Shown: piece after piece, positions 1 through 64,000 of the stretch | Position numbering within the stretch: position 1 is the stretch's first letter | Layout of the letters: the number at the start of each line of letters is the position of its first letter | Assembly (NCBI RefSeq): GCF_001613545.1 | Contig: NZ_BDCO01000002.1 | Location: 186,001 to 250,000, forward strand | Origin: Terrimicrobium sacchariphilum | Lineage (GTDB): Bacteria > Verrucomicrobiota > Verrucomicrobiia > Chthoniobacterales > Terrimicrobiaceae | DNA length: 64,000 nucleotides | Direction of reading: 5' to 3' | The notes under the pieces: generated by a model | What the model saw: only the letters and a program-made list of their open reading frames with translations | Told to the model about the DNA's origin: nothing | Database searches by the model: none | Program-made: the position numbers and the translations under genes

Positions 1-51
1 CCGACAAGCGGCATTCCGCGCCGGGCTTTTATTGAAGCCGGAAGCGCCGGG

Positions 52-303
52 CTATTTTTTGTCGAAGCGGAAAAGGAAGATCGCGATTTTGTGTGCCTTG
101 GAAATGAGGGCGGAGGCCAGGATGAGGATGATCGCCGAGGCGAAGGCGCCTTGCACCAGAGTGAGGTTCAGCGGCTGTTTGGGGCTGGAGTAGATCGCAA
201 TACCCAGTGTGGCCGTGGAGGTAATGAACGTCGCCAGATAGGTGGCAAGGAAGTAAAGGCCGAGGATGCGGATCAGGAGGACGGTCCAGTCGTGCTTGGT
301 CAT
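52..303 (-). CDS. Small two-helix membrane protein, unknown function
   Basis: An 83-residue protein whose start is set at the Met of MTKHDWTVLL; the frame stays open further upstream, but that extension is low-complexity and overlaps the next gene. Two hydrophobic stretches (about residues 7-32 and 48-68) predict two membrane helices, followed by a short basic, aromatic tail ending FRFDKK. No catalytic motif is visible. It lies 19 nt downstream of the DUF885 gene on the same strand and is probably co-transcribed with it. I do not recognise the family. Confidence 0.6.
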   Translation of the reverse strand: MTKHDWTVLLIRILGLYFLATYLATFITSTATLGIAIYSSPKQPLNLTLVQGAFASAIILILASALISKAHKIAIFLFRFDKK

Positions 304-322
304 GTATATAAACGCAGGGGTG

Positions 323-1963
323 CTAGATGCCTTGATCGTGGACACGGCCGATCCACGACCATGGGATAGCGCCGTGGCTGAGAATCCAGTCGTTGAATTG
401 CTTGAGTGTCCAGCCCTCGCCGCCAACGAAGCGGCGATAGAGTTTCTCAACCTCGATGCGGCCGAGGAGATAGCTCATGGGCACGGTGGGAGAGCTGGTG
501 TACCAGTTCACGTCGCCAGCAGCGCGGGCACGGGTAAAGTGGACGCCGTCCATGAGCATCTTGCAGGCTGCGTCGTAGCTCAGGGAGCCATCGTGGAGGC
601 CACAGTCGATCACGATACGGTGGGCGCGCCAGAGGGCGTCGTGGATCTGGAGTAGTCGCGCGACCGGAGTTTTCACCAGCTTGCGCTCGACGGCCATACT
701 TTCGCACCACATCGTCCATCCTTCATAAAAGATGGAATGCGCCGACTGGCGGCGGATCTTGCTGGCGAGGCGGTTTTGGACGGCGAACTGAAGGTGATGG
801 CCGGGATAGCCTTCATGGACGCTGGTAAGCTCCAGGCCGAAGTGTTGCTTGATCTCCGCTTGTTTGCGGGCGGGACTCTTCTCCAGCAGGCTCAGGTCGT
901 TGACCCAGAAAATGCCCTGCTGCTTTTTGGAAAACGGCGGCGGCGCATTGTAGGCGGCGGTTGGGAAATGGTGACGCAGGAAGGCTGGCGTGGGGAGAAC
1001 TTTGAGTGTCTCGCCATGTGGGAGGCTGACAATGTCGAGCGAGCGGAGCTGGTCCTTCAGCGAACTGGTGACCTCCTTGTATTCCTCAAGAAGGGGGCGC
1101 TCCGGGAGCCAGCCGCGGGCTGCGGCCTCGATGGCTTCCTGGGCGCTGCGGCGTCCGTATTTGGCGGCCTCCTGCTCAAGAAGAAGCTCCATATGAGCGA
1201 CGAGCCGCTCGCCATTGGCGCGGGCCTCGGGCAGGGACAAATCCATGCCGAGGCGCTCGCGAATAAGGTACTCGAAATTTGCCCGCCCGATGGCGTAGCC
1301 CCGGGACTCGCCTTGTTTGCGACGACCGATGGTCGAGGCGTAATCGCCGAAGGCCTTGCATGCCGAAGAGATCAGGCGGCGGGTTCTGGCAGGGTTCTGG
1401 GACTGGAGGGCGAGCGTTTCCTCGATCTCGCCGAGGAAGCTCACAGCACCCTCGCAGGCCTTTTGGGCGAGCTGCGTCCAGAGCGGGACTGGTTTGTTGA
1501 GGCACCGGGCGCCAGCGTCGAGAAAATCGGGGATGGCGGCGAGGCGGGACTCGATGGCGGGAAGGATCGCGGCCACCTTGTCCGCGTAGCGAACCAGCAG
1601 GTCGAAAATGGCGTCCACGGCCGTGTCGCAATGCACCTGTGGGTTATTGCGCCAGCGCTCGAGGTCGCGGGACTCGAGGAGTTCCGTGCGCAGCATGGAT
1701 ACAAACGCCCGTCGATCGAGCCAGTCATCACCATGGAATGCGGCCTCGGGGAGAGCCTCGACAGCGTTGAGAGTTTTCTCCGCCAGCTTGATCTGGGCCT
1801 TGTGGGTCGCGACGTCGTTGGCTCCCAGTTGATCATTGAACTTTTCCAGCCCAAGGCGGCTGGCCGCGTGCGGAAACCGCTGATAGGTCTCGGCGAAGTA
1901 GGCTTCCGAGATGGCCCGGAAGTTTCGGACGTGCGCGATGTCGACGGCGTGAAGGAACTTCAT
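323..1963 (-). CDS. DUF885 family protein, predicted zinc metallopeptidase-like
   Basis: The 546-residue protein carries the family hallmark HEGYPGHHLQ at about residues 381-390, followed some 25 residues later by FYEGWTMWCE. Together these give a gluzincin-like arrangement of two His ligands, a Glu base and downstream Glu residues. DUF885 proteins are usually 550-600 residues and are generally regarded as putative metallopeptidases without a settled substrate. No signal peptide is seen, so a cytoplasmic location is likely. The start codon lies 8 nt from the stop of the upstream exported protein, suggesting one transcript. Family assignment is firm; enzymatic activity is inferred from the motif. 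Confidence 0.88.
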   Translation of the reverse strand: MKFLHAVDIAHVRNFRAISEAYFAETYQRFPHAASRLGLEKFNDQLGANDVATHKAQIKLAEKTLNAVEALPEAAFHGDDWLDRRAFVSMLRTELLESRDLERWRNNPQVHCDTAVDAIFDLLVRYADKVAAILPAIESRLAAIPDFLDAGARCLNKPVPLWTQLAQKACEGAVSFLGEIEETLALQSQNPARTRRLISSACKAFGDYASTIGRRKQGESRGYAIGRANFEYLIRERLGMDLSLPEARANGERLVAHMELLLEQEAAKYGRRSAQEAIEAAARGWLPERPLLEEYKEVTSSLKDQLRSLDIVSLPHGETLKVLPTPAFLRHHFPTAAYNAPPPFSKKQQGIFWVNDLSLLEKSPARKQAEIKQHFGLELTSVHEGYPGHHLQFAVQNRLASKIRRQSAHSIFYEGWTMWCESMAVERKLVKTPVARLLQIHDALWRAHRIVIDCGLHDGSLSYDAACKMLMDGVHFTRARAAGDVNWYTSSPTVPMSYLLGRIEVEKLYRRFVGGEGWTLKQFNDWILSHGAIPWSWIGRVHDQGI

Positions 1964-1971
1964 AGAAAGGA

Positions 1972-2823
1972 TCAGGGCGCGGCTTTTTTCACGATGCGAC
2001 CTTCGTCATCCACGGGGCCGAGGGCGATGGCTTCCATCTGATCGGCGAGTGTGCGCATCTGTTTGACCTCTGCTTCGGTCGGCGGCTGACCGCCCTTGCT
2101 GGCGGCGAGGTCGCGCAGTTCGGTAAGCTTCGCGATGAGGGTGGAGACAAATTCAGTCTTTTTCAGGCGGGGATGGAGCGTATTGAGGCGGTCCAGATAG
2201 TAATCCATGACCTCCGAGCGGCCGAGGATACGGGCGCGGTCGGGATTGTAATTTCTGGCGCAGCTGTTCGCGGCGAGTTGGAAGCCCCGGAGCCAGCCGC
2301 CGAGACTGATCATGTGGGCCATCTGCTCGTCCCGCAGATCGAGCATCGACTGCTCCACATCGCTCTGGGTGCGGACAAGTTCCTCGCGCATGCCCTGCCA
2401 GTCGCCTTTTCTGCTGTACTCGAGGAGGCTCTTGCTGCGCTTGGTCATGCCCTCGCCGATGCCGAGAGCTCGGGCCTGGCGGATGAGGGCGCGACCGATG
2501 TCCTGCACATCGTCGGAACGCTCTGCGATGGTGAGCATGAAACCATCGGCCACGAGCGCGCCAAAGTGCAGCGAAGTCTGGAGCCGATTGTCGAAGAGGG
2601 CATCGCGGTTGTTTTGAGCGATGATGTCCAGGGGAGGCTGGAAGCTGCCGAGATCCTTGAGGATGCCAGCGATCGACGGCGTGGTGATATCGTTTACGCC
2701 GAGTTCATCGCGCATGTACTCGTCGGAGGCAGCCTGCAATTCCTTGTCCGTCGGTTCCTGGGCAAAGAGAAGACCGACGCTGCAGGCAAGGCTAAGAGCG
2801 AGAGCGCATTGGCGCGAAACCAT
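1972..2823 (-). CDS. Exported protein of unknown function
   Basis: The 283-residue protein begins MVSRQCALALSLACSVGLLFAQEP, a clear Sec signal peptide with likely cleavage near AQ/E. An upstream Met at 2862 is possible but would put 13 residues before the signal sequence. The mature part is rich in charged, helix-forming sequence with no transmembrane segment or recognised catalytic motif, consistent with a soluble periplasmic helical protein. It is the first gene of a minus-strand group with the DUF885 protein and is divergent from ald across an 80-nt spacer. The family is not recognised. Confidence 0.7.
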   Translation of the reverse strand: MVSRQCALALSLACSVGLLFAQEPTDKELQAASDEYMRDELGVNDITTPSIAGILKDLGSFQPPLDIIAQNNRDALFDNRLQTSLHFGALVADGFMLTIAERSDDVQDIGRALIRQARALGIGEGMTKRSKSLLEYSRKGDWQGMREELVRTQSDVEQSMLDLRDEQMAHMISLGGWLRGFQLAANSCARNYNPDRARILGRSEVMDYYLDRLNTLHPRLKKTEFVSTLIAKLTELRDLAASKGGQPPTEAEVKQMRTLADQMEAIALGPVDDEGRIVKKAAP

Positions 2824-2902
2824 ACGGTTACCGGGTAATATCTGATTTTGGACCCAAGGCAAAGAACTTGTCGCTTTAGGTTTTCAGGGAGATAATCACT
2901 AC

Positions 2903-4009
2903 GTGATTATCGGGGTTCCCAAAGAGATCAAGGAACAGGAATTCCGCGTCGCGCTGGTGCCTTCCGGCGCGTACCAACTGGTGAAACGCGGACATAGGGT
3001 CGTGGTGGAAACCAACGCGGGAGCTGGCATCGGCTACCAGGATGCCGATTACCGACAGGCAGGCGCCGAGATCGTGGCGACGCACGAGGAGGTCTTTGCC
3101 CGAGCCGACCTGATCGTAAAGGTCAAGGAACCCTTGCCGTCTGAGTACGGACTGTTGCGCAAGGGGCAGACCCTTTTTACCTATCTGCATCTCGCTGCGA
3201 GCAAGCCGCTTACGGAAGCGCTTCTGGCCACCGAAGCGACCTGTATCGCCTACGAGACGGTCGAGGTAAACCGTCGCCTGCCGCTGCTCGAACCCATGAG
3301 CGAAATCGCCGGGCGCATGTCTGTGCTGGTTGGCGGATATTTTCTCGCCAAGCACAATGACGGCAAGGGAGTGCTTCTCGGCGGTGTCCCCGGTGTACTG
3401 CCGGGCAAGGTGGTCGTGATCGGCGGCGGGACGAGTGGCGTAAATGCTGCCCGCATGGCGACCGGCCTCGGCGCCGATGTGACGATCCTCGAGGTCGATC
3501 TCGAGCGCATGCGGTTCCTCGACATCACGATGGGGCCGGCGCACACCCTGTTTTCCAGTGAGGCGAGCCTGATCGAGTTGCTGCCTACGGTGGATCTCCT
3601 CATTGGCGCGGTCCTCGTGCCGGGGGCGCGGGCTCCCAAGCTGATTACTCGCGAAATGCTCCGCATGATGAAACCCGGCAGCGTGCTCGTGGACATCGCC
3701 ATAGACCAGGGCGGTTGTGTGGAGACGTCACGCCCGACGACGCACCATGACCCGACCTTCATTGAGGAGGGGGTGGTGCATTATTGCGTGGCCAACATGC
3801 CCGGAGCCTATGCCCGCACGGCCACCCAGGCCCTGACGAATGCAACGTACCGGTATATCGAGACACTGGCGGAATTTAGCCTCGCTGAAGCGGTGAACCG
3901 CCAGCCGGGCCTGCTGCATGGCATCGAGATCCAGGATGGAAAGCTCACGTGCAAAGCGGTGGCGGAGGCGCACGGGATCGCGTATGATCCCGTCTCTCTT
4001 ACCCAATGA
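2903..4009 (+). CDS. ald: Alanine dehydrogenase
   Basis: The 368-residue protein has the N-terminal MIIGVPKEIKEQEFRVALVP of alanine dehydrogenase, the substrate-binding region with TYLHLAAS (about residues 93-100), and the Rossmann glycine motif VVIGGGTSGVNAARMA at about residues 171-186. MKPGSVLVDIAIDQGGCVE is the typical region near the nicotinamide site. The enzyme interconverts L-alanine and pyruvate plus ammonia with NAD. The start is GTG, since this codon gives the conserved N-terminus. The stop overlaps the proA start by 4 nt (ATGA). Length is normal for the family. Confidence 0.95.
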   Translation: MIIGVPKEIKEQEFRVALVPSGAYQLVKRGHRVVVETNAGAGIGYQDADYRQAGAEIVATHEEVFARADLIVKVKEPLPSEYGLLRKGQTLFTYLHLAASKPLTEALLATEATCIAYETVEVNRRLPLLEPMSEIAGRMSVLVGGYFLAKHNDGKGVLLGGVPGVLPGKVVVIGGGTSGVNAARMATGLGADVTILEVDLERMRFLDITMGPAHTLFSSEASLIELLPTVDLLIGAVLVPGARAPKLITREMLRMMKPGSVLVDIAIDQGGCVETSRPTTHHDPTFIEEGVVHYCVANMPGAYARTATQALTNATYRYIETLAEFSLAEAVNRQPGLLHGIEIQDGKLTCKAVAEAHGIAYDPVSLTQ

Positions 4010-5265
4010 CATTGCAGGATCAGATAACGGAAATCGGGCGCAAGGCTCGCGCAGCCTCCCGTGAACTCGCCAAGCTCTCCGCCGACGCCAAGAACGCCGC
4101 GCTGAGAGGAATCGCCGATGCCTTGGTCGAGCGCGCCCCAGCCATTATCGAGGCCAACGCGAGCGATCTGGAGCGAGCCGAGAAGAACGGCCTGAGCAAG
4201 GCCATGCTCGACCGCCTGCGCCTCAGCAAGGAACGCATCACCGCGATGGCGGAGGGCATCCGCAGCGTGGCGGAACTGGATGATCCTGTCGGAAAGACGA
4301 TTGACCGATGGACCCGGCCCAACGGGCTGCAAATCAATAAAGTGCGTACTCCCATCGGAGTGATCGGGATCATTTACGAATCCCGTCCCAACGTGACGAG
4401 CGACGCCGCGGTGCTCTGCCTGAAGACGGGCAATGCCGTGATCCTGCGCGGAGGCTCCGAGGCGATCAACTCCAACCTCGCCATTGCCGAGGCCATGCAG
4501 GCGGGCGGCAGCGCCCATGGTCTGCCCGCGGATGCCGTGCAACTCATTCCCACCACGGACCGAGATGCGGTGCGCCTCATGGCGGAGATGGATCGCTACA
4601 TCGATCTCATCGTGCCCCGGGGAGGTCATCAGCTCATTGAGACGGTCGTGAGCCATGCCCGTATGCCGGTGATCAAGCACTACCATGGCGTCTGCCATGT
4701 GTATGTCGACCAGGATGCCGACCTCGACATGGCGACCGAGATCACGATCAACGGCAAGGTTCAGCGCCCCGGTGTGTGCAATGCCGTCGAGACGCTGCTG
4801 GTTCACCGCGCGGTGGCTCAACTGTTTCTCGAAAAAGCCGGCGCGGAACTCATCGCCAAAGGCGTGGAGATTCGCGGCGACGAGGCGACTCGAGCCATCC
4901 TGAACGGCAAATCCCAGCCTGCGACCGAGGAGGACTGGACGGCGGAGTACCTCGATCTGATTATTTCCGTGAAGGTTGTCGACGATCTCGCCGAGGCCAT
5001 CGAACACATCGAAAAATACGGCTCGCACCACAGCGACGCCATCGTGACGGCTGATACGGCTGCCGCTGAGCAGTTCCTCAACGAGGTGGATTCGGCCACG
5101 GTATATTGGAATGCCTCGACGCGATTCACCGATGGCGGGGAGTTCGGTTTTGGAGCCGAGATCGGCATCAGTACCGACAAACTCCATGCTCGCGGTCCGA
5201 TGGGTCTCGACGAACTGACCACCTACAAATACGTGATCCGCGGCGACGGGCAGATTCGCAAATGA
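4006..5265 (+). CDS. proA: Gamma-glutamyl phosphate reductase
   Basis: A full-length 419-residue ProA of the aldehyde dehydrogenase superfamily, which reduces gamma-glutamyl phosphate to glutamate semialdehyde with NADPH in proline biosynthesis. Diagnostic segments are VRTPIGVIGIIYESRPNVT (about 105-123), the NAVILRGGSEA loop and the catalytic Cys in KVQRPGVCNAVETLLVH (about residue 256), with the C-terminal EIGISTDKLHARGPMGL. It overlaps ald and the acylphosphatase gene by 4 nt each. No proB partner lies in the window. Confidence 0.96.
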   Translation: MTLQDQITEIGRKARAASRELAKLSADAKNAALRGIADALVERAPAIIEANASDLERAEKNGLSKAMLDRLRLSKERITAMAEGIRSVAELDDPVGKTIDRWTRPNGLQINKVRTPIGVIGIIYESRPNVTSDAAVLCLKTGNAVILRGGSEAINSNLAIAEAMQAGGSAHGLPADAVQLIPTTDRDAVRLMAEMDRYIDLIVPRGGHQLIETVVSHARMPVIKHYHGVCHVYVDQDADLDMATEITINGKVQRPGVCNAVETLLVHRAVAQLFLEKAGAELIAKGVEIRGDEATRAILNGKSQPATEEDWTAEYLDLIISVKVVDDLAEAIEHIEKYGSHHSDAIVTADTAAAEQFLNEVDSATVYWNASTRFTDGGEFGFGAEIGISTDKLHARGPMGLDELTTYKYVIRGDGQIRK

Positions 5266-5534
5266 ACGCGACGCGAGTTTTTTACGAGGGCCGCGTGCAA
5301 GGCGTCGGGTTCCGTTGGACCGCGCGGAAAATCGCGCAAGGCTACGACGTCACCGGCCTCGTGCGGAACCTTCCAGACGGTCGGGTCGAATTGCAGGTGA
5401 GCGGAGACGATGAGGAAGTGAATGCCTTTTTGACCGACATCCGCGATAGTGTCCTGTCGGGGCACATCACGACGGAACAACGCGAAAAAATCGCCCTGCC
5501 CAACGCATTTAAAGGATTCCAGATCATCTCATGA
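5262..5534 (+). CDS. acyP: Acylphosphatase
   Basis: A 90-residue acylphosphatase-like domain with the signature RVFYEGRVQGVGFRWTARKIA, in which the Arg after VGF and a later Asn in GLVRNLPDGRVEL form the phosphate-binding active site. Such enzymes hydrolyse acyl phosphates. Sitting directly after proA, whose substrate is an acyl phosphate, is suggestive but may be incidental. The ATG at 5262 overlaps the proA stop and gives the correct N-terminus; the frame is open further upstream but that part is antisense-like noise. It overlaps the next gene by 4 nt. Confidence 0.92.
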   Translation: MNATRVFYEGRVQGVGFRWTARKIAQGYDVTGLVRNLPDGRVELQVSGDDEEVNAFLTDIRDSVLSGHITTEQREKIALPNAFKGFQIIS

Positions 5535-6382
5535 GCACCCCCGCCGTACGAATCACCGGCCTCACCAAGTTGTATCCCGTCCATCTTCGCCGACAGAAGG
5601 TCGTCGCGGTGAAGGACTTGAATCTCGATGTGCCTGAGGGACAGGTATACGGGCTGCTGGGTCCCAATGGTTCCGGCAAAAGTACGACGCTGAAGATCCT
5701 GCTCGGCCTCGTCACGGCGACTCACGGCAAGACGGAGATTTTCGGCGAGGATAGCCGCGATTATCACAGCCACCGGGATGTCGGCTTCCTGCCGGAGAAC
5801 CCATATTTTTACAAATTCCTGACTGCCGAGGAGACGATTCGCTTTTACGGCAAGATCTGCGGGTTGGGAGGCAAGGCGTTGACCAGCAAGATCGGCGAGT
5901 TGTTGGAACTCGTCGGTCTCGAGGATGCGCGCCATCGCCGGGTCGGAGGATTTTCGAAGGGCATGCTTCAGCGCATCGGCCTCGCCCAGGCGCTCGTGCA
6001 GGACCCGCGGCTCCTCGTCCTCGACGAACCCACCGCGGGTGTCGATCCTCTGGGTTCCCGGCAGATCCGGGACCTCATCCTGGAAATGAAACGGCGAGGC
6101 AAGACGGTCCTCCTCACCTCCCATCTCCTGGAGCAGGTGCAGGAAGTTTGCGACCGGGTCGGAATCATGTCGAGAGGAGTGATGCTGCGCGAGGGAAGCC
6201 TCACGGACCTCATCACGGTGGGCGGTCAGACCGAGTACCTGGTCGAGAACGCGCCCGATGGTTTGCAGGACAAAATCGCCCGCCTCGTCGCGGAATCCGG
6301 TGCAAAGCTGGTGGAAACCCGCAAACCGCAGCGCACTTTGGAAAAAGTTTTCCTCGAGGCCATCGAGAACGCTCAGAAGTGA
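5531..6382 (+). CDS. ABC transporter ATP-binding protein (no permease nearby)
   Basis: The 283-residue ATPase has Walker A GPNGSGKSTT (about 41-50), signature FSKGMLQRIGLAQAL (about 143-157), Walker B LLVLDEPTAGVDP and the switch His in TSHLLEQV. The overall pattern matches the ABC-2/CcmA-like export group, with a C-terminal extension ending in the typical TLEKVFLEAI. No permease gene is found before bioD or elsewhere in the window, so its membrane partner is encoded elsewhere. It is embedded in the ald-to-bioD operon through 4-nt overlaps on both sides. Substrate unknown. Confidence 0.9.
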   Translation: MSTPAVRITGLTKLYPVHLRRQKVVAVKDLNLDVPEGQVYGLLGPNGSGKSTTLKILLGLVTATHGKTEIFGEDSRDYHSHRDVGFLPENPYFYKFLTAEETIRFYGKICGLGGKALTSKIGELLELVGLEDARHRRVGGFSKGMLQRIGLAQALVQDPRLLVLDEPTAGVDPLGSRQIRDLILEMKRRGKTVLLTSHLLEQVQEVCDRVGIMSRGVMLREGSLTDLITVGGQTEYLVENAPDGLQDKIARLVAESGAKLVETRKPQRTLEKVFLEAIENAQK

Positions 6383-7002
6383 ACTACTTCATCACCGGCA
6401 CGGATACCGGCGTCGGCAAAACTTATGTTACGGCCCTGCTCACTCGAGCGTTGCGTTCGGCGGGGTTGGATACCGTGGCGCTGAAACCGATCAGCTGCGG
6501 TGATCGTGAGGATGCAGAGTCTCTGCGCAATGCGATCGGAGGGGAGTTGCCCCTCGATGCCATCAACCCACTCTGGTTCGATGCTCCCGCTGCGCCCCTG
6601 GTGGCGGCTCGCGAGGAAGGGCGAACCATTGAGAGGGCGAATCTCCGAGATTGGTACACCGCTCTCCGACAGAGCCGGAAATCGTTGCTGGTCGAGGGGG
6701 TCGGCGGTTGGCTGGTCCCCGTGGCGGAGGGACTCGGAGGTGCGGAGTTTGCGGCGATCTTTGATTTGCCGGTGGTGATTGTGGTGGCCAACCGGTTGGG
6801 ATGCATCAATCACACGCTTCTCACCATCGAGAGCGTCCGAACCCGTGGGTTCACGTGTGCGGGACTGATCATCAACCACCTGCATCCCCCAGAGACGATT
6901 TCCGAACGCACGAACGCCGCTCTCCTGCGGGAACTGACCGATGTGCCGGTGCTTTTCGAGATTCAGCCCGGTCAGCGGACACTGAATCTCGCGGTGGCTT
7001 GA
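6379..7002 (+). CDS. bioD: ATP-dependent dethiobiotin synthetase
   Basis: A 207-residue BioD, which closes the ureido ring of dethiobiotin from diaminopelargonate, CO2 and ATP. It starts with a GTG overlapping the ABC gene stop (GTGA) and gives the classic N-terminus VNYFITGTDTGVGKTYVTALL, a P-loop with the BioD-specific TGTDTGVGKT. Further motifs are ALKPISCG (catalytic Lys) and LLVEGVGGWLVPV. Translation from codons further upstream is unlikely because it would overlap the ABC gene extensively. No other biotin genes are present. It ends a five-gene operon and faces a small convergent lipoprotein gene. Confidence 0.95.
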   Translation: MNYFITGTDTGVGKTYVTALLTRALRSAGLDTVALKPISCGDREDAESLRNAIGGELPLDAINPLWFDAPAAPLVAAREEGRTIERANLRDWYTALRQSRKSLLVEGVGGWLVPVAEGLGGAEFAAIFDLPVVIVVANRLGCINHTLLTIESVRTRGFTCAGLIINHLHPPETISERTNAALLRELTDVPVLFEIQPGQRTLNLAVA

Positions 7003-7015
7003 GAGGTCAGGGGAC

Positions 7016-7174
7016 CTAATTGTTCTGGCTGTTGATCCACTCGCCGATCTGGCGATCGGTATTCACAGCACCCTGCCAGGGATCGAATTTTCTCCCTTGG
7101 GGAGTGGCCACACATCCCGCCAGTACAAAGACAACCATCACAAGCAGGGCAAATCGGAGGAGCATAGACCTCAT
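7016..7174 (-). CDS. Small lipoprotein
   Basis: A 52-residue product with a hydrophobic N-terminus ending in the lipobox LAGC, so the Cys would be lipidated and the mature part anchored in a membrane. After the Cys only about 30 residues remain (ATPQGRKFDPWQGAV onwards), without a domain. Met codons at 7174 and 7165 are both plausible starts. It converges on bioD with 13 nt between stops. The function is not recognised. Confidence 0.5.
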   Translation of the reverse strand: MRSMLLRFALLVMVVFVLAGCVATPQGRKFDPWQGAVNTDRQIGEWINSQNN

Positions 7175-7432
7175 AGACGATATCCAACCACGGAACCTTG
7201 GGCAAGTTTCCGCCAAAGATTGCGCTGTTTCCCGCGAGATACGGGATGGTAAACAGCGAGCGTTCGTCGATGCAGGTCCCATTCGGACGGGGTCATCATT
7301 GGATTCACCGATGGCTGTGGTGGGGATTTGGCGGGATCGGGACACCTTCTTCCTTGACGGAGTGGCCCCATTCCGCAAGTGCTAACGGACTTGCCCAAAG
7401 TCGATGAGGCCTTGGGCAGGTTGCCTTTGCCC

Positions 7433-9739
7433 ATGAGATTTTTCCGACATATTCACTGTCTGGTGGCGGTTGCCATCCTGTTCGCGCTTGCCCCTGTCTT
7501 GAAGGCGCAGGAACAGACCGGTCCCATCATTCGCGAAATCGCCGTTGAATATGTCGGTCCGCCGGCCATCAGCGAACAGCGAGTGCGTGATAACCTGGCG
7601 ACCAAGGTCGGAGAGCCGTACAGCGAGCGTGCCGTGGAGTCCGACATCCGCGCCCTGTATGCGACGGGCGGCGTGGCCAACGTGCGTATGTTTGCCGAGC
7701 CGGCTGCGGACGGCGTGAAGGTGACGGTGCTCCTGCAGGGTCGCCCCGTCATTGAGGAGGTTGTGATCGAGGGTGCCGAGCAGCTTTCCATGAATCGCGT
7801 GCGCCGGGAAGTTTCCACCAAGGTGGGCGACGTGCTGAGCGAGGAAAAGCTGGAGTCGGACCGCCAGAAAATCCTCAAGATCTACGAGGACCGTTTTTAC
7901 TCCGACGTGCAGGTGCAGTTTCGGGTGCAGGAGATCGCGAATTCCAATCGCGTGCGCGTCATTTTCCAGATCACCGAAGGCCCTCGCCTCGTGGTACGCC
8001 GCATCAACTTCATCGGCAACGACAGCGTGCTGCCGCGCGACCTGCTCAAGGTGATGAAGACCAAGACCTGGAACATCCTTTCGTTCTTCAACAAGAGCGG
8101 TCGCCTCCTTCCGGCGCAGATGGAAGAGGACAAGGTCGCAATCCGCACTCTTTATCAGAACCGCGGTTTTGCGGATGTGCAGGTGCAGGATTTCCAAACG
8201 GTTCCGCTGGAAAGCGATGGCGTGGAGCTGAATATCACGATCGTCGAAGGTATCCAGTATCGCGTGAACAACCTCAAGCTCGAGGGCGTAAATATCGTCC
8301 CGACGGAGGATCTGAAGGCCCGCCTCTCGATGCAGAATGGCTCGCTCTTCACCCCCAAGGGAATGGGCGATGATCTCAAACTCCTGCGTGATTTCTACGG
8401 CGCTCGCGGCTACGTCGACATGGTCGCGATGCCCGAGGTGCTCCCGGCTGGCCCGGGTGCGGTGGACGTGACCTATCGCATCGACGAGCAGTTCCAGAGC
8501 TATGTGAACCTCGTCAACATCCAGGGCAACACCCGCACGAAGGATCGTGTGATCCGTCGTGAGATGGCCGTGAAGCCGGGCGATGTCTTTGACACCACGC
8601 TGGTGGACGTGAGCCGCAAGCGGTTGGAGAACCTGAACTACTTTGACAAGGTGGAAACGGTGCCCACTGAGACGATCGTTCCGGGACGCAAAGACCTGAA
8701 TGTGATCGTCAATGAGAAGCGCACGGGTTCGTTCAACTTCGGCGTGGGCTTCAGCACGACGGATAGTCTGGTCGGTTTCGCCGAATTGCAGCAGAGCAAC
8801 TTCGATCTCTTCAACTGGCCGACCTTCGTGGGCGGAGGTCAGCGATTCCGCATTCGCGCCCAGTACGGTTTGCAGCGTAAAGACTTCGTCGTTTCGCTCA
8901 CCGAGCCATGGTTCATGGGTTACAAGCTCTCGGTTGGCGGCGAGGCGTACTACCGCGAGGCGAACTTCCTCTCCTCGGTGTACAACCAGTCCAACTACGG
9001 CTTCGCCATTCAGGCTCGCAAGCAGCTGTGGCGCGCCCTGGCGGGACGCCTCGAGTACCGTCTCGAAGGCATCGATATCTTCGACGTCGATACGGACAAT
9101 GTCGGCCAGTTCATTCAGGACTCTGCCGGGCTTTACACCCGCAGCGCCTTCACAGGCGGCCTGACGTGGGACACCCGCGACAGCCTGTTCCTCACCCGAC
9201 GCGGCGAGTTGGTTGAGTTTACGACCTTCATTGCGGGCGGCGGCCTTGGTGGAGACGTGCAGGACTACGGGGTGTCGATCGAGGCTTCCAAGTACTTCCT
9301 GCTGCCGTGGGACATGATCTTCACGGTAAAGGGCGAACTCGCCGTGGTGGATTCCTGGGGCGGGTCCAACGAAGTGCCGATCTTTGACCGACTTTATCTC
9401 GGCGGCGCGAACAATCTGCGTGGTTTCAACTACCGCGAGGTGGGTCCGGTCGACCAGTACGACAACCCGATCGGTGGTCAGTCGCTCGGGTACATGACGC
9501 TCGAGTTGACATTCCCGATCATGTCGCGAGTGCGCGGTGCGGTCTTTACGGACGCCGGTTTCGTGAATGCTGATGCGTATGATTTCAGCACATCGGACGT
9601 GAATGCAGACATCGGTATCGGCCTGCGACTCGACCTGCCGATCGGACCGATCCGCGTCGATTACGGTTATCCGGTCATCCACGACACGTGGAATGGCCCT
9701 CCGGGCAAGTTCAACTTCAATATCGGCTACCAGTTTTAA
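7433..9739 (+). CDS. bamA: Outer membrane protein assembly factor BamA
   Basis: A 768-residue Omp85 protein that folds and inserts beta-barrel proteins into the outer membrane. MRFFRHIHCLVAVAILFALAPVLKAQ is a signal peptide. The first half (to about residue 410) contains repeated POTRA domains, seen in VRDNLATKVGEPYSERAVESD-like repeats and GPRLVVRRINFIGN. The C-terminal barrel includes RLYLGGANNLRGFNYREVGP, the conserved lid-lock region, and ends in an aromatic residue (GYQF). The preferred ATG gives a normal signal peptide; an earlier in-frame start at 7379 adds 18 unneeded residues. It is followed by ompH and lpxD, a widespread arrangement. Confidence 0.96.
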   Translation: MRFFRHIHCLVAVAILFALAPVLKAQEQTGPIIREIAVEYVGPPAISEQRVRDNLATKVGEPYSERAVESDIRALYATGGVANVRMFAEPAADGVKVTVLLQGRPVIEEVVIEGAEQLSMNRVRREVSTKVGDVLSEEKLESDRQKILKIYEDRFYSDVQVQFRVQEIANSNRVRVIFQITEGPRLVVRRINFIGNDSVLPRDLLKVMKTKTWNILSFFNKSGRLLPAQMEEDKVAIRTLYQNRGFADVQVQDFQTVPLESDGVELNITIVEGIQYRVNNLKLEGVNIVPTEDLKARLSMQNGSLFTPKGMGDDLKLLRDFYGARGYVDMVAMPEVLPAGPGAVDVTYRIDEQFQSYVNLVNIQGNTRTKDRVIRREMAVKPGDVFDTTLVDVSRKRLENLNYFDKVETVPTETIVPGRKDLNVIVNEKRTGSFNFGVGFSTTDSLVGFAELQQSNFDLFNWPTFVGGGQRFRIRAQYGLQRKDFVVSLTEPWFMGYKLSVGGEAYYREANFLSSVYNQSNYGFAIQARKQLWRALAGRLEYRLEGIDIFDVDTDNVGQFIQDSAGLYTRSAFTGGLTWDTRDSLFLTRRGELVEFTTFIAGGGLGGDVQDYGVSIEASKYFLLPWDMIFTVKGELAVVDSWGGSNEVPIFDRLYLGGANNLRGFNYREVGPVDQYDNPIGGQSLGYMTLELTFPIMSRVRGAVFTDAGFVNADAYDFSTSDVNADIGIGLRLDLPIGPIRVDYGYPVIHDTWNGPPGKFNFNIGYQF

Positions 9740-9800
9740 TTTTGAACGTAGCCGCGCCCTCGGCGGTCGAATTTAAACTCCAATCAGTTAAAAACACCCT

Positions 9801-10397
9801 ATGCGCAAACTCATCCTCTCCACCGTCCTGGCAACCGCTGCGATGTGCGTGGCCGCAAACTCCGCCAATGCCCAGATCAAGGTCGGCATCGTGGACATGA
9901 ACACTGTCTTCACGTCCTACTACAAGACGAAGGACGCCGAGACGAAGATCAACAGCCAGCGGGCTGATGCCAAGAAGGAGCTCGATCAGCGCCTCGAGGG
10001 CCTGAAGAAGCTCATGGAGGATATCAACAAGCTCAACAAGGACATCGAAAAGCCCGAACTGAGCAAGGATGGCAAGGACAAGGCCACCAAGGATCGTGAC
10101 GAAAAGATCACCGAGGCTCGTGACCTCGACCGCCAGATCGGTGAGTTCCGCCAGGGCAAGGAGAAGCAGCTGCAGGACCAGTTCCTCCGCATGCGCAAGG
10201 ACATCATCGACGACATCATGGCTGTGGTGAACGACAAGGTGAAAGCCGGTGGTTATGACATCGTCTTTGACAAGAGCGGTGCCAGCATGGGCCAGATCCC
10301 GATCGTGCTCTACTCGCGCGCCGACCTCGACTTCAGCAACGACATCATCACGACGCTGAACAAGAACGCACCGAAACCCGGCTCGGCTGCCAACTAA
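9801..10397 (+). CDS. skp: OmpH/Skp family periplasmic chaperone
   Basis: The 198-residue protein has a signal peptide (MRKLILSTVLATAAMCVAANSANAQ), then KVGIVDMNTVFTSYYKTKDAE, the usual Skp/OmpH opening. A long charged helical region (about residues 50-140), rich in Lys/Glu/Asp, would form the coiled-coil tentacles of the trimer that holds unfolded outer membrane proteins. The C-terminal part GGYDIVFDKSGAS completes the fold. It lies 61 nt after bamA and 3 nt before lpxD, fitting an envelope-biogenesis operon. Confidence 0.93.
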   Translation: MRKLILSTVLATAAMCVAANSANAQIKVGIVDMNTVFTSYYKTKDAETKINSQRADAKKELDQRLEGLKKLMEDINKLNKDIEKPELSKDGKDKATKDRDEKITEARDLDRQIGEFRQGKEKQLQDQFLRMRKDIIDDIMAVVNDKVKAGGYDIVFDKSGASMGQIPIVLYSRADLDFSNDIITTLNKNAPKPGSAAN

Positions 10398-10400
10398 GGC

Positions 10401-11420
10401 ATGCCCTCGCTCTCGCTCCGCGAAATCGCCGAGCGCCTGGGAGGCTGGGTCGCACCCGAAAATCAGGAGACGCTGATCACAAGCGCAGCGTCCCTGACGG
10501 ATGCTGATGAGGGGGATCTTTCCTTCTACGCTAATCCCAAGTATCTCAAGGCATTGCGCAAATCCCGCGCCACAGCCGTGCTCGTTCCGCACGGCTTTGG
10601 TGAGGAAATTCCTGCCATCCGTATCTGGGTGGACAGCCCGATGGAGGCGTTTACCCGCCTCCTGATGGAGTTTGCCCCGAAGCCGATCACCTTTCCTCCG
10701 GGAGTAGATCCCGGGGCTCATGTCGCATCCGATGCGCAGCTGGGTGAAGGAGTCCGGATCGAATCCGGTGTCGTGATCGAACCCGGCGTCCGCATCGGCG
10801 CTGGCACGATCATCCAGGCTAATGCCTACATCGGGCATGAGACGACGATCGGCGAGCAGTGCTTCATCCAGGCGAATGTCACGATCCGTGATCGCTGTCA
10901 GATCGGCGACCGGGTGATACTCCAGCCCGGAGTCGTGATCGGGTCAGATGGCTTTGGTTATGAATTCCGTGATGGTCGGCAGGTCAAAATCCCGCAGACC
11001 GGTATCGTCCAAATCGATAGCGATGTCGAAATCGGTGCCAACAGCACGGTTGACCGGGCGCGGTTTGGGCGTACCTGGATTCAGGAGGGGGTCAAAATCG
11101 ACAACCTCGTCCAGATCGCGCACAACGTCATCATTGGCAAACACAGCATCATCTGCGCCCATGTCGGCATATCTGGCAGCGTGCGGGTGGGGAGTCACGT
11201 CACGCTCGCTGGCAAGGTGGGTGTGAATGGTCATATCGAGATCGGTGACGGAGCGATCGTCACCGCCATGGCCGGCATCACGAAGAGCGTGCCGCCCAAG
11301 GAGATTCTCGTCGGCCTGCCTGCCAAGCCCATGCGTGAGTACAAGGAGAACTATGTCCTCCTGCACAACATCCGGAAGCTTTACGACCGGGTGAAGGCTC
11401 TCGAGGCCAAGCAGGAATAG
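10401..11420 (+). CDS. lpxD: UDP-3-O-acylglucosamine N-acyltransferase
   Basis: A 339-residue LpxD, which adds the N-linked acyl chain in lipid A synthesis. The N-terminal domain includes ADEGDLSFYANPKYLKAL. A left-handed beta-helix of hexapeptide repeats follows (about residues 110-270: GVRIGAGTIIQANAYIG and similar). The catalytic His lies in NLVQIAHNVIIGKHS near residue 240, and GLPAKPMREYKEN leads to the C-terminal helices. Third gene of the bamA-ompH-lpxD operon; no lpxC, fabZ or lpxA follows here. A perfect 11-bp hairpin lies just downstream. Confidence 0.96.
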   Translation: MPSLSLREIAERLGGWVAPENQETLITSAASLTDADEGDLSFYANPKYLKALRKSRATAVLVPHGFGEEIPAIRIWVDSPMEAFTRLLMEFAPKPITFPPGVDPGAHVASDAQLGEGVRIESGVVIEPGVRIGAGTIIQANAYIGHETTIGEQCFIQANVTIRDRCQIGDRVILQPGVVIGSDGFGYEFRDGRQVKIPQTGIVQIDSDVEIGANSTVDRARFGRTWIQEGVKIDNLVQIAHNVIIGKHSIICAHVGISGSVRVGSHVTLAGKVGVNGHIEIGDGAIVTAMAGITKSVPPKEILVGLPAKPMREYKENYVLLHNIRKLYDRVKALEAKQE

Positions 11421-11426
11421 ACTTTT

Positions 11427-11460
11427 ATCAGGCGGCTCGGAAATCCCGCAGCCGCCTGAT
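11427..11460. terminator. Hairpin between convergent lpxD and cupin genes
   Basis: A perfect 11-bp inverted repeat (ATCAGGCGGCT at 11427-11437, AGCCGCCTGAT at 11450-11460) with a 12-nt loop sits 6 nt past the lpxD stop and 14 nt from the cupin stop. There is no long T run on either strand, but the position suggests it ends or stabilises transcripts from both sides. Confidence 0.55.
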
Positions 11461-11474
11461 GTCTCGTCCTCCCC

Positions 11475-11783
11475 TCAACGGGAGAAGTGCAAGGCCAGCC
11501 AGACCGCGTCGACCGAGACGCTTTCGACTCGATGGCGGCGATGGGCTGGAATCAACACGGCGTCGCCGGGCGACATGGTTTGCCGGGCGCCATCATCAAA
11601 GGCGAGAGTTGCCTCGCCCCGTAAAAGGGTCACCCATTCCTCCTGCTCCTGGTCGTACCAGAAACCGGGAGGACTGCATTCGCCATGGGAGATGATATGC
11701 TCGAGGCGGAACGAATTGCCGTCCAGAAGCTGGCGAAACTCCTCCGTGGCACCTGGGTGAAGAGGCAGAAGGTTTTCCTTCAT
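11475..11783 (-). CDS. Cupin domain protein
   Basis: A 102-residue single-domain cupin. The first cupin motif region HIISHGECSPPGFWYDQEQEEWVTLLRGEATLAF and the second SPGDAVLIPAHRRHRVES are present, forming a small beta-barrel that usually binds a metal. The exact reaction is unknown; such small cupins often handle sugars or metabolites. The ATG at 11783 overlaps the stop of the esterase gene (ATGA), so the two are translationally linked; a start at 11810 would lengthen the overlap. Confidence 0.85.
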   Translation of the reverse strand: MKENLLPLHPGATEEFRQLLDGNSFRLEHIISHGECSPPGFWYDQEQEEWVTLLRGEATLAFDDGARQTMSPGDAVLIPAHRRHRVESVSVDAVWLALHFSR

Positions 11784-12760
11784 GGTACAGGGTGATTCCT
11801 GGAAAACCATTCGCCGAGCAGGGAGTGGAGTTCCTCTCCCTCGGTGATCTCATAACGGCAGGCAAAATGCGCGGCCGAGCGGACGTAGAGCTCCTTCGGC
11901 CCTGGGATGGCATTGTAGATAGAAAACTGGCCCTGCGGAGGGACAGCGGGATCGAACAGCGCCGGGCTGACAAAAGTGGGGATGCGAATATGGCGCGCGG
12001 CAGTGGCCCCGTCGAAATACGAGAGCACTTTCATCACCTCCGGGCGGGCAAGCCAATACTCCCGGACGGCGGCTCCGCTGCCTGCACATGGGACGGCTAC
12101 GCGGAGGGGGTGATTTCCGAAGCTCGGGATATCAAGGTATGCTTTGTGAAAACGGGAGTCCCACGGGATCGTGAGCGCTCCCATGCCGCCACCGAAGCTG
12201 CCGCCCATGTACCGGAGGTCTTCTGCCGTGCCCGGAAACATCTCGATGAGGACTGAGGCCGCCTGCCAGGCGTCGGCAACGCAACCGCGATGGATATAGG
12301 TTTCGCGGGATGTGATGCCATGGACGACATGGTTGCCAGCCTCGCCAGGAATGTCGGGATGGGAGGAGCGGTTGAAGCCGCGCGCGCAGGGGAAAATGGC
12401 GGGACCGAGCGGTGCGGGCAAATCAAAGTCTGGTTCGCCACGCCCGCCATAGCCGTGATAGATGACCCAGCCGCCGCGGTGGTGATCGGACTTTGGTACA
12501 GTGATCCAGGCGCCAATGCGGACTCCGCCGAGAGAGTCGTACTCCACCTCGTAGAGCTCGAACTCCGCGCGGGGGCTGGGTATTTCCCGTGACGTCAACC
12601 TCAGCGGGATGGCCCGGGTTTCCGCGTAGGTGGCCTCCCAGAAATGGCGAAAATCGGCAGGTTCCTCAGGGAGGGGAATACGCAGCAGGGAGTCGAGATC
12701 GTAACCGTAGGTCGGGTCGAACGGGAACGGATGTTCCAACTTCGGGGCGACTTTTTTCAT
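11780..12760 (-). CDS. Acetylxylan esterase-like alpha/beta hydrolase (AXE1/cephalosporin C deacetylase type)
   Basis: A 326-residue alpha/beta hydrolase of the acetyl xylan esterase/cephalosporin C deacetylase family. Visible are the oxyanion segment WVIYHGYGGRGEPD (about 120-135), the HGI.....YIHRG region, the nucleophile elbow GGSFGGGMGA, the acid region FVSPALFDPAVPP and a C-terminal His in RSAAHFACRYE. It probably removes acetyl groups from carbohydrates. The Met of MKKVAPKLEHPFPFDPTYGYDL is chosen because the longer frame has a composition unlike protein. No signal peptide is present with this start, implying a cytoplasmic enzyme acting on imported oligosaccharides. It precedes the cupin gene with a 4-nt overlap. 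Confidence 0.88.
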   Translation of the reverse strand: MKKVAPKLEHPFPFDPTYGYDLDSLLRIPLPEEPADFRHFWEATYAETRAIPLRLTSREIPSPRAEFELYEVEYDSLGGVRIGAWITVPKSDHHRGGWVIYHGYGGRGEPDFDLPAPLGPAIFPCARGFNRSSHPDIPGEAGNHVVHGITSRETYIHRGCVADAWQAASVLIEMFPGTAEDLRYMGGSFGGGMGALTIPWDSRFHKAYLDIPSFGNHPLRVAVPCAGSGAAVREYWLARPEVMKVLSYFDGATAARHIRIPTFVSPALFDPAVPPQGQFSIYNAIPGPKELYVRSAAHFACRYEITEGEELHSLLGEWFSRNHPVP

Positions 12761-12810
12761 GGAACCCTCAGTAAACGACCGATGGCAGGCCGGAGGCAAT
12801 GCCAGGGCAC

Positions 12811-12848
12811 AAAAAAGCGCCGCGGGAGATAAACTCCACGCGACGCTT
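12811..12848 (-). terminator. Rho-independent terminator after the Gfo/Idh gene
   Basis: Read on the minus strand, an imperfect 14-15 bp stem (AAGCGTCGCGTGGAG with CTCCCGCGGCGCTT, loop TTTAT) is followed directly by a T6 tract. It lies about 20 nt past the stop of the dehydrogenase gene and separates the isomerase/dehydrogenase unit from the esterase/cupin unit. Confidence 0.8.
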
Positions 12849-12867
12849 CTGCATGAGGCTTGAGATA

Positions 12868-13989
12868 TTAAGCGTCGAGCAGGGAGTTTGTCATGCCCAA
12901 TGGGAACGGGGCTGGCTGAGCGCACTGATTCACAAGATCGACGAAACGTCGTTCCGTGAAGGATGTCTCAAAGGCGCTGATGACCTCGAGCGAGTGTAGG
13001 GCGAGGCGCGCGTCGCAGCGATGCGGACGACCGGACTGGATGGCATGAGCCATGTCGGCAACGCCGATGCTGCGCGAGTTTTCCTGATAATCGAAGGTGA
13101 GCGGCATCTTTGCCCAGCCGGGGAAGTTCTTACGCAGTAGCTCGACCTCACCGCCGAAGGTATTCGGGTCGGGAGCGATCACGCTGCCTTCCGTGCCGTA
13201 AATCTCGATCGGGTTATGCTTGCCGCCTACGACATCGAAGCTCACGACGAGCGAGACGACTGCGCCGCTTTCAAAGAGCAGCGTGCCGGCGTAGTGCGTC
13301 GGAACCTCCGCGGGGAGGAACTTGCCGAACTGCTCCTTGCAGGTGGCGAGGCGTTGCTCGCGAGCCTTGCCATTGATGGCGCAGACGGATTTCACCGGGC
13401 CGAGCAGGTGGATGAGCGCCGTGACGTAGTACGGACCCATATCCATGAGCGGGCCGGCTCCACGCTGGTAGAGGAAGCCGGGATTGGGATGCCAGCTCTC
13501 TGGACCGGACGAGAGCATGAATGCCGTGCCGGCGAGCGGACGGCCGACGAAGCCATCGTCGATGATCTTGCGGACGGTTTGGTAGCCGGCGCCGAGGAAG
13601 GTGTCGGGAGCACAACCGACGCGGAGACCGCGCTGGTCGGCCTCCGCAATGATGGAGCGAGCCTCCTCGAGGGTGACGCCGAGCGGTTTCTCGCTGTAGG
13701 CGTGTTTTCCAGCGCGCAGGATGTCCAGGGTGACCTGGGCATGGGCCTGAGGAATGGTGAGATTGATCACGATGTCGATCTCAGGATCAGCGAGCAGTTC
13801 GGGAATCGTCAGGGCCTTGATTCCGAATTCGTCGGCGCGTGCCTGCGCGGTATCCGGGTTGAGGTCGGCGCAGGCTTTGAGCTCGAGGATACGGAAAAGC
13901 TGACATCCCTTGGCGTAGGCGCCAAAGATGTTGCCGCAGCCGATAATGCCGACGCGGACGGGCCGTACGTTGTCGAGAAGAGATTTCAT
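12868..13989 (-). CDS. Gfo/Idh/MocA family oxidoreductase
   Basis: The 373-residue NAD(P)-dependent dehydrogenase has the Rossmann motif VRVGIIGCGNIFGAYAKG (about 11-28), the family EKP motif in HAYSEKPLGVTLEEA (about residue 100), and the substrate-domain segment GAGPLMDMGPYYVTALIHLLGP. These enzymes oxidise or reduce sugars and inositols at a ring hydroxyl. The Met of MKSLLDNVRPVRVG is the natural start. It lies 14 nt after the sugar isomerase-like gene and is followed by a terminator, so the two form one transcription unit. The substrate is not predictable. Confidence 0.92.
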   Translation of the reverse strand: MKSLLDNVRPVRVGIIGCGNIFGAYAKGCQLFRILELKACADLNPDTAQARADEFGIKALTIPELLADPEIDIVINLTIPQAHAQVTLDILRAGKHAYSEKPLGVTLEEARSIIAEADQRGLRVGCAPDTFLGAGYQTVRKIIDDGFVGRPLAGTAFMLSSGPESWHPNPGFLYQRGAGPLMDMGPYYVTALIHLLGPVKSVCAINGKAREQRLATCKEQFGKFLPAEVPTHYAGTLLFESGAVVSLVVSFDVVGGKHNPIEIYGTEGSVIAPDPNTFGGEVELLRKNFPGWAKMPLTFDYQENSRSIGVADMAHAIQSGRPHRCDARLALHSLEVISAFETSFTERRFVDLVNQCAQPAPFPLGMTNSLLDA

Positions 13990-14003
13990 GGGTGAACAAA
14001 GGG

Positions 14004-14825
14004 CTAGCGGTTGCCGGCGGCAAGGCCGTTGCTGATGAGATAACGATAGCTCGACTCGACGCACTCAAACATGTCGGTCTTGCTGTTGTCCTGCTCGACC
14101 ACGAGCCATTGGGTGACGGCGGGATTCATCGCGGCGATGATACCCTTAATGTCGTTCTTGCCAGATCCTACCGGCAGGAGGGCGGCGTCGTCGGCATTGA
14201 GGACTTCCAGTTGGGAAGTCTCCTCGTTGTAGCGGGACTCGGGACGAACGAATGGGCCGTCTTTGATGTGGAGCAGTGGCGAGCGATCACCGAAGCGGCG
14301 CACCATCTCGGCGGCGTCGTTTTCTCCGAAATTGGCGGCCCAGTAGGTATCGAGTTCGAAATGAACGTCGGGGCAAAGCTCGGCGAAGATGTCGTACTTG
14401 ATGCGACCGTCGATTTTTTCAAACTCCCAGGCGTGATTGTGCAGGGTGAGGGTGAGGCCGCCAGCCTTGAGCTTGGCATTGATCTCGGCGACCTCGTCGG
14501 CGGTGCGGCGGATATCCTCGAGTGTGGCAAATTCCTTTGTGCCATAGCCGCCCGCGACCATGTCAACGCCGAGGATGCCGCAGATATCGATCACCTCCTG
14601 GGTATTGTCAATACGTGCCCACGGGCTGTGCGTGGAGGAGACCACCATGCCGAGATCCTCGACATAGGCGCGGAAATCCTTCGGGGTGAAGTTGAAGAAA
14701 CCGGCGGGCTCCACGCCCTTGTAGCCGATCTCGGCGAGGCGGCGCAGGACGGCCGGGAAGTCTTTCGCAGCTTCGTCCCGGAGAGTGTAGAGCTGAACGG
14801 AAATGGGTTTGAGGGTGTTCGACAT
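14004..14825 (-). CDS. Sugar phosphate isomerase/epimerase family (TIM barrel)
   Basis: A 273-residue xylose-isomerase-like TIM barrel (AP endonuclease 2 superfamily). Characteristic segments are PISVQLYTLRDEAAKDFPAVLRRLAEIGYKGVEPAG, LTLTLHNHAWEFEK, HFELDTYWAANFGEN and PLLHIKDGP, supplying the Glu/His/Asp metal ligands. Enzymes of this group act on keto-sugars, inositols or related compounds, commonly alongside Gfo/Idh dehydrogenases as here. It is divergent from the AraC gene at 14953. Unusually, the minus-strand sequence upstream of the ATG is pyrimidine-rich and offers no clear Shine-Dalgarno. Confidence 0.9.
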   Translation of the reverse strand: MSNTLKPISVQLYTLRDEAAKDFPAVLRRLAEIGYKGVEPAGFFNFTPKDFRAYVEDLGMVVSSTHSPWARIDNTQEVIDICGILGVDMVAGGYGTKEFATLEDIRRTADEVAEINAKLKAGGLTLTLHNHAWEFEKIDGRIKYDIFAELCPDVHFELDTYWAANFGENDAAEMVRRFGDRSPLLHIKDGPFVRPESRYNEETSQLEVLNADDAALLPVGSGKNDIKGIIAAMNPAVTQWLVVEQDNSKTDMFECVESSYRYLISNGLAAGNR

Positions 14826-14952
14826 AAGGAGGAGGAATTAACGATTTCTATGGAATGGAGTTTGTCCTGATAAGGATTGAAGGAGTATGTCACAGGGATC
14901 AGGAGAGTGAAATTGACGATTTCTCTGATTCTTTTACAAAATCCCCATTGAT

Positions 14953-15750
14953 ATGAAGATCCCCTCCCAACGGCCGACCGGAATCGAGATGGGGTATTAT
15001 GAGGCTCCCGCTGTAGACGAAGTGCGTCCTTACCGGATAGAAGCGGGCTTTCATCTTGTGGAATTGGTTGTGGGCGGGGTTGTGCGGTTTGACGTTGGCA
15101 CCCGGGAGCTGCGGCTTGGAGCCGGTGCGATGTTCTGGCACATTGAGGGAGAGGATACGATTTACCGGACGTCTCCCGAGGCGCCTTACAAGTGCTATGT
15201 CTTTGACCTTGCCATTCCCACAGGTACTCCGCGTCCCGTGCCCCGCCTTTCCGTATTGCCTGATATTCAGAAGGCGACGGAAATCGGGAGGGAGTTCCTG
15301 GTAGCGTACCACAGTGAGTCTGTCGACCGGAGTATCCTGTGTGAAAGCGCGTGGTCGCGGCTGATCTGGGAGGCGCATCTTGCGGAGGTAGGCAATACCG
15401 GTCCGGAAATCCCGCCAAGCATGCGTGCGGCGCTGGCTTTCATCGAGGCGGGATACATGAGGGCCGACCTCTCGGTGCGGACGATCGCGAGGGCGGCGGG
15501 ATTGAGCGAGGCACATCTGCATGCTCTCTTCCGGGAACATTTCGGACAGACGCCGCATCAATTTGTCCTGGCCCGGCGTATTCAGGAGGCAAGGTATCGG
15601 CTGACGGGCACGCGGCAAACGATCAAGGCTATTGCTGCCGAGTGCGGCTTTGCCAATATCGAGACATTCTACCGGGTTTTCCAGCGGCAGCTCGGAACGA
15701 CGCCGCAGAAGTACCGCATGGCGCACGAGAGATTTTCATTCGGTCGGTGA
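14953..15750 (+). CDS. AraC family transcriptional regulator
   Basis: A 265-residue regulator with an N-terminal cupin-like sensing domain (about 20-130) and a C-terminal double helix-turn-helix (about 160-258). The HTH segments are LSVRTIARAAGLSEAHLHALFREHFGQTPHQFVLARRIQEAR and QTIKAIAAECGFANIETFYRVFQRQLGTTPQKYR, the standard AraC/XylS signature. It is divergent from the isomerase-dehydrogenase pair across 127 nt and probably activates it in response to a sugar. A pair of similar ACGATTTCT-containing elements occurs in the shared spacer. Confidence 0.93.
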   Translation: MKIPSQRPTGIEMGYYEAPAVDEVRPYRIEAGFHLVELVVGGVVRFDVGTRELRLGAGAMFWHIEGEDTIYRTSPEAPYKCYVFDLAIPTGTPRPVPRLSVLPDIQKATEIGREFLVAYHSESVDRSILCESAWSRLIWEAHLAEVGNTGPEIPPSMRAALAFIEAGYMRADLSVRTIARAAGLSEAHLHALFREHFGQTPHQFVLARRIQEARYRLTGTRQTIKAIAAECGFANIETFYRVFQRQLGTTPQKYRMAHERFSFGR

Positions 15751-15809
15751 GGCAGGAATCCATTTCCGTTTGACAAACGGCGTGGTTGCGGGGAATAGGG
15801 AGATCACTG

Positions 15810-16133
15810 ATGAGCGTTTGCCGCAAATTCGCCGGAATTTTTTGGGCCATGGCCCTCCTCTTTGTCGTGGTGGGTCAGATGGCTCATGCCACGACGGAGA
15901 TTTTCTGCGCGGACGATCATGCAGTGGAGGTGCAATGTGCAGACTCCGGAGAAAGTGGAAGCTGCCCGGCGGAACACTCTGGCTGCCATGCCCATGTGCA
16001 TTTGTCCCTGGCCTTGTCCGATGCGGACTCGGCTCTTTATGTCGCGCTGACGGCTGATCCGTTGCGCATTTCCGACGAGGCTGCTCTCGACGCCCCTGTG
16101 CGCGAGATCGATCATCCGCCGCAATTGTCCTGA
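15810..16133 (+). CDS. Small exported Cys/His-rich protein at head of metal efflux cluster
   Basis: A 107-residue protein with a signal peptide (MSVCRKFAGIFWAMALLFVVVGQMAHA) and a short mature part with clustered potential metal ligands: CADDHAVEVQC, then CPAEHSGCHAHVH. GGGAG-like sequence about 7 nt before the ATG at 15810 supports this start over a TTG further upstream. It precedes an RND efflux system, so a periplasmic metal-binding or sensing role (by position comparable to CzcI-type proteins of Cupriavidus) is a reasonable inference. No family was recognised from sequence. Confidence 0.6.
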   Translation: MSVCRKFAGIFWAMALLFVVVGQMAHATTEIFCADDHAVEVQCADSGESGSCPAEHSGCHAHVHLSLALSDADSALYVALTADPLRISDEAALDAPVREIDHPPQLS

Positions 16134-16260
16134 TTCCTCGCGGGCGCAGTGTGCCCGTGAGCAATTGAATCCCCGAGGCGCTGCCTCGCGCCTGCATGTC
16201 TTCACGCAGGCCTCATTCAACCCTCCGTGCGCCCGTAGGCGCGCGGCTATCAGGACAATC

Positions 16261-16707
16261 ATGAACACACATTATCGTTTTAAATACCGGGTTCCCGGGG
16301 TTGCTGCGCTTGCCGCGATCGCTGGAGCATTTACCTTTTTCATGGACAACGCCTCCGCCGGGACGGTGTTCCCTCATACGAGTTCGGCACTGGTGATCGA
16401 GAGTCAGGGGTCCACGGCCAGCGAGTTCAAGAGCTTTCGCGCGGTGGAATCGAAAGACAAACTCTACGTCACAGGCAGCATTCGCAAGCGTCCTGGCAAC
16501 ACGCTCCTCAGCCATGTTGACGTGCAGCTCCTCGATGCCCGCGGACGCTTGATTGCGGAAGCGCGAGAGCCGATCAGTTACCGGCATCCGCGTACTGGCA
16601 ATGGCAAGATCGGACGCTCTCCCTTTGTTGCGAGCTTCCCACTGGCCGAGGCGCGGCAGGCGGCCCGGATCATCGTGCGGTATCATCCCTCGAGCCACGG
16701 TTCCTAA
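16261..16707 (+). CDS. Exported single-domain protein in metal efflux cluster
   Basis: A 148-residue protein with an N-terminal hydrophobic segment (about 10-31: VPGVAALAAIAGAFTFFMDNASA) serving as signal peptide or anchor. The remaining 115 residues contain alternating beta-strand sequence (KLYVTGSIRKRPGNTLLSHV, VQLLDARGRLIAEA) that resembles a small Ig-like or FxLYD-type beta-sandwich. It ends only 9 nt before the TolC-like gene, so it belongs to the efflux transcript. Function unknown; the upstream spacer (16134-16260) contains several short GC-rich hairpins. Confidence 0.65.
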   Translation: MNTHYRFKYRVPGVAALAAIAGAFTFFMDNASAGTVFPHTSSALVIESQGSTASEFKSFRAVESKDKLYVTGSIRKRPGNTLLSHVDVQLLDARGRLIAEAREPISYRHPRTGNGKIGRSPFVASFPLAEARQAARIIVRYHPSSHGS

Positions 16708-16716
16708 GGAAACCCC

Positions 16717-17991
16717 ATGAGACGAATACGAGGGATGTGGGGGTGCATGGCGATGCTGGCCGCATTTTCGGCGCATGCCGAGGAAGGGACTGTCTATACC
16801 ATCGACGGGCTGGTGACGCGTGCTCTGGCGAATAATGCGGAACTGAAAGCCTATGAGGCGGAGGTACTGGCTGCGAGGGGACAACGTACCCAGGCGGGGT
16901 TTTTCAAGAATCCCGAAGTGACAGTGGAGCTCGGAGGGCGTGAGGTTCGCGACTCGGAGAACATTCTCCAGGGAAGCGGAACGACTTTCAGCCTGACCGT
17001 GATGCAGACGCTGGAGTTTCCCGGCAAGGGGACCCTGCGCAAGGCGATCGCCAACAAGAATGTCGAGATCGCCGAGCTGGGACTTGCTCAGTTCCGGCTG
17101 TCGCTGGCAGCGCAGGTGCGATTGCTGGGCTACGAGTATCTCGCCGCCGCATCGACGGAGAGGGCGGCGGAGAGCGTGTATAAGCAGTCGCGGGCGGTTG
17201 CAGAGCAGCTGGGCGAGAGCGGGGACTTTGGTGCGAGGCTGCAACTCGAGTCCCGGCTGGTCCAGGCGAGTCTCGTGGAGCTGGGAGCAAGGATCAAGGA
17301 GGCGTCCCTTCGTTCCGAACGGGCGCGCACGCGGATCAACGCTCTGTTGGGACGCCCGCAAAGCCTGCCGATTCGTATTACCTCGTCTTTTGCCCCGCCG
17401 ACGGCTGTCTTTGACAGGTCGGCGGTGATTCTGGCCGCACAGAGTGGGAGTCCGCTTTTGCAGATCCGACGCAAGGAGCTGGAGCGCTCCGCACGAGAAC
17501 TGACGGCCACCCGGCTCGATATCGCGCCGGATTTTGCGATCGGTCCATTCTTCAGTCGCGATGTGGCTGGGGATACGGAGCAGAATCTCGGAGGGGCGAT
17601 CTCCGCGACGCTGCCGGTATGGGACTGGAACATTGGCAACATCCAGGGTGCGAGGGCTCGTATGGCCGTTGCCGAGGCGCTGCGGGTGAAGGCTGAGCGG
17701 GAGGTCGAGGCGGAGCTGCTTGGGCTTATCAAGGCGTATGAGCTCACCCGTCGTCAGATCGCGATGATACCTCTGGGGTTGCTGGGCGGTGTGCAGGAGG
17801 CTTCCGCGCTGGCGGAGACGCAGTATCGCAACGGCTCCATCGGGGCGCAGCTCTATCTCGATACGCAGGCGGCCTACCTGAACTCGCTCCAAACATCGCA
17901 GGACGCCGTCCTTGATGCGTGGCGCGCGGTGCTCGACATCGGCCTCCTCACCGGCGGTCAGCTGGAAACTCTCAAGGGAGCAAAACGATGA
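16717..17991 (+). CDS. TolC family outer membrane efflux protein (CzcC-like)
   Basis: A 424-residue outer membrane factor with a signal peptide (to about residue 22, FSAHA) and the duplicated TolC helical hairpin pattern: LANNAELKAYEAEVLAARGQRTQAGFFKNPEVTVELGG in the first half and ELERSARELTATRLDIAPDFAIGPFFSRD in the second. These proteins form the trimeric exit duct of RND pumps. Together with the following adaptor and pump it makes a CzcCBA-type tripartite system. Its stop overlaps the adaptor start by 4 nt (ATGA). Confidence 0.9.
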   Translation: MRRIRGMWGCMAMLAAFSAHAEEGTVYTIDGLVTRALANNAELKAYEAEVLAARGQRTQAGFFKNPEVTVELGGREVRDSENILQGSGTTFSLTVMQTLEFPGKGTLRKAIANKNVEIAELGLAQFRLSLAAQVRLLGYEYLAAASTERAAESVYKQSRAVAEQLGESGDFGARLQLESRLVQASLVELGARIKEASLRSERARTRINALLGRPQSLPIRITSSFAPPTAVFDRSAVILAAQSGSPLLQIRRKELERSARELTATRLDIAPDFAIGPFFSRDVAGDTEQNLGGAISATLPVWDWNIGNIQGARARMAVAEALRVKAEREVEAELLGLIKAYELTRRQIAMIPLGLLGGVQEASALAETQYRNGSIGAQLYLDTQAAYLNSLQTSQDAVLDAWRAVLDIGLLTGGQLETLKGAKR

Positions 17992-18773
17992 GGAGGACAG
18001 TACTTCTTGCACTGGTGGCTGTGAACGCATGGACCCTTGCAGGCTGCGGACCCAAAGTTGTGGGCCATCAGAAGGGAGAAAGCGAGGAGGCGCACGGCGG
18101 CCATGATCATGGGGAATCCGGCGCGGAGGGAGCAAAATACTCTGAGGGCAAGGGGATCCAGCTTATGCCGGAAACAGGGAAGGCCATAGGTCTTTCCACC
18201 GCCGAGGCGGAGGAGCGGGAACTGACACCGACGGTTGCGGTCGAGGCTCAGGTTTACCGGTCAGCATCGGAGCCGTCGAGGCCGGGACGCGAGCAGGCCG
18301 GATCGGCCTACGCGACGGCGTTTCTGCCGCCGCGACTGGCGAGTTCATTGAAAACGGGCGATCCGGCTTCCGTGCGCACGGGTGGCGGAGAGTTCTCCGC
18401 TCGAGTATGGAAAGTCGAGTCCATATCGCGGGACGCAGTCAATAACGAGGAGGTGATCCTCGAGATTGCGGATAGCGAGGCGCTGTTGCGCGTCGGGGAG
18501 TTCGTCTCCGGGGTGGTGACCCGGCCGGGAGGCGCTGCATCGGTCGTGGCCATCCCGCGTGCTGCCGTATTGGAGACCGCAACGGGGAAGTTTGTCTTTG
18601 TCGAGAATGGCAGATTCCTCCTGCGCACTCCCGTGACGACCGGGGCGGAATCCGCGGACTATATCGAGATCGCGGACGGCTTGTATGCCGGTGATGTCGT
18701 GGCCACCCAACCAGTTGAAACCCTTTATTTGATCGAGTTGCGCTCCACCAAGGGAGGCGGCCACTCGCACTAA
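17988..18773 (+). CDS. RND efflux periplasmic adaptor (CzcB-like lipoprotein)
   Basis: The 261-residue product begins MRRTVLLALVAVNAWTLAGCGPK, a lipoprotein signal with lipobox LAGC, followed by a His/Glu-rich segment HQKGESEEAHGGHDHGESG that could bind metal. Beta-barrel-like sequence resembling the membrane-fusion protein core follows (LASSLKTGDPASVRTGGGEF, AVLETATGKFVFVENGRFLLRTPVTTG). It is short for an adaptor (usually 350-500 residues) because the alpha-hairpin and lipoyl half-motifs are poorly represented or absent. Located between CzcC- and CzcA-like genes with a 4-nt overlap upstream and a 4-nt gap downstream. Confidence 0.85.
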   Translation: MRRTVLLALVAVNAWTLAGCGPKVVGHQKGESEEAHGGHDHGESGAEGAKYSEGKGIQLMPETGKAIGLSTAEAEERELTPTVAVEAQVYRSASEPSRPGREQAGSAYATAFLPPRLASSLKTGDPASVRTGGGEFSARVWKVESISRDAVNNEEVILEIADSEALLRVGEFVSGVVTRPGGAASVVAIPRAAVLETATGKFVFVENGRFLLRTPVTTGAESADYIEIADGLYAGDVVATQPVETLYLIELRSTKGGGHSH

Positions 18774-18777
18774 CCCA

Positions 18778-21700
18778 ATGATCGAACGAATTATCGAGTT
18801 TTCCCTGCGCCAGCGTGTCTTTGTGCTGCTGGGCGCAATCGCCCTGCTGGCAGCGGGGCTGTGGTCTGCCACGAGGCTGCCCATTGATGCCGTGCCGGAC
18901 ATCACAAACATTCAGGTCCAGATCAACAGCGAGGTCAAGGGCCTCGCCCCGGAGGAGATCGAAAAGCTGGTCACCTATCCGCTGGAGATGGAGATGTTTG
19001 GCATACCCGGCATGACGGAGATGCGGTCGTTGTCGAAGTTTGGCCTCTCCCAACTGACTCTGGTCTTTGAGGAGGGCACGGATATTTATCGCGCCCGCCA
19101 GTTGGTGAGCGAGCGATTGCAAAACGCGGTCGACGAACTGCCTCGCGGTGTGTCGCCGAAGCTTGCTCCCATAACCACGGGCCTGGGCGAGATCTATTAT
19201 TACGTGGTCGATTTCGCACCGGGCTACGACGGTGTGGACAAGCCCAAGACGCGGTCGGAGCAATTGATGGAGCTGAAACTGATCCATGACTTTGTGGTGA
19301 AGCCGCAGCTACGCAGTGTCCCGGGTATCGCGGAGGTCAATGCCTCCGGAGGCTACGAAAAGCAGATCGTCATATTGCCCAAGCCGGAGAAGCTCCTGAG
19401 TAGCGGCGTCACGTTCAAGGAACTCTCTGATACCATCGGGGAGAACGTCGAGAATGCTGGCGGAAGCGTGATCCAGCTCGGTGGCGAGCAGATCGCGATC
19501 CGGTCCAATGGGCGGGTTCAGTCAGCGGAGGAGATCGGCAACATCCCGGTCAAGTTCCGCGCGGGAGCCGAGCCGCTCCGAGTGAAAGACCTCGCCGATG
19601 TGGAAATCGGCAAAAACATCCGCACGGGGTCTGCCACCTACAATGGCCAGGAGGCAGTCTTGGGGGCGGCACTGATGCTTTCGGGAGAGAACAGCCGCAT
19701 CATTGCGAAGCGGGTCGACGACAAAATCCGGGAGGTCCGGGGCAAGCTCCCGCCGGGAGTGGAGATCAAGACAGTGTACGACCGCACGACGCTCGTGGAC
19801 CAGACCATCGCGACGGTGGAGCGCAATCTCTTCGAGGGAGCCATCCTGGTGGTCGTCGTGCTGCTGCTCCTGCTGGGCAACTGGCGCGCTGCCTTGATCG
19901 TCTCGACGGCGATCCCGCTGTCGTTTCTCTTTGCCATCACCGGCATGGTGGAGACGAGGCTCTCGGGCAACCTCATGAGCCTCGGGGCGGTGGATTTCGG
20001 CCTCATCATCGACGGCGCAGTCGTGATGGTGGAAAACATCGTGCGGCGCCTCGGCCTCCGACAGCATGAGCTGGGCAGGCTGCTGAACAAGGAAGAGCGC
20101 ATACATACCGTGCTCGCGGCGGCGAAGGAGGTCGGTCGACCGACATTTTTTGGCGTTCTGATCATCACGATTGTCTACATCCCGCTCCTGTCGCTGGTGG
20201 GTGTGGAGGGCAAGATGTTCAAGCCGATGGCCCTCACGGTCATCTATGCGTTGATCGGGGCGCTGATTCTTTCGCTCACGCTCATGCCGGTGCTTTGTTC
20301 GTACTTCCTGCGAGGCAGGATCAGCGAGGAGGACAACTTCGCCATCCGCTTTCTCAAGCGGCTTTACGAGCCGACGCTGCGCTGGGCCTTGCGGATGCGC
20401 TGGGTGGTGGTGGGCGGCGCGGTGGCGCTGTTCGTTCTCGCCCTGCTGATCTTTGGCCGGCTCGGGGCGGAGTTCATTCCGCAGCTCGACGAGGGGTCCT
20501 TTGCGGCGCACATGATCCGCACGACGAGCATCGGACTCGATGCCTCTGTCGGCATGCAGGAGCGGGCGGAAAGGGTGCTCCTCGAGAAGTTCCCGGGTGT
20601 TGCATACACCTTCTCCCGCATTGGCACGGCGGAGGTGGCGACTGATCCGATGGGGGTGAACGTCGCCGATACATACATCTTCTACAAGCCACTGGAGGAG
20701 TGGCCGAAGGTCGATGGCAGGACCCCGACCAAGGATGACCTTGCCAATCGCATGAGTGCCGAGCTCAGCGTGCAGGTGCCGGGGCAAGCGTATCTTTTCT
20801 CCCAGCCGATCGAGATGCGCTTCAATGAGATCCTCGAGGGAACGCGGGCCGATATCGCGGTGAAGGTCTTTGGCGATGATTACGCAGAGATCGAGAAGAT
20901 CGCCGGCGAGGTACGCGAGATCCTTGAGAAAGTGCCGGGGGCGGCGGATGTGGAGTTTGACGCGCTAGGCAAGGCGCCGCTCCTCGAGGTGACTCCAAAC
21001 CGAGCGGCCATGGCGAAATACAATGTGCACGCCAGCGAGATCAACGACGCGGTCGAGCATGCCATGGCGGGCGGCGAGCCTGGCATGGTGATCGATGGCA
21101 ACCGCCGTTATCCCATCGTCGTGCGGATGCCGGAAAATCTCCGGGCAAAGATCGAGGAGATGAAGAAGCTCCCGCTCCGCACCTCGGAGGGCGGGTTGGT
21201 CACGCTCGGGCAGGTGGCGGATTTCTCAGTGGAGGAGAAAGTCAATACAATCGCCCGGGAGATGGGCCAGCGTCGCGCGGCCATCATGGTCAACCTGCGC
21301 GGGCGCGACGTGGAGAGCTTTGTGCTGGAGGCGCAGAAGAAAGTGGCGGAGATGGTCCGGCTGCCTGCCGGATACTCGGTCGAGTTTGGCGGACAGTTCA
21401 AGAACCTCCAGGAAGCCCGGTCGAGGCTCGGCATCATCGTGCCGGTGGCACTGGTGGTGATTTTTCTGCTGATCTTCATGGCCTTTGGCAGCCTGCGGCA
21501 GGCGATGCTTATTTACACAGGCATACCCCTGGCGGTGACGGGCGGCATCTTTGCCCTGTGGGCGCGTGGCATGCCATTCAGCATCAGCGCGGGAGTCGGG
21601 TTTATTGCCTTGTCCGGCGTGGCGGTGCTCAATGGCCTGATGATGGTGAGCTATTACAACCAGCTCCGTGAGGCGGGGGAGTCCCTGTTTGACGCGGTGG

Positions 21701-21933
21701 TGGTGGGTTCGCTCACGCGACTGCGACCTGTGATGATGACTGCGATGGTGGCGAGCCTTGGCTTCCTGCCGATGGCGCTCGGTCATGGCGCAGGTGCGGA
21801 GGTGCAGAGGCCGCTGGCCACTGTCGTTATCGGAGGCATCATCAGCTCGACCTTTCTCACGTTGGTCGTGCTGCCGGTGTTGTACCAGTTCTTCGAATCC
21901 CGCCTTGGTGGAGGCAATACCAAAGAGTCCTGA
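18778..21933 (+). CDS. CzcA/CusA family heavy-metal efflux RND pump
   Basis: A full-length 1051-residue inner membrane pump with twelve predicted helices and two large periplasmic loops. The N-terminus MIERIIEFSLRQRVFVLLGAIALLAAGLWSA and LPIDAVPDITNIQVQI are typical of HME-RND proteins. TM4 carries VDFGLIIDGAVVMVENIVRR, the DFG-x3-DGA pattern associated with divalent cations such as Co, Zn, Cd or Ni, unlike the Ala-Ile-Gly version seen in Cu/Ag pumps. It exports metal cations from the periplasm or cytoplasm using the proton gradient. Substrate choice is inferred from this motif only. Confidence 0.95.
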   Translation: MIERIIEFSLRQRVFVLLGAIALLAAGLWSATRLPIDAVPDITNIQVQINSEVKGLAPEEIEKLVTYPLEMEMFGIPGMTEMRSLSKFGLSQLTLVFEEGTDIYRARQLVSERLQNAVDELPRGVSPKLAPITTGLGEIYYYVVDFAPGYDGVDKPKTRSEQLMELKLIHDFVVKPQLRSVPGIAEVNASGGYEKQIVILPKPEKLLSSGVTFKELSDTIGENVENAGGSVIQLGGEQIAIRSNGRVQSAEEIGNIPVKFRAGAEPLRVKDLADVEIGKNIRTGSATYNGQEAVLGAALMLSGENSRIIAKRVDDKIREVRGKLPPGVEIKTVYDRTTLVDQTIATVERNLFEGAILVVVVLLLLLGNWRAALIVSTAIPLSFLFAITGMVETRLSGNLMSLGAVDFGLIIDGAVVMVENIVRRLGLRQHELGRLLNKEERIHTVLAAAKEVGRPTFFGVLIITIVYIPLLSLVGVEGKMFKPMALTVIYALIGALILSLTLMPVLCSYFLRGRISEEDNFAIRFLKRLYEPTLRWALRMRWVVVGGAVALFVLALLIFGRLGAEFIPQLDEGSFAAHMIRTTSIGLDASVGMQERAERVLLEKFPGVAYTFSRIGTAEVATDPMGVNVADTYIFYKPLEEWPKVDGRTPTKDDLANRMSAELSVQVPGQAYLFSQPIEMRFNEILEGTRADIAVKVFGDDYAEIEKIAGEVREILEKVPGAADVEFDALGKAPLLEVTPNRAAMAKYNVHASEINDAVEHAMAGGEPGMVIDGNRRYPIVVRMPENLRAKIEEMKKLPLRTSEGGLVTLGQVADFSVEEKVNTIAREMGQRRAAIMVNLRGRDVESFVLEAQKKVAEMVRLPAGYSVEFGGQFKNLQEARSRLGIIVPVALVVIFLLIFMAFGSLRQAMLIYTGIPLAVTGGIFALWARGMPFSISAGVGFIALSGVAVLNGLMMVSYYNQLREAGESLFDAVVVGSLTRLRPVMMTAMVASLGFLPMALGHGAGAEVQRPLATVVIGGIISSTFLTLVVLPVLYQFFESRLGGGNTKES

Positions 21934-21935
21934 AC

Positions 21936-23054
21936 ATGAAGCGTTTTTTCATCCTTCTTACCCTGGCGGGCAATGTTTTCGGGGAGGCGCTGACTCCTGA
22001 CCAGCTGGCGCGACAGGCGTTAAGCGGAAATCCCGAGTTAAGATTCTACGAGGAGCAGGTGGCGGCATTGCCCAAGCCCGCGAAAGTCCCGGTTCCGGAA
22101 ATTTTGCAACCGCTGGATTTCCCTTCGCAAACGGAGCTGCGCCGGGCGGTACTCAATCTCGACCGGGATATGGCCAGGCTGTATCTCGCTGAGTTTCGTT
22201 ATGTGCTCGAGAGCGAGGTGCGCCTTGGCGCGGTGGAATATCAGTCTGCAGTGGAAACTGCGGCGACGGCGGCCGACATAGCTCATCGCATCGGGGCGCT
22301 GGTCAAGATGCTGGAGGAACGCCCTGCAGCAGGTGTCGAAGCGCTGATCGAACGCCGTATCCTTGAGGGTGCGGCGCTGCCATTCATCCGTGAAGCCGCG
22401 GAGGCGAAGGTGCGTGCGGAATATCTGCGCACCCGTCTCAATGGATTGCTCGGGCGAGAGGCGGGCAAATCGCTGGAGATTTCCGGCGGCCTTGGGTTGC
22501 CAGCGCAAAAGGAGGTCGATGCGGTCGAGCGCCCCCTTTTGTTGAAGATCCGCGAAGCGGAGATCGCCCGGGGGCTGGCTGGTGGCGGGGCAGCGGCTGA
22601 GATCGAGGCATTCGCAGTTGGTGGATGGTTTACACGGGAGGGCCTGGGAGCAAACGATGCGATGACGGGAATGACCCGGCCCGGTGCGACCTACGGGGCG
22701 GCTCCAGACAAGACGCGTGAGCGGCTGTCCGATGATGCCCGGCGAAAGTGGACGCGAGAGCAGGCGCAGAGACGCGCGGCCCTGGCTGCGGCCAAGGAAG
22801 TGGTGGAGGCCATTCCACCAACGCTGGTGCAAAATCTTCAGGCTGCGGCCGACCTGGCGGAGCGACAGTATCGCGTCGGCGCCCTGGGGGTGAATCTGCT
22901 CGTGGAAATCCATCACGAGTACCTCGACGCGCTGCAAAGCCGCAATGCATCGATCCTCCAGGCATGGCGCAATGCGCTCGATCTCGCCTTTCTCGATCTT
23001 CCGGCCGACGAGGCTCCTCCTAAAGGGAAGATCACCGTGAAGCCCGTAAATTGA
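21936..23054 (+). CDS. Second TolC-like outer membrane efflux protein, atypical
   Basis: A 372-residue protein starting 2 nt after the pump gene, with signal peptide MKRFFILLTLAGNVFGEA and TolC-like helical segments (LTPDQLARQALSGNPELRFYEEQV; LVQNLQAAADLAERQYRVGALGVNLLVEIHHEYLDALQSRNA). It is shorter than the first TolC-like protein, and the usual N-terminal barrel region (NPEVTV-type) is replaced by a Pro-rich stretch, VAALPKPAKVPVPEILQPL. It may be an alternative or modified outer membrane factor. Having two such genes flank one pump is unusual. Confidence 0.75.
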   Translation: MKRFFILLTLAGNVFGEALTPDQLARQALSGNPELRFYEEQVAALPKPAKVPVPEILQPLDFPSQTELRRAVLNLDRDMARLYLAEFRYVLESEVRLGAVEYQSAVETAATAADIAHRIGALVKMLEERPAAGVEALIERRILEGAALPFIREAAEAKVRAEYLRTRLNGLLGREAGKSLEISGGLGLPAQKEVDAVERPLLLKIREAEIARGLAGGGAAAEIEAFAVGGWFTREGLGANDAMTGMTRPGATYGAAPDKTRERLSDDARRKWTREQAQRRAALAAAKEVVEAIPPTLVQNLQAAADLAERQYRVGALGVNLLVEIHHEYLDALQSRNASILQAWRNALDLAFLDLPADEAPPKGKITVKPVN

Positions 23055-23082
23055 CCGAACCAGTAAACCCAAACCCATACCT

Positions 23083-23565
23083 ATGAAAACACTCCTGACA
23101 TCTGCACTAGCCATCATCGTTCTCGTCTCCACAGTATTTGCCGCTGACGGTCATGATCACGGGAAGACCATTCCTGGACCGAAAGGTGGTCGAGTCGTCG
23201 AGGTCGAGGGAGGCCATGCGGAATTCCTCGTCCAGTCCGACCGCAGAGTATCCGTGGTTTTTTACGGAGAAGACATGAAGCCCGTGAACGCTGCGGAGCA
23301 GATTGTCACCTTGGTAGCCGAGGCTCCGGCGGGAAAAGAGAAACTCGAGTTTGAGAAGGCGGCGGACCAGTTCGTTTCCAAGACGGCGCTACCCGAGGGC
23401 GATGGATACCGCATCGTGTTGCAAATCCGCACGACCGAAGGGGCCAAGCCGCAGAACTTCCGCATCGATTACCACACCGAGACGTGCGGCAAATGCAACC
23501 GTGCGGAATATGCCTGCATTTGCACGGAGGAAAGTGGCGGCGGCCATGGCGGCCACAGCCACTAG
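23083..23565 (+). CDS. Exported His-rich protein with Cys cluster, metal cluster accessory
   Basis: The 160-residue protein has a signal peptide (MKTLLTSALAIIVLVSTVFAA), a short His segment DGHDHGKT at the mature N-terminus, a beta-rich middle and a C-terminal cluster CGKCNRAEYACICTEE followed by GGGHGGHSH. The CxxC plus CxC pattern and terminal His residues suggest a periplasmic metal-binding or chaperone protein that hands metal to the efflux system. Last gene of the cluster, followed by a strong hairpin. Family not recognised. Confidence 0.7.
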   Translation: MKTLLTSALAIIVLVSTVFAADGHDHGKTIPGPKGGRVVEVEGGHAEFLVQSDRRVSVVFYGEDMKPVNAAEQIVTLVAEAPAGKEKLEFEKAADQFVSKTALPEGDGYRIVLQIRTTEGAKPQNFRIDYHTETCGKCNRAEYACICTEESGGGHGGHSH

Positions 23566-23585
23566 AAAAGTTTGATAGAGAGACC

Positions 23586-23623
23586 TCGCTGGTAAGGGCG
23601 GAGAGGTTCCGCCCTACCAGCGA
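23586..23623. terminator. Long hairpin between convergent genes
   Basis: Arms TCGCTGGTA-a-GGGCGGA (23586-23602) and TCCGCCCTACCAGCGA (23608-23623) pair over 16 bp with a single bulged A and a 5-nt loop. It lies 20 nt past the metal-cluster stop and extends into the last codons and stop of the convergent Gly/Ser-rich protein gene. Probably a bidirectional terminator, although no T tract is present. Confidence 0.6.
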
Positions 23624-24222
23624 CGGTAATAACCGGCGTTGACAAACGGCCCGACGCGTACGGCTGCCACGCCAACCGCCGGAGCCACGATGGGCGCGGG
23701 TACGACGACCGTGGTGGCAGGTACCGGAGTCGGCGCGACCACGACAGTAGTCGAGGAGACCACAGGCACTGGAGCTACGACCGGAGCGGGAACTACGACG
23801 GGCGCCGGGGCGACATACCCAGCGCTGAAGCCGCCTCCATAGCAGCCGCCGTAACTGGCGGTGCCATAGTGGTAAGTCGAATATCCGCCATAGGTCGGAG
23901 AGTGGTACCCGGCGCTATTCCAACTTCCGGAGCCCCCTCCAGAGGTTGAGTAGCTGCCCGATCCAGTGTGCCAGCCATTGCCATACTGTCCCGAACTGGA
24001 ACTGCTTGCGGAATAGGTTTGTCCGTCGCGACTGGTATATGAGGTCGAGCCGGAGCGATTCCAACTGCCGTCGCCGCCGCTGACCGAGGAATCATGACTC
24101 CACGAGCCTCCGCCGGAAAAGGAACCTGATCCCGACCGGCAGGCACCCCAGGCGAGAAGCTTGCCGGGGAGCGCTGCGCAGGAAACGGCGATAATGGAGT
24201 AGAGGATAATCTGCTTTTTCAT
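23614..24222 (-). CDS. Exported low-complexity Gly/Ser-rich protein with Pro/Val repeats
   Basis: The 202-residue protein begins MKKQIILYSIIAVSCAALPGKLLAWG, a signal peptide. Residues about 27-120 are Gly/Ser/Tyr/Trp-rich (SGSGSFSGGGSWSHDSS and similar), a composition seen in fibrous or surface-layer proteins. Residues about 135-185 are Pro-Ala-Val repeats (PAPVVVPAPVVAPVPVV), and it ends with a short Tyr/Arg segment. The Met at 24222 gives the signal peptide; the longer frame is not protein-like. It follows the NTF2-like gene after 7 nt. Function unknown, probably surface or cell-wall associated. Confidence 0.6.
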   Translation of the reverse strand: MKKQIILYSIIAVSCAALPGKLLAWGACRSGSGSFSGGGSWSHDSSVSGGDGSWNRSGSTSYTSRDGQTYSASSSSSGQYGNGWHTGSGSYSTSGGGSGSWNSAGYHSPTYGGYSTYHYGTASYGGCYGGGFSAGYVAPAPVVVPAPVVAPVPVVSSTTVVVAPTPVPATTVVVPAPIVAPAVGVAAVRVGPFVNAGYYRRW

Positions 24223-24229
24223 GGCGTGT

Positions 24230-25120
24230 TTACTTTTGAGTGGGGCGGGTAAAAACGAGGTCCTCCGGCGTGCCGGCTTTTTGGTCCCCGGCGGCAAGGT
24301 TGGCTGTCGTGACGGTGACAGAACCATTCTTGTTGGGTGTGAGAGTTTGAGAGGAGGAGAGTTTCGTCCCATTGCGGAGCGTATGGACGGAGTCGACCGT
24401 CCAGGCGTCGCCCTGCGGCTTCCATTGGCTTTCGCCGAAGCCCCCATCATCCTCAAAGTCCCAAGATCTCACACCACCCGTCGACGCATCCCAGGCGATC
24501 CACTGGACGCTGCCTGAGACCGGTGTGTCGTTGCTGAGGATGGTACGACGGATGATGAGAAAGTTGCCATTTGGTCCGGGTTCGACGGAGAGGAGGACTT
24601 TTTCGCCCTGCTTGGTTACGGCCTGCCAGTCGCCGATCATCCAGCCGAGAGCGCCGAGTTCCGTCGAACGATCCGAGGTGGCGGCGGGGGTTTCCCGGAC
24701 GGTAGCGAGGAACCACTTGCCATCCTTGCGGACGAAGAGATTTGAATAGCGAGCTACGCTCGGGGCGCCTCCCTGGGCGTTGGTGACGACGCTCAGGCCA
24801 TCCTCCACGGCGGTATCGGGAGTGGGGAAGGAAAGCGCCTCGCTATCGATGCGGACCTGCACGCCCTTGTTGGCGGCAAAGAAATCCGCAAAGAGCTTCG
24901 TTATCGCCTCGCGTCCCTTGTGATGTACGCCATCGAGGTCGATGTAGTCGGCATTGGGCAGCCAGAAGGCGGAGATGGCCTTGGCATTGCCATCATTGAA
25001 GGCCTTGACGTAGGCCTCTCCGATCGCGGCGATCGCGGCGTTGTCGGAGGCATCAGCGGCGGGCAGGCGGAACGGCGTGAGGGAAGCCAGGAGGGCGAGG
25101 ATGAGCGTGCAGCGTTTCAT
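24230..25120 (-). CDS. Exported NTF2-like (SnoaL/SgcJ/EcaC-type) protein
   Basis: A 296-residue protein with signal peptide MKRCTLILALLASLTPFRLPAAD. Residues about 30-150 form an NTF2-like domain (IAAIGEAYVKAFNDGNAKAISAFWLPNADYIDLDGVHHKGREAI), as in proteins annotated SgcJ/EcaC. The second half (IGDWQAVTKQGEKVLLSVE, NGNFLIIRRTILSND) looks like a DUF1579-type beta domain. NTF2-like domains bind small ligands; activity here is unknown. It is first in a two-gene minus-strand unit with the Gly/Ser-rich protein. Confidence 0.75.
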   Translation of the reverse strand: MKRCTLILALLASLTPFRLPAADASDNAAIAAIGEAYVKAFNDGNAKAISAFWLPNADYIDLDGVHHKGREAITKLFADFFAANKGVQVRIDSEALSFPTPDTAVEDGLSVVTNAQGGAPSVARYSNLFVRKDGKWFLATVRETPAATSDRSTELGALGWMIGDWQAVTKQGEKVLLSVEPGPNGNFLIIRRTILSNDTPVSGSVQWIAWDASTGGVRSWDFEDDGGFGESQWKPQGDAWTVDSVHTLRNGTKLSSSQTLTPNKNGSVTVTTANLAAGDQKAGTPEDLVFTRPTQK

Positions 25121-25519
25121 GAATACGAGGGAAAGGGAAGGCGGTGGAATGCCCCGGGTTGCCCCACGGAGGCCGTAAAACCAGGCTGATGCCCGGCATG
25201 GTCCCGAACCTGCCGATGGCAGAGGCCGGAGGAGGCCAAAAAATGACGGTGAAGGGTCGTCATGGATCACTAAAGGGATACCGGTAATGTCAATGTAGCG
25301 GATTCTGGATAAATATGCTATCCGATTCGTGCACCCGGTCGCCTGTGGCGGACAGGTCTGCCTTATGGTGATTTCTGAGGAAAATCCGTAGCCGAGAGCG
25401 GGGCAGATAAATCGAAGAGGTTAAGTCGATATGAACAAAATTTCTCTCGCGAATATCTTCGTCAGAGCTTTTGAGTGTTGACAGCACTAGGGGAGTCGGC
25501 ATTCGTGGTAACTAATCAC
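25121..25519. other. Intergenic region between divergent genes
   Basis: About 400 nt with no convincing coding capacity. It separates the NTF2-like gene (minus) from the GntR-LacI regulator (plus). The half nearer the regulator is more AT-rich and contains a 17-bp inverted repeat, GGATA-N7-TATCC at 25307-25323, and a TTGACA hexamer at 25478-25483. These could be promoter or operator elements, but I could not define a full promoter. Confidence 0.4.
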
Positions 25520-26602
25520 ATGGCCGCGCCCGTACTGAGCACCAAGCATTTCAAGGTTTCCAAACTGCTCGGTGAGCAAATCCGATTTTTATCGCCCGGA
25601 GAGATGATCCCGACCGTGGCGGAGCTCAAGGAGCAATATGAAGCCTCCCAGGCGACGATCACCCAGGCGCTGGAACGTCTGCGCCAGCAGGGGATCATCG
25701 AGCGTCCTGCAGGAAAGAAGCGTCTCGTTGTGGCGAGGATCGGAGCGCGACCTGATTTCCGGGTGACTCTCATCCGGCCGCTGTGGTCCTCACCGGACTA
25801 TGATTCCATCACGAATCATATCTATGAGCTCGGCCTGAAGGAGAACTTCGGATTCGGGGTGCATATCTACAGCTCGATCAATGATCTGAACCTCGAGCAC
25901 GCATTGCAGAATTCCGATGCCGGCATTGTCCTCGGCGACCTCCAGATGGGAGCGGATCAGGTGAAGGCATTTAATGGCTCTCGCAAGCCGGTCGTCTTTC
26001 TCCGTGACAAACCGGCCAAGGTGCACAGGGACTCTGTATGGGTCGACGATGTGGCGGTAGGTCGTCTTGCTACGCAGCATTTGCAGAAGCTCGGACATTC
26101 CCGCATCCTGGTGATGCTGAGCGAACCCTCGAACCCGTCGTCAACTGCGCGCATGCAGGGCTGGAAGCAAGCCATGGAGAAGCGCGGAACAGCGAAATTT
26201 GAGCAATTGATCAGTGATTGTTCCGTTCCCTCGGGCACGGATTCATTAACGGGCTCGTACCATAGGTTCGGGGCGTGGCTCGACTCGCGGAAGGGCAGCT
26301 TCACGGCCGTGTTTTGTACGGCATGGACGGGTGCCCTGGCGGTGCTGCGAACACTGCGTGAGAGAAACATCCGTGTCCCCGAGGATGTGAGCGTGATCAC
26401 GTTTGCCAGCGAGTTGCCCCTGTGCGATTTCACCGCTCCCGCCCTCACTGCGATGGAGATGGATGTGGAGCGCTACACGCGCGAGGCGATGCGTCTCGTC
26501 ACGAAGCATCTCCGCGGAACGGAGTATCCGGTCAAACCCGAGAACATCCGTCTCACTCCCACGCTGGTCCAGCGCGGGAGCACGGGACCTGCCCGGCGCT
26601 AA
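25520..26602 (+). CDS. GntR-type HTH / LacI-type sensor hybrid transcriptional regulator
   Basis: The 360-residue protein combines an N-terminal GntR-like winged helix (about 8-70: FLSPGEMIPTVAELKEQYEASQATITQALERLRQQGIIERP) with a C-terminal periplasmic-binding-protein-like sensor domain (about 80-350: VFLRDKPAKVHRDSVWVDDVAVGRLATQHLQKLGHSRI; FTAVFCTAWTGALAVLRTLRERNIRVPEDVSVITF). Such AraR-type hybrids respond to sugars. The ATG at 25520 is preferred; a GTG at 25475 would add 15 residues. The neighbouring SGNH hydrolase converges on it, so its target is not obvious. Confidence 0.88.
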   Translation: MAAPVLSTKHFKVSKLLGEQIRFLSPGEMIPTVAELKEQYEASQATITQALERLRQQGIIERPAGKKRLVVARIGARPDFRVTLIRPLWSSPDYDSITNHIYELGLKENFGFGVHIYSSINDLNLEHALQNSDAGIVLGDLQMGADQVKAFNGSRKPVVFLRDKPAKVHRDSVWVDDVAVGRLATQHLQKLGHSRILVMLSEPSNPSSTARMQGWKQAMEKRGTAKFEQLISDCSVPSGTDSLTGSYHRFGAWLDSRKGSFTAVFCTAWTGALAVLRTLRERNIRVPEDVSVITFASELPLCDFTAPALTAMEMDVERYTREAMRLVTKHLRGTEYPVKPENIRLTPTLVQRGSTGPARR

Positions 26603-26642
26603 GAGGCGAAGGCTCCGCGCCGGGAGGAAACTCCAGACGGCC

Positions 26643-27299
26643 TCAGCGCCAGGTAAATCCCAGGGCTTCAAGCCATGCGCGGGCGAGAGCCAGATGACCC
26701 ACGTGGCCGGGATGTATGCGATCCCAGGCGATGGCCATTGGGTGGGTGTGCTCGCAGAGCCGGTCAAAGGCAGCCTGCATGTCCACCAGGACGGCGTCAT
26801 ACTGGTTTGCCAGTTTGCGAACGATGGCCCCGTACTCGTCCATGCGGATACGCATGGGGTCGGAGTGATTGGGTTCAATGAAAAAGGGCGTGGCGAGTAC
26901 GAGTCCTTTGACGTGCGGGCGGGTCTTCTCCAGCAAGGAGCGGTAGGTGGATTCGTATTCTTCGGGGAATACGGCGTTCTCCGGTCGGAGAGGGATGTCA
27001 AATTGCCTCCAGACATCGTTGACGCCGATGGCAATGGAGAGCCAGTCGGGTTTCAAGTCGAGCACATCGGTCTGCCAGCGAGCGGCGAGGTCGCGTACAT
27101 TGTGGCCGCTGGTGCCGCGGTTGATCACCCGATAGCGGCGCTCGGGATGCCAGACCTGGAGGCAGGCATTGATGAGGGCGACATATCCGTTGCCAAAGCC
27201 GGGAGCACCCCATGGAGTACTCTCCCCGGACGGATCTCGCCCGGCGTCTGTGATGGAATCGCCAATAAGGACGATTTTGGAATTTTCTGGGATTTGCAT
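26643..27299 (-). CDS. SGNH/GDSL family hydrolase
   Basis: A 218-residue esterase-type hydrolase with all four SGNH blocks: nucleophile Ser in IVLIGDSITDAGRD (about residue 13), Gly in INRGTSGHNVRDL, Asn in IAIGVNDVWRQ, and Asp/His in DRIHPGHVGHLALA near the C-terminus. These enzymes deacylate carbohydrates or lipids. No signal peptide is present, so a cytoplasmic role on an imported or activated substrate is likely. It stands between a sugar-type regulator and a truncated LacI gene, consistent with a former carbohydrate cluster. Confidence 0.9.
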   Translation of the reverse strand: MQIPENSKIVLIGDSITDAGRDPSGESTPWGAPGFGNGYVALINACLQVWHPERRYRVINRGTSGHNVRDLAARWQTDVLDLKPDWLSIAIGVNDVWRQFDIPLRPENAVFPEEYESTYRSLLEKTRPHVKGLVLATPFFIEPNHSDPMRIRMDEYGAIVRKLANQYDAVLVDMQAAFDRLCEHTHPMAIAWDRIHPGHVGHLALARAWLEALGFTWR

Positions 27300-27466
27300 T
27301 TTGAAGAGGTCGAGCCCGCAGGTATTAGGTTCCTGAAGGCCTAGGTTGAACGCTTAGTGTATGCTGCCGAGGGGAGCAATGACTTTTGAGAAAGGAAGGG
27401 ATCGGCAAAGATGATTCCTTGCAGACTGGCGGTAAGGAGGACTGAAATGAGAAATCCCCCCAAGCG

Positions 27467-27691
27467 ATGAATGGCAATGTTACCCAGCGAGATATAGCGA
27501 AAAAGGCGGGAGTTTCCCATGTGACTGTATCGCTGGCGCTGCAGGGACATCCCTGGAGTGTGGACCCCGTCACCACCGTTGTCTCTGATACCGCGGAGTG
27601 GAGGGCTGACAGGGAGAGGATATTCTTTGCCTCGGCGGGAGCTCCTTCGATGGCGCCCGGAACCTCTCCGGGTGCCACGAGCGTCCGATAA
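27467..27691 (+). pseudogene. LacI regulator remnant (HTH only)
   Basis: The first 30 residues, MNGNVTQRDIAKKAGVSHVTVSLALQGHP, are a textbook LacI helix-turn-helix with hinge-side sequence. The frame then passes into unrelated sequence (WSVDPVTTVVSDTAEWRADRE onwards) and stops after 74 codons. The hinge helix and whole sensor domain are missing, and I see no continuation in other frames before the kinase gene at 27771. This looks like the 5' end of a LacI gene left by a deletion. The surrounding 27300-27770 holds no other gene. Confidence 0.65.
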
Positions 27692-27770
27692 CCTGGCAGT
27701 CGGCAGGCGAAGGGAGGCGAGATACTCTTCTATTGCCTTGGCCTTTGTTCCTTCCTAAACATCCTTCTCC

Positions 27771-28985
27771 GTGGAGGGCGCGGCGCGGAGCAACGAGGGA
27801 GGCTATCGGGAGACATATGGTCCCTCGGTCGATCTTGCATGGACACAAGCCGTCCAGAATTCTCAAGGCTCTGATACGCATCGCTGGAGGGGCCTGGAAA
27901 AGCTGCCGCTCTTCTGGCGGCTGCAACTTTGCGGCTGGCTGGGGTGGGCGGTGTGTTCGTCTCCGATCAATTTCACGATCTACACCGACATCAGCACGGC
28001 CTTTCTCATCACGTGTGTGAGGGAGCTTACAGGTTTTTTTCTCACGCTGGGACTGCGGGAAATCTATCGCCGCACCCCCATTGGAAGGCTCGAGGTCTGG
28101 GCTGCGGCTCCGCTCATCGTCCTGATCTGTGTGATGACGGCAGCGCTGGACGTCGCCTCGCTCGCGGTATTGCAGAAGAGCCTGCATCTGTCTGAGGAGG
28201 ACTTCAGCAATTCCCATATGCTGGGGCTGATCTTTTGCCTTCGCGCGTTGTTGTTTGTTTCCTGGAGCGGTTTGTATCTTTCCTTTCGCGGCCTATTGCA
28301 GACACGGGAGCAGTCGGCGCTGCTCTTTCGCGCGGAGAAGCTGCGGCACGAGGCGGAACTACAGATGCTGCGCTCTCAAACGAACCCGCATTTTCTCTTT
28401 AATGCCTTCAACACGATCCTGAGCGAGGGGAAGGGAAATCCCCGGGTGATCGAGCTGGTGAAATCTCTTTCGGACTATCTGCGGTATTCTCTCTCCTGTC
28501 GTCACGAGGGCTTTGTTTCGCTCGGGGCGGAGATTGATGCCATTGCGAGTTACCTCGAGGTCGAAAAAGCGCGATTCGGCGGCGACCTCATTCTCGAGAT
28601 GAACGTCACGGAGACGGCGCGATCTGCCGGGGTGCCCGGAGTGATCATCCAGCCGCTCATCGAGAATGCCATCAAGTACGGGCGCGAAACCTGCAATCCC
28701 CCGCTCAAGGTGCGCATCGCGGCCGAGACGGGGCCGCATGCACTCCGCATCGAGGTGAGCAACACCGGCCGCTGGCTGCCCCTGCGCAAGCCGCGTAAAA
28801 ATCAGCCGTCTGGCTCCGGGTTGCAGAACCTCCGTCGCCGCCTTGAGGCAATTTATCCCGGGACGCATCGGTTTGAAATCGGAGAGCGGCATGGCGAGGT
28901 GGTTGCCCTGGTCGAGATTCAGATGAATCACGATTACGACAAACGATTGCAGGATTACGAACTGCGCCAGAGGATGGAGCCATGA
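27771..28985 (+). CDS. LytS-type sensor histidine kinase (His_kinase family)
   Basis: A 404-residue membrane kinase beginning with GTG. Four to five hydrophobic segments occupy about residues 45-185. The phosphoacceptor region LRSQTNPHFLFNAFNTILSEG places the His near residue 206, typical of the LytS/YehU class rather than classical HisKA kinases. The ATPase domain has an N box LIENAIKYGRE (about 300) and a G box GSGLQNLRRRLEAIYPG (about 350). It overlaps the response regulator gene by 4 nt. The start is uncertain; the first 40 residues are weakly conserved-looking. Confidence 0.88.
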   Translation: MEGAARSNEGGYRETYGPSVDLAWTQAVQNSQGSDTHRWRGLEKLPLFWRLQLCGWLGWAVCSSPINFTIYTDISTAFLITCVRELTGFFLTLGLREIYRRTPIGRLEVWAAAPLIVLICVMTAALDVASLAVLQKSLHLSEEDFSNSHMLGLIFCLRALLFVSWSGLYLSFRGLLQTREQSALLFRAEKLRHEAELQMLRSQTNPHFLFNAFNTILSEGKGNPRVIELVKSLSDYLRYSLSCRHEGFVSLGAEIDAIASYLEVEKARFGGDLILEMNVTETARSAGVPGVIIQPLIENAIKYGRETCNPPLKVRIAAETGPHALRIEVSNTGRWLPLRKPRKNQPSGSGLQNLRRRLEAIYPGTHRFEIGERHGEVVALVEIQMNHDYDKRLQDYELRQRMEP

Positions 28986-29713
28986 TTTCTTGGCGAGCGC
29001 TGATCATTGATGACGAGACGCCGGCGCGGAATCATCTGCGCGAGCTGCTCCAGGCTCACTCGCAGGTGGAGATCCTGGGGGAGGCGAGTTGCGTGAGCGA
29101 GGCGGCGAAGCTTTGTGCGGAGCTGAGTCCGTCGCTGCTCTTTCTCGATCTGCAAATGCCGCGGGGACTCGGCTTTGACTTGCTGCCGCTGATCAATCCC
29201 GTGCCGGAGATTATCTTTGTGACAGCGTATAACGAGTATGCCGTGCGGGCGTTTGAAGTGGGCGCCGTGGATTACCTCTTGAAGCCGATCTTTGCCGATC
29301 GCCTGGAGATCGCGCTGGCTCGTCTCGGGCACCACCTGCCGAAGCCTGCGGAGAAAACCGTATCGGCTCTCGATGAGGATTCGCCGATCTTCCTGCGTAC
29401 CAGCAGCGGGCTGCGGGCAGTGCTGGTCCATCACGTGACCCATGTGATGGCCGATGGAAACTACACCACGCTCTGGCTGGAAAATGGCACCTCGATTCTC
29501 GCCGATCGCACCATGCATGAGTGGGAGAGCATCCTCCCGGCCGCCCGTTTCATCAGGCTCGACAGATCTCTGATGGTCAATACGAGCCATCTGAAGGAAT
29601 TGACTGTTATCTCGCGCGATCTTGCGCATTTATCGCTCACCGGGTGTGCCGAACCGATCAAAATCGGACGCGCTGCCCGGAGCAGATTGCGACAGTTGCA
29701 GCTTTTTCGCTGA
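28982..29713 (+). CDS. LytTR family response regulator
   Basis: A 243-residue regulator with an N-terminal receiver domain (ALIIDDETPARNHLRELL; phosphoacceptor Asp in LLFLDLQMPRGLGFD near residue 56; Lys in VDYLLKPIF near 101) and a C-terminal LytTR DNA-binding domain (about 135-240: IFLRTSSGLRAVLVHHVTHVMADGNYTTLWL; FIRLDRSLMVNTSHLKEL). LytTR proteins bind tandem direct repeats about 21-22 bp apart, and such a repeat lies 22-64 nt past this gene. It is followed by the outer membrane protein and urea uptake genes, which I propose it controls. Confidence 0.93.
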   Translation: MISWRALIIDDETPARNHLRELLQAHSQVEILGEASCVSEAAKLCAELSPSLLFLDLQMPRGLGFDLLPLINPVPEIIFVTAYNEYAVRAFEVGAVDYLLKPIFADRLEIALARLGHHLPKPAEKTVSALDEDSPIFLRTSSGLRAVLVHHVTHVMADGNYTTLWLENGTSILADRTMHEWESILPAARFIRLDRSLMVNTSHLKELTVISRDLAHLSLTGCAEPIKIGRAARSRLRQLQLFR

Positions 29714-29735
29714 GTAGATTTTCACCGCGCAGGCG

Positions 29736-29777
29736 GCATTTCCCGATTCGCGGACAGCATTGCCCGATTCACGGAAA
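29736..29777 (+). promoter_or_regulatory. 21-bp tandem direct repeat, candidate LytTR operator
   Basis: Two adjacent 21-bp units, 29736-29756 and 29757-29777, are identical at 18 of 21 positions (shared core CCCGATTCrCGGA). A further TTCGCGGA follows at 29779-29786, 11 bp after the second unit's TTCACGGA. The 21-bp period equals two helical turns, as expected for LytTR dimers. It lies in the spacer between the LytTR gene and the outer membrane protein gene. Confidence 0.6.
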
Positions 29778-29887
29778 CTTCGCGGAAAACGCGCTTGGGT
29801 GGCCCGCCCGCTGCTTTTTGGCATGCCAGCTTCCGAACGAAAGTCCGGTCGCTTCTCAACAACCAAAAAACAAAGGGAAACGAAACA

Positions 29888-30721
29888 ATGCTAAAGATGA
29901 AATCATTGCGTGCACTGGCGGCCTTGACCGTCGGCACCATGACTGTCGGCTCTGCCTTCGCCGGAACCACCACGGCGCCGGCGCAGAAGGAAGTGGCGGT
30001 GGTTGAAGAAGAAAAGCCTGCTTTCACCGGCTGGCTGTCCTTTGACCTGAACAGCCACTTTATTTCCTACGGATCGGACGTATGGGGCGGCGGCACCAGC
30101 TGGGGCCGAGGTGTATTCAACCCATCGGGCGAGATCAGCTGGGCCTCGCCGATCAAGGGCCTGAGTGTCGTAGCCGGTACCTGGTGGGACGTTAACAATA
30201 ACGCGCCATCCACCATCGGCGGTTACCTTCAGGAGGTCGATGTATGGGCGGGCCTGTCGTATGGGTACAAGGACTTCTCCGTCACCGTGCTCTACCAGGC
30301 ATGGAATTACGGCGGTGAGACCGAGCAGATCCTCGATGTCGCGTTGAAATACGCCAACAACAACTTCCTCAACCCGTCCATCGTGTTCCACAATCGTGTG
30401 GATCCCGGCGCGGCTGAAGGCGGTGGCGGACACAACGGAACATTCTTTGTTCCTAACATTAGCTACAACTTCAAGATCTGGAAGTTCACCATCACGCCTT
30501 CCGCGGCCCTCGGCCTTTGTACGGAAGACTACCACGGCGGTGGCGGAGGCTACGCCTACACGGCGCTCGGCCTCAATGGCAGCGTTCCGATTCCTTACCT
30601 CCCGGGGGATTGGGAACTCCATGGCGGTATTACCTACTACAACACGAATGATGTTGTGATCCCGAACAACGTTGCGAACAACTTCGTGACCGGCAACATC
30701 GGTATCAAGTTGTCCTTCTAG
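29888..30721 (+). CDS. Outer membrane beta-barrel (porin-like) protein ahead of urea operon
   Basis: A 277-residue protein with signal peptide ([26 protein letters not shown]) and a mature part of alternating amphipathic strands rich in Tyr, Trp, Gly and Asn. It starts with [23 protein letters not shown] and ends [13 protein letters not shown], a terminal Phe typical of outer membrane barrels. It resembles TorF/porin-like proteins without a named family. AAGGGAAA lies about 11 nt before the ATG. Placed between a LytTR regulator and urtA, it may be the outer-membrane route for urea or amides; this is inferred from context. Confidence 0.75.
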
Positions 30722-30731
30722 ATCCACTTTA

Positions 30732-30813
30732 GGCAGCAGAACCCGGGCTGGTCGCCAGGGTAGCGAACAAAACGGCATCGTTCGTGCTTCCACGCCCGGG
30801 TTCCTGCACTGCC
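30732..30813 (+). other. Long inverted repeat in urtA leader region
   Basis: GGCAG-ca-GAACCCGGGC (30732-30748) can pair with GCCCGGGTTC-ctgca-CTGCC (30794-30813), enclosing a 45-nt GC-rich segment that itself contains AACAAAACGGCATCGTT complementarity. It fills most of the 130 nt between the porin-like gene and urtA. It may be a terminator-like or processing structure that sets relative expression, or a structured 5' leader. I could not match it to a known riboswitch. Confidence 0.45.
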
Positions 30814-30851
30814 CACGAGAAAATCCACTCACCATCAAAGAAATACTCACT

Positions 30852-32123
30852 ATGAAACTCTCGCAAACACTTCAGGCCATGGCGGTCGGTGCGTCCCTTC
30901 TCGTCGGGACAATGGCGCCGGTTCGTGCGGCCGAGGACACGGTCAAAGTCGGCGTCCTGCATTCTCTCAGCGGTACCATGGCGATCAGCGAAACTTCGCT
31001 GCGCGACGTACTCCTTTTTGCCTTCGATGAAATCAATGCCAAAGGCGGCGTGCTCGGCAAGAAGATCGAGCCGGTCGTGGTCGATGGCGCCTCGAACTGG
31101 CCGCTCTTTGCGGAAAAGGCCAAACAGCTCCTGGAAGTCGACAAGGTCGCGGTGGTCTTCGGCTGCTGGACCTCGGTGAGCCGCAAGTCGGTGCTCCCGG
31201 TGTTCGAGAAGAACAACGGCCTGCTGTTCTACCCCGTACAGTACGAGGGTGAGGAACTCTCAAAGAACATCTTCTACACCGCGGAGGCGGTGAACCAGCA
31301 GGCGATCCCGGCGGTGGACTATCTCCTCGCTGATGGGCGCAAGAAATTCTACCTCATCGGCACGGACTACGTATATCCGCAGACCACGAATCTCGTGCTG
31401 CTGGAGTACCTCCTGTCCAAAGGGGTGCCGATCGAGAACATCGGCGGCGGCCTGCGCAAGGACGAGGCTGGCAAGGTGATCTCCGCGGGCAAGTACACGC
31501 CCTTTGGCCACACCGACTACCAGCAGATCGTGGCTGAGATCAAACAGTTCGCTGCCACGGGGGATGCCTGCGTGATCAACACGATCAATGGGGACTCGAA
31601 TGTGCCGTTCTTCAAGGAATTCGCTGCCTCCGGCCTCACGGCCGCTGACTGCCCGGTCGTTTCCATGAGCCTTTCGGAAGACGAACTTCGCAGCCTGCCC
31701 ACGAAGGATCTCGTCGGCCATCTTGGCTGCTGGGCGTACTTCATGTCGATTGACTCCAAGGAAAACGCAGCCTTCAAGAAGAACTTTTTTGACTGGCTCA
31801 AGACCGCCAAGGTGCAGGGTATCGAGCGCACGAATCGCGTGACCTGCAGCCCGATGGTGCTTTCCTACGACGGCGTCTATCTCTGGAAGGCTGCGGTCGA
31901 GAAGGCCGGCTCCTTTGATGTGGACAAGGTCCGCGAGGTTCTCGAGTCAGGCAAGATCACCTTCGACGGTCCGAATGGACTCAACACGGTGGAGAAAAAT
32001 CACCACACGAAGAAGAATACCTACATCGGTGAAACCAAGGCCGACGGGCAGTTCAAGATCGTGGAGGAATTCAAACAGGTCTACCCCGAGCCGTTCCTCA
32101 AGGGAACGTTCGTGAAGGAGTAG
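30852..32123 (+). CDS. urtA: Urea ABC transporter substrate-binding protein
   Basis: The 423-residue periplasmic binding protein has a signal peptide (to about residue 26, VRAAE) and then [24 protein letters not shown], the standard UrtA opening. [38 protein letters not shown] and [17 protein letters not shown] are also characteristic of urea-binding UrtA rather than branched-chain amino acid binders. It delivers urea to UrtBC. A strong hairpin between urtA and urtB probably lets urtA be made in excess. Confidence 0.96.
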
Positions 32124-32147
32124 TCTCACATATTCGGTAGCTAGAAT

Positions 32148-32186
32148 CGGGGAGGAGTTTGGGAGAGGATACCCGAACTCCTCCCG
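32148..32186 (+). promoter_or_regulatory. Intercistronic hairpin between urtA and urtB
   Basis: CGGGGAGGAGTTTGGG (32148-32163) pairs with CCCGAACTCCTCCCG (32172-32186) around an 8-nt loop, with one bulge and one G-U pair. No T tract follows, so it is more likely an attenuating or 3'-end-stabilising structure, as often found after binding-protein genes, than a full terminator. Confidence 0.6.
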
Positions 32187-32226
32187 CTGGCCGAGCACTG
32201 ATCTTGCTTACAACCAACGAACTTTC

Positions 32227-33948
32227 ATGATGCGACCATACGTCCAGCGTTCACTTTGTCTTGTCGCCGCAATGGCGATGACATTTGCCTCTCTCGTCCA
32301 GGCGGACGAGTCGGAGAGCTCGGCCCGCCAGAGCGCCGCCCGCGCCATCCTCGCCTCCGAGAGCGAGCAGGCGATGATCGTACAGGACATGGCTGCAAAC
32401 CCTTCGCCCATCCTGGGGCCGATTTTCGAGGCCTGGCAGCGCAGTCAGGTCTACATCTACGAGGCTCCGGACGGAGCGCGGATTCCCTTTATGCTTATGC
32501 CGGACGGCTCTGGCTCCAAGGCTGTGCGGATCGACAACGGAGAGCCTCTCGTCGGGCCCAATGGAGCGCCCGTCGTGGTGGACGAGGCGACCATGAAGCC
32601 GGTGGAGACCTTTGCCAAACTGCGTCGCGCCATGCGTTCCACCATGGATCTCCTGGCATTGGCTGATCCGGCGCCCGCCACCCGCCAGAGCGCCATCCTC
32701 AAGCTGGGCATGAAACAGTCGCCCGAGGCGCTTCCCATTCTCAACGCCCGCCTGGCGCGGGAACAGGACAAGGCGGTCAAAAACGGGATCCTCGACGCCA
32801 TCGCCATCATCAATCTCGCGTCGCCCGATCCGAAAATGCAAATCGACGCCTTGAACCAGTTGAAAAAGTCGAACTCCGTGCCGAGCAGGGAGCTGGTCGC
32901 CAAAATGGCTGCGGATGAAAAGCTCTCTCCCAAGGTAAGGGCGGCTGCCGCGTCTACGCTGAAGGCAATCGACAACCATCTCTTCTGGGTCGATTTCTTC
33001 GGCACCATGTTTCGCGGAGTGAGTCTCGGATCGGTTCTACTCGTCGTCGCGCTGGGGCTGGCTATTACCTTCGGCCTCATGGGTGTGATCAACATGGCTC
33101 ATGGCGAGATCATGGTGGTGGGCGGCTATGCGACCTATCTCGTGCAGTGTATCTTCGGAACGGGAGTCGCTCTCGCACCTTTTGGGATTAGCGTGAACAT
33201 CCCGGGATTCGGCTTCGATTCAAACTCGGGCATCTATCAAAGCTACTTCCTCTTTGCTTTGCCCGTCGCTTTCTTCAGCGCGGCGGCGGTGGGTGTTTTG
33301 CTGGAGCGCGGAGTCATTCAGTTTCTCTATCGTCGTCCGCTGGAGTCCCTGCTCGCCACGTGGGGCGTATCGCTGGTCATGCAGCAGCTCTTTCGCCTGA
33401 TCTTTGGACCAGCCAATGCACCGGTATACTCCCCCGCATGGCTGCTGGGCAGCTTCTCCGTGGGGGATGTGATCATGAACTACAATCGTGTGTTTGTGAT
33501 CATCTTTGCGGTGGCCATCGTGGTGGGCACCTCGCTCCTCCTGGCCAAGACGCCCGTAGGCCTGCTCATCCGCGCGGTGATGCAGGATCGCACGACGGCG
33601 GCTTGCATGGGCGTACGGACCCGCAAGGTCAACACACTCACGTTTGCCTTCGGTTCCGGGCTGGCCGGGCTGGCAGGAGCCTTTCTCTCGCAGATCGGCA
33701 ACATCGGCCCGAGCACGGGTCAGACGTACATTGTCGATTCCTTCATGGTTGTCGTCGTCGGTGGAGTAGGCAATCTCATCGGCACCGTCATCTCTGCACT
33801 CGGCATCGGAACGCTTGACCAGATACTCCAAACCGGCCTGCGAAATCCTGTCATCGGAAAGGTGCTCGTGCTGGTCGGCATCATCCTCTTCCTCCAGTGG
33901 AAGCCTTCAGGCCTTTTCGCCACCAAGGGACGCGGGCTGGAAAACTAA
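32227..33948 (+). CDS. urtB: Urea ABC transporter permease UrtB
   Basis: A 573-residue permease. The C-terminal 300 residues carry the LivH/UrtB membrane domain ([61 protein letters not shown]). The N-terminal part has a signal-like helix and about 230 extracytoplasmic residues with HEAT-like helical repeats ([38 protein letters not shown]). This extension occurs in many UrtB proteins. Starts with ATGATG at 32227. It pairs with UrtC to form the urea channel. Confidence 0.94.
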
Positions 33949-33952
33949 CGTC

Positions 33953-35107
33953 ATGAAACAGGAAGTTTCCAAAAAAGAGGTTCTCATCGGAGCGATCGTC
34001 GCGGTGTTTCTTATCGCGGTCATCCCGGGTCTGAACGCATTCACTCCGGCGGGGAGTTCACTCCATGTGAGCGATTTCAATATCAACCTGTGGGGACAAT
34101 ATCTCTGCCTGGCCATTGTGGCGGTGAGCATCGACCTGCTCTGGGGATACACGGGATTGCTGAGCCTCGGGCAGATGCTCTTCTTTTCGCTTGGCGGCTA
34201 TGCGCTCGGCATGCACCTCATGCTGATGATCGGCAAGCTCGGTCAATACAAGAGCGACCTGCCGGACTTCATGGTCTTCCTCGGGTATACGAAGCTGCCC
34301 GCGCACTGGGAGCCGTTTGCGCATTTTGGATTTGCCGCCTTCGCGGTACTCTGGGTGCCAGGGGTGGTGGCTTTCATCTTTGGGTATCTCGCATTCCGCT
34401 CCCGCATCCGGGGTGTTTATTTCTCGATCCTCACACAGGCGCTCACCTATGCAGCGTGTCTCCTCTTCTTCCGCAACGAGCTGACGCTGGGCGGCAACAA
34501 TGGGTTTACCGATTTCAAAACCCTGCTCGGCTTTGACCTGGGCACTCCTGGCACACAGCGTGGACTCTACATCGCCTCGGCGGTCGCACTGGTGCTGGTG
34601 TATGTCCTGTGCCGGTGGTTGACCCTGACGAAGTTTGGCAAGGTCCAGCGGGCGATCCGAGACAGTGAAAATCGGGTGCTTTTCTCCGGCTACGCGGCGG
34701 CGAATTTCAAGCTCTTCGTCTTCGTTCTCGCAGGTATGATCGCGGGTCTGGCGGGTGCACTGTACGTGCCTCAGGTCGGCATCATCAATCCCAGCCAGAT
34801 GGAACCCGCCAAATCGCTGGAGGCCATCGTATGGGTGGCGGTGGGCGGACGGGCTTCCCTTATCGGGCCGATCATTGGAGCCATCGGCGTGAATGGCCTG
34901 AAAAGCTGGGCCAGCCAGGCATTCCCTGCGTATTGGCCGATCTTTCTTGGGGCGATGTTTGTGGTGGTCGTGCTCTTCATGCCGCGAGGCGTTGTTGGTT
35001 TGCCCGCGCAGATCCAGGAGGCTTGGCGAAGACATAAGCGAGCCAGGGAGGCTGCCGCAGAAGCTGCTGCTGCCGCAACTCAAGTGCCAAAGGATTCCCA
35101 GTCATGA
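33953..35107 (+). CDS. urtC: Urea ABC transporter permease UrtC
   Basis: A 384-residue LivM-type permease with about nine membrane helices. Segments such as [46 protein letters not shown] and [27 protein letters not shown] are characteristic of UrtC. Its C-terminus is an Ala/Glu-rich tail. The ATG at 33953, 4 nt after the urtB stop, fits the conserved N-terminus. The stop overlaps urtD by 4 nt. Confidence 0.95.
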
Positions 35108-35856
35108 GCAAGCAGTTCCTACTCGCCGCGGAAGGCGTCACAAAGAGCTTCGATGGGTTCAAGGCCATCAACGACCTGAACTTCTACCTCGATAAGGGGG
35201 AGTTGCGGACGATCATCGGTCCGAACGGTGCGGGCAAAAGCACGTTCCTCGACCTGATCACAGGCCGCACCCGCCCGGATACCGGCACGATCGAGTACAA
35301 AGGGACACCGCTGACGAAGCTAAGGGAATACGAAATTTACCGGCTCGGCATCGGACGGAAGTTCCAGACGCCGAGTGTGTATAGCGACCATACGGTATTC
35401 GAGAACATCCTCCTCGGTCTCGAGGGAAGCCGAAGCGTGTGGCCATCCATTTTCAGCCGGGTCAAGCCGGAGCAGCGGGAGCGCATTCACGAGGTGCTGA
35501 AGACGATCGGCCTTGCCGACAAGGCCGAGCTGAAAGCAGGCACACTGGCGCACGGGCAGAAGCAGTGGCTGGAAATCGGCATGCTGCTCGCGCAAAATGC
35601 CGAGCTGCTCCTCGTCGATGAACCCGCGGCGGGCATGACGGACGAGGAGACCGCCAAGACTGGCGAGTTGCTCCTCAGCCTGGCGGGGAAACACACGATC
35701 ATTGTCATCGAGCACGACATGGTTTTTGTCCGACAGCTCGGCAGCAAGGTTACCGTGCTCCATCAGGGCCACGTCCTTTGCGATGGCTCCCTCGATCAGG
35801 TGCAGGCCGACGAGCGCGTCATCGAAGTTTATCTCGGCCGCAAAAAGAAACACTAG
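35104..35856 (+). CDS. urtD: Urea ABC transporter ATP-binding protein UrtD
   Basis: A 250-residue LivG-type ATPase of normal length. Walker [13 protein letters not shown] (about 40-51), the Q-loop region [11 protein letters not shown], signature [17 protein letters not shown], Walker [16 protein letters not shown] and switch His in [13 protein letters not shown] are all intact. With UrtE it powers urea import. The start overlaps the urtC stop. Confidence 0.96.
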
Positions 35857-35858
35857 GT

Positions 35859-36818
35859 ATGCTCTCGATCAAAAATCTCTGCGTCTCTCTCGACGGGTCC
35901 CGCATCCTGCGCGATGTCAGCATCGATGTGCCGGAGAATCAGGTGTTTTGCCTCATGGGGCGCAATGGCGTAGGCAAGACGACCACGCTGAAAAGCATCG
36001 TAGGCATTCACCGCCCGACCAGCGGCTGCATCATTTTCAAGGGAAAGGATATTTCCCAGATGCCAGCCGAGGACCGGGCGCGGGCGGGTATTGGCTACGT
36101 CCCGCAGGGGCGCGGTATCTTCCCGCACCTCACGGTGGAGGAAAATCTCTTTATCGGCGCGATCGCCCAGGGCAAGAAGCCCGGTCGCTCACTGGAACGC
36201 ATCTACTCGCTCTTCCCGATCCTGAAGGACTTCCTTTCACGCAAGGGGGGCATGCTCTCGGGAGGCCAGCAGCAGCAACTCTCCATCGCGCGGGCGCTGC
36301 TCACAGAACCGGATTTGTTGATCCTCGACGAGCCGACGGAGGGCATTCAGCCCAACATCATCGATCAGATCGGCGACGCCTTGAAGCTCCTGCGCCGTGG
36401 CGGCCATCACAATGAGCCCGGCCTTATGGCCGAGGCAGTCCAGCTTCTCAAGAAGTTGCGCGATGAATCCGACTATCCGGAACCGGCGCTGATCGAGAAA
36501 CTGAGTGACGACATCAATGAAATGCGGCGTGTGGGCGCAGAGCGAAACGCGGCCGCCTTTACCGAGCTCTCCAGGACGTTCGAGGCCATTCGCCAAAAGG
36601 GCCCGCACGAGGGCAATCTCTTGGGCGAGGAGATCGCCAATGCCCTCGACCAACTCCACAGTGAGAAGTCGATGACGATCCTGCTCGTGGAGCAATATCT
36701 CGATTTTTGTAAAGAACTCGCCGACAACTTCGCCATCCTCGACCGGGGAAGCGTGGTGGCACGCGGGTCGGTGAATGAGCTCACTGATGAAGTTGTCAGG
36801 GAGCATCTCACCGTATGA
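35859..36818 (+). CDS. urtE: Urea ABC transporter ATP-binding protein UrtE with large internal insertion
   Basis: The ATPase has Walker A GRNGVGKTTTLK (about 34-45), signature LSGGQQQQLSIARALL (about 133-148), Walker B LLILDEPTEGIQP (about 153-165) and the UrtE-type VEQYLDF switch segment. UrtE is usually about 230 residues; this one is 319. The extra 90 residues (about 181-270) sit between the helix after Walker B (GDALKLLRR) and SMTILLVEQ. The insertion is charged, helical and begins GGHHNEPGLMAEAVQ. The reading frame is continuous and core motifs are intact, so a functional protein is likely. Confidence 0.92.
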   Translation: MLSIKNLCVSLDGSRILRDVSIDVPENQVFCLMGRNGVGKTTTLKSIVGIHRPTSGCIIFKGKDISQMPAEDRARAGIGYVPQGRGIFPHLTVEENLFIGAIAQGKKPGRSLERIYSLFPILKDFLSRKGGMLSGGQQQQLSIARALLTEPDLLILDEPTEGIQPNIIDQIGDALKLLRRGGHHNEPGLMAEAVQLLKKLRDESDYPEPALIEKLSDDINEMRRVGAERNAAAFTELSRTFEAIRQKGPHEGNLLGEEIANALDQLHSEKSMTILLVEQYLDFCKELADNFAILDRGSVVARGSVNELTDEVVREHLTV

Positions 36819-36827
36819 TGATGTCGT

Positions 36828-37130
36828 ATGCACCTGAGTCCTCGTGAGACGGAAAAACTCATGATCGTGGTCGCTGCCGATCTGGCCCGTCGGCGGCAAA
36901 AGCGTGGGTTGAAGCTGAACTATCCCGAGGCCATCGCCATCCTGACGTACGAGATCCTCGAGGGAGCTCGCGACGGGAGATCGGTGGCCGAGCTGATGAG
37001 CTTTGGCACGACCATCCTCAAGCGCGAGGACGTGATGGAGGGCGTGCCGGAGATGATTGCCGAGGTGCAGGCTGAGGCCACGTTCCCGGATGGCACGAAA
37101 CTTGTTACAGTTCACAATCCCATCCGATGA
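36828..37130 (+). CDS. ureA: Urease subunit gamma
   Basis: A 100-residue UreA with typical [37 protein letters not shown] and the C-terminal [18 protein letters not shown]-type ending (here [19 protein letters not shown]). It forms the small structural subunit of the nickel urease that hydrolyses urea to ammonia and carbamate. It starts 9 nt after urtE and overlaps ureB by 4 nt. Confidence 0.97.
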
Positions 37131-37431
37131 TCCCCGGCGAAATCATTCTTTCTCAAGACGGTCACCATGAGGCCAATCAGGGTCTTGAATGGAAAACGAT
37201 CGTTGTCACCCACCGGGGCGACCGGCCCGTACAGGTGGGCAGCCATTTTCATTTTTACGAGGTCAACAGCCTGCTCGACTTTGATCGCGAGGCAGCGCGA
37301 GGGTTTCGGTTGCGCATTCCCTCCGGCACGGCCGTGCGTTTTGAACCGGGCGACACGCGTGAGGTGGAACTCGTGGCTCTCGCCGGGAAACGTGAAGTTT
37401 ATGGCCTCAATGGAAAGGTGAATGGACCGCT

Positions 37432-37435
<4 letters not shown>
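37127..37435 (+). CDS. ureB: Urease subunit beta
   Basis: The 102-residue subunit shows [47 protein letters not shown], then [38 protein letters not shown], both diagnostic for UreB. It is flanked by 4-nt overlaps with ureA and ureC. Length and motifs are normal. Confidence 0.97.
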
Positions 37436-39165
<1,730 letters not shown>

Positions 39166-39167
39166 GT

Positions 39168-39614
39168 ATGGAAATTGTCCGTCATCATCTGCATGTCCAC
39201 CGGTCGGAATCGGATCGCATCATTCCCATCCCGGTGGATCGCGAAGTCCTCGCCAAACGCCGCTGGCGCGCCATCGCGGGCGACGGTCGGGAGTTTGGTT
39301 TCGACCTTGATCATTTGCTTTCCCATGGCGATTTCGTGCTGCGAGAGGAGGGCATTCTCTATGCGATTCGCCAGCGGGAGGAGCCCGTTTTCGAAATTCC
39401 TCTCGGCTATGTCCCGGCGGACGCGGCGCGTGTGGCGTGGCAACTGGGGAACCTCCATTTTCCGATCCAGATCGTGGACGAGGTGATACGGGTTGCGGCG
39501 GATGTCGCCGTAAAACAAATGCTCGATCGCGAACAGATTCCGTACTTTGAGTCGCTGGCCGTCTTCTGTCCGGTGGCCGCCGGGGCGGCGCATCATCACC
39601 ATCATCATGATTGA
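39168..39614 (+). CDS. ureE: Urease accessory protein UreE with natural His tail
   Basis: A 148-residue nickel-binding metallochaperone. The N-terminal peptide-binding domain and the C-terminal metal-binding domain (ARVAWQLGNLHFPIQIVDEVIRV, with the conserved GNLH metal His) are recognisable. It ends in [12 protein letters not shown], six consecutive His that resemble the His-rich tails of enterobacterial UreE and probably store or deliver Ni. The gene overlaps ureF by 8 nt; the ureF ATG lies out of frame within the His-tail codons. Confidence 0.93.
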   Translation: MEIVRHHLHVHRSESDRIIPIPVDREVLAKRRWRAIAGDGREFGFDLDHLLSHGDFVLREEGILYAIRQREEPVFEIPLGYVPADAARVAWQLGNLHFPIQIVDEVIRVAADVAVKQMLDREQIPYFESLAVFCPVAAGAAHHHHHHD

Positions 39615-40299
39615 ACTGGAGCAGGCGGGCCTCGCCTTCCTACTTCAGACTTCGGATGCCACCTTTCCGACGGGCTCGTATGCTCACTCGCTCGGCATGG
39701 AGGAGATGGTGCAGCAGGGACGGGTGCATGATGAGGTGACGCTCCGGGGTTTTTTGAGCGACCATGTGATACCCGCAGCCGCGCACATTGACCTGCCGCT
39801 TGTGGCGGAAGCCCATCGTGCTGTGGAGCGCGATGACATCGAAGACCTTCTTGCGGTGGATCATCTATCCGGAGCGCTGCGACCCGCCCGGGAGCTGCGT
39901 GCGGCGAGTCTTCAGACGGGACGGAGACGCCTGGCGATGCTTGCCGCGGTTTCTTCGGTCCCGATCATCCGAGCTTACCAGGACCGGGCGGCGGGCGATG
40001 CGGCGATCGGGCATCATGCATCGGTCTGGGGTGCGGCGTGCAGCGGCCTCCCGGTAAAGGCTGCGCTTACGGCCTATCTTTATCAATCACTCGCGGGCTA
40101 CTGCGCGGCGGCGCCGAAGCTGATCCGTATCGGCCAGGAGGGAATTCAGCGCGTGCTCACGGCGGCGCTCGGCGGAGCGATGCCTGCCGTGGACCAGGCC
40201 CTCTCTGTGGCGCGTGCCGAAATCGGTTGGTTTGACCCGGTGGTCGATATCGCCTCGATGTGGCACGAGATTTCCGACGAACGACTCTTTATCTCATGA
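39607..40299 (+). CDS. ureF: Urease accessory protein UreF
   Basis: A 230-residue all-helical UreF, acting with UreD and UreG in nickel insertion. Recognisable segments are [32 protein letters not shown] and the C-terminal [13 protein letters not shown]. The ATG at 39607 starts inside ureE; its stop overlaps ureG by 4 nt. Confidence 0.93.
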
Positions 40300-40898
40300 A
40301 AACCCTGCGTATCGGTATCGGCGGTCCGGTGGGATCGGGAAAGACCATGCTTGTCCTGCGGCTCTGCGAATGGATGAGGAACGAGTTCAACATGGCGGTG
40401 GTCACCAACGACATCTATACCCGCGAGGATGCGGAGTTCCTGGTGCGCAATCAGGCCCTGGAGGCCGATCGGGTCATGGGAGTCGAGACGGGAGGCTGTC
40501 CGCACACGGCGATTCGCGACGATACCAGTATGAACGACGCGGCGGTGGCGCAGCTTCAGGCCCGCTTTCCCGGTCTCCAGCTCATCCTGATCGAAAGCGG
40601 TGGCGACAACCTCTCGGCGACGTTTTCGCCTGAACTGGTCGATGTGTTCATCTACGTGATCGATGTCGCGCAGGGGGATAAGATTCCGCGCAAGGGCGGT
40701 CCGGCCATTCGCAAAAGCGATTTGTTGTTGATCAACAAGATCACCCTCGCTCCCCATGTCGGCGCTGATCTGAACGTGATGGCCCGTGATGCGAAAATCA
40801 TGCGCGGCGAGCGACCATTTCTCTTCGCCGACCTGAAGTCCGGCGAGGGGCGCGACGATCTGCTGAACTGGCTGCGGCGCGAGTATCTCTTCGTCTAG
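40296..40898 (+). CDS. ureG: Urease accessory GTPase UreG
   Basis: A 200-residue SIMIBI GTPase that drives nickel delivery to urease. It shows P-loop [27 protein letters not shown], the metal-binding CPH motif in [33 protein letters not shown], and the base-recognition NKITL. The Met of [10 protein letters not shown], overlapping the ureF stop, is the natural start. Confidence 0.96.
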
Positions 40899-40904
40899 TT
40901 TCGT

Positions 40905-41717
40905 GTGATCGGGCACCTGGCGATTGAGTTGGCACGAGGACCGAATGGCCTTACGCATATCGGTCGGCAGTCCTTTCATGCGCCCATGCATCTGAGCAAG
41001 CCATATTGGGACGGTCGCCACCTCATCGTGCAGATGGTGAATTGCACGGCGGGGCTACTAGAGGGCGACGTGGTCGACATTTCCGTGGAGGCTCGTGCGG
41101 GATCATCAGCGATATTAACAAGTCCCAGCGCGCAGCGGGCCTTTCGTGTGCGGGAGGAGGATGCGCTCGCCACGGTGAACCAGACGTTCTCTGTCGAGGC
41201 CGGGGCGTGGCTGGAGGTGTGCCCGGAGATTTTCATTCCGCACAAGGGATCGCGGTTAAGGCAGTCGACACGGATCAATGCGGAGACTGATGCCGAAATG
41301 CTCTTTATCGAATCGCTCGCGCCCGGTCGGGTGGGGTCGGCGGAGTCCTATGCATTTGCCCGGCTGGAGTGGGCTGCCGAGGTGTATGTGGATGGCCGTT
41401 TACAGGTACGGGAACGGTATGACCTTTCCCCGGAGCAAAAGAACATCGAAGCGCTTCGCAAAGTATTTCCCGATGCCTACTATGCGTCGTGCTATCTGGT
41501 GACGCCTCGGCTAGGGGCGCTGGCGGATTTGCGGGCGATGATGCGGGACTCCTCCACGCCGGATCTTTTCATGGCCGCCAGCATCGTCGCTCCCAATGTC
41601 GCTGCCCTGCGCTTGCTGGCCTCTGGCAGCATAGCCCTGCGCCAGGGTATCAAGATGGTGAGGGAATATTGCTATTCGGCGCTCGGTCGCCCGCTGCCTG
41701 ACTGGCGCAAACTTTAG
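40905..41717 (+). CDS. ureD: Urease accessory protein UreD
   Basis: The 270-residue scaffold protein starts with GTG ([35 protein letters not shown]). It contains [39 protein letters not shown] and [22 protein letters not shown], which match UreD/UreH. It binds apo-urease and receives Ni via UreEFG. It is last in the operon, whereas ureD is often first. Its end overlaps the convergent yacG gene by 4 nt. Confidence 0.93.
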
Positions 41718-41929
41718 GGTTCGTCGTCGCTGCGTTTGAGCTCGCCTTCGTCGAAGTCGGCGAGTTCCTCGAGATCCTCCGCCGTGATCGGGCTGGCGAT
41801 GCGGTATTCCTCGCCGAGCCAGCGTCCCAGGTCGACCAGCTTGCACCGCTCGGAGCAAAAAGGCGCGTACGAGTGGCTGAACCACGGGCCTTTCTTTCCG
41901 CAGGTGGGGCAGGTGTTCTCTTTGGACAT
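41714..41929 (-). CDS. yacG: DNA gyrase inhibitor/zinc-binding protein YacG
   Basis: A 71-residue protein with the YacG zinc ribbon: [38 protein letters not shown], giving the CxxC...CxxxC ligands and the characteristic [12 protein letters not shown] segment. In E. coli YacG binds GyrB and inhibits gyrase. The acidic C-terminus [14 protein letters not shown] is common. It converges with ureD and is divergent from the AraC gene. Confidence 0.94.
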
Positions 41930-42027
41930 GGGGGTATTTACGAATCTCTTTCAAACTCCGTCAAGTGGCCCTCTGGCTTCCAGCGCGCCATTGATTCCCA
42001 TCATCCCTCCGCGTTATAAGCTGACTC

Positions 42028-42930
42028 GTGGCGCGCATCCCCCCAGTTTCCCCCCGAGGTGCATCGGTCGCCTTGCTGCCTGAGAACTGGCGAAACCTCC
42101 AGGTTTCCCTGATCTGGGCTTACCGGGGCCGGGTGGCGGAGGAGTTTCTGGATTTTTCCTCGGAGCGGGGAAATGTGACGGCTCGATTGCTTGTTTCGGG
42201 GCGCATGACCGTACGGCGTGGCGGCCTCGTGAGTGTAGCGCTTCCCGGGCAGTGGATGATCATGGGTAACGGGCCGAGCCATCTGAAGTTTGAGCGTGGC
42301 TCGGAGATCCTTTCCATTCATCTCGATGCGCACTGGCACACGGGCCAGCAGGTGATTCCCGAGAGCATGGCGGCCGTGGTCGACAGCCGGGAGGAAGCGG
42401 AACTCACCCGCCTGGGGCGGGCTTTGGAGAAGTTCGTTCGTGATCGGCTGCATGATCCGCGGTTCAGCTTGTTGAGCCAGCCGCTGGAGTTGATCGACTA
42501 TCTCGACAGCCAGACCGTCTTTATCCCGTGGGTGAGTGCCTTGTTCCGCGTTTTGCAACAGGCGGGAGCATCGCTTTTCGTTCCTGCTGCCCAGGATGAC
42601 CGGATCACGCGGGTGCTGCACCTGCTCGGGGCGACACCTTTGGATCAGCCTTTTGAGGAAAAGCGATTGATGTCGTCAGCAGGTATGAGCCGCAGCCATC
42701 TCAATCGGCTCTTTATCAAGCACACGGGACTCACCCCGCGCGGTTTTGCCGAGCGGCGGCGACAGGACTACGCCGTGCGCCGCCTGCGCGAGCCGGGTGT
42801 GACCGCCAAGGTGGTCGCGCTGGAACTGGGCTTCAAGCAGCTCTCGCATTTCTCGCGCTGGTTCAAGGCCCATTCGGGTCTCACCCCGCGAGACTATCAG
42901 GCGCAAAGCCCGCTCAGGCTGCTGACGTAG
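42028..42930 (+). CDS. AraC family transcriptional regulator
   Basis: A 300-residue regulator starting with GTG. The N-terminal 180 residues form a sensor domain with strands typical of cupins (ARLLVSGRMTVRRGGLVSVALPGQWMIMGNG). The C-terminal HTH pair is SSAGMSRSHLNRLFIKHTGLTPRGFAERRRQDYAVRRL and GVTAKVVALELGFKQLSHFSRWFKAHSGLTPRDYQ. Its 3' end overlaps the convergent FAD oxidoreductase gene by 17 nt, and repeats of AraC-operator spacing occur upstream of that oxidoreductase. Confidence 0.92.
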   Translation: MARIPPVSPRGASVALLPENWRNLQVSLIWAYRGRVAEEFLDFSSERGNVTARLLVSGRMTVRRGGLVSVALPGQWMIMGNGPSHLKFERGSEILSIHLDAHWHTGQQVIPESMAAVVDSREEAELTRLGRALEKFVRDRLHDPRFSLLSQPLELIDYLDSQTVFIPWVSALFRVLQQAGASLFVPAAQDDRITRVLHLLGATPLDQPFEEKRLMSSAGMSRSHLNRLFIKHTGLTPRGFAERRRQDYAVRRLREPGVTAKVVALELGFKQLSHFSRWFKAHSGLTPRDYQAQSPLRLLT

Positions 42931-44266
42931 CGGGCTCGTACTCCGGCAGATAACCGCCGTTTTCGCGCAGGATGTCGCGGAGGCGTCCGGTATCGACGTC
43001 GCGCACAGTGCCGTTTTCCGCGAGGGCGAGGGCTGCGGCAGTACCTGCCGCCTCACCCATGGCGAGACACACCGGCATGACGCGTACGCTGCCCTGCACG
43101 ATGCGGTCGGTCGAGATGCTTCTCCCGGCCACGAGCACGTTATCAAAGGAGGATGGGATCAGGCAGCGGTATGGGATGCCGTGCGATTCGCCGGGACCGT
43201 ATCGGGTGAAGCGATTGATCGCCACCTCCCAGTCTTTGTTCGTCGCGGCTTCTTCGCGGGTGAGATGGATGTCGATGAAGTAGGCGTTGCGGCAAATCTC
43301 ATCCTCGAACGTCCGCCGGGAAATATAGTCTTCCACGGTGAGCGTGTAATCCCCGGTGATGCGGCGGGTTTCGCGGGCGCCGACGAGGCTGCCGGTTTGC
43401 ACGAGGTGGCAGTTGCCGAAAGCCTCGGGCTGGAATTCCTTCAGCGCATCGCGATAGGTCGCGGCGAGCTGGCGTCCAGCCATGATGGCGCGGGAGACGG
43501 CGGCGGGATCGGTATTGTCGATCTCGTAGATATGGCCGGCATTGAAGCCGACGCAGCCGGGGCCGACGATGTTGTTGCAAAAGTGCGTGTCGGGGATGAG
43601 CGGATATTTCGCCATCATCTGGTCCATCAGGCTGGGTTTGCCGTCGATGGACTTGCGGGTGTCCGGCATCCGGCGATAGGCCTCTTCGTTCACATTGGCG
43701 AGGACGAAGCAGATCGTAACGGGCTGGAGATTTCCGGTGACAGGTTCTCCCTTTTCAAATTTTCCGCCGGCGAAGGCGACGACATCAGCATCTCCCGAGG
43801 TATCGATGAAGATGCGGGCTTCGATTTTGCTGAGACCCTGTTTGTTCGCGATGGTGAGGCTTTTCACCGTACGCTCCTCGACCTCTGTACCTACGATGAA
43901 GGTGTCAAAGAGCACCGTCACGCCCGCCTCGGTGACGAGGGTATCGTAAACGCGCTTGAGGTGTTCCGCATCGATGGCGACCCAGTCCATCTGATCGGCG
44001 GGCACGTGGGGCGTACCCTCCTTGGAAAGCTGGAAAACCTCCGAGGCGAGGCCGCCGAAGATGATGCGCTGCTGGTCTGAAAAGGGACACCATGCCGGGA
44101 CGAGAGCCGATGTCCCCATGCCGCCGAGGGAGCAGGTGCGCTCGATGAGGAGAACGCGGCGGCCTTGTCGGGCGGCGGAAATTGCGGCGGTGCATCCAGC
44201 GGGGCCGCCGCCAGCGACGACGACATCCCATTGCTGTGAAGAGGGAGAGGAGGGCGGGAGACTCAT
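42914..44266 (-). CDS. FAD-dependent oxidoreductase (FAD_oxidored family)
   Basis: A 450-residue flavoprotein. The dinucleotide-binding motif is DVVVAGGGPAGCTAAISAARQGRRVLLIERTC (about 14-45), with SLGGMGTSALVPAWCPF following. Later come FIDTSGDADVVAFAGG and the C-terminal FAD segment NVLVAGRSISTDRIVQGSVRVMPVCLAMGEAAGTAAALAL. This family is common in Verrucomicrobiota and Planctomycetota, often in polysaccharide clusters, but substrates are mostly unknown. Three GGTTATCC repeats lie upstream, probably bound by the AraC regulator encoded next door. Confidence 0.88.
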   Translation of the reverse strand: MSLPPSSPSSQQWDVVVAGGGPAGCTAAISAARQGRRVLLIERTCSLGGMGTSALVPAWCPFSDQQRIIFGGLASEVFQLSKEGTPHVPADQMDWVAIDAEHLKRVYDTLVTEAGVTVLFDTFIVGTEVEERTVKSLTIANKQGLSKIEARIFIDTSGDADVVAFAGGKFEKGEPVTGNLQPVTICFVLANVNEEAYRRMPDTRKSIDGKPSLMDQMMAKYPLIPDTHFCNNIVGPGCVGFNAGHIYEIDNTDPAAVSRAIMAGRQLAATYRDALKEFQPEAFGNCHLVQTGSLVGARETRRITGDYTLTVEDYISRRTFEDEICRNAYFIDIHLTREEAATNKDWEVAINRFTRYGPGESHGIPYRCLIPSSFDNVLVAGRSISTDRIVQGSVRVMPVCLAMGEAAGTAAALALAENGTVRDVDTGRLRDILRENGGYLPEYEPATSAA

Positions 44267-44310
44267 GGCAAAACTATCCGCCCGCCTCCTGTTTCAGTGC
44301 AACCCGGGTT

Positions 44311-44385
44311 GGTTATCCGGTATGTTCCAAAGGTTATCCGGATTGCTCATATTGGGAACCCGCTCCGTGGGCGACCTGGTTATCC
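44311..44385 (-). promoter_or_regulatory. Tandem GGTTATCC repeats, candidate AraC-type operator
   Basis: GGTTATCCGG occurs at 44311-44320 and again at 44332-44341, exactly 21 bp apart, with similarity continuing past each (TGtTCc versus TGcTCa). A third GGTTATCC is at 44378-44385. A 21-bp spacing of direct half-sites is the arrangement used by AraC-type activators. They lie 45-120 bp upstream of the FAD oxidoreductase start. Confidence 0.6.
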
Positions 44386-44396
44386 TGGAACTCGCT

Positions 44397-45605
44397 TCAG
44401 GCTGCTTTGATGAACCACTCAGGGAAAGGGTCGGGGAAGTGCTTCCAGGCGGAGGGGGCGAGTGTCATCTCGTGATCATCAAGCAGGCAGCCGCGGAGCG
44501 CCTCCTCCATGTCTCTTTCCGGCATCTCCTGGCCGATGAAGACGAGTTCCTGCCGCCGGTCGCCGAAGGGCTGCTGCCATTCCTTGCGAATGGCGGCGAG
44601 AAGATCCTCCTCCTGCGGCCACTGGTCGAGCGGCGCGGATGCCCACCAGGTGCCCATCGGTCGATACTCGCCGCTGCCTCCCGCCTGTGACCAGGAGGCG
44701 ACCACATCGTGTCGGGAGGCGAGCCAGAAATAACCCTTGGATCGCAGCAAGCCGGGCCACTCGCCGTTCAGGAAATTCCAAAAGCGCAGAGGGTGAAAGG
44801 GTCTCCGGGCGCGGAAGACGAAGCTGCCGATGCCGTATTCCTCGGTTTCGGGTGTGTGCTCTCCCTGGAGCTCCTTGATCCATCCCGCCGAGCTTTGCGC
44901 ACGCTCCATATCGAAGCGGCCTGTATTTAGCACCTCATTGAGAGGGACTTTGCCGCGTTCGGCCGCGATCACGCGCGCGCCCGGGTTCAATTTGCGCAGC
45001 ACGGCGTTGAGTTCGTTGCGCTGCTCCGCGGAGACGAGATCGGTTTTGTTGAGGATGATCACGTCGGCAAACTCCACCTGATCGATGAAAAGATCGGCGA
45101 TGGTGCGTTCGTCCTCCTCGCCGAGGGCGAGATCGCGCTCAGCCAGTGTGTCAGCCTGTTCAAACTGGGTGAGGAAATTCGCTGCGTCCACCATTGTCAC
45201 CATCGTGTCCAGTCGGGTGATGTCTTGCAGGCTCTCGCCCTCTTCATTGGCAAAGGTGAAAGTCTGGGCTACCGGAAGCGGCTCCGAAATGCCGCTGGAT
45301 TCGATGAGCAGGTAATCGAAGCGATCCTCACGGGCGAGGCGGGAAACCTCTTTCAGCAGGTCGTCTCGCAGCGTGCAGCAGATGCAGCCGTTGGACATCT
45401 CGACGAGCTTTTCCTCGGTACGGCTCAACTCTGCCCCGCCATCGCGCACAAGGGAGGCGTCGATGTTGACCTCGCTCATGTCGTTAACGATCACGGCGAC
45501 GCGCAGGCCCTCCCGGTTATTCAGGACGTGATTCAGGAGTGTGGTTTTCCCGGCTCCGAGGAAACCGGAGAGAACGGTAACGGGGAGCTTTTTGAGGATC
45601 TTCAT
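44397..45605 (-). CDS. COG0523 (G3E) GTPase, putative zinc chaperone
   Basis: A 402-residue CobW/COG0523 GTPase. P-loop [15 protein letters not shown] (about 12-26), the metal-binding CxCC motif in [13 protein letters not shown] (about 69-81), [13 protein letters not shown], and the guanine-specificity NKTDLVS are present. The CobW C-terminal domain follows ([19 protein letters not shown]). COG0523 proteins under Zur control, such as ZigA, act in zinc allocation under zinc limitation. A divergent Fur/Zur-type regulator and a 40-bp palindrome in the spacer support that role here. The Met of [14 protein letters not shown] is the natural start. Confidence 0.9.
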
Positions 45606-45635
45606 AACGGTAGGCAATTTGAGTGGATTGAAAAC

Positions 45636-45675
45636 GAGAGCCAAATATCAGATTTAAAACTGATACTTGACTCTC
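45636..45675. promoter_or_regulatory. 40-bp palindrome, candidate Zur/Fur-family operator
   Basis: GAGAGCCAAATATCAG (45636-45651) and CTGATACTTGACTCTC (45660-45675) are inverted copies matching at 14 of 16 positions around an 8-nt AT spacer. It is centred between the divergent GTPase and Fur-family genes, so one operator could control both. Confidence 0.7.
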
Positions 45676-45700
45676 AATTGCCGTCAACAGAAATTCCGGC

Positions 45701-46078
45701 ATGGCTTACAAGACCCGTCAGCGCGACGCCATCTGGCAAGTGGTCGTATCCTCGGATCGACCGCTTACCCCCCTGGACATCTGCGAGCAGGCGGGGAAGT
45801 CCGTGGAGGGCATTGGGATTGCCACGGTATATCGGGCTCTGAAGCAAATGATCGCAGAAGGACAGGTGCGGCACATCGACATCCCGGGTGTGCAGCCTCA
45901 CTATGAAGCGGCCTCGCGCACTCATCATCATTTCTTCCTATGCGAGCGCTGCCAGAGGCTGTTCGACCTCGTGGGCTGCCTGCGTGGCATCTCCAGTCTG
46001 CTACCGGATGGTTTTCGCATGAAGCGACACGAAATCGTCATCTACGGCGATTGCGAGAGCTGCGTCGGCAAGGCATAG
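45701..46078 (+). CDS. Fur family transcriptional repressor, probably Zur
   Basis: A 125-residue Fur-family protein. The winged-helix domain includes TPLDICEQAGKSVEGIGIATVYRALKQMIAEG (about 24-55). The dimer/metal domain has THHHFFLCERCQRLFDLVGC and a second CESC near the C-terminus, the two CxxC pairs of the structural zinc site, and His residues of the regulatory site. Zinc specificity is inferred from the adjacent COG0523 GTPase and not from sequence alone; Fur or Per specificity cannot be excluded. Spacing suggests autoregulation via the palindrome upstream. Confidence 0.9.
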   Translation: MAYKTRQRDAIWQVVVSSDRPLTPLDICEQAGKSVEGIGIATVYRALKQMIAEGQVRHIDIPGVQPHYEAASRTHHHFFLCERCQRLFDLVGCLRGISSLLPDGFRMKRHEIVIYGDCESCVGKA

Positions 46079-46215
46079 GTCACGTCGCTTGCCGATAACG
46101 TTGGTTGTCCTCGGGGGCGAGGGAGCGGCTGCGCTCTCCCGTGATTGTCCAGGCGTTCGAGAGCCTTCCATGCGAGAGCCGGAACCCCTCGTACAGGAGA
46201 GTTTTTCTGCAAGGG

Positions 46216-46252
46216 AATTTGATAATGATTATTGACAATCAATTATCAAATT
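46216..46252 (+). promoter_or_regulatory. Fur/Zur-box-like palindrome upstream of the PEP-CTERM protein
   Basis: Perfect 11-bp arms AATTTGATAAT (46216-46226) and ATTATCAAATT (46242-46252) enclose GATTATTGACAATCA. The sequence GATAATGATTAT resembles the classic Fur box, and TGATTATTGAC resembles TGATACTTGAC of the palindrome at 45636-45675 (9 of 11 positions). It lies 46 nt upstream of the start of the surface protein gene. Confidence 0.65.
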
Positions 46253-46297
46253 TGGAAGGAAGTGAGAATCGGTTCTCAATATCAACCGAAAATTCTC

Positions 46298-47056
46298 ATG
46301 ATGAAATACAAGCTGCCCCTATTGTCCGGTCTCGTTGGAGTCGGAATGGTTCTCTCCGCGGGAATATCCGAAGCCCAAGCCATCTACACGTCTGGCCATG
46401 GCGACCTCGGTATTGAGTACACGCCGGGCGAGACGGAGTTTGAGGCACATTGGCACATTGGCGCTGGTGCGGTCGTCGATGGGGTGGCGTTAACGGAGGA
46501 GCAGGAGTTTTCGCCTGACGCCCTGGCAGCCCGCCTCGGTACGCAGGCGGCTGTCTCTTCCTCTGCCGTGGCTTCTGCTCTCGGTGTTTCTACGGGAGCG
46601 CAGGTCTATCGCACGGGAAATGCGGCCTATCCGCCGAATGTCGGATTTGGGCTTGAGGAGGTGGGATCAGATTCGGAGTGGTTGGATGGAAGCATTACGC
46701 TGACCCTCACCGGATGGACCGGACCGGGATCGCTTGCGGTCTCGCAGACGATAGCCAATGTCGGCACGTTTGTCTGGTTTTCCAGCGATGCCTCCAAGAC
46801 GCAGAACAGCAATGCCTGGGATTTCGCCGTGGGTGGGCATCAGCATCTCGATTGGTGGTTCTCCGAGGCGGGGACCTACTCGGTGACTTTCACCTGGACC
46901 GGAACCTATATCGGGGGTGAATCGCCCGTGGCGGTTAGCGGGTCGGGAGCATATGAATTCCAAGCCGTGCCCGAGCCGGGGACGTGGGCGTTGCTCGTCG
47001 CGGCCCTGCTTTTCGGAATGGTGGTTTATCGGCGGCGGATGCTGCCAGTACGTTGA
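46298..47056 (+). CDS. PEP-CTERM exported protein resembling choice-of-anchor M domain
   Basis: A 252-residue exported protein: signal peptide MMKYKLPLLSGLVGVGMVLSAGISEAQA, a beta-rich domain opening IYTSGHGDLGIEYTPGETEFEAHWHIGAGAVVDG, and the C-terminal sorting signal VPEPGTWALLVAALLFGMVVYRRR recognised by exosortase. The GHGDLGIEY...HWH pattern resembles the anchor-M repeat that in Actinobacteria is linked to zinc/manganese uptake. It also has WDFAVGGHQHLDWWFSEAGTYSVTFTWTG, another typical segment. Together with the Fur-like box upstream, this suggests a zinc-limitation surface protein. The domain match is from memory of the motif. Confidence 0.8.
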   Translation: MMKYKLPLLSGLVGVGMVLSAGISEAQAIYTSGHGDLGIEYTPGETEFEAHWHIGAGAVVDGVALTEEQEFSPDALAARLGTQAAVSSSAVASALGVSTGAQVYRTGNAAYPPNVGFGLEEVGSDSEWLDGSITLTLTGWTGPGSLAVSQTIANVGTFVWFSSDASKTQNSNAWDFAVGGHQHLDWWFSEAGTYSVTFTWTGTYIGGESPVAVSGSGAYEFQAVPEPGTWALLVAALLFGMVVYRRRMLPVR

Positions 47057-47817
47057 CCCACGGTGGAGAGACCGGTCCGCGCACTGTGTGTGGGCCGGAT
47101 TCCGTCCCAGATGCGAGGCGGGTTGCCGGGGCTTTCACCCTGGTGGAACTGCTCACAGTCATTGGGGTGCTGGCGATTCTGGCCTGCCTCGTCGTACCTG
47201 CGATTTCCTCGGGCGCGATGGCGGCGAACCGCGCCAAGTGCGCCTCCAATCTGCGGCAGATCGGACAGGCCATCCTCCTGTATGCCGGGGACCACGATGG
47301 GGTATTGCCTGTTACCTCCCATAGTACGGGAGATTCCCGGGTGAAGCTCAATGGGAAGTGGCTGAACTCGATCGAGTATAGCTGGGTCTACCTGCTGGCC
47401 GACTATCTGGATAATGTCGACAAGGTGCGGGTGTGCCCCGCGGATGAGGCTATTCGTCAGCGGCAGATCCTCCAGATGAAGGCGACGAGTTATTTGCTGA
47501 ACGATGAGGTGTTCGACTCGGAAGTTTACGGACGTTTTCAAAATCTTCCGCATCCCTCGCGACTCATGCTCGCCTTTATCAGCAACCGCCCGGTCAGTCG
47601 GACGTGGGACCATGCGCACTGTGCGGACTGGACCGCCTGGCCGGCGCTGACGACGGATGTCGCGGTCGATCGGCATCGCACCGGTGAACGGGCGGGATCG
47701 AGGCTCAAGGGATCAGCCAATTATCTCTTCGCTGACGGTCACGTGCAGAATATGCAGGCAACGGAGGTCAAGGCGATACTCGATCGCGGAGAGAACCCCT
47801 GGCTGCCAGGAGGCTAA
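47053..47817 (+). CDS. Prepilin-like protein with H-X9-DG-type C-terminal region
   Basis: A protein of about 254 residues with the type IV prepilin motif GAFTLVELLTVIGVLAILACLVVPAISSGAM, cleaved before Phe by prepilin peptidase. The C-terminal part has GSANYLFADGHVQNMQATEVKAIL, the 'ADGHV' pattern common in Planctomycetota and Verrucomicrobiota prepilin-type proteins. The start is unclear: a TTG at 47053 overlaps the PEP-CTERM gene stop (TTGA) and gives a leader of about 28 residues; a GTG at 46984 would overlap far more. Probably translated together with the gene before it. Confidence 0.7.
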   Translation: MTHGGETGPRTVCGPDSVPDARRVAGAFTLVELLTVIGVLAILACLVVPAISSGAMAANRAKCASNLRQIGQAILLYAGDHDGVLPVTSHSTGDSRVKLNGKWLNSIEYSWVYLLADYLDNVDKVRVCPADEAIRQRQILQMKATSYLLNDEVFDSEVYGRFQNLPHPSRLMLAFISNRPVSRTWDHAHCADWTAWPALTTDVAVDRHRTGERAGSRLKGSANYLFADGHVQNMQATEVKAILDRGENPWLPGG

Positions 47818-48491
47818 AGCTTCAGGATGTCCTTGAAGAGAGGCTCCCAAGGAGCGAACTCCCCGGTGGTGAGGCCAGCCTCGATCTCCGCGGCGCTTTG
47901 CACATACGGACCCTCAACAAGGTCATTGGAACAATGCGTGAGCAGATTTTGCACAGAATCGGGCGTTGATTCGGCGTGAAATTGCAGGCCAAGACAGACG
48001 CCGGGCAGATAAAAGCCCTGCTCGGGACAGGCTTCGCTGGAGGCAACCCGAATGGCTCCGCGGGGCAGTTCGAACGTGTCACCATGCCAGTGCAGCACTC
48101 TGGGAGTTCCAGACAGCGATGGAAAAAGTTGCCGGATATTGTCCGTTGGCTCGACGGGGAACCAGCCGATCTCGTGCTGAGCATTCTGAAAAACCCGTGC
48201 TCCGAGAGCATCGGCCAGCAATTGTGCGCCGAGACAGATGCCGAGCAGCGGGACTCCGCGATCAATGCACTGCCGGAGGAATCGCTTTTCCTGTACCAGC
48301 CATGGGTGATCTCGATGCTGGTAGATGTTCATCGGTCCTCCCATCACCATGACGGAATGACATTCCGAGGGATCAGGTAAATCCTGTTCGGATACGAGAA
48401 TCCTGCGGAGTGCGATACCTTTGCTGGCCAGCCAGTTTTCCAGCCTGGCGGGACCCTCGAAAGCGACATGTTGCAGGCAGGTGAATTCCAT
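47814..48491 (-). CDS. Class I glutamine amidotransferase (GMP synthase-like)
   Basis: A 225-residue GATase. The nucleophilic Cys lies in PLLGICLGAQLLADALGARVF (about residue 81) and the catalytic His in GLQFHAESTPDSV (about 170), with HWHGDTFELPRGA typical of the GuaA-like stand-alone group. These enzymes hydrolyse gamma-glutamyl compounds or supply ammonia, including polyamine-linked reactions. It follows the MocR regulator by 12 nt on the same strand and converges on the prepilin-like gene with a 4-nt overlap. Substrate unknown. Confidence 0.88.
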   Translation of the reverse strand: MEFTCLQHVAFEGPARLENWLASKGIALRRILVSEQDLPDPSECHSVMVMGGPMNIYQHRDHPWLVQEKRFLRQCIDRGVPLLGICLGAQLLADALGARVFQNAQHEIGWFPVEPTDNIRQLFPSLSGTPRVLHWHGDTFELPRGAIRVASSEACPEQGFYLPGVCLGLQFHAESTPDSVQNLLTHCSNDLVEGPYVQSAAEIEAGLTTGEFAPWEPLFKDILKL

Positions 48492-48503
48492 GGTGTGCGT
48501 GAA

Positions 48504-49946
48504 TCAGGAGTTTTCGGAAGGGGAATCGTTTTGCACGTGGGCAAGCTGGCCCAGGGTTTGCAAGGCGGCTTCCACGGCAGAAGACCAGTCGATGGCGCAG
48601 TTCACGCGGATGAAGTGGGAAAACTCCCCTGTGTGAGAAAAGATCGGACCCGGGCAGATGCTGATGCCGTGATGCGAGGCGGCATCGCGAAGGCGCAACG
48701 AATTGACGCGCTCGGGCAGTTCCACCCACAGAAAGTATCCGCCGCCGGGCCGGCTGAGAGCGGTGCCCTGTGGGAACGCGCGGGCGATGGCGGAGGAAAT
48801 CCGGCACATCTGGGTTTCCAACATTTTGCGGAGGCCTCGGAGATGACGGTCGAAGCCGCCGGAGCGGAGATAGTCGGCCGCGGCCTTGGCTGTGACCTGC
48901 GGGGTGGTGATGCTGGAGACCAGCTTGAGCCGGTGGACATCCTCGGCATACCTGCCGCCTGCGACCCAGCCGATGCGGAGGCCGGGAGAGAGAGTTTTCG
49001 ACAAGGAACCGCACAGAAGGTTATCTCCCGATCTGCCGAAGGTCCGCAGGGGGCGGTGCCGGGAGTTGTCGAAGCCGAGTTCCGCATAAATATCGTCCTC
49101 GATGATCGGGATGCCGTGGCGGGCGGCGAGGTCGACGACCGTCTGGCGTCGCTCATCGTCGAGACTCGCGCCATGCGGATTCCCAAAACTCGGGATGAGA
49201 ATGCAAGTGGCGATCCGATAGCGCGAAAGCGCCCGCTCAAAGGCGGCGATATCCAATCCTCGGTCACAGGTCGACGGCACGCTGATGACTTTCATGCCGA
49301 GGCTCTCCAGCATTTGCAGGATGCCAAAAAATGTCGGCGACTCGACCAGGACGGTGTCGCCCGGGTTGGCTACGGCGCGGACGGCGAGATTGAGGGCGTC
49401 CATGCAGCCTGTCGTGATGACGATCTCATCTGGAGACATGGTGCATCCCGCGAGAGAAAGCCGGAGAGCGATCTCCTTGCGCAGGCCGAGATCGGTCTCG
49501 CGGGAGCCATAGCGGCCAAAATCGGTGGCGTATTGGCGTGCCGCCCTGCTGACGCAGCGAGCGACCTCTGTCGTGGGCAAAAGGCTGGGATGAGGAATTC
49601 CCGCGCCGAGTGCGATGGTGCGGGGATTGTCAAAATCGCGGAACACCTGGGCGACATGCTCGGAGACCTTGGGGCGTTGTGGGCGAGCGATGGCATGGGC
49701 CGGGGTGGGCAGTGGCAGATGCGGCCGGGATTGCACGTAAAAGCCCGAGCGTGGCCGGGCAAAGATGAGGGAGCGGGCCTCCAGATTGGTCAGGGCCTGG
49801 ATCGCCGTGGCAGGACTGATTCGCTCCATGCGACAGAGTTCCCGTACGGAGGGAATACGGTCGCCGGGACCCAGGGCGCCTCCGGATATGAGTGCCTCGA
49901 GACGGGATTCCACCCGTTCGTAGGCAAACTGTTCACGCAATGCCAT
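48504..49946 (-). CDS. MocR/PdxR-type regulator (GntR HTH plus aminotransferase domain)
   Basis: A 480-residue fusion: N-terminal GntR winged helix (about 8-75: GDRIPSVRELCRMERISPATAIQALTNLEARSLIFARPRSGFYV) and a C-terminal fold-type I aminotransferase-like domain (about 110-470). This contains YGSRETDLGLRKEIA, GCMDALNLAVRAVANPGDTVLVESPTFFG, IIEDDIYAEL and the PLP-binding Lys in CGSLSKTLSPGLRIGW. MocR proteins use PLP or its adducts as effectors. The linked amidotransferase is the likeliest target. A normal start with ATG at 49946. Confidence 0.92.
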   Translation of the reverse strand: MALREQFAYERVESRLEALISGGALGPGDRIPSVRELCRMERISPATAIQALTNLEARSLIFARPRSGFYVQSRPHLPLPTPAHAIARPQRPKVSEHVAQVFRDFDNPRTIALGAGIPHPSLLPTTEVARCVSRAARQYATDFGRYGSRETDLGLRKEIALRLSLAGCTMSPDEIVITTGCMDALNLAVRAVANPGDTVLVESPTFFGILQMLESLGMKVISVPSTCDRGLDIAAFERALSRYRIATCILIPSFGNPHGASLDDERRQTVVDLAARHGIPIIEDDIYAELGFDNSRHRPLRTFGRSGDNLLCGSLSKTLSPGLRIGWVAGGRYAEDVHRLKLVSSITTPQVTAKAAADYLRSGGFDRHLRGLRKMLETQMCRISSAIARAFPQGTALSRPGGGYFLWVELPERVNSLRLRDAASHHGISICPGPIFSHTGEFSHFIRVNCAIDWSSAVEAALQTLGQLAHVQNDSPSENS

Positions 49947-50298
49947 GCGCGGACTATAGCCTGCATGGGGCGACCAATACAGAAACAGCTTTGAGAATTA
50001 TCGATAGGCACAGTTGTGCCGGGAGTCGTCTGTATCGATGGGGAATCCCGCAGGCTGTCCCTGCCGGAGCTCTCTCCATTGAGGAAACCTCAAGCGCATG
50101 AACATCGTACGCATGATCATCGGGCTGGTCCGCCAGTTGCGGGATATACTGGATGAGACATGGAGGGTGCAGCTCTGGCTCTGGGAAAACTACAGCGACA
50201 GCCTCCCTGGTCGTCGGCCGCGGAAGTGAGCGAGCATCCGGGTCTCCTGTCGGGGACTCTTGCCTAGCGGTGGCAGATATCGCCATAATCCGTGGCTC
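49947..50298. other. Intergenic region; one weak small frame
   Basis: 352 nt between the divergent MocR and GntR-LacI genes. A 43-codon frame (50098-50229, MNIVRMIIGLVRQLRDILDE onwards) has an amphipathic helix and GAGGAAA about 12 nt upstream, but no other support. The MocR-proximal 120 nt presumably hold its promoter. No RNA gene or repeat was recognised. Confidence 0.35.
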
Positions 50299-51360
50299 AT
50301 GGCCCGCCCCGACACAGAATCCCGCCTGGCTTTGGAGCTGATTCGCCAGCGTCTTCTTCACGGAGATTATGCCCACCGCCTGCCGGGGGAGCGTCAGCTG
50401 GCGGGAGAGCTGGGATTGAGCCGACCGACGGTGCGCAAGGCGATCTCGCAGTTGCTCGAGGAGGGCAGCCTGTTGCGGACGGAGAGCGGGCGCCTGCATT
50501 TGCCCTCCGGAGACGGAGATGGAGTCCGACGCAAGGTAATCGCGTTCCTGCACCAGGGGTCCTCCCTCGGCCGGGAGGCGGGACTTTGGCGGGATGGTGT
50601 TTACGCCGCCGCAGAGAAGCGGGGCCTCACGGTGCGATCCATGGCTTATGAGCACGATGATGACCTGAGGATCAGCGCAGCCTTTGGCCGATACGACGGG
50701 GTATTCATCCTCCTCCACTCGCGGGACCAGGTGACGCCGCGATTGATGAAGCGCATTCAAGAAGCCGGGACGCGGGTTGTGGGGCTGGATCAGGACTGCT
50801 CTTCGCTCGGCTTGCGGTCGGTCATCGTGTTTCCGAGTGGATCGGTCTCAAAGCTGCTCGATCATTTGCGGGAACTCGGGCATCGCCGGATCAACTGCAT
50901 AAATGTCCAGGTCGACAACCCGGTGATCGAGTCCCGTATCGCAGCCTGGCAGGCGTATATCGACCAGCACGGGATCGACGGAGAGCTGTGCTCCGTGGAG
51001 GACGCGGCGACTCTCGGCGATGCTTATCGTGTGGTAGGAGAACGCATCCGGAAGGGATGGCTGCGGCGGGGAGCTGTCCTTTGCGTGACCCTGCAGGCTG
51101 CCATCGGAACCATGCGCGCCCTGTATGAGATCGGCGTGCGGATCGGGAAGGATGTGTCGGTCTGCGTCATTAACGACGAAGGAATGGGGCCGTACCTTGT
51201 ACCTTCGCTTACCTCGCTACAAATGCCCGCCCGCCAGAAATATGTGCAAAAGGCCGTCGACTGGATGGCCGGGCTGACAGAGTGGAAGACGCCCTCGCTG
51301 GTCCAGCCTCGCGATGCGCGATTGTTTATCGGGGAATCCACCGGCACATCGAGGCGGTAG
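50299..51360 (+). CDS. GntR-type HTH / LacI-type sensor hybrid regulator
   Basis: A 353-residue regulator. The N-terminal GntR winged helix reads LALELIRQRLLHGDYAHRLPGERQLAGELGLSRPTVRKAISQLLEEGSL. The rest is a LacI-like sugar-sensing domain (KVIAFLHQGSSLGREAGLWRDGVYAAAEKRGLTV; RVVGLDQDCSSLGLRSVIVF; VSVCVINDEGMGPYLVPSLTSL). It precedes an alpha-mannosidase by 59 nt on the same strand and probably controls it; an inverted repeat covering the mannosidase start is a candidate site. The Met of MARPDTESRLALE is chosen over a start at 50260. Confidence 0.9.
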   Translation: MARPDTESRLALELIRQRLLHGDYAHRLPGERQLAGELGLSRPTVRKAISQLLEEGSLLRTESGRLHLPSGDGDGVRRKVIAFLHQGSSLGREAGLWRDGVYAAAEKRGLTVRSMAYEHDDDLRISAAFGRYDGVFILLHSRDQVTPRLMKRIQEAGTRVVGLDQDCSSLGLRSVIVFPSGSVSKLLDHLRELGHRRINCINVQVDNPVIESRIAAWQAYIDQHGIDGELCSVEDAATLGDAYRVVGERIRKGWLRRGAVLCVTLQAAIGTMRALYEIGVRIGKDVSVCVINDEGMGPYLVPSLTSLQMPARQKYVQKAVDWMAGLTEWKTPSLVQPRDARLFIGESTGTSRR

Positions 51361-51401
51361 GCGGGATTCCCGTTGACAGGATGGATTAAAGGACCGAAAA
51401 C

Positions 51402-51427
51402 GGTAACAAAATCACTTCCGTGTTACC
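51402..51427 (+). promoter_or_regulatory. Inverted repeat over the mannosidase start, candidate operator
   Basis: GGTAACA (51402-51408) and TGTTACC (51421-51427) form perfect 7-bp arms 12 bp apart. The right arm overlaps the GTG start codon at 51420. Binding by the GntR-LacI regulator encoded just upstream would block initiation. Confidence 0.45.
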
Positions 51428-54400
51428 CAAGACCTTTCTCTCCCAATTGGTGCCGGCCAGGGTCGGCGAAGCCGTGCGCCGGGTTGAAAAGCAGATCTGG
51501 CGTGATCTGCCCGGTGAATGCCGGATCGAGCAGACCGAGCCCTCGCTCACATTTCGCACGGTCAAGGAGGTCGGCTCTGGAGATTTCCATCCGGTGCCCG
51601 AGGGGAGTTTTCACTGGGGACCGAAGTACGCTCAGAGCTGGTTCCGTGTGACTCTCCCGGAGATTTCTGCGGACGAAACGATATATTTCAACTGGCAGGA
51701 CCAGGCCGAGGCAACCGCATACATTGATGGTGTGCCGTACTCGGGGCTTGATATCGCCCACCAGCGAATTCCGCTGCCAGCCGGAACCAGAGAGCTTTGG
51801 ATCGAGTCGGTCTGTATTCGCAGCGGAGTGTGGCTGGCGGGAGAGGCTGCCCATCTTGACCAGGCGGGGAGTCTGTTCGTCGCGCCGAAACTGGAGTCGC
51901 GCAATGATGCCGCCTGGGCCGTATACCATGATCTCAAGGTAATGCTGGAACTCATGGAGACGGAGTTCTTTGAGTATCAGCCTACAGCACCCGGCCTGAC
52001 CAAGCCGCTCACCAGCCCGGTGCGGTACTCGGCCCCGGCATTTCGGGCGAGCCGCTTGCTTCGCCGTCTTTTTGAGCGTCTTGATCGTGCTGTGGATGTC
52101 CTGGATCATGAGGGGCTGGATGCGATGGTCGAGGAAATGCGCAGGGTCTATGCGGAGTTCCCTGGGTCGGTCGATGCAGGCAAGGTCGTGCTCACGGGTC
52201 ACGCGCACATCGATCTCGTCTGGCTTTGGCCGGAGCGGGTGGGGGAATTCAAAGCCGTGCACTCGTGGTCGACCCAGACGCGCTTGCTGGAGACGTATCC
52301 CGAGTTTCGTTTTGGCTATTCCCAGCCTGCGAGCTACGAGGCGGTCGGTCGTCGCTCGCCCGAGCTGCTGGATCGCGTGAAGGGGCTGATCCAGGCCAGG
52401 AAGTGGGATGCGGTCGGTGCAGCTTACGTTGAAGGTGACACCCAGATGCCGTGCGGCGAGGCGATCCTGCGTTGCCTGCGCATCGGGCAGGAGGAGTTTC
52501 GCGCGCTCAAGGGATCTCCGAGCGAGGTTTTCTGGCTTCCCGATGTCTTTGGATACAGCGGGGCGATGCCGCAACTCCTCAAGGGTCTCGGAGTGAAGAG
52601 CTTCTTCACCACCAAGCTCTCGTGGAGTTCCATCAACCGTTTTCCGCATACAAGCTTTGTCTGGCAGGGTCTCGATGATTCCTCGATCACTGCGCACGTC
52701 GTCCTGATCCATGATTATAATGAATGGGTCGATGTGAAGCGTCTGCGCGAGGATATGCTGCATCACCAGCAGTCGGCCGTGCATCCGGAGGTATTGATTC
52801 CTACCGGCTATGGGGATGGTGGCGGAGGACCGACCGAGACAATGATCGAGCGTGCGCGTCGTGTGGCGAATCTCGCAGGCATGCCGCAGGTTGAATGGGG
52901 CAACATCGAGCCGTTCTTCGAGAGACAGCGTGAGTTTCAGGACGAACTTCCAGTGGTCAAGGGAGAGCTGTTGTTGGAGTTGCATCGGGGTGTTTTCACC
53001 ACCCATGGGGAGTTGAAGTATCAATTCCGCCGGCTCGAGAGAGCCTTGCAGACGCTCGAGGCGGCTCACGTCGTGCGCGGTCTGGGTCCGATCGATCTGC
53101 ATTACTGGAAGCGGGCGAGCTTTTCCCACTTTCACGACTACATTCCGGGTAGTTCCATCTGGGAGGTCTATGCCGAGGCGATTCCGGAGCTTCAGCAACT
53201 GGCCGACAAGGCCTTCGCCGAGACGACGAGGGCGTTGAACGACTCTGCTGCGCCGACTCCTGCGTGGTTCAATCCGCTTCCACTCCCGCGTACCTGGATC
53301 GATGGGGATACTTGCTACGACGTGCCTCCGCTGAGCGGTGCGCCCGTAGCGGAGCTGACCCCTCTTGCAGTGCGTGCGCCGCGAGCTTCGGCCGGGACCT
53401 TGGAAAGTGAGCGCGTGGCCGCCACGTTCTCCGCGAATGGCTCCATTCAGTCGCTTCTCATCGATGGACGCAAGGTTGAGGTGACGGCGCATAAACTGGT
53501 TTCCTATCACGATCATCCGGCCGATTTTGAGGCTTGGGATGTCGATCGAGGCAGCATCGTTCTTGGTAGCGAAGCCCGCCTCGTGAGTGAACCCGAGATC
53601 AAAGTGGAGGGACTGGAGGCTTCCGTCGCCTTCTCCTATGAAATCGCGAAATCCAGCGCTGTCACGGTGATCTATTCCGTGCGCGCCGGGGAGCCAGCCC
53701 TGCGCATCCGGTATGCTGTGGACTGGCACGACCCGAAGCAATGGCTCAAGGCGATTTTTGTCAGTCAATACAATGGCAGGGAGGCTCGCTATGGAGCGCC
53801 ATTTGGCAGCGTGCTGCGCGGTCAGTGGCCCGGGTATCCCCGTGAGGAGGCGCTGTGGGAGGTGCCCGCCAGCCGCTGGGTGGTGGTCGCCGATGATGCG
53901 CAGAGCGAGGGCCTGGGCATACTTACGGAATCAAAGTATGGCTTCACCACGCGCGAGGGTACGGTAGGCATCAGCTTGCTGCGGAGCGCTTTGGTGACGG
54001 AGGCTCCGTTCCATCCACAGATCCGACCCACGCCCGACCGGCCGGACTATTCCGATCTCGGGCGGCAGACGATTGACATCGCGCTTACCCGTTACGCGCC
54101 GGATCTTCCCGTTCACGAGCAGCCTGCTGCCCTGGCTGATGTACTGTTCACTCCCTGCATTGCCTACCAGGGAGGGGCGGTGACCGCCGGTTTCCGTGGT
54201 TGCGCCGGTCTTTCCTCTGCCGTGCCAGCATGGGCTGAACCGCTCGACAAGGGATGGGTGCTCCGCGTGCACGAAACCCTGGGCCGTCGCGGCACTCATG
54301 CGCTCACCCTGAACGAAGGGACCACGGGTCGTGAGGCGGACATGTACGGTAAAGCCGTCGATCCCCTGGCGGTGGAGGAGTTGACTTTTACTCCCTACCA

Positions 54401-54428
54401 GGTGCGTTCGGTTTTGATCGACCAGTAA
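51420..54428 (+). CDS. Glycoside hydrolase family 38 alpha-mannosidase
   Basis: A 1002-residue GH38 enzyme. The catalytic domain shows [23 protein letters not shown] (about 255-277, zinc-binding His/Asp), the nucleophile Asp in [33 protein letters not shown] (near 373), [19 protein letters not shown] and [12 protein letters not shown]. C-terminal beta domains follow (about 640 onwards). It hydrolyses alpha-linked mannosides. No signal peptide is visible, so it is cytoplasmic. The GTG start gives the natural N-terminus. Next to a GntR-LacI regulator and a Gfo/Idh enzyme. Confidence 0.94.
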   Translation: [1002 protein letters not shown]

Positions 54429-54431
54429 GCG

Positions 54432-55559
54432 CTAGGGAACGTCGTACGGCACGGAGCCCTCGCGGAGGGAATTGGTTCCGAGATAACCGGCGGCCACGGC
54501 CTGCCGGGCGTCTTGCGGAGAGGCTCCCAGTGTCGTGCCGTTTGTCAAAAAAGAGAGGAAGTCCTCGATCATGAGGCGATCCGCACCGCCGTGGTGGCCC
54601 TCGAGCTGCGGCACTGTGCGGACTTCGTGTCCGGCAGCTTGATGGGAAACCCGCTGGTTCCAAAGATGGACCGTGGCGGGTTGTCCTGGGCGGGAGATGT
54701 CTCCGTAGTTCTCGATGCGGCCCTCGGTACCGATGATCGTGTAGTTGCGGTGGGCATCGGGGCTGTAGTGGCACTGCATGTAGGAGGCCTGCACGCCATT
54801 GGCGAGTTGCAGGAGGAGCATGCTGTGGTCCTCAATGTCGACGATGGGGCTTAATCCGACATGGGAGAGTGGCGGCCAGGTGGGAGGTTCGGAGTGCGTA
54901 CGTCCCGGCTCGTCAGCTTGGCGGCGATCACTGATCTTGTCGTAGACGCTGAGCTTTCCCATGCCGACCACTCGCCGGGTGTACGCTCCGCCCAGGTGAT
55001 GGATGATGTCGATATCGTGCGCTCCTTTTTGGAGCAACAGACCGTGGGAGTAGGCGCGTTCGGAATGCCAGTCCTTGAAATAAGCATCACCGCCATAACT
55101 CACGAAATGCCTGCACCAGATGGCCTCCACCCGGCCGATGCGGCCTTCCGTGATGAGCTGGTGCATGATCTGCACGGAGGGAAAAAACCGCATGTTATGC
55201 CCGACATAGAGGCGGGCGGAGGATTCGGCATGCACCTTCAGGATGCGATCGCAATCGGCGATGGAAACTGCCATGGGCTTCTCCAGGAAGACGTGCTTGC
55301 CTGCTCGCAGTGCGGCGCAGGCGTGCTCCGCGTGCAGGTGATCTGGCGAGCACACAAAGACAGCATCGATCGACGGATTACCCACGATGTCGCGATAATC
55401 CGCAGTGAACGGCACGGGAGCTCCAATCGTTTCGCGATAGACCTCCAGGCCGTCGGGCGATGATCCGCAGACGGCGACGACGGAGAAACCTCGTTCCGGA
55501 TGATGGGCGAGCAGCGAGATGCGGCCGCGGTTGTGCGCTCCGATGACGGCGAGTTTCAT
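54432..55559 (-). CDS. Gfo/Idh/MocA family oxidoreductase
   Basis: A 375-residue dehydrogenase starting at the Met of MKLAVIGAHNRGRISLLAHHP. The cofactor loop is GAHNRG rather than the usual GxGxxG. The family EKP motif lies in GKHVFLEKPMAVSIADCD (about residue 98), followed by YVGHNMRFFPSVQIMHQLI and LLLQKGAHDIDIIHHLGG. It converges on the mannosidase with 3 nt between stops. It probably processes a sugar derived from glycoside breakdown; substrate unknown. An alternative start at 55607 adds 16 residues of poor quality. Confidence 0.9.
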   Translation of the reverse strand: MKLAVIGAHNRGRISLLAHHPERGFSVVAVCGSSPDGLEVYRETIGAPVPFTADYRDIVGNPSIDAVFVCSPDHLHAEHACAALRAGKHVFLEKPMAVSIADCDRILKVHAESSARLYVGHNMRFFPSVQIMHQLITEGRIGRVEAIWCRHFVSYGGDAYFKDWHSERAYSHGLLLQKGAHDIDIIHHLGGAYTRRVVGMGKLSVYDKISDRRQADEPGRTHSEPPTWPPLSHVGLSPIVDIEDHSMLLLQLANGVQASYMQCHYSPDAHRNYTIIGTEGRIENYGDISRPGQPATVHLWNQRVSHQAAGHEVRTVPQLEGHHGGADRLMIEDFLSFLTNGTTLGASPQDARQAVAAGYLGTNSLREGSVPYDVP

Positions 55560-55642
55560 GAGTCTGACAGGGCGAAGGATACACCTGCCAGCGGGATAAC
55601 CCATCAAATTTCCGGCGGATGGGCTCTCGCCCCATTCTCCGG

Positions 55643-58600
55643 CTATTCTGTCACGACCTCAATCCGCTGATCGATGACCTTGCCGGTGAAGCGGTCGATG
55701 GCGACATGCAGCCAGTAGCGGCGCTCGCTCTCCACGGTGAACTGCGCGAGGGCGCTCGCGCTCGGGGAGTAACGGCCCGACTGGGCGATGAGGTCAATCA
55801 TGAGATTCCAGGTGCGCGTCTGGGTGACGTCGCCCAGCGCTCGCACAAAGGCTTCGCGGCGCAGCTTGATGTTCTGAGCGTCATTGTTGGGAAAGTTTCC
55901 GCTCGTCGTGCTGCCGGTGGTGGGGCTGAGAAAGGGACTGACCAGGGTGGCCAGTTCGCTCTTGTTGACGATTTTGTTGGTCGCGGTGAATCCGCTGATC
56001 GATGCGGCGAGCGTTGTCGCAGTCGTAGAGGTCATTGAAATGCTGGCCACCGGATCGATGACAGTACCAGCGAGCAATGACTTGAGAACATCCTGGTTGC
56101 GGGTGTTCAGGTTGACCTTGCCGGTGACGAAGGGCTGGGTCGAATCCTGCACGCTGAAAATATCGAGCAGGGCAGAATCCGCACTTTTCGAGGAAAACAG
56201 GTCGAGGGTTTTCCATGGGCCATCCCGGAAAACAAAGCCGAGTTCACCCACGGTGCGAAACGGACGGTTCAGCACCACCGGCTTGTCGATGCTGCGCTCA
56301 AAGGGGTTGCCAGAGATGCCGGTGGCATCCACGAACAGGCCGGAATCCGAGATGCGGCGCAGGCCGTCATTGTCGACATAGCTGGTCTCCGAACTTGATC
56401 CGGACGCCGTGACAGTGTTGTTGCTGCTGTCAGCGATGGCCGTGTTGCGGCCGTAGTTATTACGGGCAAGCTGCGCGGGGAAGTAATTGTCTCCGAAGAT
56501 GGTCGGTTTGCGCTCCACCATGGTGCTTCCGCCGCCGAATCCTTTTTCGAAGGGGGCGGCGTTATTGGTTGATGACCAGAGGATCGTATGCTCGGCCAGC
56601 AAGGCTGCGGCCAGCCCGCTGCGAATGAAAACCCAGGCGTTAAAGCGCGTGGAGCGCGGATCGTTCGAGGCAAAGATCGGAGAGCGATCCCAGGAGTTGT
56701 CGTGTGTGATACGAACTTTGCCTCCGCTGCCTGGAGTGCTCCAGGGATCGCCAGTCTCCGAATTCTGCACGGCGCCCGTCGCCGAATCCACCGTCCAGCC
56801 AGACGGGTACGGGCCGCTCAGGTAGGAGATGAAGTTTGCGTAATATTGACTATCGCTCGCGCGCTGGACTGATGAGACGATGGGCAGGCTGGCCAACACG
56901 TCGCGGAACCATGTCGTATTATCGTTGATGCCGGTGGCGTATTGATAGGGAATCCACTCGCCGGAGGAGCCGTTGGGCCGGAGATACTCCATCACCACGT
57001 TGAATGACTTGCTGATGGTGGCGGTGGCGTCGTAACCGAGGCTGACCTTTACCGAGTTGAACTGGCTCGAGGTAAGGGTGCTGGTCGTGCCGAGCTTGAA
57101 GGGGAAGTCCCTCAGGCGTAGCGCCGCGACATCGGAGACTGGATTGACGACGCCGAGAGTGTACGCTTTTACCCAGGCGCCTGCGGTGGCTGGAGAGGGC
57201 ATCGTCGTAGTGGAGCCAAGGTTTGTCGAGGGGTCGTAAATATCCGCCTCGCGTAATGTGGCCGGAGCGCCGAAGCCTCCCACCGCAGTGCTCGAAAGTT
57301 CGATCGACTGATCGAGGGTCGAGACAAATCCGGGCTCGTTGCCTGAGCCGAGGGTTTCGGGCAGGGAGCCGTTGTCACCGTATTTGTTATAAACGGCAAC
57401 CGACCCCTTAACCCGGATTCGCACTCGGGGCAGGCTGGATGAGACGGTCTGGTGGGGGTTCCAGAGATTGAAGGTCAGGTAGACCGCTGCATTGGCCGAG
57501 GTTTGGGTAGGGGTTTGCGAGTTGGCCTGTGCGCCGATGACGGGAGTGATGGAGGCGATGCCCGGCAGACTTTCCACTCCGCAGGCCAGCCATGAGGTAC
57601 CGCCCTGGGAATACTCAATCGCGGTCGGAAATGAATCGGTATCCGCCTGGTCGATGGCGGCAGCTCCCATCCGCAGGATTTGAAACATTGGATAGGTTTG
57701 CTGGATGCTCGCATTGTATGCGGATGACCCGCCGGACGCTCCGGCGTTGCCATTGAGTCCGAGCGAACCCTGGAGAATTGCGGCCTGGAGGAGTTCAAAG
57801 AAATCCGGGGCGCGACCCTCTGTGGCGACTTCGCTCAAGGTCTTGATGCGCTGTTGCTCTGTGGAACCCGACACGCCGACATATTTCCAGACGGAGGCAC
57901 CGCCGAGCGCGGGGTCGAGGGATGGTCCCCAGACGAGTCCAAAGCAGGCCTGGACAGCTGCTGCCGACACCCCATTGGGTCCTCCCGAGCCGACCCAGGC
58001 AAGGCGGGACAAAGGAAAGCGCCTCTGGATCACCTCGTCGCCTGGTTCGACAGTGTAGGTATAGGCTGTTCCAGAGGAGTTGTAGTTCGTGATGGTGTTG
58101 GTCGAGGTGAACCGGACGCCGGGGAGGAAGCGATTCGGGTTGGGGCTTGCGCCGGAGAAGGGGGAGGAGGTTGAGACGCCTGCGTTATTCTTATAGGCAT
58201 AGGCTGGCGTGCTGACACCGCCCAGCGAAGAGGCGTTGTAGGTCGGTCCCCAGGCCGGGGAGTTGCGGTCACGGGAGAAGGTGGTCAGGTTCGGCAGGGC
58301 ATTCGTTGATAGTCCAGCGATCCCTCCCTGCGCGGCCTTGATGAGATCCTGTCGGCTCAGGAACGTATTATCACCCGGATACACGGTTCCCGCAGCGTTG
58401 GTCGTCAGGAAATTTGTCACGTAGTTGACATACGACGATTTACTGGCGGCATTGCGCCACTGCACGAGATCATCCTGATTGATCGAGGAGCTGGCATTCG
58501 CTGGCGATACCCCGGCGAGTAGTCCCTTGATCTGCTCGATTTGCGTGGCGGTGAGCGCGGCTGGATAACCCGCAAGAGTGATATCGAGCAACCCGCCGAC

Positions 58601-59254
58601 ATCATAAATGGCGTAGGCAAAGCGCCCGATGGCAAAGTTGGTGTTGCCCGGGGCCGGATTATTCGCCGTGTTGCCCGTCGCACCAAAGGAAAGTCCGCTT
58701 CCATTGGTGGCGCCTGCGCGCGTCATGATGATCCAGTTGGGCGTGCTGGCGGTGGTGGGGAAGTTTCCCAACTGGGGAAGGTTCCACCGGTTGGTGTCGA
58801 TGTATCGCCCGTTCTGGGAAGAGGTGAAGGTATTGACTGAGGAAGCAATGAGCTTCCCAGAGGCTTGCGACCCGGTGTATGGCGCGGTGGTCGAGCTGAT
58901 CTTGAGCAGATTGGTCATGGCGGAGTTCGTACCCACGGGCTGCGGCATGACGTTGGTCGAGGAGACGTTGGTATAGAGCGGCTTCTGCGGGTATGTCAGA
59001 TCGGCGGCCGCATCCTTGCCCATTTCATTCTGGAGCTCGGCCACGATGAGACGGAGACCGCCCTGGGCGACCTGCTCGGCGGAGAGAGCCTGGCTGTAGC
59101 TGAATGATGCGGTGCGCTCCACGCGCATGGCAGCGACGAAAGCAACCAGGATGAGGCTGACAACGACAACGAGCGAAAGAACCGTGATGAGCGCGACGCC
59201 ACGTGTACGCCGGGACGGATTGCTCCGGGGAAAGGAATCAGGGGAGGGAGACAT
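55643..59254 (-). CDS. Verru_Chthon cassette protein A, giant GspK/PilX-like pseudopilin
   Basis: A 1203-residue protein with N-terminal RTRGVALITVLSLVVVVSLILVAFVAAMRVERTASFSYSQALSAEQVAQGGLRLIVAELQNEMG. The hydrophobic helix after a GV junction, with no Glu at position 5, then a helix with the xxSYSQALSAEQVAQGG pattern, matches GspK and PilX. The remaining 1100 residues are Ser/Thr/Asn-rich with beta-like repeats. I recall it as cassette protein A (TIGR02600). Last of four overlapping genes (D-B-C-A); overlaps C by 17 nt. Family assignment is good; function is unknown. Confidence 0.88.
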   Translation of the reverse strand: MSPSPDSFPRSNPSRRTRGVALITVLSLVVVVSLILVAFVAAMRVERTASFSYSQALSAEQVAQGGLRLIVAELQNEMGKDAAADLTYPQKPLYTNVSSTNVMPQPVGTNSAMTNLLKISSTTAPYTGSQASGKLIASSVNTFTSSQNGRYIDTNRWNLPQLGNFPTTASTPNWIIMTRAGATNGSGLSFGATGNTANNPAPGNTNFAIGRFAYAIYDVGGLLDITLAGYPAALTATQIEQIKGLLAGVSPANASSSINQDDLVQWRNAASKSSYVNYVTNFLTTNAAGTVYPGDNTFLSRQDLIKAAQGGIAGLSTNALPNLTTFSRDRNSPAWGPTYNASSLGGVSTPAYAYKNNAGVSTSSPFSGASPNPNRFLPGVRFTSTNTITNYNSSGTAYTYTVEPGDEVIQRRFPLSRLAWVGSGGPNGVSAAAVQACFGLVWGPSLDPALGGASVWKYVGVSGSTEQQRIKTLSEVATEGRAPDFFELLQAAILQGSLGLNGNAGASGGSSAYNASIQQTYPMFQILRMGAAAIDQADTDSFPTAIEYSQGGTSWLACGVESLPGIASITPVIGAQANSQTPTQTSANAAVYLTFNLWNPHQTVSSSLPRVRIRVKGSVAVYNKYGDNGSLPETLGSGNEPGFVSTLDQSIELSSTAVGGFGAPATLREADIYDPSTNLGSTTTMPSPATAGAWVKAYTLGVVNPVSDVAALRLRDFPFKLGTTSTLTSSQFNSVKVSLGYDATATISKSFNVVMEYLRPNGSSGEWIPYQYATGINDNTTWFRDVLASLPIVSSVQRASDSQYYANFISYLSGPYPSGWTVDSATGAVQNSETGDPWSTPGSGGKVRITHDNSWDRSPIFASNDPRSTRFNAWVFIRSGLAAALLAEHTILWSSTNNAAPFEKGFGGGSTMVERKPTIFGDNYFPAQLARNNYGRNTAIADSSNNTVTASGSSSETSYVDNDGLRRISDSGLFVDATGISGNPFERSIDKPVVLNRPFRTVGELGFVFRDGPWKTLDLFSSKSADSALLDIFSVQDSTQPFVTGKVNLNTRNQDVLKSLLAGTVIDPVASISMTSTTATTLAASISGFTATNKIVNKSELATLVSPFLSPTTGSTTSGNFPNNDAQNIKLRREAFVRALGDVTQTRTWNLMIDLIAQSGRYSPSASALAQFTVESERRYWLHVAIDRFTGKVIDQRIEVVTE

Positions 59255-60023
59255 AGCGTTCGAAAATCTTCAATCCGCTTGTGAGGGTTTTCGGGTAGGC
59301 ATCCCAGTTGAGGTCATTTTTGAGATATTTCTCCCAGTCGGCCTTGATGCTGTTGGTGCCGGTGGCATTGGTGTTGAAGCCATTGCGCAACGCTGAGATT
59401 TTGGCCGGATTGGCGCTCAGGAGTTCCAGTGTCTTGTCATCGACCACGGCGAGGCCCACTGCGGCGACCCTCGGGCGGTTGGTCGCGACGTAATTGGTCG
59501 AGATCGAGCCATCAGGATAGATAAACTGCACCTTGAAGCCGACAATGCCGGGGGCGGTATCACGAGGTGTCGCCCCCGCCGGAGCGACGGTATCACCGAA
59601 CGCGGGAGGCGCGGAGGAACTCCAGGACGCGGCGAGATCAGCGCGCTGGAGCACGGTATTCGTCGATGCTCCCAAGTCATATTGAACCCACGAGAGGTTG
59701 CGGGTGGTGGCATTGCTGGAGAAACCGGGGCGTTCTGTGTAGAAGCCCACGGTTCCCGCGGGGAAGGCTGGGAGGTCGGTGCGATAGAGACCTCCCTGAA
59801 GGTCGCGGGTCAGGAGATCCATCATGGCGCGGCCCTTGGTGAAGTTATTTACCCGGGCCTGTCCGGTGATCCATGTCTGGCTGGTCGCCGAGAGCATCTG
59901 GGCCAGCACGACCGAGATCAAGGCCAGCACAGTGATGGCGACGAGCAACTCAACCAGCGTGAAGGCGTGGCGGGCGCTTTTTCGCCGGCAGGGCAGTCCG
60001 GGAATGTCAATACAACGGGACAT
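59238..60023 (-). CDS. Verru_Chthon cassette protein C, GspJ/PilW-like pseudopilin
   Basis: A 261-residue prepilin: leader MSRCIDIPGLPCRRKSARHA, then FTLVELLVAITVLALISVVLAQMLSATSQTW, a methylation helix with Glu at position 5 and the W-containing extension of GspJ-like proteins. A globular part with Asn/Thr-rich strands follows (LSWVQYDLGASTNTVLQRADL). The start is set at 60023 because upstream sequence is antisense-like. Overlaps B and A by 17 nt each. Corresponds to cassette protein C (TIGR02599) from memory. Confidence 0.87.
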   Translation of the reverse strand: MSRCIDIPGLPCRRKSARHAFTLVELLVAITVLALISVVLAQMLSATSQTWITGQARVNNFTKGRAMMDLLTRDLQGGLYRTDLPAFPAGTVGFYTERPGFSSNATTRNLSWVQYDLGASTNTVLQRADLAASWSSSAPPAFGDTVAPAGATPRDTAPGIVGFKVQFIYPDGSISTNYVATNRPRVAAVGLAVVDDKTLELLSANPAKISALRNGFNTNATGTNSIKADWEKYLKNDLNWDAYPKTLTSGLKIFERYVSLP

Positions 60024-60465
60024 AGGTGAGGGCCTCGTAACGTCCTGCCGCGTTGCTGATCGAGGCCTGGTACGGCCAACTGAGCATGACATAGACCTGG
60101 GCGAGCCGCGGTCCGGTCTGGGCATTTGTGCCGGCACGGCAGACGATGCGATAGGCTGGTGTGCTGTTCGTGCGTCCGTCGAGCCCGACCAGGCCTCCCG
60201 AGGAGGCATAGACATCGCCATAGGAGTTGGTGAGAGCGGTAAGGGGGATTGCAAAGTTGTTGAGATTGGAACTCGTGGTCGGCGCAGCCAGGCGGGTTGC
60301 GAGGATCTGGGAGGCGAGATTGGCCGCCTGGACCTGTTCCTCGGATTCGCGACCGGTGCGGAGGCCGGTGCTGAACAGGCCGATAAGCGCAACGAGGACA
60401 AACGCGCAAATACCGAGGGCGAGGACGACCTCAACCAGGGAGAAAGCTCGCGTGGGGTGTTTCAT
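60007..60465 (-). CDS. Verru_Chthon cassette protein B, GspI/PilV-like pseudopilin
   Basis: A 152-residue prepilin with short leader MKHPTRA followed by FSLVEVVLALGICAFVLVALIGLFSTGLRTGRESEEQVQAANLASQIL. The FSLVEVVLALGI motif and length match GspI/PilV-type minor pseudopilins. It includes GRTNSTPAYRIVCRAGTNAQTGPRLAQVYVMLSWP in the globular part. 6 nt after D, overlapping C by 17 nt. Corresponds to cassette protein B (TIGR02598) from memory. Confidence 0.87.
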   Translation of the reverse strand: MKHPTRAFSLVEVVLALGICAFVLVALIGLFSTGLRTGRESEEQVQAANLASQILATRLAAPTTSSNLNNFAIPLTALTNSYGDVYASSGGLVGLDGRTNSTPAYRIVCRAGTNAQTGPRLAQVYVMLSWPYQASISNAAGRYEALTYVPLY

Positions 60466-60471
60466 GGTGGG

Positions 60472-61161
60472 TCAGGGGCGGAAGACGGCGGTCTGACCGG
60501 TGAGTCCATTGACTCTCAGGACAGCGACGTTGTTCTGGTCTCCGGACTTGCCCCGGGTGGGGCGCAGACCGAACTCGATCACATCGATGACGTTGGATGA
60601 AACTCTCGCCTCGCCGTTGGGGGTAAACTGAATGACGCGGGTGAAATCGGTCGTACCCGACGCTCCAGGCAGCTTGATCCTGAAAGATGCGGTGTTGTCC
60701 GCAGGGGAGTTTTTCGAGGCGGAGGTGGTGGTTTTTCCTGAGAGGCTGGGAATATCGCTCGAGGTGAAGGTCCCTGCCTCTTCCAACCGGATCTGGTCAA
60801 ACGTACGGACTCGGGTGGCGAGATCGATCTGGTCGTTGGGTACGCTGCCGTAGCTCGACCACGGAGACGGGTCCGTACCGGTCTTGGAGGCGAGCACTGC
60901 CACACTGAGTTCATCGCCATTGGCCCCGCCCGGGTTGGGGCGCATGGCCACCCAGACGTAGGTATTGCGGGAGATCGCGTATTGCCGGGCCTGCTCGAGC
61001 GTGCCGGACAGCTCGATGAGAGCCTGGGTCATCTGATTTCCCTTGGCCATGGAGGTCAGCGCTGGAATCGCCAGGGCCACCAGCACGCTCATGATCGCGA
61101 TAACGACTAACAGTTCCACCAAGGTGAATCCGGAGCCGGGCTTCTGGGGTCGCAGTTTCAT
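60472..61161 (-). CDS. Verru_Chthon cassette protein D, GspH/FimT-like pseudopilin
   Basis: A 229-residue prepilin: MKLRPQKPGSG then FTLVELLVVIAIMSVLVALAIPALTSMAKGNQMTQALIELSGTLEQARQYAISRNTYVWVAMRP. The AxxSRNxYVWVAM region after the helix is the characteristic GspH/FimT pattern. The C-terminal part ends VIDVIEFGLRPTRGKSGDQNNVAVLRVNGLTGQTAVF. First gene of the cassette, transcribed from about 61.2 kb. Corresponds to cassette protein D (TIGR02596) from memory. Confidence 0.87.
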   Translation of the reverse strand: MKLRPQKPGSGFTLVELLVVIAIMSVLVALAIPALTSMAKGNQMTQALIELSGTLEQARQYAISRNTYVWVAMRPNPGGANGDELSVAVLASKTGTDPSPWSSYGSVPNDQIDLATRVRTFDQIRLEEAGTFTSSDIPSLSGKTTTSASKNSPADNTASFRIKLPGASGTTDFTRVIQFTPNGEARVSSNVIDVIEFGLRPTRGKSGDQNNVAVLRVNGLTGQTAVFRP

Positions 61162-61193
61162 GGGTGATGAAGTTACTGGGTAAGCTCTTTGTG

Positions 61194-61222
61194 GTTACAG
61201 TGTATTTACTTTGTTTTTGCAA
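61194..61222 (-). promoter_or_regulatory. Candidate sigma70 promoter for the cassette
   Basis: On the minus strand TTGCAA (61222-61217) and TGTAAC (61199-61194) are separated by exactly 17 nt of AT-rich sequence, 33 nt upstream of the first cassette gene start. Each hexamer matches consensus at about four of six positions. The only promoter-like match I could pick in 61162-61433, which otherwise carries no gene. Confidence 0.35.
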
Positions 61223-61433
61223 CCCCTTTTTGCGAATGCCTGCGATTCGGTGGATTTCGTTCTGTTCGGAACGTTAATTGGCAGACGAAAGCTCGCGTGA
61301 TCCCCCGAGAGATGTTTTTGATGGTTTGGGCGGCGGCTTGCCGCGAAGCCCCCCGCGCAAGTCGTAAAACCGGAGTTTTCTCCATGCTTTTCTCCATCTT
61401 GTGGCGCTCTCGGCGGCTTGCGGGAGTGATACG

Positions 61434-62804
61434 ATGAATGGGATGAAAATCGTCCGCGAATCTGCCCGGGAGACGCCTGTCGTCGGGGAATTTGATCTCT
61501 GTGTGATCGGTGGTTCCTGCACCGGGGTGTTTGCGGCAGTGCGAGCGGCCCGGCTGGGATTATCCGTGGCAATTGTCGAGCAAAGCCTCCTTCTGGGGGG
61601 AGTTGCGACTCTCGCGCAAGTCAATGAGTGGCACTCGCTTTACGATACGGCGGGCATGCAAATCATCGGAGGGCTTACGGTGGAGGTGCTGGATAATCTC
61701 CGCCACCGAGGCCTTGTCATTGAATCCGAGCGCGAGGGCCGCGGGTTATGTGCCACGTTCAACAGCGCCGAGCTGGCTCTCGACCTCGACCGGCTGGTGA
61801 TGGAGAATGGCATCCGGATTTTTCTCAGAGCCTCATGCGTGGCAGCGATCCGAGAGGGAGGACGGGTGGCTGCGGCCATCATCGAGGACAAGTCAGGGAG
61901 GCGGGCGATTGCTGCGCGGTTCTTTATTGATGCCTCGGGCGACGGGGATCTGCTCCGGCAGGCGGGTTTTGGAGCATGGAAGAGTGAAAGCCTGCAGCCG
62001 GTGAATTACCAGATGCTGGCTGCGGGACTCGATCGCGTGATGGAAAAAACCGGGCAGGATATCTGGGAGCAGGTAAAACATCGGGCGGCGGACTATGGCT
62101 ATCCCGCCGACAATGCGGTGCCATGGATCAATCGATTCCCGGCCCCGGCGGACCTGAGAAACATCTACGGCCCGCGGCTGAACGGGTATGATGCGGCCGA
62201 TGCAGACCAGTTGACTGCTGCGGCGCTCGAGGGGCGGCGATGCTTGCGAGCGCTGCTCGACATGATCCGGGCTGGGCCTGATCCGGGCGTCGCGGCGGTG
62301 TCACTCGCCCATGCGCTCGGCGTGCGCGAGACATGGCACGCCCGGTGCATGCACCGATTGCGGGCCGGGGAGCTCATGGCGGGTGTTGCATTTCCTGATG
62401 CCATTGCGCAGGGGACCTATCCGGTGGATGTGCATTCGCCCGAGGGAACGGTGCTGAGGTTTCTCGATGGTCGCGAGCAGTGTATCGGTCGCGATGGTAT
62501 TGCGGTCTGGCGGCGCTGGCGCGATGAGACTGCGGAGAGTCCCCGCTGCTATCATCTTCCCTATCGCAGCCTGGTGCCCGAGTTCGCGGAGAATCTCCTG
62601 GTGGCCGGCAGATTGATCGATGCGGATCGCGAGGCTTTTGGGGGAGTCCGCGTGATGGTCAACATGAACCAGACTGGCGAAGCGGTGGGCACGGCTGCGT
62701 ACCTTGCCCTACGTGAAGAGTGCGCCGCATCGGAGGTGCCGATTGCCCAGCTCAGGCGGATGATGGTCGATGGAGGTTCGCTGCTTTCCATCGGTGATGC
62801 CTGA
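61434..62804 (+). CDS. FAD-dependent oxidoreductase (FAD_oxidored family)
   Basis: The 456-residue flavoprotein has FDLCVIGGSCTGVFAAVRAARLGLSVAIVEQSLLLGGVATL (about 20-60), a variant dinucleotide motif with GGSCTG, then FIDASGDGDLLRQAGF and the C-terminal NLLVAGRLIDADREAFGGVRVMVNMNQTGEAVGTAAYLAL. It belongs to the same family as the gene at 42914, but the two differ considerably. GGGAG 7 nt before the ATG at 61434 supports this start; a Met at 61443 is an alternative. Substrate unknown. Confidence 0.87.
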   Translation: MNGMKIVRESARETPVVGEFDLCVIGGSCTGVFAAVRAARLGLSVAIVEQSLLLGGVATLAQVNEWHSLYDTAGMQIIGGLTVEVLDNLRHRGLVIESEREGRGLCATFNSAELALDLDRLVMENGIRIFLRASCVAAIREGGRVAAAIIEDKSGRRAIAARFFIDASGDGDLLRQAGFGAWKSESLQPVNYQMLAAGLDRVMEKTGQDIWEQVKHRAADYGYPADNAVPWINRFPAPADLRNIYGPRLNGYDAADADQLTAAALEGRRCLRALLDMIRAGPDPGVAAVSLAHALGVRETWHARCMHRLRAGELMAGVAFPDAIAQGTYPVDVHSPEGTVLRFLDGREQCIGRDGIAVWRRWRDETAESPRCYHLPYRSLVPEFAENLLVAGRLIDADREAFGGVRVMVNMNQTGEAVGTAAYLALREECAASEVPIAQLRRMMVDGGSLLSIGDA

Positions 62805-62810
62805 AATCGA

Positions 62811-62843
62811 AACCCGGGCGGGCAGTGGCACCCGGCCCGGGTT
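62811..62843. terminator. CCCGGG-core hairpin between convergent genes
   Basis: AACCCGGGC (62811-62819) pairs perfectly with GCCCGGGTT (62835-62843), with GGG/CCC extending the stem inward after a mismatch. It lies 6 nt past the FAD oxidoreductase stop and 19 nt from the GH31 stop, suggesting a shared terminator. Confidence 0.55.
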
Positions 62844-62862
62844 CGGGAGATGACTATTGCCT

Positions 62863-64000
62863 TTAGGCCCTCCAGGTCTGGGTCTTGTAATTGCCGAGCG
62901 GCACGCCTTGCGCCTTGACCTTGCGGGCGGCCTTCCCGTTGATCTCCACGGTCGCAATGTCGGTCGTGGTCGTCACGGTGAAGTCCGGTGCACCGGCGCC
63001 CTCATGGAGGGTTTCGGTGGAGATGCGGAGCGTGTTTCGGCTGAGCTTTGCCTCGATGGCGAGGCGGGTATAGGCCCCTTTTGCGTAGGCGAAAGAGAGG
63101 CCGTCATCGAACTCATACTCTGTGCCTGCGGTGCCTGCACGGGAGAGGAAGACGTGGAAGTCGACCTTGCTGCCATCGAAGGTATTATCCGCCGGAGAGA
63201 CGCGGGCAAGCGGCAGGATCGAGGCGTCGCGGATATAGAGAGGCGTATTTTCGCGGTCTGCCTTCACCGTGATGCTGCGACCGCCATCGATCCATTTCCC
63301 TGTGGAAATGTCGAACCACCGCGTGCGACCTGGCAGGACGACGTCGCGCTGGGTCTGCTTTTCCTGGACGAAGGGTGCCTGAAGGATCGAGGGACCGACA
63401 AGAAACTGGTCGTCGATTTTGCCCAGGGGCAGGCCCTTCGTGTCTGCAAAGTCGTAGAAGAGGGGCCGCAGGATGGCCTCTCCCTCGAGTTCATTGCCGA
63501 TGAAGAGCTGGTAGAGGTAGGGGCGCAGGCGGTAGCGCAGGCGGACATATTTGCGCAGGACTTTCAGGACGGCAGGACCAAACATCCATGGCTCCTGCTT
63601 GCGCGTGTCCTTCATGCTGTGGTTGCGCAGGACGGGGAAAAGGAAGCCCGCCTTGTACCAGTCCTGAATAAGCTCTGGCGTCGTGTCCCCGCCGAACCCG
63701 GCTGCGTCCGGGCCATTGAAAGGAATGCCGGAGAGGGCGAGATTCAGGGTTGTCGAGATGCAGGTCTTGAGGTGGTGGTAGTTGCTATAGTTGTCACCGG
63801 TCCAGATGGCGGTGTGGCGGCCGGAACCAGTCGAGCCGGAGCGGCAGAGCAGGAAGGGACGCTGGTCCGGGTGAGCCTTGATAAAGCCCTCGCGCGAGGC
63901 CTGCGCCATACCGAAGGCATACTGGTTATGATAGGTCTCATGGCTCTTTTTGCCATGATCAAAGCACATCTGGTCATTGTCGGCCGGCCCGGTCGACGGA
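62863..64000 (-). CDS. Glycoside hydrolase family 31, 3' part (partial)
   Basis: The last 379 or so residues of a GH31 enzyme; the frame continues past the window edge (...SVD-like PSTGPADNDQMCFDHGKK), so the true start is outside. Visible are the acid/base Asp region RHTAIWTGDNYSNYHHL, ALSGIPFNGPDAAGFGG, GFLFPVLRNHSMKDTRKQEPW and LRYRLRPYLYQLF, all typical of alpha-glucosidase/alpha-xylosidase proteins. The catalytic nucleophile region lies upstream, beyond 64000. A beta-rich C-terminal domain ends the protein. Substrate cannot be assigned from this part. Confidence 0.9.
   Translation of the reverse strand, partial: PSTGPADNDQMCFDHGKKSHETYHNQYAFGMAQASREGFIKAHPDQRPFLLCRSGSTGSGRHTAIWTGDNYSNYHHLKTCISTTLNLALSGIPFNGPDAAGFGGDTTPELIQDWYKAGFLFPVLRNHSMKDTRKQEPWMFGPAVLKVLRKYVRLRYRLRPYLYQLFIGNELEGEAILRPLFYDFADTKGLPLGKIDDQFLVGPSILQAPFVQEKQTQRDVVLPGRTRWFDISTGKWIDGGRSITVKADRENTPLYIRDASILPLARVSPADNTFDGSKVDFHVFLSRAGTAGTEYEFDDGLSFAYAKGAYTRLAIEAKLSRNTLRISTETLHEGAGAPDFTVTTTTDIATVEINGKAARKVKAQGVPLGNYKTQTWRA

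Follow-up and report, generated by a model that had tools for sequence, protein, structure and literature searches.

Which regulator governs the uptake and hydrolysis of urea in Terrimicrobium sacchariphilum, and at what kind of promoter does it act? The question is raised by a stretch of 64,000 bases of this genome (the window), in which genes for a LytS-type histidine kinase (HK) and a LytTR response regulator (RR) lie ahead of a porin-like gene, the urt urea transporter genes and the urease genes, with a tandem 21-bp repeat in between. The original prediction took this repeat for a LytTR operator and proposed that the LytS/LytTR system directly controls urea import and hydrolysis, in contrast to the NtrC-, UreR- or NikR-type control more usual for urease operons.

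Genes of the urea locus and the tandem repeat

The features of the locus are collected in Table 1. The HK is 93.8 and 96.0% identical to its counterparts in two congeneric genomes, G008 and G009, and 64.9% identical to that of G074, and its start is uncertain, with homology to the G074 protein from residue 42 onward. The fetched locus of a further genome, G011, contained no match to the HK. The RR consists of a receiver and a LytTR DNA-binding domain, both above the Pfam cut-off, and is one of six LytTR genes in its own genome. The porin-like protein had no match in Pfam (E to 10) or NCBIfam (E to 0.1), and its structure prediction from three sequences gave a very low mean pLDDT of 26.8. With the starts chosen, the genes from urtB through ureC abut or overlap, and gaps of 130 and 103 bp precede urtA and urtB, respectively; the start of urtE is probably 35859. 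The gene order suggests that the porin-like, urt and ure genes may form one operon and that this set is the probable target of the RR. No Rfam match was obtained in 27300-32400. UrtE (35859-36818, + strand) looks longer than the TIGR03410 model of 230 positions by about 90 residues; its match to the model is split in two stretches, and the additional segment comes ahead of the final portion of the ATPase. An apparently broken regulator precedes the kinase gene, where positions 27467-27616 (+ strand) hold what is left of a DNA-binding head of the LacI type (Pfam LacI, E 4.9e-06, slightly below the cut-off).

Table 1. Genes and putative regulatory features of the urea locus, in window coordinates.
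Feature	Position	Strand	Evidence or remark
LytS-type histidine kinase (HK)	27771..28985	+	Pfam His_kinase PF06580, E 1.2e-21
LytTR response regulator (RR)	28982..29713	+	Pfam Response_reg E 2.4e-19, LytTR E 5.4e-11
Operator unit 1 (putative)	29736..29756	+	GCATTTCCCGATTCGCGGACA; 18/21 to unit 2
Operator unit 2 (putative)	29757..29777	+	GCATTGCCCGATTCACGGAAA; its CCCG begins 38 bp ahead of the -24 GG
Third partial copy	29779..29788	+	TTCGCGGAAA, against TTCACGGAAA at 29768-29777; present, unconserved, excluded from the site
Probable sigma-54 -24/-12 promoter	29800..29815	+	TGGCCCGCCCGCTGCT; score 14.1; 3/300 shuffles as good
Porin-like secreted protein, first gene of target set	29888..30721	+	Homologue before urtA in 14/30 fetched loci
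urtA, urea-binding protein	30852..32123	+	Pfam Peripla_BP_5, E 4.8e-132
urtB and urtC, permeases	32227..35107	+	Pfam BPD_transp_2 in each
urtD and urtE, ATPases	35104..36818	+	Pfam ABC_tran; UrtE TIGR03410 307.3 bits, cut-off 285.8
ureA, ureB, ureC	36828..39165	+	Pfam Urease_gamma, Urease_beta, Urease_alpha
Open frames with ureE, ureF, ureG, ureD (approximate starts)	38763..41717	+	Pfam UreE_C, UreF, cobW/UreG, UreD

The two adjacent units lie between the stop codon of the LytTR gene (29711-29713) and the ATG of the porin-like gene. They form the sole adjacent 21-mer pair with at least 17 matches in the window, neighbouring offsets at the same place aside, and when the intergenic region of 174 bp was Markov-shuffled 2000 times, no shuffle reached an identity of 18 of 21, either at this period or at any period from 15 to 39. 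The two-unit core occurs once in the genome of 4,751,807 bases with up to 3 mismatches. Alignment and shuffles thus confirm the tandem units that had been predicted. The third partial copy that was also predicted is present in the sequence and finds no support in conservation. Compared with the window, both congeners retain 41 of the 42 positions of the repeat and 15 of the 16 positions of the -24/-12 block, as against 18/22 (G008) and 12/22 (G009) for the intervening 29778-29799. Because the third copy sits in this variable stretch it has been left out of the site and, judged by the alignment, is not part of it. In the congeners, the -24/-12 block and all the sequence after it, as far as the start codon, are conserved, and the block is not distinct within this stretch.

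Conservation of the regulator and its putative site among relatives

Homologues of UrtA (E 1e-60) were present at 44 places in 40 of the 210 genomes of the order. Upstream DNA was examined at 31 of these places (the window, two congeners and 28 further), the 13 weaker ones (at most 50% identity) being left out; at 8 of the 31 it was shorter than 2 kb. Five genomes from two families (G000, G008, G009, G074 and G011) combine a LytTR regulator, the repeat, a porin-like gene and urtA, G074 belonging to another family of the same order. The kinase is kept in four of them, G011 being the exception. The five regulators group as a single clade with 100/98 support in a tree of 26 LytTR regulators; within it, the exact position of the G011 protein is unsure on account of a very long branch.

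Conservation of the repeat upstream of porin-urtA in relatives had been named as a check on the operator, and it was borne out by exact 21-bp spacing in all five regulator-linked genomes, each of which also retains the unit core CCYGATTCGCG. The consensus pair CCCGATTCGCGG is matched at 23, 23, 23, 23 and 18 of 24 positions in the five. The scan with this pair covered the 20 of 29 loci that had a hand-picked promoter block, and the best score at urt promoters without the regulator was at most 14/24 in 14 of 15 and 16/24 in G068. The G068 look-alike stands at a different distance than in the regulator-linked genomes, and since no LytTR regulator was found in that genome at E 1e-15, its score is taken as about the level expected from chance or from a relic.

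A search of 213 genomes of the order for the two-unit core returned six with a match, namely the window genome, its two congeners, G028, G055 and G153. With a shorter core, 52 of 387 genomes of the phylum had a match, many of them of the simple-repeat type or chance-like. One such match, in G072, lies between genes read from their translations as a cellulose-binding-type protein and a transporter, and was judged to be chance. Orthologues of the RR at E 1e-58 were obtained from 6 of 207 genomes of the order, comprising four urt-linked ones together with G073 and G101, neither of which has a repeat of at least 10/12 downstream of the regulator. At E 1e-62, 7 of 384 genomes of the class had orthologues; the new ones, in G635 and G651, have no urt link and weak 10/12 repeats only. 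Both cuts fail to catch G011.

At E 1e-15 the G011 regulator (L158:4785-5492, - strand) is the sole match that this genome has to the RR of the window. The receiver of the G011 protein scores 23.4 bits, under the Pfam cut-off of 30.2, and its LytTR domain 47.9; the phospho-acceptor Asp is replaced by Asn (FLDLQM to FLNPHA). This orphan regulator still stands beside porin-urtA with a recognisable site. In a direct-repeat test made without the consensus the site did not reach significance, with 86 of 300 shuffles scoring equally well, so it is recognised only through its resemblance to the sites of the other genomes. Because the LytTR domain and the site are present despite a decayed receiver and a missing kinase, DNA binding at the urt promoter seems to have been kept in G011 after loss of the phospho-signal.

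LytTR paralogues with their own repeats

The family has another 28 LytTR regulators, counted after removal of duplicates; by raw count, five of them have a repeat of at least 12/14 at a spacing of 20-22 bp within 600 bp downstream, and four of these repeats are within about 60 bp of the regulator stop. One of the five, a paralogue in the same genome as the window, is followed by the 21-bp repeat GCCCGATTCGTTAAATATTCG / GGCCGGTTCGTTAAAC, with a CCCGATTCG core 14 bp past its stop. Downstream lies a gene for a protein that has autotransporter-type repeats and gives a borderline match to PEP-CTERM; regulator, repeat and this gene together take up L233:1842-4734 (+ strand; C2, about 332.8-335.7 kb). 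No sigma-54-like element was seen after the repeat. A further LytTR paralogue of this genome (L006, C2, about 971 kb) has a different 21-bp repeat, CGAAGTCGGAAGTGGGAACGC / GGAAGTCGGAAGTG, some 10-45 bases past its stop. Given these paralogues with repeats of their own, the order of regulator gene and then 21-bp repeat is a recurring layout, of which the urea locus is one instance. Taken on the sequence evidence, the tandem repeat is very likely the operator of the adjacent LytTR regulator. The operator part of the predicted direct control is well supported by conservation, an orthologous clade and the paralogue repeat, and the urea genes are the putative target by gene order.

A probable promoter element of the sigma-54 type

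Sigma-54 elements were scored in 280 bp around the porin start of 15 porin-urt promoters with a weight table of our own, on which all the sigma-54 scores given here rest. Twelve of the 15 promoters reached at least 13.2, including 9 of the 10 without the regulator (G052, 9.6), and some matches are perfect or near-perfect, such as TGGCACGGCCGTTGCT in G040. Scored against TGGCACG-N4-TTGCW, the regulator-carrying genomes gave 14.1, 14.1, 14.1, 6.8 (G011) and 2.6 (G074), and the best-scoring site of G074 lies elsewhere than at the register position. A GG-N10-GC motif is found in matching register in all five, the distance from unit 2 to the -24 GG being 38, 38, 38, 38 and 37 bp. The surrounding DNA has diverged in G074 and G011, where just the two dinucleotides, GG and GC, are truly kept; a GG-N10-GC at 37-39 bp arose by chance in 113 (G074) and 36 (G011) of 5000 shuffles.

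The genome encodes one rpoN and five strong enhancer-binding proteins, all outside the window. Enhancer sites of the NifA or NtrC type (TGT-N10-ACA, TGC-N11-GCA) were absent from the 300 bp upstream in the window, and single matches were scattered elsewhere. Genome-wide, the perfect sigma-54 consensus shows no enrichment, with 3 matches compared to 5 for the reversed control. Two of these three strict matches fall in a near-identical stretch ending TGGCACCCGCCTTGCT (L236 and L237, about base 1500) with unrelated DNA after it, which looks like the end of a repeated element rather than two promoters. On balance, the porin-urt promoter of the window is probably of the sigma-54 type.

Alternative explanations

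The strongest competitor is ordinary LytTR activation at a sigma-70-type promoter in a lineage that has switched from sigma-54, the -24/-12-like element being a relic or a coincidence. The range of scores in the regulator-carrying genomes, weaker than the 13.2 or more of nearly all the regulator-less promoters, agrees with such a switch, as does the working position of characterised LytTR activators just upstream of -35 according to the available part of PMC6193735. A consensus scan of 29640-30900, however, found no sigma-70 hexamer pair of at least 9/12, and the GG and GC register has been preserved in five genomes despite the divergence around it in G074 and G011, so that this explanation appears rather unlikely. 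The block at 29796-29815 could also be the transcription terminator of the regulator gene instead of a promoter element, given a terminator-like hairpin with a T-run at 29796-29810, which overlaps the -24/-12 block. When the five genomes were folded, G009 proved to have an altered 5' arm and a different predicted hairpin; moreover, regulator-less relatives have a sigma-54-consensus sequence at the corresponding place, and a terminator in place of a promoter is improbable.

The repeat itself might serve some other protein, or it might be a tandem duplication, of chance or structural origin, with no relation to the regulator. The conserved stretch of about 14 bp per unit exceeds the 9-10 bp LytTR half-sites in the available text of PMC4847170 and PMC6193735, and the G068 look-alike precedes a urt promoter in a genome where the search found no LytTR regulator. 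Against this, repeat and regulator co-occur in five genomes, regulator-less urt promoters with the one exception score low for the consensus pair, and a 21-bp repeat with a similar core lies next to the gene of a LytTR paralogue, all of which makes such an origin very improbable. The combined reading, a LytTR operator and a sigma-54 promoter with the LytTR protein as co-regulator, is the one that we moderately favour.

Comparison with known systems

LytTR proteins have been described as dimers on direct repeats with a usual spacing of 12 bp, commonly placed some 10 bp ahead of -35 (PMC6193735), and AgrA has been reported to bind near -60 and to bend DNA (PMC4227749). As far as the available parts of these two sources and of PMC4847170 go, the geometry of the repeat is consistent with the LytTR literature. 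The layout with an operator about 10 bp upstream of a -35 box is not seen here, and it is not claimed because 29640-30900 has no sigma-70 pair. YpdA/YpdB and BtsS/BtsR of Escherichia coli likewise consist of a LytS-type kinase and a LytTR regulator that recognises a direct repeat and so controls a transporter. The motif repeated in the YpdB site is GGCATTTCAT (PMC4847170, available part), compared to GGCATTTCCC and AGCATTGCCC, 21 bp apart, in the window. Unlike BtsR, the RR scores 140.3 bits on NCBIfam NF008677 (cut-off 246), and unlike both systems its putative target is urea uptake and hydrolysis, at a sigma-54-like promoter. AgrA at agr P2/P3 of Staphylococcus aureus offers another likeness, a LytTR dimer on direct repeats, with a promoter-proximal pair centred near -60 (PMC4227749, available part) compared to near -70 here; the AgrA promoters have -35/-10 boxes, unlike this one, where none were found.

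LytTR operators adjoining their own regulator genes are already known, and joint control of algC by AlgR and RpoN is a precedent for a LytTR-family regulator and sigma-54 acting on one gene. In Pseudomonas syringae, algC expression has been shown to fall when either algR or rpoN is deleted, and the available part of this report describes genetic co-dependence without a LytTR repeat in fixed register to a -24/-12 element (PMC4064291). The promoter considered here shares the GG-N10-GC spacing of sigma-54 (RpoN) promoters; its own match to the consensus is imperfect, and strong matches are present in 9 of 10 regulator-less porin-urt promoters. It differs from typical sigma-54 promoters in that an enhancer site is unrecognised within 300 bp and that the putative LytTR operator takes the place where an IHF site is often located. 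In the accessible portion of the open-licence literature, Verrucomicrobia included, no report turned up of a sigma-54 promoter with a LytTR site in register, nor of urea genes controlled by a LytTR protein.

Proposed mechanism and significance

According to the proposed mechanism, an RR dimer would occupy the two half-sites on one face of the DNA, with two helical turns between them and their centre some 70 bp ahead of the transcription start for the porin-like, urt and ure genes. Sigma-54 promoters require an AAA+ activator, and the LytTR protein alone could not open a promoter of this type; it would therefore be a phosphorylation-gated co-regulator, acting by DNA bending, contact co-activation or block, and an AAA+ enhancer-binding protein encoded elsewhere would act beneath the LytTR input. 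Binding, sigma-54 use, DNA bending and the direction of the effect are all inferred. The original contrast with NtrC-type control was not upheld, since the repeat stands in fixed register to a -24/-12 element, most regulator-less relatives have strong sigma-54 matches and the sigma-70 search was empty. Given the sigma-54-like element here and the strong matches at the same place in relatives lacking the regulator, the LytTR protein probably adds to NtrC-type control instead of replacing it. A more specific and tentative suggestion is that the LytTR dimer, 37-38 bp from the -24 element, might serve as an architectural co-regulator that bends the DNA between the AAA+ activator and the polymerase, IHF-like and under control of the kinase, and so adds a second signal to nitrogen control, with the G011 regulator keeping the binding role alone.

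Descriptions of LytTR proteins mainly concern sigma-70 activators that bind direct repeats ahead of the -35 box. If the reading proposed here is true, the class would be shown to modulate a mechanistically different, ATPase-dependent polymerase, and the locus would provide a concrete two-signal wiring of urea uptake in Verrucomicrobiota, one that is open to experiment in a cultured type strain.

Follow-up and report, generated by a model that had tools for sequence, protein, structure and literature searches.

A predicted minor pseudopilin cassette with a giant GspK-type protein in Terrimicrobium sacchariphilum

Introduction

What do the four proteins of a Verru_Chthon cassette build, and which machine would they serve? 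The question arises from the genome of Terrimicrobium sacchariphilum, a soil bacterium. Strain NM-5T is a verrucomicrobium of the class Spartobacteria with a published draft genome (PMC5532833). The genome comprises 4,751,807 bases in 3 contigs, and the stretch of 64,000 nucleotides analyzed here is referred to as the window. An initial annotation described four minus-strand genes in the window, in the order D-B-C-A, labeled them Verru_Chthon, and read them as the GspH, GspI, GspJ and GspK minor pseudopilins that form the tip of a type II secretion system (T2SS). No publication using the name Verru_Chthon was found in the literature searched.

Results

All four open reading frames were recovered on the minus strand: D (60472-61161, 229 aa), B (60007-60465, 152 aa), C (59238-60023, 261 aa from its start ATG at 60023) and A (55643-59254, 1203 aa). 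The motifs on which the first reading was built are in place, SRNTYVWVAM in D, FSLVEVVLALGI in B, TSQTWITG in C and RGVALITVLS in A, and the B/C and C/A overlaps, when re-read, are both of 17 nt. The two junctions recur in the nearest paralogue (L057, 66% identical) and in the relatives' loci L099, L100 and L103, and the C/A overlap alone recurs in L059, L101, L102 and L114. The 17-nt overlaps are inherited within this small clade. Since junctions elsewhere are 4 nt, 1 nt or gaps, we rejected the 17-nt overlap as a general signature of the cassettes.

The genes around the cassette point to sugar metabolism. One flank carries a GntR/LacI-type sugar-responsive regulator (50260-51360, plus strand; Peripla_BP_3 4e-20, GntR 2.3e-9), a GH38 alpha-mannosidase (51420-54428, plus strand; Glyco_hydro_38N 2.4e-66) and a GFO/IDH/MocA oxidoreductase (54432-55607, minus strand), and the opposite flank an FAD oxidoreductase and a GH31 gene. 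The GFO/IDH/MocA gene lies directly downstream of A across a gap of about 35 nt and possibly shares a transcript with it. Orthologues in LR76 and in an SCN18 MAG (78-81%) keep this downstream gene; at the orthologous loci L099 and L101 it likewise comes after A.

The identity of the cassette as a minor pseudopilin set is well supported. The residue Glu5, reported as lacking in A as it is in GspK, is indeed not found at position +5. It is absent from all A proteins of the genome (25/25), and A carries a class III prepilin signal. A single-sequence search matched A to GspK (NF037980) at 9e-8 over residues 18-91, slightly above Verru_Chthon_A, with both scores well under their cut-offs. The NCBIfam GspK model was matched by 26 of 40 A proteins, which makes it their commonest NCBIfam match, ahead of Verru_Chthon_A. 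The placement of A in the GspK group, proposed as a check in the initial annotation, was borne out by profile-profile comparison, in which 58 A proteins were set against 31 GspK proteins of the same order. A matched GspK and none of GspG, GspH, GspI or GspJ; the A-K pair scored 86.7 and the pairings of A with the other four reached at most 7.9. In the hhalign alignments, residues 12-67 of A were matched to positions 4-59 of GspK (P 91-95), and residues 996-1063 (NRPFRTVGELGFVF...GKVNLNTRNQDVLKSLL) to positions 161-212, the block of C-terminal GspK motifs (P 92, E 7e-7). A weak GRFAYAIYDVGGLLDIT match at residues 210-226 lies between the two and is collinear with them. Segments 340-620 and 620-960 of A, used as negative controls, gave no hhalign match to the GspK profile.

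Structure prediction led to the same family. For mature A, AlphaFold gave a model (52 sequences, pLDDT 82, pTM 0.88) in which residues 2-58 form the pilin helix, 189-199 a strand, and 1129-1143, 1153-1168 and 1174-1181 three C-terminal strands. It shows the GspK layout, in which a large helical domain is inserted into the pilin helix-and-sheet fold behind the first strand. When the model was compared with solved structures by VIA-align, four GspK chains headed the results (9a1f_T, Z 10.9; 3ci0_K, 10.3; 5vtm_X, 10.1; 6utu_C, 10.0), followed by a row at Z 5.5; 230-267 of the 259-295 residues of the GspK chains were aligned. Foldseek returned nothing significant for the whole model, as can happen with a split domain, and it was the second aligner that found GspK. 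A Pfam scan of A gave no family, and matches to ERGIC_N and Stx2e (E about 0.2) were attributed to chance. The Pfam family PF03934 (T2SSK) did exceed its cut-off within giant A-like frames of three relatives (L081, L083 and L092). Other PF03934 matches were rejected as GspK, the frames resembling unrelated helix-hairpin-helix proteins. Profiles and model thus concur in describing A as a GspK-type protein. It is not a standard GspK, given a score of 32 bits against the curated NF037980 cut-off of 130 bits and a length of 1203 aa against about 300 aa.

The additional length is concentrated in one place. The collinear GspK matches stop near residue 226 and restart at 996, so that positions 98-161 of a normal GspK (62 residues) correspond to about 770 residues in A. 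Profiles and model together indicate some 700 extra residues within the GspK helical domain, splitting the GspK core. The insert occupies approximately residues 321-975 (56330-58294, minus strand), with an alpha part (321-545) and a beta-rich part (546-975). Variability within A peaks in the beta part, where mean pairwise identity is 21.6% against 33-63% elsewhere and the length ranges over 287-555 residues among A proteins. The flanking GspK parts are better conserved, a pattern expected if a conserved chassis bears a changing recognition domain. In the structural comparison of A, the insert gave weak beta-sandwich matches (Z at most 4.5) that carry no functional reading.

The proposed identities of the other three proteins fared unevenly: the GspJ identity of C held, as did that of A as GspK, and B and D matched their counterparts through the N-terminal helix alone. 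The AlphaFold model of C (pLDDT 88.7) aligned with XcpW/EpsJ/GspJ chains at Z 10.0-10.9, the next, unrelated row falling to 3.9, and Foldseek matched it to GspJ with probability 1.00 (E 9e-6 to 6e-3). Family members of C matched TIGR02599 in 47 of 47 cases and gspJ in 27 of 47. C is therefore GspJ by its predicted fold. Members of the B family matched TIGR02598 (31/31), PilV (20/31), XpsI (12/31) and GspI (10/31, at E up to 0.01), with the window copy falling below the GspI cut-off; the likeness to PilV, XpsI and GspI lies in the helix. The best profile match of B was GspI (P 96.2), over the N-terminal 60 columns alone. D scored 42.5 bits with GspH TIGR01708, below cut-off. Pfam GspH was found in 9 of 31 D members (best 2.7e-6), the window copy reaching 18.0 against a cut-off of 21, and profile matches of D to GspG, GspH, GspI and GspJ were confined to the N-terminal helix, which is GspH/GspG-like. 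Profiles made from the globular parts alone of B, C and D gave no match to GspG, GspH, GspI or GspJ of the same genome. The globular domains of B and D have diverged beyond the reach of profiles, so the two were assigned by helix, size, gene order and partial family matches, and on these grounds B is likely GspI and D likely GspH.

The Verru_Chthon label itself applies only in a loose sense. The window set consists of the same four gene types as the Verru_Chthon cassette (TIGR02596, TIGR02598, TIGR02599, TIGR02600), but all four proteins score below the curated NCBIfam cut-offs: D 45.2 bits against 70, B 37 against 51, C 50 against 257 and A 29 against 332. The window cassette belongs to a divergent sister subfamily, while 13 canonical copies of the same genome exceed the TIGR02600 cut-off. 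When profiles of window-type and canonical A were compared, the first 228 residues aligned with P 98.5 and the C-terminal GspK motif with P 76.8, whereas the inserts of the two subfamilies could not be aligned. The order also differs, canonical cassettes being mainly B-C-A-D or B-C-D-A.

Three observations extend the initial annotation: the number of copies in the genome, their sugar-utilization context and a fifth gene, E. TIGR02600 matches occur at 23 places. Reading these neighborhoods and adding two further pilin clusters gave a total of 25 cassettes; 13 of them are canonical, and the other 12, the window copy among them, are divergent. The D-B-C-A order is found in 10 of the 12 divergent copies and 2 of the 13 canonical ones. 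Among relatives, where conservation of this order had been suggested as a check, the order is D-B-C-A at 37 of the 50 loci that could be tested. A survey of the phylum gave at least one match in 159 of 289 sampled genomes, with 8 over the cut-off. Some cassettes (L040, L043, L058 and L067) are incomplete or rearranged: A is accompanied by nothing but B or stands by itself, or D is encoded on the other strand or was not detected.

Gene E lies directly 3' of A and encodes a secreted protein of about 170-300 aa with a signal peptide. All but one of the 12 divergent cassettes have it, as do, counted by eye, 36 of 57 loci of relatives (loci with E include L053-L060, L066, L067, L100 and L103). It usually overlaps A by 4-8 nt, and a Pfam scan of eight E proteins found no family. 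The window copy and its orthologues L099 and L101 are without E. In the window A ends in GAATAG and in paralogues in GAATGA, the ATGA of which is the start of E. E has been lost from the window copy and its orthologues.

The partner machine was predicted to lie elsewhere, with no ATPase in the window, and both statements were upheld. None of the eight T2SSE-type ATPase matches of the genome falls in the window (0/8), and one complete classical operon, at C2:3004-3022 kb, encodes gspG-H-I-J-K-L followed by a secretin, GspE and GspF. Its GspK is of ordinary size (303 aa; T2SSK_1st 2.2e-10), and 106 of 117 genomes from the order have a classical GspK, so the cassettes supplement a full T2SS and do not replace it. 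A machine ATPase adjoining a cassette was seen in a single relative, a Spartobacteria MAG in which a GspE/PilB-type ATPase (T2SSE, MshEN) is divergently placed beside a D-B-C-A cassette (L150:228-4958). A second filament machine (L061:4409-19000 and L062) comprises several pilins together with GspF-like and T2SSE-type proteins; one of its proteins, pilin-like and 443 aa long, is without Glu5 and matched no Pfam family.

The surroundings of the cassettes are enriched in LacI-type regulators and carbohydrate enzymes, and most of the 25 lie next to genes for sugar degradation. A LacI-type sensor domain is found no more than 6 kb away from 16 of the 25 cassettes, where 3.9 are expected and none of 5000 random sets reached 16. 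With random places limited to cassette-bearing regions, the expectation rises to 5.3 (0.0002). Compared with random loci, the neighbors of cassettes are rich in CBM4_9, AXE1 (acetyl xylan esterase), SSF (sodium/solute symporters), GH38, GH28 and alginate lyase. A similar pattern surrounds the cassettes of other genera, as seen there without a matched control. Under the regional null, PEP-CTERM proteins showed no clear excess near cassettes at 3 or 6 kb. Independent support for a sugar-linked context comes from Verruconatronum alginivorum, which over-expresses a pseudopilin on alginate and has 67 PulG-like copies (PMC13274419). The two verrucomicrobia share the possession of many pseudopilin copies, one of them over-expressed there on the organism's polysaccharide. 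They differ in that the genes of V. alginivorum are PulG-like, while those described here form H-I-J-K cassettes with a giant K.

Discussion

We consider it probable that the D-B-C-A cassettes encode GspH-I-J-K-type tip sets, exchangeable and locally induced, for a shared T2SS (or type IV pilus). Pseudopilus assembly would start from a GspI-J-K-type cap made of B, C and A, and D would join this cap to the shaft. The cap would then enter the shared assembly platform as the GspG shaft grows below it. XcpX/GspK tops the tip complex (PMC6211770), and by analogy A, a GspK-type protein without Glu5, would be outermost in the cap. Each cassette would be induced together with the local sugar-utilization genes and would supply its own version of the tip to prime the shared T2SS, or else a type IV pilus machine, and the variable insert of A could reach from the tip toward the secretin or the outside, binding local enzyme cargo or outside polysaccharide. 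We infer from this arrangement a tip-exchange function, in which Verru_Chthon cassettes would be exchangeable tips of one machine and not 25 separate machines. Only tentatively do we extend the proposal to one machine with some 25 interchangeable tips, each induced by its own sugar regulator and each bearing a different large domain within GspK to select the material for export or binding; such a tool-changing T2SS would be spread across Verrucomicrobiota.

The comparison with the T2SS tip (GspH-I-J-K or XcpU-V-W-X) rests on gene order, prepilin signals, the missing Glu5 of A and the GspK and GspJ folds. The cassettes depart from it in that A is about four times larger than the usual GspK of about 300 aa, that they are encoded away from the machine and in many copies per genome, and that most divergent cassettes add the secreted protein E. 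In type IVa pili, FimU-PilV-PilW-PilX-PilY1 make up a similar priming complex of minor pilins, which includes a large tip protein. There, however, the large protein is the separate PilY1, whereas in the cassettes the large part is inside the GspK-type pilin.

This second likeness invites the reading that the cassettes cap type IV pili rather than a T2SS pseudopilus, with A uniting in one chain a PilX-type minor pilin and PilY1 and serving as an adhesive tip that binds polysaccharides or surfaces. We regard this as unlikely, even though further T2SSE-type ATPases and another pilin locus occur in the genome, an MshEN/T2SSE ATPase adjoins the cassette of L150, and matches to PilV are commoner for B than matches to GspI. 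Within the insert, the beta part weakly resembles adhesin beta-sandwiches such as Als9-2 and SdrC (Z 4.1-4.5), but these matches are under a meaningful level; the one set of chains that stands out for A is GspK, with its helical domain, and for C the matches are to GspJ.

That A is itself cargo, a pseudopilin-anchored enzyme or binding protein that is assembled without any role as a shared tip, seems improbable to us. Such a protein would fit the large variable insert and the presence of one cassette for each catabolic locus, but the insert holds no recognized enzyme family, the GspK core is conserved at both ends of A, and A is encoded with GspI/J-like partners in a mostly fixed order. Finally, it is highly improbable that the cassettes encode cell-envelope proteins with borrowed pseudopilin folds that no longer assemble with a secretion ATPase or secretin: machine genes are indeed absent near almost all loci, but prepilin signals and alpha1 helices are kept in all four cassette genes across the order, which argues for assembly into a filament.

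Families annotated only under a placeholder name now receive a structural identity. Furthermore, substrate recognition by the T2SS is a long-standing open question, and a bacterium with 25 naturally occurring versions of the tip, many of them next to different catabolic loci, would allow a direct test through swaps of tips and inducers.

The cassettes are not the only source of pseudopilins in the genome. A genome-wide search gave 129 prepilin N-terminal matches (E up to 10), 57 of which lie outside the cassettes and the two machine loci, so that solitary pseudopilins are about as many as cassette-borne ones. In addition, a solitary prepilin gene comes after a PEP-CTERM C-terminus, on the same strand and at most 1.2 kb away, in 14 cases, where 0.8 are expected at random and the maximum in 2000 trials was 6; a few of these pairs share one open frame, and some may be fusions or match artefacts. 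One pair lies in the window (46232-47817) and others at C2:256571, 679648, 1479669, 3125048 and 3537754, among further places.
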